NCBI GenBank assembly: GCA_902622985.1
Contig: CACNSH010000004.1
Location: 64,066-99,390 of the forward strand
Origin: an uncultured Pelagibacteraceae bacterium
Lineage (GTDB): Bacteria; Pseudomonadota; Alphaproteobacteria; Pelagibacterales; AG-422-B15
DNA length: 35,325 bases
Direction of reading: 5' to 3'
The notes below the pieces were generated by a model. The model searched no databases and was not told where the DNA came from. It saw nothing but the letters and a program-made list of their open reading frames with translations. Below are positions 1 through 35,325 of this stretch, piece after piece (the stretch's first letter is position 1; the number at the start of each line of letters is the position of its first letter). The position numbers were made by a program, and so were the translations under genes.

Positions 1-619
1 CTAAAATTTTAAAAAATACTTGAGTTTGCGACGCTCCAAGGTCTAAAGCTGCCTCTTCTTGAGTCTGATCAAATCTTTGAAGTCTTGCAACAAATATTAA
101 AAAACAATAAGTAGATATAAAACAGGTTTGAGCCAAAATTGTTAGAAATATTCCGTTTCTTCCAATATCTGCAATGAACCCCTCTCCTCCTAAGCCTGCT
201 ATTCGGTCCCATAAAACGACTGTTGAAATACCAATTATCACACCAGGAAATAAAACGGGCATAATCGAGATTGAGTAATAAATATCCCTTAACTGCGAAC
301 GCACTTGAGTTAATACTATTGCTGCGGCCATTCCAATTGGTACGGAGAGAGTTACAACTCCTGCTCCTATAATCAAACTGCTAATAATACCATCGTGAAG
401 TCTCCAGTCAGATAAAAGCCCTGCCAGATGTTGTCCATCGTAAGCAATTTTACCTTCATTAAACCATCTAAAGCTAAAACATTCCCAAGGTGTGATCGAA
501 GGAAATTCTGCAGAGTTGAATGCTGTAATGCTCATGATGATTAAAGGCCCAAATAAGTATGCAAAAAATATAAAAATATATATTCCCATCATGAAATTTA
601 TAAAATAGCTCGGTCTCAC
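1..619 (-). CDS. potC: Spermidine/putrescine-type ABC transporter permease PotC (C-terminus cut by window edge)
   Basis: Second inner-membrane permease of the polyamine-type importer. Reading the minus strand from a GTG at 619 gives an open frame of 206 codons up to the window edge. It starts VRPSYFINFMMGIYIFIFFA, has several hydrophobic segments and ends in the permease-family EAA loop (EEAALDLGASQTQVFFKIL), which docks on the ATPase. The GTG overlaps the potB TGA stop (GTGA at 616-619), a typical translational-coupling arrangement that supports this start. The remaining C-terminal residues, including the last membrane segments, lie outside the window. It is the last gene seen of potD-potA-potB-potC. 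Family assignment is firm; the actual substrate (putrescine, spermidine or another cation) cannot be read from the permease. Confidence 0.9.
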   Translation of the reverse strand, partial: MRPSYFINFMMGIYIFIFFAYLFGPLIIMSITAFNSAEFPSITPWECFSFRWFNEGKIAYDGQHLAGLLSDWRLHDGIISSLIIGAGVVTLSVPIGMAAAIVLTQVRSQLRDIYYSISIMPVLFPGVIIGISTVVLWDRIAGLGGEGFIADIGRNGIFLTILAQTCFISTYCFLIFVARLQRFDQTQEEAALDLGASQTQVFFKIL

Positions 620-1545
620 TTAATAATTTCTCCAATCCTAACTTTAAATATTCGCATCATTGTGAGTACGAAAATAACAGAAACAATTAACAAAATGATT
701 GAATAAGCTGATCCCCGTGACCAGTTGTCATTCATATTAAACCACTGATATATCAATTGAGGAAACCATAAAGTATTAGGGCTACTTAAAACAACTGGCG
801 TTGCTAGTGCTCCAACAGTTAACATAAAAACCATTGTACAGCCAGATACAATGCCTGGTTTAGCATGAGGAATAACTATTCTCCAATGCGTTCTAAAAGA
901 TGAGGAACCTAAATCTTTTGCTGCCTCGATTTGATTAATGTCCAAACTTTCGATTGCATTATAGAGTGGGAACATCATCAGCAAAATATAGGCGTATATT
1001 AAGCCGGTATATAAACCGATATCATAAGTGATAAATAGGATTCCTTGATCAAGTATTCCAACCCCAGTCAAGAAATTGTTAATTACACCTTCGTTTGCAA
1101 ACAAAATCCTCAATGCGAATGATCTAAGCAATTCATTAATCCAGAAAGGAATAATCAGAGAAACAATAAGAAGTCTAGCGGTACTAGGGTTTGCAATTTT
1201 TGCTATATAAAATGCTATTGGATAGCAAAATAATAGATTTGCAATTGTAACAAGCATTGAAACAAAAATAGTTCTTCCAAATACACCTAAATCAACAAAG
1301 TTAAAAGCATCAGTAGCTGTCTTAGATCCAAATATAAAGTGGCTATAGTGTTCAAAAGTATAATAATCTTCAGGTCCACCTCTTGCTAAAGGGGGGACGT
1401 TGGTTCTAAATGATAAATCCAACATATAAAATTGTGGAATTATAACTAAGAAAACAAACCAAAATATTATTGCTACTAAAAAATATATCGCAACTGCCTT
1501 ACCGTTTTTCTTAAAAAATGGTTGAGTAAATAAAAAATTGTTCAT
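616..1545 (-). CDS. potB: Spermidine/putrescine-type ABC transporter permease PotB
   Basis: First inner-membrane permease of the importer, 309 residues, a little longer than typical PotB. About six hydrophobic helices are visible, beginning with residues 17-37 after a short cytoplasmic N-terminus. The EAA coupling loop is at IEAAKDLGSSSFRTHWRIVI, about 100 residues from the C-terminus, as expected for a MetI-like permease. The start is ATG, three bases after the potA stop at 1549. The stop overlaps the potC start, so potA, potB and potC are clearly one transcription unit. A PotB/PotC heterodimer forms the channel, PotA powers it, and PotD delivers substrate from the periplasm. Confidence 0.92.
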   Translation of the reverse strand: MNNFLFTQPFFKKNGKAVAIYFLVAIIFWFVFLVIIPQFYMLDLSFRTNVPPLARGGPEDYYTFEHYSHFIFGSKTATDAFNFVDLGVFGRTIFVSMLVTIANLLFCYPIAFYIAKIANPSTARLLIVSLIIPFWINELLRSFALRILFANEGVINNFLTGVGILDQGILFITYDIGLYTGLIYAYILLMMFPLYNAIESLDINQIEAAKDLGSSSFRTHWRIVIPHAKPGIVSGCTMVFMLTVGALATPVVLSSPNTLWFPQLIYQWFNMNDNWSRGSAYSIILLIVSVIFVLTMMRIFKVRIGEIIK

Positions 1546-1548
1546 GAC

Positions 1549-2646
1549 TTAATCTATAGCTAGAGATGCTTTAGGTAATATTACTGATTTTGAAGATTCA
1601 AAACCTAACACGATTGACGATCCTGAAGTTATAGAGGATGTATCTATGGCGTTTGGTACTGAAAATTTGATTTTTGCTCCCGATTTAAGGCTTGCGTAAA
1701 AATTTTTTAAATTACCTTCAAATTCAAAACTTTCAATATTCACATCAATTTTATTATCAAAGTTGTCGCCATCTCTTGGTATAAACAAAGACTCAGGCCT
1801 AACAAATGCAATTGACTCATCTCCAATATTTAACTTTTTGCTTTCATTCATCGTTGCTAAATATTGCCCATCAGCAGTTTCAATTTTAGCTTTATCTCCC
1901 TCAATACCTGTAACTTTTCCATATAAAGGATTATTCTCACCAACGAATGTTGCAACAAATGGTGTTAATGGATTGTTATAAACTTCGTCGCATTTTCCAA
2001 TTTGCTCAAGCTCTCCTTCATTCATGACCGCTATTCGATCAGACATTGTTAGGGCTTCTCCTTGATCGTGCGTAATATAAATAAATGTAATGTTTACTCT
2101 TTTTTGTATTTCTCTAAGTTCGGTTCTCATTCTTTGACGAAGTTTTAAATCCAAGGCAGACAATGGTTCATCTAAAAGAAGAACTTTTGGCTCAACAGCT
2201 AAAGCTCTTGCAATGGCTACTCTTTGTTTTTGACCTCCAGAGAGTTGATGAACTTTTTTATCTCCTTGTCCCTCTAAGGCTATCAATTCCAAAAGTTCAT
2301 CCGCTCTTTTTTTTCTTTCTTCTTTTGATACGCCCCTTACCTCAAGGGAAAACGCAATATTTTCTGATACACTCATGAGAGGAAACAGAGCTAAGTTTTG
2401 AAATATTAACGCGGTTGGTCTTTTATTTGGACCAATTCCAGACATATCTTTATTGTCAATAAGCACTTTACCCTCAGAAGGTTCTTGAAATCCAGATATA
2501 GCCCTCAACAGAGTAGTCTTTCCACAGCCTGAAGGTCCTAAGAAGCTGAAGAACTCACCTCCATTTACTTTTACATTGACATTCTTGGCTGCATAAAAAC
2601 TGCCAAATGTTACCGAAACATCACTTAACTCTACATCTGCGCTCAT
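1549..2646 (-). CDS. potA: Spermidine/putrescine-type ABC transporter ATP-binding protein PotA
   Basis: Cytoplasmic ATPase of the importer, 365 residues, full length for the family. Walker A is GPSGCGKTT at residues 37-45, the signature LSGGQKQR starts at 135, Walker B LLLDEP has D159 and E160, and the switch histidine is in ITHD at H193. Residues from about 235 on form the C-terminal TOBE-type domain found in PotA, MalK and FbpC, which in this family senses substrate or regulators. The ATG at 2646 has no clear Shine-Dalgarno sequence. A strong hairpin terminator sits between this gene and potD, so potA-potB-potC are probably expressed at a lower level than the binding protein. Confidence 0.93.
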   Translation of the reverse strand: MSADVELSDVSVTFGSFYAAKNVNVKVNGGEFFSFLGPSGCGKTTLLRAISGFQEPSEGKVLIDNKDMSGIGPNKRPTALIFQNLALFPLMSVSENIAFSLEVRGVSKEERKKRADELLELIALEGQGDKKVHQLSGGQKQRVAIARALAVEPKVLLLDEPLSALDLKLRQRMRTELREIQKRVNITFIYITHDQGEALTMSDRIAVMNEGELEQIGKCDEVYNNPLTPFVATFVGENNPLYGKVTGIEGDKAKIETADGQYLATMNESKKLNIGDESIAFVRPESLFIPRDGDNFDNKIDVNIESFEFEGNLKNFYASLKSGAKIKFSVPNAIDTSSITSGSSIVLGFESSKSVILPKASLAID

Positions 2647-2684
2647 TGATACAAATTATAATGGTTTAACTGAAAAACACGATT

Positions 2685-2716
2685 CAATAAAAACGCCCAA
2701 GACAATGCCTTGGGCG
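2685..2716 (-). terminator. Intrinsic terminator or attenuator between potD and potA
   Basis: On the minus strand an 8-bp perfect stem (CGCCCAAG / CTTGGGCG, arms 2709-2716 and 2694-2701) closes a 7-base loop and is followed by five T (positions 2693-2689), then TTG-rich sequence. This is a textbook rho-independent terminator. It lies about 28 bases after the potD stop and 40 bases before the potA start. With no other obvious promoter between the genes, it probably causes partial termination and protects the 3' end of a short potD mRNA, giving an excess of binding protein over transporter. Confidence 0.8.
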
Positions 2717-2744
2717 CTTTTAATAACTAATCCTAGAGAACTAA

Positions 2745-3890
2745 TTACGCTGTTTCAAATTTGTTAGCGTATTCAGCTCTTGCATCAGCATACCATGGCG
2801 GTTCTGGTGGCCAAGGATTTAACTTGGTCGAAGTGTCCCCCGGGTATATTGCTTTTGCTAAAGCTTTAGTTTCATCTGAGTAATGGTCTGAAGCTCCATT
2901 AACAGCTGAGTTATAACCGATTTCATTCACAGTTTGCCCGCCTACTTCTGGTGTAAAACTGTAATTGATTAACTCATAAGCTTCATCAATGTTTTCTGCT
3001 TTTGCAGACATTGTTATACCGTCGATCCATGCCAACGCACCCTCATCAGTAGTTTGGTAAGCAACTGGTTCTCCAGCTTTCATCATTGCTGCAATAGGGC
3101 CATCCCAAGTTTGTCCTACGACAACACCGTCAGATGTGAATCCTTGTTTCTGAGGATCGGCACCAGACCAAAATTTAACAAGATTTCCTTTTTTTGAAAT
3201 ACAATAGTCAGTAATTGTTTCCCAATTCTTTCTCATTGTATCTTCATCGTTGTACGAAGACCAGAAATCCATTTTGCCTTGATGATGCATCCAAATACCA
3301 CATCCAGTCATCATTGAGTATGTTCTACCCATCATGAATGCGCCATCTATTCCAGGATTAGGCTCCCAAATATCTCCAAAGCTTGGAAGTCCATCGGGTT
3401 GCCATTTGTCAGTTCTCCAAGATATTGACTCAGTACCCCAAAGTTGTGGAACCCAGTGAGATCCTTTTCCTCCAAAATTCCAGTCACGCTCACCAACAGC
3501 TAACATTCCTGGGTTGACAGCACTTGTATTTATTCGATTCATATCAAATGGGGCAAGTACGCCAAGGTCAGCCCATTGCAAAGCTCTCATATTAGTTGGA
3601 CTTGCAAGGTCATAACCGGCTCCACCACCAGCTTTCATTTTTGATATAATTTCACCGTTATCACCTATTTTAGTATGGTTAACAGTAATTCCAGTTTTTG
3701 CTTTGAAATCTGCAACTACTGAGTCCGGCAAATATTCGCCCCACATTAAAACATTAACAACGGGAGCAGCAAAAGCATTTGGAATATACCAAGGTCCGAT
3801 AGCTGCTGCTGCACCAGTTGCAGCTGCACCTTTCAGGACTGATCTTCTTGAAACTTTTGCAGCCTTAAGAGTTTTATTAATTTTCTTCAC
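2745..3890 (-). CDS. potD: Polyamine-type ABC transporter periplasmic substrate-binding protein PotD (Tat signal)
   Basis: Extracellular solute-binding protein, 381 residues, of the spermidine/putrescine-binding (SBP_bac_8-like) family. The N-terminus carries a twin-arginine motif SRRSVLK at residues 14-20, a hydrophobic Ala/Gly stretch and a likely cleavage site after AFA near residue 41, so export is probably through Tat in folded form. The mature start, VVNVLMWGEYLPDSVVADF, is typical PotD/PotF. Aromatic-rich stretches (WGTESISWRTDKW, GQTWDGPIAAMM) resemble those lining the polyamine pocket. The start is GTG with a good AGGAG five bases upstream. It is first in the pot operon and diverges from the MetE-like gene. 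Ligand identity is inferred from family only; marine PotD-type proteins can be broad in specificity. Confidence 0.9.
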   Translation of the reverse strand: MKKINKTLKAAKVSRRSVLKGAAATGAAAAIGPWYIPNAFAAPVVNVLMWGEYLPDSVVADFKAKTGITVNHTKIGDNGEIISKMKAGGGAGYDLASPTNMRALQWADLGVLAPFDMNRINTSAVNPGMLAVGERDWNFGGKGSHWVPQLWGTESISWRTDKWQPDGLPSFGDIWEPNPGIDGAFMMGRTYSMMTGCGIWMHHQGKMDFWSSYNDEDTMRKNWETITDYCISKKGNLVKFWSGADPQKQGFTSDGVVVGQTWDGPIAAMMKAGEPVAYQTTDEGALAWIDGITMSAKAENIDEAYELINYSFTPEVGGQTVNEIGYNSAVNGASDHYSDETKALAKAIYPGDTSTKLNPWPPEPPWYADARAEYANKFETA

Positions 3891-3895
3891 GGCTA

Positions 3896-3900
3896 CTCCT
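3896..3900 (-). promoter_or_regulatory. Ribosome binding site of potD
   Basis: On the minus strand AGGAG is followed by five bases and then GTG at 3890-3888. It decides the GTG start, which also places the Tat motif at the expected distance from the N-terminus. Most genes in this window have weak or no such site, so this clean one suits a highly expressed binding protein. Confidence 0.65.
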
Positions 3901-4056
3901 CATTTAATTTATTTGTTTAATTAATAAAAATTTTCATACATATAGAGGTAGCTGTAAAGAATAAAGTGAAAGAAATTTAATAAGTTAATAAAACTTCTTT
4001 AAATAAATCTTTATCTAAATACATGATAAATATACATAAAAATTAACCATAAATAG

Positions 4057-4083
4057 ATACTTTAGATTTATCCTATAAAGTAT
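4057..4083. repeat. Short inverted repeat in the potD / MetE-like intergenic region
   Basis: The arms ATACTTTA (4057-4064) and TAAAGTAT (4076-4083) are perfect 8-bp complements around an 11-base spacer. It lies about 80 bases before the MetE-like start and 170 bases before potD, in the longest intergenic stretch of the window (3891-4162), which must hold both divergent promoters. It could be a repressor operator or an RNA hairpin. The region is very AT-rich, so a chance origin is quite possible. I see no other clear element in this gap and no convincing SAM-riboswitch pattern. Confidence 0.25.
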
Positions 4084-4162
4084 TGATAAAAATGATTATT
4101 ATTTTTATTTTTTCAGCTCAGTTATTTCTTGGCTAAATTATTGTTATAAATAGACTTTTTGT

Positions 4163-5209
4163 ATGATTTTAACAACTACAATTGGCGCTTATCCTAAACC
4201 GGATTTCTTAGATTTACCTGATTGGTTCAAAGATGAGAAAGGAACAGATGCTGAATACCCAACATCTAAGTGGGAACAGGCAAGACAAAAAATGGGAGAA
4301 GAATATGAGGTTCAAATAAAACTTGCCTCACAGAGTATTATTAAAGATCAAATTGAGTGCGGGATTGATATTATTACAGACGGTGAGGTGAGACGAGAAA
4401 ATTATATTCATTATCATTGTAGGCATCTTAGTGGGATCGATTTTCAAAAACTAACAAAGAAAACAGCGAGAACAGGCAATTATGATTGTTGGCTTCCAAC
4501 AATCACAAATAAAGTTGAATTCAATGGATCGTTTTTAAATAAAGAATACGAATTGAATCAGTCAATATCAAAAAACCCTATTAAAGTTACAATACCTGGA
4601 CCATTGACTATCACAGATACGATTGCTGATGAATTTTATAATGATCATAAAATGTTAGGAGTAGATTTAGGAGAGGCAATAAATAAAGAAATAAAGTCAC
4701 TAGTCAATTCTGGCTGTAAATATATACAAGTAGACGAACCTTTATTTGCAAGAAAATCAAAAGAGGCAATCGAATTTGGTATAGATAATCTTGAAAGATG
4801 TTTTCATGGAGTTACAGACTGTGAAAAGATAACTCATATATGTTGTGGATATCCAGATAAAATTGATGCAGATGATTATCCTAAAGCGCCGTTAATAAGT
4901 TATTTTCAAATTGCAGATGCCTTAGAGAACAGTCTGATTGATACCATATCTATTGAAGATGCTCATAGACACAATGATTTAAAACTACTTGAGTTGTATA
5001 AATCAAAAAAAATAATTTTTGGGTTAATAAAGGTCGCCTCAAGTGAAGTGGAAGAAATTGATGTGATAAGGGATAGATTGCTGTCCTGTCTAAACCATAT
5101 TGATAAAGAGAGACTTATAGCAGCTCCTGATTGTGGTCTTGGATATTTAAGTAGGGATATGGCTATGCTTAAATTAAAAAATCTATCAAAGGCAGCAAAA
5201 AGTATTTAG
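4163..5209 (+). CDS. Cobalamin-independent methionine synthase-like (MetE C-terminal domain) methyltransferase
   Basis: A 348-residue protein matching only the catalytic C-terminal barrel of MetE; classical MetE is about 750 residues with a duplicated N-terminal half. All four expected zinc ligands can be placed: H225 and C227 in THICCG, E265 in SIEDAHR and C324 in APDCGLGY. IQVDEPLF (residues 188-195) and the N-terminal TTTIGAYPKP are also characteristic. The zinc site activates a thiol, most likely homocysteine, as methyl acceptor. Without the N-terminal half the methyl donor need not be methyl-THF polyglutamate; archaeal core MetE proteins use a corrinoid protein, and other short homologues have unknown donors. 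It diverges from potD, and its stop overlaps the alanine dehydrogenase stop by four bases. Family firm, exact donor unknown. Confidence 0.8.
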   Translation: MILTTTIGAYPKPDFLDLPDWFKDEKGTDAEYPTSKWEQARQKMGEEYEVQIKLASQSIIKDQIECGIDIITDGEVRRENYIHYHCRHLSGIDFQKLTKKTARTGNYDCWLPTITNKVEFNGSFLNKEYELNQSISKNPIKVTIPGPLTITDTIADEFYNDHKMLGVDLGEAINKEIKSLVNSGCKYIQVDEPLFARKSKEAIEFGIDNLERCFHGVTDCEKITHICCGYPDKIDADDYPKAPLISYFQIADALENSLIDTISIEDAHRHNDLKLLELYKSKKIIFGLIKVASSEVEEIDVIRDRLLSCLNHIDKERLIAAPDCGLGYLSRDMAMLKLKNLSKAAKSI

Positions 5210-6321
5210 GCAACTAAATCTTCAGGGTTTGTAAAAGTGATGTTCAGATCTCTTGCTACATCTGCTTGAGTGCATTTATTTTTTATAACATTTAGTCCAT
5301 TCATAAAATTCCTGTCATCAGATAATGCTTTTTTTAACCCTTCTCTCGCTAATTTTTTTACGAACGGAAGTGTAGCTTGATTTAGAGAGATGGTGGACGT
5401 ACGGGGAACGCACCCAGGCATATTGGTTACACAGTAATGTACCACATCATGTTTAATATAAACTGGGTCTGCGTGGGTAGTAGGCTTGCTGGTTTCAATG
5501 CACCCACCTTGATCTATTGCAACATCCACGATGGCTGCCCCTTTTTTCATCTGAGAAACTAGTTCATCCGATACTAATTTGGGCGCACTAGAGCCTGGGA
5601 TCAGCACACCTCCTATTAGTAAGTCACAGTTTTTAACTTCTTCGGCTATAGTTTCAGGTGTTGATATTGATGTATTGACTTCATCATTAAAATAATTTTT
5701 TAATTCATTGAGCCTTGCTTCAGATTGATCAATAAGCGTTACATTTGATTTCATTCCATGAGCAATAAGAGCGGCATTAAAACCTACAACTCCACATCCA
5801 ATAATTACAACTTTAGCTGGCGGTGCTCCTGTTGCGCCAGATAATAACACGCCTCTTCCTTTGTTTGTCATTTCAAGAGCTCTGGCTCCTGCTTGTATTG
5901 AAATTCTGCCGGCTACTTCACTCATTGGAGCCAGTAATGGAAGCCTTCCATTGTTATCGGTTATAGTTTCGTAAGCTATACATGTTGCGCCGGAATTCAT
6001 TAATCCTTCTGTCAATGCTTTACTTGCAGCAAGGTGCAAATATGTGAATAGCAACTGATCATCTTTTAATTTTTTTATTTCATTATCTTGAGGCTCTTTA
6101 ACTTTAATGATCAACTCAGCGCGGTCGAAAATATCTTGCGCATTTTCAAAAACTGTTGCCCCAACATCCTTATAATTTTGATCGTCAAAACCTGACCCCT
6201 GACCGGCTGTTCTTTCAATGATTACTTCATTACCATCATCAATAAGTTCCTTTACACTTTCAGGAGTTAGGCCTACTCTATTTTCTTGCGGCTTAATTTC
6301 TTTAGGAACACCGATCAACAT
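5206..6321 (-). CDS. ald: Alanine dehydrogenase
   Basis: NAD-dependent L-alanine dehydrogenase (L-alanine + NAD + water to pyruvate + ammonium + NADH), 371 residues, the usual length. The N-terminus MLIGVPKEIKPQENRVGLTP is typical. Expected active-site residues fall where known: R15, K75 in IKVKEPQ, H96 in YLHLAAS, and the aspartate of DVAIDQGG. The NAD-binding Rossmann motif is GCGVVGFNAA, near residue 175. In classical taurine dissimilation Ald regenerates the pyruvate used by taurine:pyruvate aminotransferase, and those genes (aminotransferase, Xsc) lie just beyond the next gene, so this is probably its main job here. It diverges from the methyltransferase at 6377 and has no clear Shine-Dalgarno sequence. 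Confidence 0.93.
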   Translation of the reverse strand: MLIGVPKEIKPQENRVGLTPESVKELIDDGNEVIIERTAGQGSGFDDQNYKDVGATVFENAQDIFDRAELIIKVKEPQDNEIKKLKDDQLLFTYLHLAASKALTEGLMNSGATCIAYETITDNNGRLPLLAPMSEVAGRISIQAGARALEMTNKGRGVLLSGATGAPPAKVVIIGCGVVGFNAALIAHGMKSNVTLIDQSEARLNELKNYFNDEVNTSISTPETIAEEVKNCDLLIGGVLIPGSSAPKLVSDELVSQMKKGAAIVDVAIDQGGCIETSKPTTHADPVYIKHDVVHYCVTNMPGCVPRTSTISLNQATLPFVKKLAREGLKKALSDDRNFMNGLNVIKNKCTQADVARDLNITFTNPEDLVA

Positions 6322-6376
6322 ATATGACTAATTTTTATACTATTTATTAAATATTCAAAAGAGGAAAGCACTCATT

Positions 6377-6997
6377 ATGGGTAAAAAATGGCTAAACATT
6401 GTTTATAAGGAAAAGAATTCAACCCGCCTAAAAAAACATTATAGGGAATGGGCTGACGGTTATGACAGTGACTTAAAAGACTGGGGCTACGCTTACCCAA
6501 GTAAAGTTAAACAGATTCTAGAAAAGTATATAACTGTAAAGAAAGGCTCAAAAATTCTTGATGCAGGGTGTGGTACTGGCTATGTCGCTGAAGTTTTGAA
6601 AGCTCTTCGTTACAATAATATCGTAGGGATAGATTATTCAAAAGATATGTTAAGAGTAGCTCGCTCTAAAAAAATATATAAAAAACTAGTTTGCGAGTCG
6701 TTAAGCAAAAAAACAAGTTTAAAAGGAAATCAATTTGATTTAGTTATATGCACAGGTGTTTTGACGTCAGGTCATGTTGGACCGTCATCAATAAAGGAAT
6801 TAATTAGATTAACAAAGCCTGGGGGTTATCTCATACTCTCTATTTCTGAAAAAATTTTCTCAAAACTTGGATTTAAGCGTGAATTAGAGAAAAGATCGAA
6901 TGAGTACAATTATATCAAATTATCAAAACCTTTTATTGCTTTACCTAACCACAAAGATAGTGCAAGGTCGCGAATGCACACTCTTCAAAGAGTTTAA
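6377..6997 (+). CDS. Class I SAM-dependent methyltransferase (METTL27-like)
   Basis: A 206-residue cytoplasmic methyltransferase. Motif I is ILDAGCGTGYV at residues 60-70, the SAM-ribose acidic residue is D86 in GIDYS, and post-motif FDLVICTGVLTSGHV is present. The N-terminal ADGYDSDLKDWGYAYP resembles the small METTL27/WBSCR27 group of methyltransferases. The substrate is unknown. GAGGAAAG lies about eight bases before the ATG. It is a single gene between divergent ald and convergent xsc; its stop overlaps the xsc stop by four bases. Its position between two taurine-pathway genes may be chance, but methylation of an amine or sulfur compound in the same metabolism is possible. Confidence 0.75.
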   Translation: MGKKWLNIVYKEKNSTRLKKHYREWADGYDSDLKDWGYAYPSKVKQILEKYITVKKGSKILDAGCGTGYVAEVLKALRYNNIVGIDYSKDMLRVARSKKIYKKLVCESLSKKTSLKGNQFDLVICTGVLTSGHVGPSSIKELIRLTKPGGYLILSISEKIFSKLGFKRELEKRSNEYNYIKLSKPFIALPNHKDSARSRMHTLQRV

Positions 6998-8772
6998 CCG
7001 TGTTGCTCTTGGCTCATGTCATCAGGATTGATGCCGGCAACTTCTACTGGTTTTTTCATTGCATCTCGTCTGAAAGGTTCTCCAAGTTCTTGATTTAAAA
7101 TAACCTCAATAAAAGTTGTAACTCCGTTTGACTGTTCTTCACACGCAGTTCTGAGTGAATTTGTCAACTCATCCATGGTTTTAACTATAACACCCTTCAA
7201 TCCACAGCCTTCTGCAACTTTTGCGTAGCTTAATTCTGGATCTAATTCGGTACCAACGAAATTATTGTCATACCATAATATCGAATTTCTTTTTTCGGCG
7301 CCCCACTGATAGTTTCTAAATATCACCATTGTAATTGCAGGCCATTCTTCCCTAGCGCAAGATGTCATTTCATTCATGCTTATGCCAAAAGCTCCATCTC
7401 CAGCGAAACCAACAACAGGGATATTTGGACAGCCTATTTTAGCTCCTAAAACTGAAGGGAAACCATAACCGCAAGGACCAAAAAGACCAGGAGCTAAATA
7501 TTTTCTACCTTCTTCAAATGTTGGATAAGCATTTCCAATTGCACAGTTATTGCCTATGTCGGATGAAATTATTGCATTTTTTGGCAAGCCATTCTGTATT
7601 GCCCTCCAAGCCATGCGAGGAGACATGCGATCTGCATCCCTGACTCTAGCTTCCTCATTCCATGATGTTCCAGGATCGTCATCTTCATGGTCCATACTAC
7701 TCAATGTTTGTAACCAAGCAGATTTGGTTTGATGAATTAGAGCTTTCCTCTCATCTCTATTTTTGTTTCCTGCTTCGGGAGAAAGGCTATTTAATAGTTG
7801 CTGGGCAACTTGTTTTGCATCACCGCATATACCTACTGAAACTTTTTTTGTTAATCCAATTCTATCAGAATTTATATCGACCTGAATAATAGCTGCATCT
7901 TTTGGCCAATAATCTATTCCGTAGCCAGGCAATGTTGAAAATGGGTTAAGTCTAGTGCCTAATGCAAGAACAACGTCTGCTTTAGAAATTAACTCCATAG
8001 CAGCTTTTGAGCCGTTATAACCTAAAGGCCCCACTGCAAGTGGATGACTACCTGGAAAACTATCATTATGTTGATAGCCTGAAGCAACAGGTGAATCTAA
8101 TTTTTCAGCTAAAGCTTTGCAGTCATTGATTGCATCAGCTAAGACCACCCCAGCTCCTGATAATATTACTGGAAAGTCAGCATTAGATAAAAGTTTTGCT
8201 GCTTCTTTTATTGCTTCGCTTCCTCCAGATGGTCTCTCAAATTTTATTATTGGCGGCAACTCGATATCTATAACTTGTGTCCACATGTCGCGAGGAATAT
8301 TTATTTGTGCTGGCGCGGAACCTTTGAATGCTTTTGAAATTACTCGATTTAGTACTTCTGCAACTCTAGTAGGATCTCTCACTTCCTCCTGGTAGCAAAC
8401 CATATCTTTAAACAATGCCATTTGTTCTACTTCTTGAAAGCCACCTTGTCCTATAGTTTTATTAGCCGCTTGTGGAGTAACCAGAAGCATTGGAGTGTGA
8501 TTCCAGTATGCAGTTTTTATTGGCGTAACAAAGTTCGTAATGCCCGGGCCATTTTGTGCAATGCACATAGACATTTTTCCTGTCGCTCTTGTATAGCCGT
8601 CTGCGATTATACCACCATTATTTTCATGAGCTACATCCCAGAAAGTAATGCCTGCTTTTGGAAATAAATCGGAAATTGGCATGAATGCAGATCCAATTAT
8701 TCCAAATGCGTGCTGTATTCCGTGTTTTTGTAAAACTTTAACGAATGCTTCTTCTGTGGTCATTTTAGTCAT
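6994..8772 (-). CDS. xsc: Sulfoacetaldehyde acetyltransferase Xsc
   Basis: Thiamine-diphosphate enzyme that converts sulfoacetaldehyde and phosphate to acetyl phosphate and sulfite, the step that releases sulfur from taurine and related C2 sulfonates. At 592 residues it is full length. The start MTTEEAFVKVLQKHGIQHAF, the segment with GSAFMPISDLFPKAGITFWD, the GGFQEVEQM stretch and the centre LGTRLNPFSTLPGYGIDYW are strongly diagnostic of Xsc against other acetolactate-synthase-like proteins. The ThDP-binding GDGAFGISMNEMTSC and a downstream asparagine (FRNYQWGAEKRN) are present. It is the third gene of the aminotransferase-flavoprotein-xsc operon, 11 bases after the flavoprotein stop. A phosphate acetyltransferase gene, often beside xsc, is not in this window, so acetyl phosphate must be used by an enzyme encoded elsewhere. 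Confidence 0.95.
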   Translation of the reverse strand: MTKMTTEEAFVKVLQKHGIQHAFGIIGSAFMPISDLFPKAGITFWDVAHENNGGIIADGYTRATGKMSMCIAQNGPGITNFVTPIKTAYWNHTPMLLVTPQAANKTIGQGGFQEVEQMALFKDMVCYQEEVRDPTRVAEVLNRVISKAFKGSAPAQINIPRDMWTQVIDIELPPIIKFERPSGGSEAIKEAAKLLSNADFPVILSGAGVVLADAINDCKALAEKLDSPVASGYQHNDSFPGSHPLAVGPLGYNGSKAAMELISKADVVLALGTRLNPFSTLPGYGIDYWPKDAAIIQVDINSDRIGLTKKVSVGICGDAKQVAQQLLNSLSPEAGNKNRDERKALIHQTKSAWLQTLSSMDHEDDDPGTSWNEEARVRDADRMSPRMAWRAIQNGLPKNAIISSDIGNNCAIGNAYPTFEEGRKYLAPGLFGPCGYGFPSVLGAKIGCPNIPVVGFAGDGAFGISMNEMTSCAREEWPAITMVIFRNYQWGAEKRNSILWYDNNFVGTELDPELSYAKVAEGCGLKGVIVKTMDELTNSLRTACEEQSNGVTTFIEVILNQELGEPFRRDAMKKPVEVAGINPDDMSQEQHG

Positions 8773-8783
8773 AACAATACTTT

Positions 8784-11228
8784 CTATACTAATATTTTTT
8801 CTCTGCCTGGATCATAAAAACAATTTATTGACCCCTCTGCAGAATATTTAGTTTCTGCAACTTCAATTTCAAATTTTTGATGACTCATCATTTCTTCAAT
8901 AGAGTAGCTGTCATTGTTTGAAATGTAACCCATGCCCAATGATTTGTCTAAATAGAAACCATACATACCTGAAGAAATTTCACCAACAATCTTACCGTCA
9001 AAATAGATTGGCTCATTGTGATAAATTAATAAGTCATTGTTAGATAATGCAAAATTTACTTTTCTTTTACTGAGACCAGATTTCTTCTTTTCTTCAAGTG
9101 CTGCCTGTCCTAAAAAAGGATTCTTTTTATTAAGATTTACACAAAATCCAACACCCGCTTCAAAAGGGTTTTCCTCAACTCCAATATCATGCCCCCAATG
9201 AAGATATCCTTTCTCCATTCTCAGTGAATTTAGTGCATGATAGCCTGCAAGTTTTACTGGGCTCTTTCCATTTTTTGCATAAACAACATCGAATACTTTT
9301 TCCAAATTATTATAAGGAATGTATATTTCAAAACCCAGCTCGCCTACATATGTTATTCTATGAAGCCTACATTCAGTGCCGCCAAGATTTATTTTCTTAG
9401 AAAATCCAAACGGTAATGTTTCATTTGAAATATCCTCATTACATATTCTTTGAAGGTGCTCCCTTGAGTTGGGTCCCATTATTGAAAGACAGCCATATTT
9501 TTTCGTAACGTCAATAATTTCTATATTTTTAAATTTTTTTGAATGAGATAATAACCAGTAATAGTCTTTATTATGTGCAGTTGGACCTGTAACAAACATA
9601 TATTCATTTTCACTTATTCTCGTAAAAGTAATGTCACCTTCTGTTCCAGCTTCGTCATTTAACATTTGTGTGTATATAATTCGCCCAACTGGTACATTCA
9701 TCTCACTTACACACATATAATTTAAAAAATTAACTATATCATCTCCTCGAATAATAAACTTAGAAAAAGATGTAAGTTCAAATAGGCCAATATCATTTCT
9801 TACAGCAATACATTCGCTCCTTACATTTTCAAACCAATTTTGTTTATGATACGAGTATTGATATTGAGGTCTTTGACCATTATTAGTAAACCAATTTGGC
9901 CTTTCCCATCCAGCCGCTTCTCCAAAGCAAGCTCCTTCTTTTTCAAGTTGGGCGTAAAGTGGTGATTTAATTTTGTTTCTAGAAGTTTCAAATTGATAGT
10001 AGGGCCAATGTACAGCGTACAAGAGCCCAAGCGTTTCAGAGCTTCTTTCTCTTAGATATTCATCATCATCTTGAAAATCTAATACTCTAGCGACATCTAC
10101 ATCCCACAAATCAATCTTACTTTTGTCATTTATGATCCAATCAGCCATAACTTTGCCAACTCCTCCAGCAGATTGTATTCCTATTGAATTGAAGCCAGTT
10201 GAAACAAATATATTTTCTTTGTAAGGAACTTTGCCTAAATAATACCTATCATCAGGTGTGAAGCTTTCAGGTCCATTAAAATATGTTTTAATGCCAAGCT
10301 CATTCAGTATTGGAAGCCTATCCATTGCTTCCATTAAAATAGGTCCGAAATGATCAAGATCGTTTGGCAAACTATCAAATTCGAAATCTTCAGGAATACC
10401 GTTCATGCCCCAAGGTTTTGCTTTTTTTTCAAAGGCGCCTATTAAAAGTTTTCCAGCGTCTTCCTTCACATAAATATAGGCATCTGGGTTTCTTAAGATG
10501 GGTAAATTTTTTGGTATATCTTCTGAATATTCAGTTACAGCGTAAAAATGTTCACATGCATGCAGAGGAATATTTACCCCGCACATTTTACCTACTTCCC
10601 TACTCCACATTCCAGCAGATATAACAATCTTATCACATGCAATATCACCTAGTTCTGTAATAACTTTTGTGACCTTGTCACCTTCTTGTTCGATTGAAAT
10701 GACTTTGTTATTTTCAATAATGTTTGCACCCATTCTTCTTGCTTCTTTTGCAAGGCACATTGTAATGTCTACCGGGTTAATTTGACCGTCCTGAGGCAAA
10801 AACCAAGCTCCTTTTACATGCTTTGTATCGAGAAGTGGGTATTTCTCTTTTACTTCATCAATTGAAATTTCATTTATTTCCAATCCATAACTTCGACCCA
10901 TTGACGCGCCTCTGCTCATTTCTTGATAACGTCCCTCATTTTCAGCAATAGAAACTGAACCATTTATCAAAAATCCAGCTGATAGATCTTCTTTCTGGTT
11001 AAGCTTATGATAAAGCTCCGTTGAATACTTGGCCATTTTTGTAAGATTTTTTGTTGCCCTTAATTGACCAACCAATCCAGCTGCATGCCAAGTTGTACCA
11101 CAAGTTAGACTCTTTCTCTCAACCAATGTGACCTGAACATTTCTCTCAGCAAGGTGGTATGCAATGCTTGTACCAGCAATGCCTCCTCCAATAATAACAA
11201 CCTCTGTGTGTGAAGGAAGCTTTGACAT
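8784..11228 (-). CDS. FAD-dependent dimethylglycine/sarcosine dehydrogenase-like protein with GcvT domain (N-methyl oxidase/demethylase)
   Basis: An 814-residue two-part enzyme. Residues 1-390 form a DAO-type flavoprotein with GGGIAGTSIAYHLAERNVQV at residues 14-33 and the TTWHAAGL motif, whose H48 aligns with the histidine that binds FAD covalently in DMGDH and sarcosine dehydrogenase. The C-terminal part (about 420-814) is a GcvT/aminomethyltransferase-type folate domain, with LRMEKGYLHWGHDI typical of the family. The family oxidises an N-methyl group and passes the carbon to tetrahydrofolate as methylene-THF. Likely substrates by homology are dimethylglycine or sarcosine. Its place between aminotransferase (8-base gap) and xsc (11-base gap) suggests an N-methylated taurine instead; that is inference. 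DmdA (DMSP demethylase) resembles only the second half and lacks the flavin domain. Confidence 0.85.
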   Translation of the reverse strand: MSKLPSHTEVVIIGGGIAGTSIAYHLAERNVQVTLVERKSLTCGTTWHAAGLVGQLRATKNLTKMAKYSTELYHKLNQKEDLSAGFLINGSVSIAENEGRYQEMSRGASMGRSYGLEINEISIDEVKEKYPLLDTKHVKGAWFLPQDGQINPVDITMCLAKEARRMGANIIENNKVISIEQEGDKVTKVITELGDIACDKIVISAGMWSREVGKMCGVNIPLHACEHFYAVTEYSEDIPKNLPILRNPDAYIYVKEDAGKLLIGAFEKKAKPWGMNGIPEDFEFDSLPNDLDHFGPILMEAMDRLPILNELGIKTYFNGPESFTPDDRYYLGKVPYKENIFVSTGFNSIGIQSAGGVGKVMADWIINDKSKIDLWDVDVARVLDFQDDDEYLRERSSETLGLLYAVHWPYYQFETSRNKIKSPLYAQLEKEGACFGEAAGWERPNWFTNNGQRPQYQYSYHKQNWFENVRSECIAVRNDIGLFELTSFSKFIIRGDDIVNFLNYMCVSEMNVPVGRIIYTQMLNDEAGTEGDITFTRISENEYMFVTGPTAHNKDYYWLLSHSKKFKNIEIIDVTKKYGCLSIMGPNSREHLQRICNEDISNETLPFGFSKKINLGGTECRLHRITYVGELGFEIYIPYNNLEKVFDVVYAKNGKSPVKLAGYHALNSLRMEKGYLHWGHDIGVEENPFEAGVGFCVNLNKKNPFLGQAALEEKKKSGLSKRKVNFALSNNDLLIYHNEPIYFDGKIVGEISSGMYGFYLDKSLGMGYISNNDSYSIEEMMSHQKFEIEVAETKYSAEGSINCFYDPGREKILV

Positions 11229-11236
11229 ACAAGATG

Positions 11237-12559
11237 CTAGTATTTTACTAAGACCTCTTTAATTCTTTGAAGCATTTCATCTATGTGTTTTTCTTCAGCA
11301 ATTAACGCAGGAGCAACTATACCAGCATCCCCAGTAAATTTTATGTGAACACCATTAGCAAACGTCTTCTTTTGAGCATCATATCCTCTCACGCCAGGGT
11401 TTTTATCAATCGCTAGATCAAAAGCAGCCATCATTCCATCAGCTCTTACATCTGTAACAATTGGTATATCCTGAAATGCATCAAACACAGCGTCTATGAA
11501 ATATGGTGACATCTTTTCTGCTCTCGCAAACACATCCTCTTTCTCATATACATCCAAAGTAGCAAGAGAAGCTGCTACACAAGCTGGATGACCTGAGTAA
11601 GTATATCCGTGAAAAAACTCTACTCCGTGCTCTGGTCCATTATCAACAATTGCATTGTAAATTTTATCTGAAACACCAACTGCCCCCATAGGCTGCGCTC
11701 CATTGGTAATAGCCTTTGCCATAGTAATCATATCAGGCTGTACATTGTATTTTACAGCCCCAAATGATTTTCCTGTTCTCCCAAAACCAGTTATTACTTC
11801 GTCAAAAACAAGAACAATTCCATATTTATCACAAATTTCTCTTAGCCTTTCTAAATATCCAATAGGTGGAACAATGGTTCCTGTTGAGCCAGCAATGGGT
11901 TCAACGAAACACCCAGCAATAGACTCGGGACCATACATTTCTACGAACCTCTGAAGGTCCTCAGCAAGATGAGCTCCATGTTGCGGCTGACCTTTTGTGT
12001 ATTTATTTTCTTCTAACCAAGTGTGTCTTAAATGAATAACTCCAGGCATTGTTGCAGTAAATATCTCACGGTTTTTAATCATGCCACTTAAAGAGGTTCC
12101 TCCGATATTTACACCATGGTACGCACGCTCTCTTGATACAAATCTTACACGTTGCGATTGGCCAATTGCGTGCTGATATGCCTGAATTATTTTAATTGCA
12201 GAGTCAATTGCAGTAGATCCACAAATTGTGAAGAATACATTGTTTAAATCACCCGGTAGAAGATTTGCTACTTTTTCAGCTAATGCAAAAGCAGGTAAAT
12301 GAGAAACTTGGAAGCTTGGAGAGTAATCTAATTTTAACAATTGCTGATGAACAGCTTCAGCTATTTCTTTTCTGCCATGTCCCAATGGAACACAAAATAG
12401 ACCGGATGAAGCATCTATTACCTGGTCACCTTTATGATTCCAGTAGTATACTCCCTCACCTCGATCTAATAATCTTGGATCCTTCTTAAAGTCTTTATTT
12501 GCAGTAAAAGGTAAAAAGTAGTTTTCCAAAGAATTAGTCGTAGGTGTAGTATTTGCCAT
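11237..12559 (-). CDS. Class III omega-amino-acid:pyruvate aminotransferase, probably taurine:pyruvate aminotransferase
   Basis: PLP enzyme of 440 residues. The PLP lysine is K282 in ITMAKAITNGAQPMGAV, with the ring-N aspartate D253 in VFDEVITGFGRTG. The overall sequence (LENYFLPFTANKDFKKDPRL, LDYSPSFQVSHLP, YHGVNIGGTSLSG) is that of the omega-amino-acid or beta-alanine:pyruvate aminotransferase group, whose members accept beta-alanine and often taurine or hypotaurine. As first gene of an operon ending in xsc and close to ald, taurine to sulfoacetaldehyde with alanine formation is the most economical role. Beta-alanine (to malonate semialdehyde) remains the main alternative. The ATG has AGAGGA a few bases upstream. 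Cytoplasmic; specificity not decidable from sequence alone. Confidence 0.88.
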   Translation of the reverse strand: MANTTPTTNSLENYFLPFTANKDFKKDPRLLDRGEGVYYWNHKGDQVIDASSGLFCVPLGHGRKEIAEAVHQQLLKLDYSPSFQVSHLPAFALAEKVANLLPGDLNNVFFTICGSTAIDSAIKIIQAYQHAIGQSQRVRFVSRERAYHGVNIGGTSLSGMIKNREIFTATMPGVIHLRHTWLEENKYTKGQPQHGAHLAEDLQRFVEMYGPESIAGCFVEPIAGSTGTIVPPIGYLERLREICDKYGIVLVFDEVITGFGRTGKSFGAVKYNVQPDMITMAKAITNGAQPMGAVGVSDKIYNAIVDNGPEHGVEFFHGYTYSGHPACVAASLATLDVYEKEDVFARAEKMSPYFIDAVFDAFQDIPIVTDVRADGMMAAFDLAIDKNPGVRGYDAQKKTFANGVHIKFTGDAGIVAPALIAEEKHIDEMLQRIKEVLVKY

Positions 12560-12592
12560 ATAGATCCTCTCAAATCAGTAAAAGTTATAAGT

Positions 12593-12598
12593 ATTATA
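12593..12598 (-). promoter_or_regulatory. Possible -10 box before the aminotransferase operon
   Basis: The minus strand reads TATAAT about 34 bases before the aminotransferase ATG, in the 49-base gap after the fadJ/B stop. The hexamer 17 bases upstream is TCAAGC, a poor -35 match, so this is only a candidate. It would give the taurine operon its own promoter apart from fadA-fadJ/B. Confidence 0.3.
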
Positions 12599-12608
12599 GT
12601 AGTCTTAT

Positions 12609-14801
12609 TTACGCTGCTTGACTAGAGCTACCGCTCTTGTGGAAACTCTCATTTTTAGCTGCCATATCACGAAGCATTTTACATGGAGTAAATCTTTCTC
12701 CATATTTTTGTGCAAGTTTATCAGCTTCAGCCACAAATTCTTTGACTCCAACCATATCTATGAAAGATAGTGGACCTCCAGTCCATGGCGCCATTCCCCA
12801 ACCGAGTATTGCCCCAATGTCCGCATCTCTAACATCCGTTAGCACGTTTTCTTCATAGCATTTAGCTGTTTCAAGTGCTTGAATATAGAGAAACCTTTTC
12901 TTTAATTCTTCAACATCAGGTTGATCGTCACTTTCTTTGCATAAGTTAGACAGTTCAGGCCATAGGTATTTTTTTCCATTTTCAGGATACTCGTAAAAGC
13001 CTTTATTGTTTTTCTTTCCAAACCTACGTTGCTTTTCAACCATTTCTTCCATAATTGAATACATTGGGGTTATTGGAAATTCTTTGCCTTCAGCTTCAAA
13101 GTCTTTTTTCGTTTGAGTTGTAACTTTCCAAGCTAAATCTAACGCTACAGCATCAGAAAGAGCCAGAGGAGCCATTGGCATGCCTGTCATTTTACCAGCA
13201 TTTTCAATTAAAGCAGGTTTTATACCCTCTGCTAACATTGCAACACCCTCACCGGTATATGTACCAAATACACGACTAGTATAAAAACCTCGACTATCAT
13301 TTACAACGATTGGGGTCTTTCTAATTTTTTGAACGTAATCCATTGTTTTTGCCAATGTTTCTTGAGAAGTTTCTTTTCCCATGATGATCTCAACTAAAGG
13401 CATTCTCTCTACTGGTGAAAAATAATGAATACCTATGAAGTTTGCAGGACGGCTTGAATTTTCAGCTAAACCTGTAATTGGCAAAGTAGATGTATTGGAA
13501 CCAAATACAGCAGTTTCTGATATTTGCGCTTCTGCTTTAGCGGTTACATCTGCTTTTATATCCCTATTTTCAAATACTGCCTCTACAATAAGATCTGCGC
13601 CCTTTAGAAGAGAGTAATCAGTTGTAGGTGTAATGAGACTTAATAGCTTTTCTTTTTTTTCTTCAGTAGTTTTTTTCTTGCTTAATTGTTTATCTAAAAT
13701 CTTTGTGGAATATTCTTTTCCTTTTTCTGCTGCAGCTTGATCCATATCAATTAATACAACTTCAATTCCTGCTTTAGCAGTAACATAGGCAATTCCTGCA
13801 CCCATTAAGCCTGCACCAAGAATCCCAATTTTTTTAACATCGTATTTATCGAAATCTTTTGGTCTTCTAGCTCCCTTACTTAAAGCTTGCATATTTACAA
13901 ATAGGCTTCGAACCATATTTTGAGATCTAGGATCCATTACAACTTTTGTAAAATAACGTGCTTCAATTCTCAGCGCCGCATCAATCGGTACCTGAACACC
14001 TTCATAAACAGCAGAAAGGATTGCAGTTTGTGCAGGATAGTTATTATAAGAATTTTTTCTCAATGAAGATGATGCTGCGGCCCAAATCATTGCACCTTTT
14101 GGAGTATAAGGAAGGCCTCCCGGAAACCTAAAACCTTTTTCGTCCCATGGTTGAACTGATTTTCCGCCATCCACAATATATTTTTTTGCGGCATTTATTA
14201 AGTTATCTGCATCTGTGACTTCGTTAATAAGGCCAGCACTTAGAGCTTTTTTGGGAGTAAATGGAGTACCTGCTAGTAGAAAACCCATTATCTCTTGCGT
14301 TACACCGGCAAGTCTTGGAACTCTTTGCGTTCCACCTGCACCAGGTATCAAACCAACTTTTGCTTCAGGTTGTCCGATCTGAATTTTATCATTATCTATC
14401 GCTACACGATAGTGACAGGCAAGACATATTTCAAACCCGCCACCTAAAGCATGACCGTTTATCGCAGCTACAAATGGCTTGCCAGATGTTTCCATACTTC
14501 TGAACAATAGCTGCATGTCCATGTTGCCATTATAAATTTTTTCCGCAGCTTTAACTTTATCTTCTTGAACGCTATCAAAACCAAAAACTTCAGATGAAGT
14601 TAAATCTGCGCCAGCTATGAATGCATCTTTTGCACTTCTGAGAACAATACCCTTAACTGACTCATCTGAGATTAATTTCTCAATAATTGATCTATATTCA
14701 CCAAGAGATTGAAAATTTAAAACGTTCATTGAACGATTTTCCAAATCCCACGTTACAACGGCAACACCGTCGCTATCTATTTCATAAGTTACATCAGCCA
14801 T
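12609..14801 (-). CDS. Trifunctional-type fatty acid oxidation protein: enoyl-CoA hydratase / 3-hydroxyacyl-CoA dehydrogenase (FadJ/FadB family)
   Basis: A 730-residue bifunctional beta-oxidation enzyme. The N-terminal crotonase domain (about 1-200) has the oxyanion stretch AFIAGADLTSSE, GHALGGGFEICLACHYRVA and GQPEAKVGLIPGAGGTQR with the catalytic glutamate. The 3-hydroxyacyl-CoA dehydrogenase part has the NAD motif GILGAGLMGAGIAYVTAKAG near residue 328, then FIGIHYFSPVERMPLVEII with the catalytic histidine, and a duplicated C-terminal helical domain. It converts enoyl-CoA to 3-ketoacyl-CoA. It follows fadA by 26 bases, and AGGAC precedes its ATG, so the two form one operon in A-B order, the reverse of E. 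coli fadBA. FadB and FadJ cannot be told apart confidently; the length is nearer to both than to plant MFP. Confidence 0.92.
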   Translation of the reverse strand: MADVTYEIDSDGVAVVTWDLENRSMNVLNFQSLGEYRSIIEKLISDESVKGIVLRSAKDAFIAGADLTSSEVFGFDSVQEDKVKAAEKIYNGNMDMQLLFRSMETSGKPFVAAINGHALGGGFEICLACHYRVAIDNDKIQIGQPEAKVGLIPGAGGTQRVPRLAGVTQEIMGFLLAGTPFTPKKALSAGLINEVTDADNLINAAKKYIVDGGKSVQPWDEKGFRFPGGLPYTPKGAMIWAAASSSLRKNSYNNYPAQTAILSAVYEGVQVPIDAALRIEARYFTKVVMDPRSQNMVRSLFVNMQALSKGARRPKDFDKYDVKKIGILGAGLMGAGIAYVTAKAGIEVVLIDMDQAAAEKGKEYSTKILDKQLSKKKTTEEKKEKLLSLITPTTDYSLLKGADLIVEAVFENRDIKADVTAKAEAQISETAVFGSNTSTLPITGLAENSSRPANFIGIHYFSPVERMPLVEIIMGKETSQETLAKTMDYVQKIRKTPIVVNDSRGFYTSRVFGTYTGEGVAMLAEGIKPALIENAGKMTGMPMAPLALSDAVALDLAWKVTTQTKKDFEAEGKEFPITPMYSIMEEMVEKQRRFGKKNNKGFYEYPENGKKYLWPELSNLCKESDDQPDVEELKKRFLYIQALETAKCYEENVLTDVRDADIGAILGWGMAPWTGGPLSFIDMVGVKEFVAEADKLAQKYGERFTPCKMLRDMAAKNESFHKSGSSSQAA

Positions 14802-14827
14802 GATAATTGTCCTAAAATTTTAAGTTA

Positions 14828-16036
14828 TTAAACGCGCTCGATTACGGTTGCAGTTCCCATACCGCCGCCAACACAAAGTGTGGCAAGAGCAGTAGACTTA
14901 TTGCTTCTCTCTAGCTCATCAAGTACAGTTCCTAAAATCATAGCCCCAGTTGCACCTAATGGGTGCCCCATAGCAATTGCGCCCCCATTCACGTTAATGT
15001 CTGAGTGGTCAATCCCCATATGTTCCATATATCTTAGCACAACAACTGCAAATGCTTCGTTAAGCTCCCACAAGTCAATGTCACTTTTGCTCATGCCTAA
15101 GTTTTTTAATAGTTTATCAGAAACATAACCAGGACCAGTAAGCATGATGCTTGGCTCAGAACCTGTTGAAGCAAAACCTTTGATCTTAGCACGAGCCTTC
15201 AAACCATATTTGTCACCCATCTCTTTATTTCCAAGCAGTATTCCAGCTGCTCCGTCAACTATTCCTGACGAATTGCCGGCAGTGTGAACATGATTAACAG
15301 CTTCAACTTCAGGGTATCGTTGTTGAATAGTAGCATCAAAACCTGCCATTTCACCCATCATTGCAAAAGATGGATCTAAAGAACCAAGTGATTGCATTGT
15401 AGCATCAGGTCTCATATGTTCATCATGATCGAGCACTGTCAAGCCATTGATATCTTTCACGGGTGCTATTGATTTTGAAAATCTTTTTTCATCCCAAGCT
15501 TTTTTTGCCCTCTTCTGACTTTCAACAGCATAACTATCTACATCATCTCTTGAGAAACCATATTTAGTAGCAATTAAATCTGCACTAATACCTTGTGGTA
15601 CAAAGTAATTTTTTATTGCAACTGAAGGGTCAGCAACCATTGCGCCACCATCAGAGCCCATAGGAACTCTAGACATTGACTCAACACCGCCGCCGATGGA
15701 CATTTGTGACTGTCCAGACATTACTTGTGCAGCTGCCATATTAGTAGCTTCTAAACCAGATGCACAAAATCTATTGATCTGAACACCTGAAACTGATTGA
15801 TCATAGTCGGCATTTAACACCGCTGTTCTTGCAATACAGGCACCTTGTTCACCAACTGGCGCAACACACCCGAGTACAACATCATCAACATCTGCTGTAT
15901 CAATTTTTGTTCTATCTTTAATATTATTTAAAACTTGAGTTGCAAGTTCCAGTGCAGTTACTTCATGAAGGGTACCATTTTTTTTACCCTTACCACGAGG
16001 GGTTCTTACAGTGTCGTAAATATAGCAATCAGTCAT
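14828..16036 (-). CDS. fadA: Acetyl-CoA C-acyltransferase (3-ketoacyl-CoA thiolase, FadA family)
   Basis: Thiolase of 402 residues that cleaves 3-ketoacyl-CoA with CoA to acetyl-CoA and a shortened acyl-CoA. The nucleophile C91 is in INRFCASGLEA, the catalytic H358 is in GGAIAMGHPLGATGA, and the acid/base C388 is in LCVGGGMG. The N-terminus YIYDTVRTPRGKGKKNGTLH is typical of the beta-oxidation rather than the biosynthetic branch. It is the first gene of the fadA-fadJ/B operon, preceded by 138 non-coding bases that hold an inverted repeat. Biosynthetic acetoacetyl-CoA thiolase is an alternative, but linkage to the hydratase/dehydrogenase favours beta-oxidation. Confidence 0.92.
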   Translation of the reverse strand: MTDCYIYDTVRTPRGKGKKNGTLHEVTALELATQVLNNIKDRTKIDTADVDDVVLGCVAPVGEQGACIARTAVLNADYDQSVSGVQINRFCASGLEATNMAAAQVMSGQSQMSIGGGVESMSRVPMGSDGGAMVADPSVAIKNYFVPQGISADLIATKYGFSRDDVDSYAVESQKRAKKAWDEKRFSKSIAPVKDINGLTVLDHDEHMRPDATMQSLGSLDPSFAMMGEMAGFDATIQQRYPEVEAVNHVHTAGNSSGIVDGAAGILLGNKEMGDKYGLKARAKIKGFASTGSEPSIMLTGPGYVSDKLLKNLGMSKSDIDLWELNEAFAVVVLRYMEHMGIDHSDINVNGGAIAMGHPLGATGAMILGTVLDELERSNKSTALATLCVGGGMGTATVIERV

Positions 16037-16066
16037 TTAAAAGCTCCAATTATTAATAAGATTGAA

Positions 16067-16086
16067 GATTATAATAATTCATAATC
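16067..16086. repeat. Inverted repeat upstream of fadA, possible operator
   Basis: GATTAT (16067-16072) and ATAATC (16081-16086) flank an 8-base spacer, 31-50 bases before the fadA start. Position and size would suit a repressor site in the fadA promoter. The arms are only six bases in AT-rich sequence, so chance is a real possibility. The rest of the 16037-16174 gap shows nothing else I can support. Confidence 0.25.
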
Positions 16087-16174
16087 ATCTAACAATACTA
16101 AATATGAGCTTGTTTAGTAATTTCTAAGAAAAATAGTATATAAAAATCAATAATTTAAAGAGCAAATACAGAAC

Positions 16175-16930
16175 TCAGATGTCCATTTCCATAAAACTTG
16201 CCGAGTCTGGTGAGCCATTGGCAAATTTGTAGACAGGCTTTGCCGATCCCATCTTGGGTTGAAAACTTGGTAGAGCGATGAGTGTTGAAGATACAGTTTG
16301 AAAACCCATATCTGTTTTCACACACATTGCTGATAAAGGGTCATTGTTATCAGAATATGTACTGCCTAATAACATTTCCCAGTCCTGCCATTCATCTCTG
16401 CCTGGTTTTGGATCAACCGATAAAGCAAATTTTGATAAATAAGTTTTTATACGCTTAGAATTTAAATCATTTCGATCATAAGCTGTTATAATTGATAAGC
16501 CATCAGGTATATTGAAATATTCAATTACAGAATTTTTTTCATCTGACTTGATCCAGTATGCATTTAAATTATCCGCTATGAACATATTAAAACCTCTATA
16601 TGAGTCTTTTTCGATTTCAATTATTGCATTTAATGCTTCAGATGCATCTGCATGATCTAGTGCATCAAGAACCAATTCACCTCTACTTCTTTTATTATCC
16701 ATAGGTCCAAGGCTGTTCATTCTATTCATAATTGCAGCAACGACACCAAAGTCATTAATTCCTATCCAGGTGCCGCCCGCCGTCTTGTCCTTGCCTGCGA
16801 AAATATGTGGTCTGTCGTCCCAATGACGACCAGGTGGTAAAGCGTCTCGATTAATCATTTCATCTCGATTGGCACCAATTATAATGGGCCACTCAGAGTC
16901 ACTTTGTTTTAAAATTACTATCGAACACAT
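16175..16930 (-). CDS. NRDE-family (TANGO2-like) protein
   Basis: A 251-residue protein of the NRDE/TANGO2 family. The naming tetrapeptide N21-R22-D23-E24 is in IIIGANRDEMINRDALPP, and residue 2 is cysteine (MCSIVIL), as in N-terminal-nucleophile hydrolase folds. FAGKDKTAGGTWIGINDFGVVAAIMNR is the conserved second block. The biochemical role in bacteria is unsettled; animal TANGO2 has been tied to lipid, acyl-CoA or haem handling, and NRDE members are often annotated only by domain. It starts at 16930, only 36 bases from the opposed patatin start, so the two share a very compact divergent promoter. The neighbouring fatty-acid oxidation and lipase genes fit a lipid-linked role, by inference. 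Confidence 0.85.
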   Translation of the reverse strand: MCSIVILKQSDSEWPIIIGANRDEMINRDALPPGRHWDDRPHIFAGKDKTAGGTWIGINDFGVVAAIMNRMNSLGPMDNKRSRGELVLDALDHADASEALNAIIEIEKDSYRGFNMFIADNLNAYWIKSDEKNSVIEYFNIPDGLSIITAYDRNDLNSKRIKTYLSKFALSVDPKPGRDEWQDWEMLLGSTYSDNNDPLSAMCVKTDMGFQTVSSTLIALPSFQPKMGSAKPVYKFANGSPDSASFMEMDI

Positions 16931-16966
16931 TTGATTTCTTATATATCCTTACTAATTTATTGTATC

Positions 16967-17812
16967 ATGGAAAATAAAAAAACAGCTCTAATTGTTGAAG
17001 GTGGCGGACAAAGAGGTGTATTTTCTTTCGGAATCACCGATACATTTATAAAGAGGGACTACGATCCATTCGATATTTATATTGGAGTATCAAATGGTGT
17101 AGCAGTTCTTTGCTGGTACCTCATTAGAGAAACTGACAATAATTTAGAAAAGATGCTTTATGCTGCGCGAGGAGATTACTTAGATTATAAAAATATCTTC
17201 ACAGGTGGGGACATAATCAAATTTCATAAAATGTACGAAGACGGCGAGAAAATGTTTAAGCCAAATATGGAAAAAATTAGAAAAACTGTTGAAGGCAAAA
17301 AATACATTGCGGTTGTGACTGATGCTCTTAGCGCTCAAGCTGAATATCATGAATTTGGGGACGATGAATGGATGCCTAAAATGATAGCATCTGGAACCTT
17401 GCCTGTACTAGTAAGAACACCCAGCATGATAGACGGACGTCGTAAATTTGATGGCGGCGTAGCTGATCCTCTGCCTGTCAGAAAGGCTTATGAGCTCGGC
17501 GCCAAACGCATCATAGTTATTAGAACTTATGAAGAAAAATTTAAGAGAAAACTAAAACTTGAAAATTATATTGGAGCATTTTTTTCTAAAGAATATCCTG
17601 AACTTAGAAAAGCTCTGCTTAAGCATGACAAAACTTACAACACTGCTTTAGATTTCATACATAACCCTCCTTCAGATTGTGAAGTAATCCAATTATGTCC
17701 ACCAACAAGACTTAAATCAAAAAGAGACTCTAAAAATGTTGATATTTTGAAAGCTGATTACAACTTAGGGCAACGTGTTGCTGAAAACTATCTCAGTAAT
17801 TTAGAGAACTGA
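16967..17812 (+). CDS. Patatin-like phospholipase, YjjU type
   Basis: Ser-Asp lipid acyl hydrolase of 281 residues. With the start at ATG 16967 the oxyanion loop GGGQRG is residues 12-17, the nucleophile S42 is in GVSNG, and D162 is in the DGG box (FDGGVADPLP). Features shared with E. coli YjjU include LIVEGGGQRG, a HDKTYNTALDFI-like segment and a C-terminal ADYNLGQRVAENYL. The frame is open back to a TTG at 16931, but that start would touch the opposed gene and add twelve residues not seen in the family, so I prefer ATG. No clear Shine-Dalgarno sequence; possibly leaderless. It overlaps the downstream convergent esterase by 12 bases. Cytoplasmic or membrane-associated; no signal peptide. Substrate unknown. 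Confidence 0.85.
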   Translation: MENKKTALIVEGGGQRGVFSFGITDTFIKRDYDPFDIYIGVSNGVAVLCWYLIRETDNNLEKMLYAARGDYLDYKNIFTGGDIIKFHKMYEDGEKMFKPNMEKIRKTVEGKKYIAVVTDALSAQAEYHEFGDDEWMPKMIASGTLPVLVRTPSMIDGRRKFDGGVADPLPVRKAYELGAKRIIVIRTYEEKFKRKLKLENYIGAFFSKEYPELRKALLKHDKTYNTALDFIHNPPSDCEVIQLCPPTRLKSKRDSKNVDILKADYNLGQRVAENYLSNLEN

Positions 17813-18763
17813 TTGTAAAAACTCGTTAATCTTATTTTCAACTAAGGTAGTTGTTTCTGATGGAAATGCATTAAAAGCATGATCTGCTCCAGGTACAATT
17901 ATAATCTCAGCATTAGAACCATAACTTAGCCATCTGCCAAACATAAATAATGAATCATCAAGCAATAAATCTCTTGTTCCTACTGTAAATAGTGCTGGAG
18001 GCATTCCGCTTAAATCACCTTGTATAGGAGAAACGTCTGGTAAACTTTTGTCTACATCTCCCTGAAAATATGAGTCCCTAAATTTTCTAATCATGGCATA
18101 TGATAATAAGAAAATCTCATCAGAACCTTCTTGTCTGATTGCGCTTGGAGTTAGACGAGCATCATAAGATCCATAAATAAGGTTTGCTCCTTTGATAGTA
18201 TCTAGCAGCCCTTTACTCTTCAATCTCAACAATGTAACTGCTGATAAGTTGGCGCCAGCCGACTCGCCGCCAATTATAATCTTTTCAGTATTAAATTCCT
18301 TTTTTGAATTTTCTATCAACCAAGTAGCGGCTGTTTCACAATCATCCGGAGCGGCAGGATAAGGATTGGTTGGCGCAAGACGATATTCCACGCTTACAAC
18401 AACACAATTCAGCTCTTTTGAAACTTTTTCCAAAGATTGGTCTTGCATATCTGCAGCGCCGATACAGTGACCGCCACCGTGAATATGCATATAGATAAAA
18501 TCAGGACTATCAAGATTAAATATTCGTATCGTTACTTTCTGGTCACCATCACCCACTTGTCTATTTTCAGCACGATCAGAGTATGGCTGAAACGCAAGTA
18601 ATCCGCCGCCTTGTCTTCTTATATCTTGCAAAACCTCAAATGGTATTTCATGGGATGGAGGTGAGTTGACTAGTAAGTTTTTTATATGATCATTCATTTC
18701 ATGAATGTCATTTGGAATATTTTTATGATCAAAAGCTTCAGGTGTAATAGAAGTAAATATCAT
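17801..18763 (-). CDS. Alpha/beta hydrolase of the hormone-sensitive-lipase (HSL) esterase family
   Basis: A 320-residue serine esterase. The HGGG oxyanion motif is at residues 95-98 (HIHGGGHCIG), the nucleophile S168 is in GGESAGAN, the acid is D265 in VGTRDLLLDD, and the base is H295 in GADHAFNAF, a complete catalytic triad. VVSVEYRLAPTNPYPAAPDD is typical HSL/family IV. No signal peptide, so cytoplasmic. It is the last gene of the operon that starts with the sulfatase, four bases after the YhhQ-like stop. Within that cluster it may hydrolyse an ester or lactone intermediate. HSL enzymes usually take short-chain esters; the natural substrate cannot be read. Confidence 0.9.
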   Translation of the reverse strand: MIFTSITPEAFDHKNIPNDIHEMNDHIKNLLVNSPPSHEIPFEVLQDIRRQGGGLLAFQPYSDRAENRQVGDGDQKVTIRIFNLDSPDFIYMHIHGGGHCIGAADMQDQSLEKVSKELNCVVVSVEYRLAPTNPYPAAPDDCETAATWLIENSKKEFNTEKIIIGGESAGANLSAVTLLRLKSKGLLDTIKGANLIYGSYDARLTPSAIRQEGSDEIFLLSYAMIRKFRDSYFQGDVDKSLPDVSPIQGDLSGMPPALFTVGTRDLLLDDSLFMFGRWLSYGSNAEIIIVPGADHAFNAFPSETTTLVENKINEFLQSVL

Positions 18764-18767
18764 TATT

Positions 18768-19370
18768 CTAAGTGCGTGTTCTTATATAATTAAAAGTTCT
18801 ATTAAGAATTAAAACATAAATTGGTAAAAATGCTAGATAGCAAACTGCTAGCTTAAGAATGAAATCATTAAATGCAATCAGATCCCAATTTTCACGCATA
18901 AAGTCATCTGTGGAATTGTAAAATGCTACACCATAAAACAGATATGTGTCTATTAATTGAGCAAAAAAGGTACTTACAACAGGCGCAAGATACCAATAAG
19001 AACCCAAATTTAACCCATCATCACCTACTCTGTCCCTCACTTTCGAAAATACAAATACATCAAGTAACTGTCCGATTGAATAAGCTAAAACTGACGCAAT
19101 TGCTATTCTGAAGTCAGCAAATATATATGAAATTATGAAAGCCGGCACGAAAGCAAAACCAATAACTTTGCGTGCATTTCTTGCATTTGAAAGTCGTACA
19201 GTTAAATCTGTTGCCAAAACAATAATTGGGAATGTGAATGTACCAATTGTATAATCCAAACCAAATATATTTATTGGGAACTGCACTAAATAATTTGATA
19301 TGGCGATGATAAAGCAATGTCCTAAAACTAAATAAGTTATTAATTTTCTATTAAGATCCATAGAATTCAT
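18768..19370 (-). CDS. YhhQ-family queuosine-precursor (preQ0/preQ1) transporter
   Basis: A 200-residue membrane protein with about six hydrophobic helices. YTIGTFTFPIIVLATDLTVRLSNARNARKVIGFAFVPAF and the later IGQLLDVFVFSKVRDR are the conserved blocks of the YhhQ/COG1738 vitamin-transport-like family. E. coli YhhQ imports queuosine precursors. ATG at 19370 overlaps the LysE gene by 20 bases; a second in-frame ATG at 19361 is equally possible. It sits inside an operon of otherwise catabolic genes with no evident functional link, so it may be a passenger or may carry another small heterocycle. Confidence 0.85.
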   Translation of the reverse strand: MNSMDLNRKLITYLVLGHCFIIAISNYLVQFPINIFGLDYTIGTFTFPIIVLATDLTVRLSNARNARKVIGFAFVPAFIISYIFADFRIAIASVLAYSIGQLLDVFVFSKVRDRVGDDGLNLGSYWYLAPVVSTFFAQLIDTYLFYGVAFYNSTDDFMRENWDLIAFNDFILKLAVCYLAFLPIYVLILNRTFNYIRTRT

Positions 19371-19971
19371 AATTAATCCATATAACTGTTAAAACAAGTA
19401 AAGTTGCCATTAAGCCATTAAAATTTCTAATTGCAGCCTTCGACTTTATGAAATTATTCAAAAAAACTCCGACTGATGTCCAAGTGAGAACTGAAAAAGT
19501 ATTAGATATGGTAAAGCCCAATAGTACAAAAACCATTCCTTCAAGAAAACTGTCTATAAACTCAAAGTTTTTATAGTCCGTATAAATAGAAATAGTCGTA
19601 ATTGCCATCATAACACCTTTTGGATTAACATATTGAAAAAGAGATGATTCTATGAATGTTATTGGCTTTGATCGATCCTCATTATCTGAACTATAAGTAA
19701 AATAAATTCTATACGACAAGTATAGTAAATATAGCGAGCCTAGTATTTGCAAAATAGTTTGTGCAATTGGGTAGCTCGTAAAAACAGATATTAATCCTAA
19801 TCCCATCACAATCAATAAAGTTAAAAACCCAAAGACAACACCTGTCATATGAGGAATTGTTTTTACATAACCAAAGTTTTTTCCTGAAGCCGTTAGCATA
19901 ATATTATTCGGACCAGGAGTGCCAGATTGAATAATGCAAAGTAATAATAATGGAAAAAAATACTCAAACAT
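19351..19971 (-). CDS. LysE/RhtB-family amino-acid exporter
   Basis: A 206-residue inner-membrane protein with six hydrophobic segments. The diagnostic LysE/RhtB block SGTPGPNNIMLTASGKNFGY (residues 17-36) is intact, and the middle has FQYVNPKGVMMAI, also conserved. Family members export lysine, homoserine, threonine or cysteine derivatives, and some exporters act on taurine-related or toxic intermediates. It follows the small membrane protein by 12 bases and overlaps the YhhQ-like gene. AAGAG lies about eight bases before the ATG. Substrate unknown; the cluster may need it to expel a by-product. Confidence 0.88.
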   Translation of the reverse strand: MFEYFFPLLLLCIIQSGTPGPNNIMLTASGKNFGYVKTIPHMTGVVFGFLTLLIVMGLGLISVFTSYPIAQTILQILGSLYLLYLSYRIYFTYSSDNEDRSKPITFIESSLFQYVNPKGVMMAITTISIYTDYKNFEFIDSFLEGMVFVLLGFTISNTFSVLTWTSVGVFLNNFIKSKAAIRNFNGLMATLLVLTVIWINYEFYGS

Positions 19972-19983
19972 GAATGTGCTCTT

Positions 19984-20499
19984 TTATAGAACTATGAAAT
20001 AAATAGAAGTTATAACGACAATTATTGAAGGTAAAACTAAATTGTGCAAATTTTCATCTACTTTATACGTCTTCACTTCTCCATTTATCTTGAAGGGTAA
20101 ATGTTTATCCTTACCTGGTAAAAGTTTAAATTTCTTACCAAATGTATACAAAAAAGGAGTTCTTCCTCCAGGGTCAGACAGTTTGCCTTTAAATAATGGC
20201 ATGCTCAATAATGTGATCAAAAAAGATCCTACAAAGCCAACATACCAGAAAAGCCAAAAGAATAACTGATATGGATAGTAAAAGTTTGAAATATTGATCC
20301 ATAGAACAATTAAATTTAATATCATTATCGGATAAAAACCTAAGACTTGCCAAACCACATGAAAGCGAGCATGTCCTGTCCAATCAGGATGAGTTGCGTG
20401 TGTTTTATTAAAATCGGCAATAGTGGGTCCAATCGTTAATACAACTGTTATGATGGTAAATACAATTCTTGGAGTAAGATTTTGATCATAAAGATCCAT
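19984..20499 (-). CDS. Small multi-pass membrane protein of unknown function (resembles the DUF6640 type)
   Basis: A 171-residue protein with about four hydrophobic helices. I recognise the look of an uncharacterised family (possibly DUF6640) from DPxWTGHARFHVVWQVLG-like sequence, here HPDWTGHARFHVVWQVLGFY, followed by three membrane segments and a C-terminal one. The two histidines and the tryptophan in that loop are plausible functional residues. I chose ATG 20499, four bases after the VOC stop; a longer frame from 20550 would add 17 residues (MQEFRLLLICVKN) overlapping the VOC gene, and has less charge and family logic. Co-transcribed with VOC and sulfatase. No function can be assigned. 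Confidence 0.7.
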   Translation of the reverse strand: MDLYDQNLTPRIVFTIITVVLTIGPTIADFNKTHATHPDWTGHARFHVVWQVLGFYPIMILNLIVLWINISNFYYPYQLFFWLFWYVGFVGSFLITLLSMPLFKGKLSDPGGRTPFLYTFGKKFKLLPGKDKHLPFKINGEVKTYKVDENLHNLVLPSIIVVITSIYFIVL

Positions 20500-20503
20500 A
20501 TGT

Positions 20504-21196
20504 TTATTTAAATTTTTTACGCATATTAATAGCAGCCTGAATTCCTGCAACCGGCTTCTTACCCTCAGGAACCGTGTTTCCTTTTTTTGTAAGATTTTTT
20601 AGTGACTCACCATTTTTATACATTTGATAGAGTATATCGATATCCATGTTCGTACCTACTGGCTCTTCAGGAAAACCTCTAGCAGAAATTTCATTTTTAT
20701 ATTCTTCATCATTTGTCCAATGCTCAAAAAATAATTCTACAAGATTACCGTCTGGGTCTTTATAATACATTCCCGTTATCCATCCATGGTTGATTGTCCA
20801 GTAAGGCTCAAGACCTCTATCCTTTGCCTTATGATAAAAATCAAACCACTTATCGATTGGGTTAAGGCAATAAGAAATATGGTCTAATCCAATAGTTGTG
20901 GGAATATTTTTATTAAGCCAATTTCTCAAAGCTAATATAATCTTTGGAATAAATCCTAATTTCTTTACTCCTGGCTCAGTATTCGCAATTGCAATACGAT
21001 GATGCTCCTCATCAAAAGCCAAAAAAGCAATATCATTGCTTTTGAACATTGGCTTACAACCAAAAAGTTTTTCATAAAATTCGACCATTGCATCATAATT
21101 TTGAGTTTTAAAAGCAACATGATGAAAACTGTCTGGGGCATGTTCTGATTTATATTTTTTATATAAATCAAAATTTAATATTACATTATCTTTCAT
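20504..21196 (-). CDS. Two-module VOC-superfamily protein, type I extradiol dioxygenase-like
   Basis: A 230-residue vicinal-oxygen-chelate protein. Module 1 begins FHHVAFKTQNYDAMVEFYEK, and module 2 begins GLDHISYCLNPIDKWFDFYH. Candidate metal ligands are H25 or H26, H106 and E154 (MYYKDPDGNLVELFFE), fitting the 2-His-1-carboxylate site of catechol-type extradiol dioxygenases. EEHHRIAIAN in module 1 resembles the dihydroxybiphenyl-dioxygenase HRIAL block. Full-length BphC is about 290 residues, so this is a shorter variant with an insert between modules (about 75-100). It lies three bases after the sulfatase stop. Alternatives are a glyoxalase- or fosfomycin-resistance-type VOC enzyme, but neighbours (aromatic hydroxylase, FAH) favour ring cleavage. 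Confidence 0.75.
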   Translation of the reverse strand: MKDNVILNFDLYKKYKSEHAPDSFHHVAFKTQNYDAMVEFYEKLFGCKPMFKSNDIAFLAFDEEHHRIAIANTEPGVKKLGFIPKIILALRNWLNKNIPTTIGLDHISYCLNPIDKWFDFYHKAKDRGLEPYWTINHGWITGMYYKDPDGNLVELFFEHWTNDEEYKNEISARGFPEEPVGTNMDIDILYQMYKNGESLKNLTKKGNTVPEGKKPVAGIQAAINMRKKFK

Positions 21197-21199
21197 ATA

Positions 21200-22903
21200 T
21201 TAAGTAGTCCAAAACCAATCGGGGCCAGGTAAGTGAATGACATGATTTTCTAAACCAATTTCTTTGTCTGCAAGTCTATTGCATTTATCATTCATAGACA
21301 TTAATAATTTTCTATTATTTTGATCTTTTGCCAAATCATTCATTTCAAATGGATCTTTTTCTAAATCATATAATTGATAGTCTGAATTGTATTTAGTCAA
21401 TTCATCAAAGTTTGACGGTATGTTATTTTGACGAGGTGAGAAAAATCTTACAAATTTATACTTTTTATCCACAACGCCTTTGTAATTAAGAGGCGGTGCA
21501 AAATCTGGCAAAAAATTACCCTTAGTCATAAATGCTTTTGTTTTTTCATAAAAACCCTCAGCAATTCCAGTAAGTCGAAATTTTTCAGCGACCTCAAAAA
21601 CTGCTGGTATAATTTGAACACCATGAATTAGATGGCCTTCTTTATCACGTATGTTGTCGTAGTTGACATTTTCAACCAACTCCGCATAGCTGTTACCTTT
21701 TAATTCAGGGTGCTTATCTCTAAGTTCAGATTTACTAAGACCTGTAAATTCTAATAATGTCGGAACAATATCAATATTTGATATTACTGAGTTACACAAT
21801 TTTTTATCTTTCAGATCTGGGTGGTAAACAAGAGTAGGAACTCTGATAGACTCTTCCCAAGAAACTATTTTTCCACGCGAACCTTGTTGTCCAAGCATTT
21901 CTCCATGATCAGAGATCATAAAAATAATTGTGTTATCCATTTGACCAGTCTCCTCAAGAGAATGAATAAGTTTCATCATATGCCTATCAACATCACGTAA
22001 GCAGTTGAAATAGTAATTACAAAAATTCCTCCATAAATCTGGCCGATCGTATGAGATTTCACCATACACTGTATTCATAATCTCAGTTCCAAAGTCATCT
22101 GTGCCTATTAATCTTGGACCGAAATTTTTAGGAAAATCAAAATCGTGTTCTTTTTTATATAATGGATCATCTGGTGCAAATTTTTGATTTTCACCGACAA
22201 ATCCTGTACCTAATATTTCAGAAGATGCTCTGAAAAACATTATATCGTGAGGATTAACAAAATTTACAAATACAGACCAAGGCTTTTCATTTCCTTTTTT
22301 ATCTCTAATAAAATTTGATGCAGATTCTGCAGTCAAACCATCAAATTTAAAACCCCCCTGCCCTAAATCACGCTCGCCTGGTTGATCTGAATTATCAAAA
22401 CCATATTTTGAAAACATTTTTCGCATACCATCATATCCAAGAGCATTTTCATTTACGTTGCTTTCAGTAATATTTGTTAAGTGCCATTTACCAAAATAAC
22501 CTGTTTCGTAATCTTGATTTTTTAAAAGGTGACCTATTGTATTTACATTATCGTATAAACCTGGAACCCAAGGAGTAACAGTATTATCCCATACTCCAGT
22601 AAATTGAACATGTTGCCCCGTATAAACAGAACTACGTGCAGGTGAACATATTGGCGTTGAGGTATAGGATCTATTGAAATAGGTAGAGACATTCTCCAAG
22701 TGCCTGCGCGCTGGCAAATCAATGCTTTTTGGAATGTATGGCCATGCCCGTTCCTGATCATTTAATATTAATAAAATGTTATAATTCTTAGGCTTAATAT
22801 AGGCCGGCGCATTTTGTAAATGTAAAATAGATGCAAGGCCTCCTAAAGCAATTGAGGCTGCAGACTTTTTAATAAAAGAGCGTCTTGATATAGATTTCTT
22901 CAT
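21200..22903 (-). CDS. Tat-exported formylglycine-dependent sulfatase
   Basis: A 567-residue type I sulfatase. The N-terminus MKKSISRRSFIKKSAASIAL carries a twin-arginine motif (SRRSFIKK) and a hydrophobic stretch, so the protein is periplasmic. Cys86 in C-S-P-A-R is the residue turned into formylglycine. Metal-binding NILLILNDQ (42-50) and the ISDHGEMLGQQGSRGKI block with the metal aspartate and active-site lysine are intact. It would cleave sulfate (or a similar ester) from an aryl or alkyl sulfate outside the cytoplasm. Maturation needs an FGE or radical-SAM enzyme not encoded here. It is the first gene of the six-gene minus-strand operon and diverges from the FAH gene. Substrate (aryl sulfate, choline sulfate or sulfated glycan unit) is not decidable; the surrounding genes suggest an aryl sulfate. 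Confidence 0.9.
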   Translation of the reverse strand: MKKSISRRSFIKKSAASIALGGLASILHLQNAPAYIKPKNYNILLILNDQERAWPYIPKSIDLPARRHLENVSTYFNRSYTSTPICSPARSSVYTGQHVQFTGVWDNTVTPWVPGLYDNVNTIGHLLKNQDYETGYFGKWHLTNITESNVNENALGYDGMRKMFSKYGFDNSDQPGERDLGQGGFKFDGLTAESASNFIRDKKGNEKPWSVFVNFVNPHDIMFFRASSEILGTGFVGENQKFAPDDPLYKKEHDFDFPKNFGPRLIGTDDFGTEIMNTVYGEISYDRPDLWRNFCNYYFNCLRDVDRHMMKLIHSLEETGQMDNTIIFMISDHGEMLGQQGSRGKIVSWEESIRVPTLVYHPDLKDKKLCNSVISNIDIVPTLLEFTGLSKSELRDKHPELKGNSYAELVENVNYDNIRDKEGHLIHGVQIIPAVFEVAEKFRLTGIAEGFYEKTKAFMTKGNFLPDFAPPLNYKGVVDKKYKFVRFFSPRQNNIPSNFDELTKYNSDYQLYDLEKDPFEMNDLAKDQNNRKLLMSMNDKCNRLADKEIGLENHVIHLPGPDWFWTT

Positions 22904-22977
22904 ATATATGATAAAATAATATACATTATTTAAACTTGTTACAAATCCAGCTTTTAGATATTTATTAATACAGTTTT
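22904..22977. promoter_or_regulatory. Divergent promoter region between sulfatase and FAH operons
   Basis: This 74-base AT-rich gap must carry both promoters for the two opposed operons, since sulfatase and FAH start at its edges. I see runs such as AATAATATACATTATT that could serve as -10 elements, but no -35 or operator I would defend. No regulator gene lies next to it. Confidence 0.35.
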
Positions 22978-23871
22978 ATGAAATTAGTTACGTTTACATT
23001 TAATGGCACTACATCCATAGGCGCAATAAATAGAGACCATATAGTGGATTTCTCAAATAGTTCATTACCTAACAACATGATAGATTTTATCGCTCTTGGA
23101 GATCAGGGTCTAGATACTGCAAAAAACCTTATTGATAATAGTGAAAATAAAATTGAGTTAAGCAAAGTTCATTTAGAAGCTCCTATTACCAAACCAAGTA
23201 AAATTCTTGCAGTTGGATTGAACTATAAAGAACATCAAGATGAAGTTGCGCAAACGGCTGCAAAAACAATAGGTAAAGCTCAGGAAAAATATCCAAATAT
23301 ATTTAACAAGCAAAATAGCTCTGTTAACGGCCCATATGATGATGTTCATCGGCCTCGTGCTTCAGAATTTTTAGATTATGAAGGCGAACTTGGTTTCATT
23401 ATTGGAAAAAAATGTCGTCATGTACCTTATGATAAAGCAGCTGGAGTTATTTACGGCTACACAGTCGTTAATGATGTTACAATTAGAGATTGGCAGATGC
23501 GTGGCCCTCCTATGACAATGACTATGGGAAAGTCATGGGACACCCATTGTCCATTTGGTCCTTATATTGTAACCAGTGATGAAGTTGGCAACCCACATGA
23601 TCTAAAGCTTGAAACATATGTAAATGGAGAATTAAGGCAATCGGCTTCAACAAGTGATTTAATTTTTGACTGTTTTACATTGGTTGAGTACTTATCAACT
23701 GCTTTTACGCTAGAACCTGGAGACTTAATTCCAACTGGTACACCGGCTGGTTCTGCAGTGATGACAAGAAATTGGCTTAAAGCAGGTGACGAAATTAAAA
23801 TTGAAATTGAAAAACTGGGATTCATTAATAATAAAGTTATTGAAGAGCCAGAAGATACGCCAGCATACTAA
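22978..23871 (+). CDS. Fumarylacetoacetate hydrolase (FAH)-family protein
   Basis: A 297-residue FAH-superfamily hydrolase/decarboxylase. The N-terminal domain (1-70) is followed by ILAVGLNYKEHQDEV, the metal-binding E-x-E in DYEGELGFIIG, then RDWQMRGPP, GKSWDTHCPFGPYIV and LIPTGTPAGS, all hallmarks of the family. Members act on ring-cleavage or dicarbonyl products (fumarylacetoacetate, 2-oxohept-3-ene-dioate, acylpyruvates) in cytoplasmic aromatic catabolism. The length fits the bacterial acylpyruvase/HpcE-like group better than human-type FAH (about 420). It is the first gene of the plus-strand operon, five bases ahead of the hydroxylase start. The exact reaction is not determined. Confidence 0.88.
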   Translation: MKLVTFTFNGTTSIGAINRDHIVDFSNSSLPNNMIDFIALGDQGLDTAKNLIDNSENKIELSKVHLEAPITKPSKILAVGLNYKEHQDEVAQTAAKTIGKAQEKYPNIFNKQNSSVNGPYDDVHRPRASEFLDYEGELGFIIGKKCRHVPYDKAAGVIYGYTVVNDVTIRDWQMRGPPMTMTMGKSWDTHCPFGPYIVTSDEVGNPHDLKLETYVNGELRQSASTSDLIFDCFTLVEYLSTAFTLEPGDLIPTGTPAGSAVMTRNWLKAGDEIKIEIEKLGFINNKVIEEPEDTPAY

Positions 23872-23876
23872 GTCGC

Positions 23877-25487
23877 GTGAGTGATACTGAATACGATGTC
23901 ATTGTAGCCGGTTATGGACCAGTAGGTGAAACATGCGCAAACTTGCTAGGGTATTATGGCATTAAAGCGTTAATCTTAGATAAAGAAAAAGAAACCTTCC
24001 CCTTGCCCAGAGCAATTACATGGGATGCTGAATGCCAACGAGCAATGGCTCATTGTAACTTTCTAACTGAAGTAAAGACAAGAAAAATTAGAGGCGTTGA
24101 TAACAAAGATGCTAAGAAAAGATCAATTTTAAAAATTACGATGGATGGTTTTGATACATATAATTATCAACATTCAATACTATTCATACATCAACCTCAA
24201 TTTGATGAAGCGCATAGAGAAAATGCAAAAAAATATCAGACTAATACGATTAAAACAGGTAATGAAATTTTAAGCGTTGATCAATCAGGTGGCGTTGTGA
24301 ATTGTTCCTACAAAAATATTGAAACTGGGGAAGAGTTTAAAACAAACAGTAAGTATCTTTTGGCGTGTGATGGAGCAAATAGTACAATTCGAAAGCTCAA
24401 CAATATTGAACTTAAAAGTTTAGATGCTGATGAGACCTGGATGGTAGTGGACGGGTATACTAAAAGTAAATTTGAATGTTTCAAAGATATTGATGCGATT
24501 CAATATTGCAATCCATCACGACCAACAACAATTATTCAAGGGGTTGATGATTGCTTTAGATTTGAAATAGCGTTTATGCCAGGTGATACTGTTGATGAAA
24601 TTCAAAAAGAAGAAGTTTTTAGAAAATACATAGACCAATGGATCGGAGATAATGAAGTTGAATTTAGCAGAACAGCAGTTTACTCATTTCATGCAGCTGA
24701 TGCTATTAAATGGCAAAATGAAAACATTTTTCTACTCGGTGACGCTGCTCATCAAATGCCTCCTTTTATGGGTCAAGGAATGAATTCTGGATGTAGGGAT
24801 GCTGAAAATATATTGTGGAAAATTAACGGCGTACTAAAGGGACTTTACTCACCTGAAATATTAGATACCTACCAATCAGAAAGAAGGCCACACGTCGCAC
24901 GAATTACTAGAGGGGCAATTAAAATGGGAGGCATCATTAATGCTAAAAGTAAATTTAAAGCATTTATCAGGAATGCATTGCTAAGAACACAAAGTTACTT
25001 AAGAGGCAAAGAAAATATATTTCCTGTTTTAAATGGTAACCGTTTAGGGCCTGGTGCTCATAAAATGCCAAAAATTAAGAATGTTTCTATAGAGAGATAC
25101 TACTTCAATGAGATAAATGTTCGTCTTTATGATGGCAGGATTATGAGCACAGATTATGTACTGGAAAAGAATTTTGGAATTATTTTAAATAATTTTGAAG
25201 GTAATAAAAATATCTCAGAGGACAATCTTGAACTATTAAAAAGTCATAATTTTAAGATCATAAATATAACTCCAAATTACGACCACTCAAACTATGAGGG
25301 ATACATTGCGTGTGAAGAAACTCATAAAGATTTACAAATTTACTGTGAAAAGTTTGATTGCTCAGGAGTCATCCTAAGACCTGATAAATATGTTTTCGAT
25401 TTATTTAAATTTAATAAAAGCGATGGTCTTGAAGATATCATTAATGATGTATTAATAAATATTAGAGAGAAAATTGAATTTAATTGA
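23877..25487 (+). CDS. FAD-dependent aromatic hydroxylase (MhpA/PHBH-type monooxygenase)
   Basis: A 536-residue class A flavin monooxygenase. The FAD-binding motif is VAGYGPVGETCANLLGYYGI at residues 10-29; the mid-domain DG motif is LLACDGANSTIRK, and the second FAD motif is FLLGDAAHQMPPFMGQGMNSG. The pattern, including the GPVG and the MPPFMGQGMNSG stretch, is that of 3-(3-hydroxyphenyl)propionate hydroxylase (MhpA) and related phenol hydroxylases, which add an OH next to an existing phenolic OH using NAD(P)H and oxygen. The C-terminal third (400-536) is divergent and thioredoxin-like in position. The start is GTG, five bases after the FAH stop. The product, a catechol, would suit the VOC dioxygenase encoded on the other strand. 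Confidence 0.88.
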   Translation: MSDTEYDVIVAGYGPVGETCANLLGYYGIKALILDKEKETFPLPRAITWDAECQRAMAHCNFLTEVKTRKIRGVDNKDAKKRSILKITMDGFDTYNYQHSILFIHQPQFDEAHRENAKKYQTNTIKTGNEILSVDQSGGVVNCSYKNIETGEEFKTNSKYLLACDGANSTIRKLNNIELKSLDADETWMVVDGYTKSKFECFKDIDAIQYCNPSRPTTIIQGVDDCFRFEIAFMPGDTVDEIQKEEVFRKYIDQWIGDNEVEFSRTAVYSFHAADAIKWQNENIFLLGDAAHQMPPFMGQGMNSGCRDAENILWKINGVLKGLYSPEILDTYQSERRPHVARITRGAIKMGGIINAKSKFKAFIRNALLRTQSYLRGKENIFPVLNGNRLGPGAHKMPKIKNVSIERYYFNEINVRLYDGRIMSTDYVLEKNFGIILNNFEGNKNISEDNLELLKSHNFKIINITPNYDHSNYEGYIACEETHKDLQIYCEKFDCSGVILRPDKYVFDLFKFNKSDGLEDIINDVLINIREKIEFN

Positions 25488-25517
25488 AACACTATTATTA
25501 AGGAGTAAAATATAAAA

Positions 25518-25889
25518 ATGCCATTAGACGATCAAGATAGAAAAAAAGGTTTAGAAATCCTAAAGAGGATGGATTTACTTAAAAATGATGAGACTCCCGT
25601 CTCGAAAGATTTACTAAAGCAAATAATTGATATGTTGTATGGAACAATCTGGTCACGAACTGAGCAGTTGTCGCTGCAAGAAAGAAGCATGATTACACTC
25701 ACCGTTTTGGTAGCACTTAATAGAGAGAATGAATTAAAATCTCATTTAAGAGGGGCTAAAAATTTAGGCATCACTAAAGAAAAAATTGAAGAAATGATAT
25801 TGCATGTTGCTCACTATAGTGGTTTCCCCACAGCAGTTTCAGCCAGTCAATTGCTAAACAAAGTATGGGATGAAGAAAAAGAATCCTAA
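25518..25889 (+). CDS. Carboxymuconolactone decarboxylase (CMD)/AhpD-fold family protein
   Basis: A 123-residue all-helical protein of the CMD family. The conserved core is RSMITLTVLVALNRENELKSHLRGA and GITKEKIEEMILHVAHYSGFPTAVSA. It has no cysteine, so it is not an AhpD-type CxxC peroxidase or disulfide reductase; gamma-CMD-type chemistry or a lactonase-like role is more likely. AGGAG (25501-25505) lies 12 bases before the ATG, a somewhat long spacing. It overlaps the next gene by 20 bases and is part of the FAH-hydroxylase operon. True function unknown; CMD domains are often found with aromatic-catabolic enzymes. Confidence 0.82.
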   Translation: MPLDDQDRKKGLEILKRMDLLKNDETPVSKDLLKQIIDMLYGTIWSRTEQLSLQERSMITLTVLVALNRENELKSHLRGAKNLGITKEKIEEMILHVAHYSGFPTAVSASQLLNKVWDEEKES

Positions 25890-26805
25890 AAACAAAGATC
25901 TTATCGGTAAACAAAAATATACAGTATCAGACTCAAATTCTGAATGGGTGCTTTATCATAACAACTTCTCACTTTGCTCTCGTAAAGTAAGAATATGTCT
26001 TGAGGAATATAAAATTGATTACCTGCCAGTTCATATACATATTATTGAGACAAAAGATTGTGAAAATTTATCAAAAGATTTTCTTAAAATTAATCCAAAG
26101 GCAACAGTACCAGTTCTATTACACAACAATCAGCCTATTTATGAGTCTCACGAACAAATAAGATATTTAATGGAAACTTTTCCAAATAAACTTGGGGAGA
26201 GTGAGACAGTTGATTATTGGAATAAAAAAGGTTCGTTAGTTGGAGACGATCCAGTTAGTGGGATAAAAGAATACGCAGGTAATTGTGTATCCCTACTTAC
26301 TCAACCATTGTTTGTTTCTATGCTTAGAAAAATTAGTTTCTTTAAATTTTTTAATTATTTTATAAAACATCCTTCAAAGTTTAGAGCGCTTAATTTTACT
26401 TTATATCGACTATTAGGCTATTCAATCTTTAATAAAAATTCTCCACATCAAAGAGTTACTATAAAGGCATTTGAGAATCTTAAATCACATATGACATCGT
26501 TAGATGGTCATTTAGAAAACAAGATCTGGATTGACGGGGATAAGTTTAGCATTGCAGACATAACCTGGATGACATTATTACACAGACTTGATGAAGTTAA
26601 TCTGGTTGAGATATTCACTAAAAAATTAAACAATTTAAGAGACTACTATTTCCGTTTAAAAAAACGTGAGAGCTTTAGCAGCTGTATTATCGAATTCAAC
26701 TCAGAAACAATTGACTCTGGCGCAAAAAATCTTAGAGAAGATATCCAAAAAGTTTCAAATTTGAGACAATTATATAATAGTTTTGAGTCTAATACTCTAC
26801 CTTGA
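25870..26805 (+). CDS. Glutathione S-transferase-like protein
   Basis: A 311-residue protein with a GST N-terminal thioredoxin-like domain after a 25-residue lysine-rich lead. SLCSRKVRICLEE (34-46) is the active-site helix; the cis-proline P81 in ATVPVLLHNNQPIYESHEQI, with E92-S93, forms the glutathione-binding turn. The C-terminal domain has KIWIDGDKFSIADITWMTLL, the family's N-capping box region. A long central insert (100-200) makes it longer than the usual 200-230. Members isomerise maleylpyruvate/maleylacetoacetate or dehalogenate/cleave ethers with glutathione, so it may act on ring-cleavage products next to FAH. The ATG overlaps the CMD gene by 20 bases, so translation is probably coupled. 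Confidence 0.82.
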   Translation: MKKKNPKNKDLIGKQKYTVSDSNSEWVLYHNNFSLCSRKVRICLEEYKIDYLPVHIHIIETKDCENLSKDFLKINPKATVPVLLHNNQPIYESHEQIRYLMETFPNKLGESETVDYWNKKGSLVGDDPVSGIKEYAGNCVSLLTQPLFVSMLRKISFFKFFNYFIKHPSKFRALNFTLYRLLGYSIFNKNSPHQRVTIKAFENLKSHMTSLDGHLENKIWIDGDKFSIADITWMTLLHRLDEVNLVEIFTKKLNNLRDYYFRLKKRESFSSCIIEFNSETIDSGAKNLREDIQKVSNLRQLYNSFESNTLP

Positions 26806-26858
26806 AAGTATAAATAATAGTTATTATTTATAGATTCTGTTATAGTGAATTGATACAT

Positions 26859-27647
26859 ATGATTTATATAAATCCTTTCGAAGAACTTATGATTTCTGTG
26901 CCAGCTATTGCGCTACAAGGCTTTATAGTTGTAATGATACTGATGGTAGCAATAGGTACTTTAGTGGATATGGCGCATAAGAAAAATGCAAAATATTTTT
27001 TCATTAATTTTAAAAGAGCAAAAGCGTCTGCAACAAATGAATTAAGTGGTTCTCAAAAGGCAAAGATTATTAGCAAGACAATTGCTAGCGATATTCTAAC
27101 AACTTCAGAATTAGGTAGAGGACAAAGAAGAATTGCTCATCTTTTAGGTATGTACGGTTCGATATTATTTTGGATTGCTTCTGTTGTCTTAATATTTGGA
27201 TATGCTAATTCATCCGCTCCCTATCAACTATCATTGTTATGGCATGTTGGGGCTATAATGACTTGTCTAGGAGGTTATTGGTTTTGGTTTTTCTTAAGAG
27301 TTGATGTCTCTGCTGAGGCAAATCCGTGGAATAGAATAATAAAAGCAGATCTTTTTGTATTATCGCTTTTAGCTGCAGCAACTTTTGGATTAGCTTGGTC
27401 GTTTACTCAGTCGTCAGGGGTTCCAATACTAGATATCTTGTTTTTAGTGCTCTTTGGCATATCTAATATCATATTATTTGGAGGTGTTTATTGGTCGAAA
27501 TTTGCTCACATGTTTTACAAACCTGGTGCAGCAATTCAAAAGAATTTATCTGAAGCTGACGGGTTTAGAGATGACTTGCCAGCCCCAGCTGATGCACCAA
27601 AGCAATTTGGACTTGGAATTAAACGAGAATCGCCTAGGCATTATTAA
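26859..27647 (+). CDS. aprM: AprM, membrane anchor subunit of adenylylsulfate reductase
   Basis: A 262-residue membrane protein, first of aprM-aprB-aprA. About five hydrophobic helices are visible. Histidines at helix edges (RRIAHLLGMYG, LLWHVGA, SKFAHMFYKP) are candidate haem ligands, and the C-terminal tail (LPAPADAPKQFGLGIKRESP) is soluble. AprM links the cytoplasmic AprBA enzyme of sulfur oxidisers to the quinone pool. I place the start at ATG 26859; TTG at 26850 is in frame and would add three residues. There is no strong Shine-Dalgarno sequence. The family is found with reverse-acting AprBA in SAR11, SAR116 and sulfur-oxidising bacteria rather than with the QmoABC of sulfate reducers. 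Confidence 0.85.
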   Translation: MIYINPFEELMISVPAIALQGFIVVMILMVAIGTLVDMAHKKNAKYFFINFKRAKASATNELSGSQKAKIISKTIASDILTTSELGRGQRRIAHLLGMYGSILFWIASVVLIFGYANSSAPYQLSLLWHVGAIMTCLGGYWFWFFLRVDVSAEANPWNRIIKADLFVLSLLAAATFGLAWSFTQSSGVPILDILFLVLFGISNIILFGGVYWSKFAHMFYKPGAAIQKNLSEADGFRDDLPAPADAPKQFGLGIKRESPRHY

Positions 27648-27686
27648 TAAAAACTGATTTACTAGGAAACGAGAAGAGGAAAATAT

Positions 27687-28151
27687 ATGTCAACATTTGT
27701 GTACATGACAAGATGTGATGGTTGTGGTCATTGCGTTGATATATGTCCATCGGACATTATGCATATTGACAAAGAAACAAGACGTGCAGTGAATATAGAG
27801 CCTAACATGTGCTGGGAGTGCTATTCATGCGTTAAAGCATGTCCACAGAATGCTATTGATGCAAGAGGATATGCTGATTTTGCACCAATGCATCATAAGG
27901 TAAGAGTTCTACGTGAAGAGGAAAAAGGAACTATATCTTGGAGAATTAAATTTCGAAATGGTCACGAAAAAAATTTTGTTTCACCTATTACAACAAAACC
28001 GTGGGGTAAGCATATTCCAAATCTTGCTGATGAAACCCCTCCAACAAATGAAGAAATAAATTCACAGTTACTTTACTCAGAGCCAAATGGACTTAATATT
28101 GAAACAGGGCTTCCAAGTCTAAAGAAAGAAAACCAAAAAGGAACAAACTAA
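27687..28151 (+). CDS. aprB: Adenylylsulfate reductase beta subunit AprB
   Basis: A 154-residue two-cluster ferredoxin. Cluster I cysteines are C10, C13, C16 and C20 (CDGCGHCVDICPSD); cluster II cysteines are C42, C45, C48 and C52 (CWECYSCVKACPQN), all present. The C-terminal beta-strand and tail region wraps AprA in known structures. It passes electrons between AprA's FAD and AprM. GAAGAGGAAAA lies before the ATG. It sits 39 bases after aprM and four before aprA. In the direction likely here, sulfite and AMP are oxidised to APS. Confidence 0.95.
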   Translation: MSTFVYMTRCDGCGHCVDICPSDIMHIDKETRRAVNIEPNMCWECYSCVKACPQNAIDARGYADFAPMHHKVRVLREEEKGTISWRIKFRNGHEKNFVSPITTKPWGKHIPNLADETPPTNEEINSQLLYSEPNGLNIETGLPSLKKENQKGTN

Positions 28152-28155
28152 ATAA

Positions 28156-29991
28156 ATGGCTTCAATTAAAACAATTCATGAGGATTGTGACATTCTCATC
28201 GTAGGTGGTGGAATGGCTGGAACTGGCGCTACTTTTGAAGCTAGACACTGGGGCCGAGATTTAAAAATAGTGTGTGTTGAAAAAGCAAATATTGATCGAA
28301 GTGGAGCAGTAGCCCAAGGACTATATGCAATAAACTGCTATATGGGAATGCAATGGGATGAAAACCAACCAGAAGACCATGTCCGATATGCTAGAAATGA
28401 CCTAATGGGTTTAGTGAGAGAGGATCTAACATACGATATCGCAAGACACGTTGACTCAACTGTTCATATGTTTGATGAATGGGGATTGCCAATAATGCGT
28501 GATAAAGAGACTGGTCGTTACCAAAGAGAGGGTAAATGGCAAATAATGATCCACGGTGAAAGTTATAAACCCATTGTAGCTGAGGCCGCAAAAAAATCAG
28601 CTGATAAAATTTACAATAGAATAATGATTACTCATCTTTTAATGGATGAAAGCAAATCTGACCGAGTAGGTGGTGCCGTTGGTTTCAATATGCGAACAGG
28701 AAATTACCATGTTTTTAAAGCCAAAGCAGTTATTGTCGCTGCAGGAGGAGCATCTCATATTTTTAAACCAAGGGCTGTTGGTGAAGGAATGGGAAGGACT
28801 TGGTATGCGCCATGGAGCAATGGCTCAGCTTACGCTCTTCCTATTATGGCTGGAGCCAAAATGACACAAATGGAAAATAGAATAGTTTTGACAAGATTTA
28901 AAGATGGTTATGGACCGGTGGGTGCTTATTTTTTACATCTTAAAACTTATACGGAAAATGGTAATGGTGAGAACTACGAGAAAAAATGGTACGAAGAAAC
29001 TAAAAAACTTGTAGGCGAGTATATTGATCACGTACCTGTTCCAACATGCCTTAGAAACCATGCGTTTATTGAAGAGGTAAAAGCTGGTCGTGGCCCAATT
29101 CATATGGTTACCAAAGAGGCATTTCAAGATCCTCACATGGAAACAGTTGGCTGGGAAAACTTTCTGGGAATGACAGTTGGTCAAGCTGTTGTATGGGCAT
29201 CTCAGAACATTGACCCAAAATATACTAATCCTGAACTCACTACATCTGAGCCCTACGTAATGGGCTCACACGCTACTTGTTCCGGAGCCTGGGTAAGTGG
29301 TCCAGAAGATATTTCACCAAGTGATTATTTCTGGGGTTACAACAGGATGACAAGTGTCGATGGCTTATTTGGAGCAGGAGATACAGTTGGTGGAAGTGCA
29401 CATAAATTTTCTTCAGGATCATTTACTGAGGGACGTCTTGCTGCAAAAGCTGCTGTAAAATACGTAAATGATATGCTGAATGAAGAAATTAAAGTTACGG
29501 ATAAACAATATGAAGATTTAAAAGAAGTAATCTACAAACCTCTTGAAAATTATAAAGTAGGCAGAAACGAAATTACTGCCGGCACAGTATCACCTAGCTA
29601 TATTCTTCCAATCCAAGGGTTACAACGTTTACAAAAAATCATGGATGAATATGTAGGCGGTGTCGGAGTTTCATATATGACAAATGATAATTTGCTTAAA
29701 ATTGGGACTAATTTACTAAAGATGCTTGAAGAGGATTTAGAGCATGTAGCAGCAGAAGATTACCACCAGCTTATGAGAGCTTGGGAGTTAAAGCATAGGG
29801 TTACTACTTCACAGTGTGTAACGAGTCATACATTGTTTAGGGAAGAAACGCGTTGGCCTGGCTATTATTATCGTGGTGATCATATGAAAATTGATGATGC
29901 AAATTGGCACTGTTTGACAGTTTCACAAAGAGACAGGGAGTCAGGTGAATTTAATATGAATAAAGCTCCTATGCATAATCTTGTCGACTAA
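28156..29991 (+). CDS. aprA: Adenylylsulfate reductase alpha subunit AprA
   Basis: A 611-residue FAD catalytic subunit, full length. The FAD motif CDILIVGGGMAGTGATFEAR is at residues 11-30; the following VEKANIDRSGAVAQGLYAINCYMG, the HGESYKPI stretch and the C-terminal LFREETRWPGYYYRGDHM are typical AprA. It interconverts APS and sulfite + AMP. With AprM present and no sulfate-reduction genes seen, sulfite oxidation is the likely direction. The sulfite could come from Xsc encoded at the other side of the window. AAGGA precedes the ATG by about 14 bases. It belongs, by gene context, to the sulfur-oxidiser type found in marine alphaproteobacteria. Confidence 0.96.
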   Translation: MASIKTIHEDCDILIVGGGMAGTGATFEARHWGRDLKIVCVEKANIDRSGAVAQGLYAINCYMGMQWDENQPEDHVRYARNDLMGLVREDLTYDIARHVDSTVHMFDEWGLPIMRDKETGRYQREGKWQIMIHGESYKPIVAEAAKKSADKIYNRIMITHLLMDESKSDRVGGAVGFNMRTGNYHVFKAKAVIVAAGGASHIFKPRAVGEGMGRTWYAPWSNGSAYALPIMAGAKMTQMENRIVLTRFKDGYGPVGAYFLHLKTYTENGNGENYEKKWYEETKKLVGEYIDHVPVPTCLRNHAFIEEVKAGRGPIHMVTKEAFQDPHMETVGWENFLGMTVGQAVVWASQNIDPKYTNPELTTSEPYVMGSHATCSGAWVSGPEDISPSDYFWGYNRMTSVDGLFGAGDTVGGSAHKFSSGSFTEGRLAAKAAVKYVNDMLNEEIKVTDKQYEDLKEVIYKPLENYKVGRNEITAGTVSPSYILPIQGLQRLQKIMDEYVGGVGVSYMTNDNLLKIGTNLLKMLEEDLEHVAAEDYHQLMRAWELKHRVTTSQCVTSHTLFREETRWPGYYYRGDHMKIDDANWHCLTVSQRDRESGEFNMNKAPMHNLVD

Positions 29992-30342
29992 ATGGACCTT
30001 TTAAAGAAATCCGATGAAGAAATTTTAGAAATTGCTTCCCCCCTCTGGGATAACTTAATTATTTGCTCGAATTCTCAAGATTACTTTGGATTTACAAAAA
30101 ATTTTTCTGCAAGAATGCTTTTTGGTGCGAATGAGATTGAGCTTGCAAAACAATGGGCAAATAACGAGGTTATAACAAATTTAAAGAAAGAGAATGAATT
30201 TCTCGGGTGCATTAGAAGAAACGAACATGTTACGGTACTATTTAAACAAAAAAGTACTATTTCAAATGGTGACTATCTTGGTAGACTTGTTCTAGGAGTC
30301 GAAGATGGTGAAATAAAAATATTTGGAGCAACAATATTTTAG
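29992..30342 (+). CDS. Small protein of unknown function, fourth gene of the apr operon
   Basis: A 116-residue soluble protein whose ATG follows the aprA stop without a spare base, so translation is probably coupled. No signal peptide or membrane segment. It has a helical N-terminal half (KSDEEILEIASPLWDNL) and a beta-rich C-terminal half ending DGEIKIFGATIF, which looks like an NTF2/SnoaL-sized fold. It has two cysteines (in IICSNS and LGCIRR) with no metal motif. I do not recognise a family. It may be a partner, chaperone or regulator of AprBA. It overlaps the convergent nucleotidyltransferase gene by four bases. Confidence 0.75.
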   Translation: MDLLKKSDEEILEIASPLWDNLIICSNSQDYFGFTKNFSARMLFGANEIELAKQWANNEVITNLKKENEFLGCIRRNEHVTVLFKQKSTISNGDYLGRLVLGVEDGEIKIFGATIF

Positions 30343-30734
30343 ACTAGTTCGTCCTTATCTCTCATTTCTTTACGAATTTTTGTTGCTGAGATTTTATGAA
30401 TTTCTTCACCCAGATCGTGCTCTGTAAAGGTGTAACCTACTCCTCGTCCATATGAAATATCAGTTATATTTGGCACCTTAATTACAATAAATTCTCTCTC
30501 ATTTTTAAAGCCCTCTAACTCAAGACTTAAAATGATACGTTGTTTTACATCCTCAAACTCAAAAGGGTTATCTGATTGACCATTAACTCCGGCATCAACA
30601 CCTGAAACATCTCTAAACATAATGCATACTTGACCTGAAACATTTAGAGCTTTTTTAAACAATTCTGTATGTCCTTTATGCCAAGGTTGCCAACGACCAA
30701 GCATTTGAGAAGTAGGTTTTTTCCAATCAAACAT
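30339..30734 (-). CDS. Small HxGH nucleotidyltransferase (cytidylyltransferase-like)
   Basis: A 131-residue nucleotidylyltransferase domain protein. GRWQPWHKGHTELFKKAL carries the HxGH signature (H19, H22), and ISATKIRKEM (from 114) is the C-terminal ISxTxxR motif; both bind the nucleotide triphosphate. GRWQPxHKGH resembles NMN/PPC adenylyltransferase and cytidylyltransferase members. It overlaps the APS-kinase-like gene by eight bases, so the two are co-translated. ATP sulfurylase also belongs to this superfamily but is about 400 residues with a different active-site HxxH layout, so I do not call this Sat. Substrate unknown; a sulfur-nucleotide or cell-surface precursor role is possible given APS-related neighbours. 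Confidence 0.75.
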   Translation of the reverse strand: MFDWKKPTSQMLGRWQPWHKGHTELFKKALNVSGQVCIMFRDVSGVDAGVNGQSDNPFEFEDVKQRIILSLELEGFKNEREFIVIKVPNITDISYGRGVGYTFTEHDLGEEIHKISATKIRKEMRDKDELV

Positions 30735-31221
30735 TTATTATCTCTTTCGCAAGAATAGCTATTTCCTGATCATTCATGAAGCTCTTTATGATTTTGTTTG
30801 CATCATCAGGTTTCTCAAACATGTTTGTTGTATCTTTAAATGCTTGAGAATTCTCAAGCGTTTCAACTTCGAAAGGAAGATCTTTGGAGTTCTTTAATTC
30901 ATTTTTTTTGTTTTCCACAACTCTACCTTCCTTAATTGTATCAAGCCATATTAAATAATCTGCCTCAAATGACTCTCTTGCGGCTTTAGTTGGAGCAACA
31001 AAATCACATATCACAAATCTTCCGTTGTTTTTTTCAAAGTTGGCAAAAGTTTTCATCCTCATTGCTTGTCTAGATCTTCCTGCTTTTGAAAAGTCCCAAT
31101 CATTCGATGCGCTTCTAACAATATCTGCATTATACCAAGCACAATTGTCTATGTTTTGAACAAGTCTTTCTGCTAGCCAGGTTTTACCAGATCCTGGTAA
31201 TCCAAAAATCAAAATTTTCAT
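30727..31221 (-). CDS. Adenylylsulfate-kinase-like P-loop kinase
   Basis: A 164-residue P-loop protein. Walker A is GLPGSGKT at 7-14. NADIVRSASNDWDFSKAGRSRQAMR lines up with the DGDNVR and GFS.. DR.ENIRR blocks of APS kinase, and ICDFVAPTKAARESF matches the ISP.R.R region. The differences (N for G/D, S for L) and a shorter C-terminal half mean it may not phosphorylate APS. Upstream gene in a two-gene unit with the HxGH protein; 46 bases lie between it and the HlyD-type gene on the same strand. Genuine CysC makes PAPS. Alternative roles are phosphorylation of a nucleoside or of a surface-sugar precursor. Confidence 0.72.
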   Translation of the reverse strand: MKILIFGLPGSGKTWLAERLVQNIDNCAWYNADIVRSASNDWDFSKAGRSRQAMRMKTFANFEKNNGRFVICDFVAPTKAARESFEADYLIWLDTIKEGRVVENKKNELKNSKDLPFEVETLENSQAFKDTTNMFEKPDDANKIIKSFMNDQEIAILAKEIINV

Positions 31222-31267
31222 ATTCCTAATGTAGTGCTTGTTTTTGAATGTACAAGATTAAGTGTTA

Positions 31268-32476
31268 TCATCTTTCTTGAAAAGATTGGCCAAGAGATCC
31301 AATAAAAGGAGATAGCAAGTAATTCGCTAATGTTCTTTCGCCAATTTGAATGCTTGCTGTAACTTTAACTCCTGGGACTAAATAATAAGTTTTTTCTTTG
31401 CTCTCAAAATAATTTTGATCTAACTCAACAAAAATATTATAAAATACAATTCTATTATCATTTTCGTCTTGTTCAGTATCTGGACTGATCCTATCTACTA
31501 CACCATTAATTTGACCAAAGTTCACTGCATCTGAGGATGAAAGTTTTACGATCGCACTTTGACCTGGCTTAACAAACCCTATGTCACTCTCTTGTAATCG
31601 AGCCTCAACAATTAAATTATCTTTTGTCGGAACTATATCAAGTATTGGCTCTCCTGGTCGAATTACTCCTCCGATTGTCACAAAAAATAAATTTTTTACT
31701 ACGCCATCAACAGGGGCGGTAATTACCGTTCTCTCTAAATTATCTTTTAATGCTTTTATAGTTTCGTTTAATTCTGATATTTCTCTTTGAGCTACTTGCC
31801 TTTGATTTCTAGCATCTTCGATAAATTCCTTCGTAATATTGTCTTTTTCCTCAATTGCTGCTTCAAGAGTTCCTTTTGCAGCATTTAATTCTTTCAATAG
31901 ATCAAGGTGCGCAAATTCTGTAATTATCCCCTCATCCAATAGCTGCTGACTCATGTCGGTTTGCTTAATTAAAATATCAATTGCAGTTTGATGTTGAATA
32001 ATTGATGCCGTTACTTCTTTGATATCCCCTTCTATTTTGTCTTTTCTACTAATAAATAGTTCTAAAGATTTGTTCACCAGTTCTTGTCTTTTATTAACTA
32101 ACTCATCAGGGAAAACGGGTATATCGAAGTTATTAATTTCTGCTTCCAATCTAATTGATTGTATCGTCTTTGAATCTATTTGAACTTGAGCTTCATCTAC
32201 ATCGACTTCACTTGCTGTAGCGGCAAGTATAACAAGAGACTCGCCTGCTTTCACTGTGTCACTTTCTTTGACAAGTATTTGGTCAATAATACCACCTTCT
32301 AAATGCTGAATTGTTTTTACATCTCCGGCTGGAATAACTTGTCCTTCGGCATTGCTGATAATGTCAATATTAAATAAGAACATCCAAGCCATTGCCACAA
32401 AAGCAAAAGAGGAAAAAGCTATGAAAAAAAGTTGAGTATTCTTTCGGTGTTTTTCTGGTAAAAGAGGAATTGTCAT
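31268..32476 (-). CDS. HlyD-family type I secretion periplasmic adaptor
   Basis: A 402-residue membrane-fusion protein. A single N-terminal membrane helix (about 15-36) is followed by a biotinyl-lipoyl-like segment (GQVIPAGDVKTIQHLEGGII), a long alpha-helical/coiled-coil hairpin (about 90-245, rich in E, K, I, L) and a beta-barrel (APVDGVVKNLFFVTIGGVIRPGEPILDIVP) typical of HlyD/PrtE. It bridges the inner-membrane ABC protein and a TolC-type outer-membrane channel, which is not encoded here. It overlaps the ABC gene by four bases, and the likely substrate, an RTX protein, is the upstream gene. Confidence 0.9.
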   Translation of the reverse strand: MTIPLLPEKHRKNTQLFFIAFSSFAFVAMAWMFLFNIDIISNAEGQVIPAGDVKTIQHLEGGIIDQILVKESDTVKAGESLVILAATASEVDVDEAQVQIDSKTIQSIRLEAEINNFDIPVFPDELVNKRQELVNKSLELFISRKDKIEGDIKEVTASIIQHQTAIDILIKQTDMSQQLLDEGIITEFAHLDLLKELNAAKGTLEAAIEEKDNITKEFIEDARNQRQVAQREISELNETIKALKDNLERTVITAPVDGVVKNLFFVTIGGVIRPGEPILDIVPTKDNLIVEARLQESDIGFVKPGQSAIVKLSSSDAVNFGQINGVVDRISPDTEQDENDNRIVFYNIFVELDQNYFESKEKTYYLVPGVKVTASIQIGERTLANYLLSPFIGSLGQSFQER

Positions 32477-34128
32477 TTCTTGCCTTTCTGATTGTAAGAA
32501 ATATGTGGTGAAGGCTTTTTATCTAGATCAAGTAAAATATTTGCTTTATTGATTATATTTTTATCTTGCGTTGCAACTATTATAGTCTTGTTTTTATTCA
32601 GTAGTTCGTTTATCAAATTGTATAGAGAAATTTTTCCTTTTTCGTCCATAGATTCACTTGGCTCGTCAAATATTGCAATCTGTCCCGATACCACCATTGC
32701 TCTCGCAAGAGCAATTCTCTTTCTAATTCCAAAAGGTAAATTTTCACCCCGATTTGGCATTGGCATCTTTATGCCATATGGGTCGCTATTTACAAAGTCG
32801 ACCAAGTCAACTGCTTTTAAGATTTCATTCATTTTATCTTTTTTTATTTCCGTTAGTCCTAAAAGATTGTCTAGAAGTGTTCCGTCTATAAACTTTGGTT
32901 CTTGTGGTAAATATGTAAGGTTTGACTTTAGCCAATCTAACGAAAGCTGACTTAACTCTACCGAGTCGTAAAATATCTGCCCCCTATTAAATTCTAAAAT
33001 TCTTATAATCGATTTGATGAGCGTTGATTTACCAGATCCATTAGACCCTTTTATAGCCATAAGATCTCCTGGATTTACTTCACAATTAAGGCCCTCAAAT
33101 ACTGGAACTTTGCTATTTGGATACTGAAAATATAGATCTTTGATTTCAATTTTTCCTGTGAAATTTTTGATTTCTGAACCACCTTGAGGATCTTGGGGTA
33201 TTTTTAAGAATTGATCCAATTCAGCTAATGAAGCAGTTGCTTTATTTATTGGCTCCATATTCTGCACAAGTCTAATTACAGGAGCAATTGCTCTAGAACC
33301 TAAAATATTTGCTCCTATCAGAGCTCCAACAGAAATTTGTCCATCAACCGCTAAAACTGCGCCTACTGCGATAATTATAATTGTAAGCAATGTAGTAGTT
33401 GAGGCCATAAAAGAAGATAAAACATTTTTTTTTGCTTCTAAATCTTCTCTAGTGCTTATTATTCGTTCAATTACTGAGCCCCAGGCTTTTTTAATTGCAT
33501 TAATTAAATTAAAATACTTAACAGTTTCAAATCTTGAACTTGAACTATCATGTAACCTGGCTGTGCCATAATTTAACTGCGTTGAGGTATTGCTTAATTT
33601 ATCAATGCTACTTCTGTAAAAGTTCAAAATAATAAAAGGCAATAAGATAAATAATGTAGCAATAAGTCCTAATTGATAATGTATGAGAAATAAAGCAATC
33701 AAAAAAATTAAAACAAATGGCACATCGATTAAAATTAAGGTGGTGGATGCATTGAATGTATTTTGAACCATACTAACATTCCTTGTAACTATATCTGGCC
33801 TAAAATTTTTCTGTATTGAGTAAAAATTTGATTTGATGGTTACAAGCTTTTTCATAACTCGATCAGCAAGCAGACTATTCTCTACTTCTATTTCTCGTGT
33901 CATACGATGTCTTATGTTGCGAAAGAAAAACTCAAAAAGACTTACAAGTAGAATGCCTACAACCAATGTAACTAGTGTTGAATTTACACCGTAAGCAACA
34001 TATCTTTGCAGTACCTGGATTACGTATATGGGTGTTGCAAGTGCTAGTATATTTACAAAAAATGAAGCTATTATTATTTTTGTAAATAAGTTAGGATTTC
34101 TTTTCAGTCTTAGAAAAATTTCATTCAT
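32473..34128 (-). CDS. Type I secretion ABC transporter (permease-ATPase) with degenerate signature and switch motifs
   Basis: A 551-residue fused export ABC protein of the PrtD/LapB kind without a peptidase-like N-terminus. Residues 1-290 form the six-helix membrane domain. Walker A is GSNGSGKST at 361-369, the Q-loop glutamine is Q409, and Walker B is IAIFDE with D488 and E489. Two oddities: the usual LSGGQ is replaced by NLPFGIRKR (463-471), and the switch histidine is Q521 in IIVATQDKN. These lie in otherwise well-kept surroundings (RIALARAMV), so it is not decay by frameshift. It should work with the HlyD-type gene downstream and export the RTX protein upstream. The degenerate sites suggest slow or unusual ATPase action, or a subfamily trait. 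Confidence 0.87.
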   Translation of the reverse strand: MNEIFLRLKRNPNLFTKIIIASFFVNILALATPIYVIQVLQRYVAYGVNSTLVTLVVGILLVSLFEFFFRNIRHRMTREIEVENSLLADRVMKKLVTIKSNFYSIQKNFRPDIVTRNVSMVQNTFNASTTLILIDVPFVLIFLIALFLIHYQLGLIATLFILLPFIILNFYRSSIDKLSNTSTQLNYGTARLHDSSSSRFETVKYFNLINAIKKAWGSVIERIISTREDLEAKKNVLSSFMASTTTLLTIIIIAVGAVLAVDGQISVGALIGANILGSRAIAPVIRLVQNMEPINKATASLAELDQFLKIPQDPQGGSEIKNFTGKIEIKDLYFQYPNSKVPVFEGLNCEVNPGDLMAIKGSNGSGKSTLIKSIIRILEFNRGQIFYDSVELSQLSLDWLKSNLTYLPQEPKFIDGTLLDNLLGLTEIKKDKMNEILKAVDLVDFVNSDPYGIKMPMPNRGENLPFGIRKRIALARAMVVSGQIAIFDEPSESMDEKGKISLYNLINELLNKNKTIIVATQDKNIINKANILLDLDKKPSPHISYNQKGKK

Positions 34129-34202
34129 ATCAATATCTTACAGATATATCATAAAGTCTGGCTTTAAGCACCTAAAGAAATTATGAAGATGTGAACTACT
34201 TC

Positions 34203-35324
34203 TTATGCAACTACGGTCGTAACGTCTGAGTCGTCAAAAGTTTCATTTCCCTCGACGTAAAACAAGAACTCACTGTTATCAGCTTTATGGACCGCTGTAT
34301 ATTGAGTTCCGAACACATTCATTGAAGTAGCAGATAAAATGCCCGAACCAAATGGTGTTGCTTCATAGGTTGTGCCACCATTGTCAGATACTGCAAATTT
34401 ATCTTCTCCTTGAACAAAATCATCAATTTTATCTGACATTTGCATATTTATAGAGCCCTCTCCAATATTGAATACAAATGTATCTCTCACTCCATCTGAT
34501 GTTGAGTTAAAGGTTGGGGCCATAGCGCTTGCAAGCTCACCATCAGCAGCTGTTCCTCCTACTAGAACATCCATTCCAGGACCTGCAAAAATAAAATCAG
34601 AGCCGGTACCTCCCACTAGAACATCGTTACCGAAGCCTCCATGTAAAGTATCTGAACCACTTCCACCTTTGAGCCAATCTTCTCCGCTACCGCCATATAT
34701 CGTATCAGAACCATCATTCCCTTTAATGAAATCATCGCCCATTAAGCCTGAGGATGGCATATTAGCTTGACCTGCTACATCATCGCCTCCATCCAAATCA
34801 TATGGCTGATTGGTCATTTTATTTCCAACTGCAGATGCATTTCCTGATGAATAAACAACATCGTTTCCGGCTGAGGTTGTTTCATAGCTCCCTAGGCCTA
34901 GTCCGCCACCACCCTGTGCGGCTTGATAATCACCATAATTTACGTAGTAAACCCCATTATAGAATCTTGCAGCATCATACGACCCTTGGTCATAATATAA
35001 AACGCCTCCCCAATCCCTTGGGAAACCAGCATTCTCTTCCTCAAATTCTTCAGGCATATTATTTTCCATGAATTCTTGACCAGGGTTCATGAATTCTTGC
35101 CCAGGGTTCATGAATTCATTTCCGTACATTTGACCTGGATCCATACCCATGAATTCTTGACCAGGGTTCATAAATTCATTTCCGTACATTTGACCTGGAT
35201 CCATACCCATCATTTGGCCTGGGTCCATGCCCATCATTTGGCCTGGGTCCATACCCATCATTTGGCCTGGGTCCATACCCATCATTTGGCCTGGGTCCAT
35301 GCCCATTTGCATTCCACCCATCAT
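34203..35324 (-). CDS. RTX-type calcium-binding secreted protein with MDPGQM tandem-repeat N-terminus (5' end possibly outside window)
   Basis: At least 373 residues. Residues 1-66 hold six copies of MDPGQM (five in an 8-residue repeat MGMDPGQM), then YGNEFMNPGQEFM repeats to about 86 and an acidic stretch (PEEFEEENAG). Residues 107-137 are aromatic/glycine-rich (YYDQGSYDAARFYNGVYYVNYG). Glycine-rich nonapeptides (GGxGxDxLx) at about 202-257 are RTX calcium-binding repeats, and the C-terminus DSDVTTVVA is a plausible uncleaved type I secretion signal. No signal peptide is seen. The first in-frame Met lies at the window edge, so the true start may be further out. It is the likely substrate of the adjacent exporter. 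Function unknown: adhesin, surface-layer or matrix protein are possibilities. Confidence 0.85.
   Translation of the reverse strand: MMGGMQMGMDPGQMMGMDPGQMMGMDPGQMMGMDPGQMMGMDPGQMYGNEFMNPGQEFMGMDPGQMYGNEFMNPGQEFMNPGQEFMENNMPEEFEEENAGFPRDWGGVLYYDQGSYDAARFYNGVYYVNYGDYQAAQGGGGLGLGSYETTSAGNDVVYSSGNASAVGNKMTNQPYDLDGGDDVAGQANMPSSGLMGDDFIKGNDGSDTIYGGSGEDWLKGGSGSDTLHGGFGNDVLVGGTGSDFIFAGPGMDVLVGGTAADGELASAMAPTFNSTSDGVRDTFVFNIGEGSINMQMSDKIDDFVQGEDKFAVSDNGGTTYEATPFGSGILSATSMNVFGTQYTAVHKADNSEFLFYVEGNETFDDSDVTTVVA
35067..35186. repeat. Second repeat block in the RTX gene (YGNEFMNPGQEFM)
   Basis: Directly next to the 24-base array, one block encoding YGNEFMNPGQEFMGMDPGQM (35127-35186) is followed by a copy of its first 13 codons (35088-35126) and an extra NPGQEFM (35067-35087). 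The two long copies differ at only about two bases in their shared part, so the duplication looks recent. It shows that the N-terminal region grew by unequal exchange or replication slippage in units larger than one. Confidence 0.8.
35187..35306. repeat. Five 24-base tandem repeats in the RTX gene (MGMDPGQM units)
   Basis: The 24-base unit CATTTGGCCTGGGTCCATAC CCAT (given with a break) occurs five times in perfect register at 35187, 35211, 35235, 35259 and 35283. Copies differ only at a few sites (A/G at the third, seventh and nineteenth-type positions); two are identical. The frame is kept and each encodes MGMDPGQM. Such near-identical in-frame repeats are prone to copy-number change, so length variation between strains is expected. 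The array reaches within 20 bases of the window end. Confidence 0.9.
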
Positions 35325-35325
35325 A

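Follow-up and report, generated by a model that had tools for sequence, protein, structure and literature searches.

The window analysed here, a stretch of 35,325 nucleotides from a bacterium of the Pelagibacteraceae (SAR11), carries in succession on its minus strand three open reading frames, for a class III aminotransferase, an FAD-GcvT N-demethylase of the dimethylglycine dehydrogenase (DMGDH) family and sulfoacetaldehyde acetyltransferase (Xsc). The first-pass annotation had put 8 and 11 bases between these genes, all of one orientation, as the coordinates of the reading frames bear out (Table 1). Xsc scores 963 bits against the equivalog TIGR03457 (cut-off 676) and 1036 bits, again over the cut-off, against NF005713. 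The aminotransferase passes the threshold of a broad model, NF052567 'omega-aminotransferase AptA' (563 bits, cut-off 500), which is also the model matched by the aminotransferase genes of genomes G032 and G625. No taurine-specific model appears among the best 25 of 69, so that the name Tpa, for taurine:pyruvate aminotransferase, rests on context. Its taurine role is probable, in view of xsc, of ald and of the tauABC-like neighbours seen in relatives.

Table 1. Genes and codons of interest in the window (aa, amino acids)
Feature	Position	Strand	Remarks
ABC transporter permease, PotB-like	616..1545	-	below cut-off
ABC transporter ATPase	1549..2646	-	PhnT2 scores highest, under its cut-off
PotD-like solute-binding protein of an ABC transporter, a candidate importer for the cluster	2745..3890	-	models below cut-off
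ald, alanine dehydrogenase	5206..6321	-	TIGR00518, 473 bits (cut-off 392)
SAM-dependent methyltransferase, convergent with xsc	6377..6997	+	PF08241
xsc, sulfoacetaldehyde acetyltransferase	6994..8772	-	592 aa; TIGR03457 and NF005713, both over cut-off
FAD-GcvT N-demethylase ('clade A' of the DMGDH family), with N-methyltaurine as predicted substrate	8784..11228	-	814 aa
Asp532 codon, folate domain	9633..9635	-	aligned with Asp552 of dimethylglycine oxidase
His227 codon	10548..10550	-	opposite His225 of the Arthrobacter dimethylglycine oxidase in the alignment
TTWHAAGL codons, residues 45-52, covalent-FAD loop	11073..11096	-	aligned with rat DMGDH TWHAAGL
tpa, probable taurine:pyruvate aminotransferase (class III)	11237..12559	-	440 aa; PF00202, NF052567 AptA

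The ald gene lies on the same strand as xsc, from which a single gene of opposite orientation separates it, and is 56-58% identical to the gene found 3' of tpa in the other SAR11 family. Alleles of the methyltransferase that converges on xsc separate according to the presence or absence of the demethylase (tree of 14 rows, support 100); the locus trees drew on 9 demethylase-bearing loci, which include the window and 4 of the 15 named ones, on L205 and on 9 of the 10 demethylase-free loci. The PotD-like solute-binding gene adjoins the cluster in family loci of both kinds. A search of the same genome (87% complete) for TauA, using a sister-family query and no positive control, gave no match at E 0.001. 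Near the window cluster stands, instead, a PotD-type ABC transporter.

The 814-residue protein displays the domains DAO, FAO_M, GCV_T and GCV_T_C in DMGDH order (PF01266, PF16350, PF01571 and PF08669, each over its cut-off), that is, an FAD domain joined in one chain to a complete folate-binding GcvT domain, as expected of the DMGDH/sarcosine dehydrogenase family. None of the best 25 of 65 NCBIfam models exceeds its cut-off, and among solved structures human dimethylglycine dehydrogenase comes closest (5l46, E 5e-132, over query residues 7-770). The covalent-FAD motif TTWHAAGL announced by the first-pass annotation is indeed found, and equivalents of His225, Tyr259 and Asp552 of dimethylglycine oxidase are kept in the alignment; Asp532 falls opposite a position occupied by Asp in 1pj5 and by Ala in 3gsi. 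We take the loop to be the site of covalent FAD attachment, and the positions of His225, Tyr259 and Asp552 to be catalytic. The signatures EHFY, FNSIGI and GPESFTPD also occur in relatives without taurine genes seen nearby, and inspection by eye of four aligned regions (at most 24 rows) revealed no taurine-specific active-site motif. Because its active-site signatures are common to such relatives, the demethylase sequence offers no trait that could be read as specific to taurine. Among the matches listed, annotated plasmid records mostly name the homologous flavoprotein 'FAD-dependent oxidoreductase'; six records of a phage collection also match.

In FastTree phylogenies with local supports, built from proteins whose match spans more than 600 residues (so that incomplete or divided copies, for instance that of clade A in L180, are absent), the window demethylase stands outside 'group b' (support 97). 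This set, chosen by hand from the tree, holds rat DMGDH together with both fused paralogues of the same genome; long branches make fine placement unsure. Arthrobacter dimethylglycine oxidase, too, shares with them a group that excludes the window protein. The betaine-type demethylation genes sit at other places in the genome: one paralogue is found in a separate cluster with a homocysteine S-methyltransferase, and soxAB adjoin the other. Since these paralogues group elsewhere in the tree, the window gene is unlikely to be a mere duplicate of the betaine enzyme. The first-pass annotation had named clustering within the betaine-demethylation genes as evidence against its proposal, and here the outcome is divided: the window protein groups neither with the paralogue beside the homocysteine methyltransferase nor with characterised DMGDH, represented by the rat enzyme, whereas its Rhodobacteraceae-like relatives lie in demethylase clusters that look to be of the kind predicted (PMC4744692) for dimethylglycine and sarcosine.

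Within the family of the window, xsc follows the demethylase match in the same orientation after 14-22 bases in 21 of the 23 genomes with a match, and this regularity indicates that the tpa-demethylase-xsc arrangement is not due to chance; the 21 genomes are close relatives, not independent cases. One of the two exceptions (G330) has a contig that ends inside the demethylase gene. In the other (G339) the gene stops after about residue 574 and the contig continues into sequence equal to window positions 30339-31221, which would reflect either a single-cell chimera or a rearrangement. Of 16 named loci, 15 have tpa in front of the demethylase and xsc behind it. Where xsc is present and the demethylase match is not, tpa touches xsc (10 of 10 loci read), and the demethylase thus appears as an optional module, added to a taurine operon that also occurs by itself. 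In the neighbouring SAR11 family, homologues 40-45% identical stand within about 3.6 kb behind tpa in 73 of 110 cases, with tauABC-like genes and ald in all 7 loci of this type that were read; 31 of the 110 are away from tpa (26 of these on another contig), 6 genomes have the demethylase and no tpa match, and one further homologue, in G395, adjoins xsc.

Beyond SAR11 the relatives are mostly unlinked to xsc. In a sample of the class, 19 of 24 xsc-positive genomes match the demethylase, side by side only in G146, where two demethylases (group b, then clade A) stand beside pta-xsc. Other exceptions differ in build. Two genomes of one Rhodobacteraceae-like genus (G600 and G625) have the order xsc-pta-tpa-demethylase with a GntR-aminotransferase regulator of the MocR type at the end, G994 has xsc-ackA and, further on, XRE-b-MttB-A-PurU, and G924 has xsc-XRE-b-A. 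In Sinorhizobium a more distant homologue has taurine genes on one side and aminoethylphosphonate genes on the other, and an Aminobacter homologue lies near aminoethylphosphonate genes. Across 218 genomes of the Rhodobacteraceae-like family, 120 have both xsc and a clade A gene, 17 xsc alone, 19 the clade A gene alone and 62 neither (odds ratio 23, a figure without correction for phylogeny or control gene); the two genes are within 15 kb of each other in only 9 of the 120. Unbiased clustering of neighbours in GC-rich loci was swamped by shadow open reading frames and gives MttB, XRE, SBF and a kinase as leads only. Linkage to taurine genes recurs, then, in separate lineages and in different arrangements. 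On the tree the label 'taurine-linked' requires 13 changes, at least 12 of them forced by strongly supported branches (loci that end early being scored as not linked), and the linkage must have been gained or lost many times. The absence of linkage to xsc among related genomes had also been named as counter-evidence; it does not hold within SAR11, because one family keeps the gene beside xsc and the other, for the most part, beside tpa-ald, while outside SAR11 it mostly does, the recurrent exceptions apart.

Taken together, we find it somewhat more probable than not, from gene context and domain content, that the 814-residue protein is an N-methyltaurine demethylase, perhaps acting on N,N-dimethyltaurine as well, which would pass the methyl group to folate and feed taurine breakdown by Tpa and Xsc. 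The evidence on substrate leans towards N-methyltaurine rather than the dimethyl compound. The SAR11 taurine operon would have taken up a DMGDH-family enzyme, which would oxidize the N-methyl group and deliver it to tetrahydrofolate as 5,10-methylene-tetrahydrofolate, leaving taurine, which Tpa would convert to sulfoacetaldehyde, with alanine dehydrogenase regenerating its pyruvate; Xsc would then yield acetyl phosphate and sulfite. We infer that the three genes form one transcript, and likewise the substrate, the direction of the reaction and its coupling to folate in vivo. A wider proposal, which we offer as a speculation with the balance against it, is that marine Alphaproteobacteria have a full route from N,N,N-trimethyltaurine to sulfite, through an MttB-type methyltransferase, a group b enzyme for dimethyltaurine, a clade A enzyme for N-methyltaurine, Tpa and Xsc, of which the SAR11 operon kept the last demethylation only; overlapping pieces of such a route stand in the gene clusters of G994, G924, G146, G600/G625 and the SAR11 tpa-A-xsc loci.

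The protein might instead serve glycine-betaine breakdown as a dehydrogenase of sarcosine or dimethylglycine, its position beside taurine genes reflecting no more than joint use of the two osmolytes. Clade A genes accompany a DMGDH-like group b gene in 15 of the 94 loci searched, 8 of these 15 having MttB as well, and common osmolyte lifestyles could account for the co-occurrence of Xsc and demethylase. The excerpted text of PMC4744692 predicts dimethylglycine and sarcosine as substrates of the tetrahydrofolate-binding Roseobacter dehydrogenases SPO3400 and SPO3396, which would be of group b and clade A. Yet the genome of the window has separate paralogues, one by the homocysteine methyltransferase and the other by soxAB, and a shared lifestyle is hard to reconcile with insertion precisely between tpa and xsc or with the parallel tpa-ald and xsc-pta-tpa placements; we judge this explanation somewhat unlikely. 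Less likely again is another N-methyl omega-amino acid, or several (N-methyl-beta-alanine, N-methyl-2-aminoethylphosphonate), handled with a broad aminotransferase of the AptA type. The AptA model, the aminoethylphosphonate neighbours in Sinorhizobium and Aminobacter and the PhnT2-like ATPase fit this idea, but xsc, named for sulfoacetaldehyde, stands immediately behind the demethylase, no phosphonate family is prominent among ten window proteins scanned (the PhnT2 match, below cut-off, excepted), and the sister SAR11 family has tauABC-like genes.

Oxidation of N-methyltaurine at its other carbon, giving sulfoacetaldehyde and methylamine, would feed xsc directly, though no result of the analysis speaks for it; we regard it as very improbable, for the complete folate domain with its Asp552 equivalent favours methyl transfer, and the tpa gene immediately before the demethylase implies that a free amine is formed on the way. 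More improbable still is a chance presence in the operon, with the demethylase playing no role in sulfonate use. Neighbours in small genomes may be unrelated, and the gene is absent from the locus in those ten relatives and away from tpa in part of the sister family, but its taurine linkages are built differently in several lineages and the many label changes on the tree speak against coincidence.

N-mono-, N,N-di- and N,N,N-trimethyltaurine have been reported by NMR from the seaweed Galaxaura rugosa (PMC10538540, in excerpt), and a cultured SAR11 strain imports taurine, growth on which had been shown earlier (PMC3090418, in excerpt). The papers listed from the open-licence literature searched name no gene or demethylase for methylated taurines and no clade A enzyme with a tested substrate, and none of the matches listed joins N-methyltaurine and xsc in one paper. 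If our reading of the locus is correct, a SAR11 bacterium probably turns a seaweed compound, N-methyltaurine, into taurine and then consumes it, one-carbon (folate) metabolism is tied to sulfonate use, a genetic marker becomes available for the use of methylated taurines in SAR11, and a flavoprotein annotated in general terms acquires a function.

Among known systems, human and rat DMGDH (5l46, 4pab, 4p9s) share with the window protein the order of domains, the WHAAGL loop and alignment over query residues 7-770. The window protein differs from the rat enzyme in standing outside its branch, in having EHFY for HQYV and a one-residue insertion at FNSIGI, and in an Asp where rat DMGDH has Glu at the position of residue 552 of dimethylglycine oxidase. 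Arthrobacter dimethylglycine oxidase (1pj5, 3gsi) shares the His225, Tyr259 and Asp552 equivalents, but is more distant (E 3e-101 against 5e-132 for DMGDH) and has STSHAPGL as its covalent-FAD loop. An N-methyltaurine dehydrogenase of Alcaligenes and Paracoccus, reportedly described by Weinitschke in 2006, is said to give sulfoacetaldehyde and methylamine; like the enzyme proposed here it would bring N-methyltaurine into the xsc route, whereas the window protein has a folate domain and an adjoining transaminase. The genes of taurine dissimilation listed in the excerpted text of PMC10356861 are tauABC, tpa, ald, xsc and pta; the window resembles this set in having tpa, xsc and ald on one strand, and departs from it by the fused N-demethylase between tpa and xsc. 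On pSymB of Sinorhizobium meliloti, where tauR, tauC and tauY are required for taurine use (PMC4254191, in excerpt), a demethylase homologue similarly lies behind tauA...xsc-YeiH-pta-DeoR, but it is of a more distant subclade, aminoethylphosphonate genes come next and a TauXY-type taurine dehydrogenase takes the place of tpa. The SPO3400 and SPO3396 genes are four locus numbers apart in Roseobacter (PMC4744692, in excerpt). Finally, the SAR11 dimethylglycine and sarcosine dehydrogenases of glycine betaine use, whose methyl groups are predicted to go to tetrahydrofolate (PMC3160333, in excerpt), have the same broad function, but the window adds one more fused copy, set among taurine genes.

The 814-aa flavoprotein of the window has human DMGDH as its best solved relative. 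Alignment indicates that its covalent-FAD loop is kept, as are the residues matching His225, Tyr259 and Asp552 of dimethylglycine oxidase; we take these positions to have their customary roles. Domain order, likeness to DMGDH and these kept loop and catalytic positions fit a predicted working, folate-coupled N-demethylase. Inspection by eye of four aligned regions, with at most 24 rows, displayed no residue pattern marking a taurine substrate. The first-pass annotation had aminotransferase, flavoprotein and xsc on one strand, separated by 8 and 11 bases; the ORF coordinates on the minus strand bear this out (see table). The genome itself is 1.30 Mb long and 87% complete, and Pelagibacteraceae assemblies make up its near relatives among the named records.

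Genes of the taurine locus in the window
Feature	Position	Strand or setting	Basis or remark
ABC transporter, PotD/PotA/PotB-type	616-3890	minus	profile models
Stand-alone MetE C-terminal-type methionine synthase domain, 348 aa	4163-5209	beside taurine genes	PF01717
Alanine dehydrogenase (ald)	5206-6321	minus	over its cut-off
SAM-dependent methyltransferase	6377-6997	convergent with xsc	4-base overlap with xsc end
xsc	6994-8772	minus	over curated cut-off, TIGR03457
814-aa flavoprotein (demethylase)	8784-11228	minus	full DMGDH domain order
Aminotransferase (probable tpa)	11237-12559	minus	over curated cut-off, AptA type

Within the family of the window (f1), the demethylase is an optional part of the taurine operon. 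A sample of 197 genomes of the order gave a match (E 1e-175) in 23 f1 genomes, and in 21 of these xsc starts 14-22 bases behind it on the same strand. One of the 21, the single-cell genome G021, carries a copy with internal stops (locus L049, 6607-9049), which may be genuine decay or an error of sequencing. The G330 contig stops inside the gene, while in G339 tpa precedes a demethylase that is broken off after about residue 574 and joined (L224, 1883-2399) to genes found in the window at 30339-31221, there some 20 kb away; this is either a single-cell chimera or a rearrangement. The order tpa-demethylase-xsc recurs in 15 of 16 loci from named records, a set overlapping with the 23 genomes, and the remaining locus ends within the demethylase. 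Altogether xsc is present in 36 f1 genomes. Fifteen of these (many incomplete) gave no demethylase match; in all ten loci inspected from these 15, tpa directly adjoins xsc, and the window's gene order is followed up to the contig limits, except in G297, where a different gene comes after xsc. Whether or not they hold the demethylase, f1 loci have a PotD/PotA/PotB-type ABC transporter near the taurine genes; it is a candidate for the import of taurine, the window's 87% complete genome having given no TauA match. At one locus, L051, PotD is strongly diverged.

Gene trees, built from 14-19 chosen rows, indicate that genes of the locus have moved. The flanking genes fadB and thiolase place G290, a demethylase carrier, among genomes devoid of the gene (local branch support 99), as do tpa and ald (97 each), whereas the trees of Xsc (98) and of the convergent methyltransferase (100) group it with carriers. 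This conflict makes it probable that demethylase, xsc and methyltransferase were exchanged as one block. The methyltransferase sequences form two deeply split groups, which correspond to presence and absence of the demethylase (14 rows). Another carrier, G280, stands beside the non-carrier G297 in the fadB and thiolase trees (100); the Xsc of G297 falls with the carriers, and this genome could be a case of demethylase loss.

In the sister family, f2, the homologue keeps the same gene company, arranged differently. It is present in 110 f2 genomes of the order sample, with 40-45% identity, and f1 and f2 proteins form one clade together with a single outside sequence, L154 (98). By coordinates, 73 of the 110 homologues share the strand of tpa and follow it within about 3.6 kb, 31 are located elsewhere (26 on another contig), and six of these genomes gave no tpa match at E 1e-175; 23 further f2 genomes have tpa without a demethylase match. 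Sixteen loci were inspected gene by gene: all seven that are linked to tpa have tauABC-like genes beside tpa-ald-demethylase, and in seven the homologue is unlinked. It adjoins xsc in G395, and in G367 sits 2.7 kb from it across three opposite-strand genes. The best match of the f2 TauB-like protein is the taurine model, below its cut-off. In one of the seven linked loci, L067, ald is separated from the demethylase by a SET-domain gene and a free-standing DAO flavoprotein (7393-9163). A gene of the sodium/bile-acid symporter family (SBF, PF01758; L064, 8156-9007) lies near the f2 demethylase, with similar genes in eight f2 loci, one of which was profile-scanned for family identity; its product might transport the methylated substrate.

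The first-pass expectation that relatives would be linked to xsc holds in f1, but outside SAR11 the genes are mostly apart and linkage to taurine genes is the exception, albeit a recurrent one. A class sample of 240 genomes gave 67 with a demethylase match (E 1e-160) and 26 with xsc (E 1e-150), 21 of the latter being among the 67. Among its 24 xsc-positive non-SAR11 genomes, G146 alone has the two side by side: demethylases b (of the DMGDH-like group across the tree branch) and A (of the window's clade) are followed by pta-xsc in convergent orientation, and a tpa-like gene lies beyond. A phylum sample of 398 genomes yielded 21 xsc-positive ones, and 17 of 22 chosen xsc-positive genomes have a demethylase match; G600 and G625, of one genus, read xsc-pta-tpa-demethylase on one strand, faced at its end by a GntR-aminotransferase regulator.

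The family of these two genomes appears Rhodobacteraceae-like, judging by its likeness to a plasmid record from Rhodobacteraceae. Across 218 of its genomes, each of a different genus, 137 have xsc and 139 the clade A gene; 120 carry both, 17 have xsc without clade A, 19 clade A without xsc, and 62 neither. The odds ratio is 23 with Fisher p 1e-21, in a statistic that ignores common descent and has no control gene. The two lie within 15 kb in nine of the 120, about one being expected under a crude uniform model; clade A is downstream of xsc in all nine, and on the same strand in eight. Five of the nine were inspected (G600, G865, G924, G833, G994), together with G625. G924 has regulator-xsc-XRE-b-A on one strand; XRE-b-A follows xsc about 3 kb on in G865, and XRE-b-MttB-A-PurU follows xsc-ackA about 7 kb on in G994; in G833 the clade A gene is convergent with pta-xsc.

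Sinorhizobium pSymB carries a homologue from a more remote subclade, placed behind tauA...xsc-YeiH-pta-DeoR but equally in front of aminoethylphosphonate genes (in S. meliloti, DeoR and this relative occupy L222, 9127-12469). Ten plasmid records were common to the matches listed (60 of 170 for xsc, 60 of 153 for the demethylase). Six of them, all Sinorhizobium, have a spacing of 3.1 kb between the two genes, which share a strand; in another the spacing is 15.8 kb, and in the last three the genes are far from each other. The Aminobacter relative has phosphonate genes close by, and the 20 kb covered there hold no annotated xsc.

The company of b raises the alternative that clade A enzymes act on dimethylglycine or sarcosine, as predicted for Roseobacter counterparts. 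Clade A occurs together with group b in 15 of 94 loci searched, eight of these also having MttB. PMC4744692 predicts SPO3400 and SPO3396 to be dehydrogenases for dimethylglycine and sarcosine, and reports that R. pomeroyi grows on either compound; we infer that they correspond to b and A. Betaine demethylation in SAR11 through BHMT, DMGDH and sarcosine dehydrogenase has likewise been proposed (PMC3160333). The window's genome, however, has two further fused copies, 34% and 32% identical to the flavoprotein, and it is these that fall in group b with rat DMGDH and Arthrobacter DMGO, the window protein standing on the other side of the branch (97). One copy is clustered with BKACE, carnitine-dehydrogenase-like, gamma-butyrobetaine-dioxygenase-like and homocysteine S-methyltransferase genes (names from Pfam or NCBIfam models below their cut-offs), the other lies near soxA and soxB (both over cut-off). 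With such paralogues at hand, a betaine demethylase identity is the less likely reading for the window gene.

An N-methyltaurine demethylase in a taurine operon is the best available prediction. The clade A enzyme would convert N-methyltaurine to taurine and methylene-THF, Tpa would form sulfoacetaldehyde while ald regenerates pyruvate, and Xsc would release acetyl phosphate and sulfite. A mono-methyl compound is probably the likelier substrate, because in SAR11 as in G600/G625 clade A stands beside tpa or xsc with no group b member, and because in the company of a DMGDH-like b gene it looks like the last-methyl partner. Galaxaura rugosa is reported to contain taurine together with the mono-, di- and trimethyl compounds (PMC10538540), and Candidatus Pelagibacter HTCC1062 takes up taurine, its use for growth having been demonstrated earlier (PMC3090418). 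The demethylation of N-methyltaurine put forward at first pass survives the comparative tests run in SAR11. Gene arrangement, domains, conserved positions and recurrent linkage are matters of observation, but the substrate itself is assigned by association.
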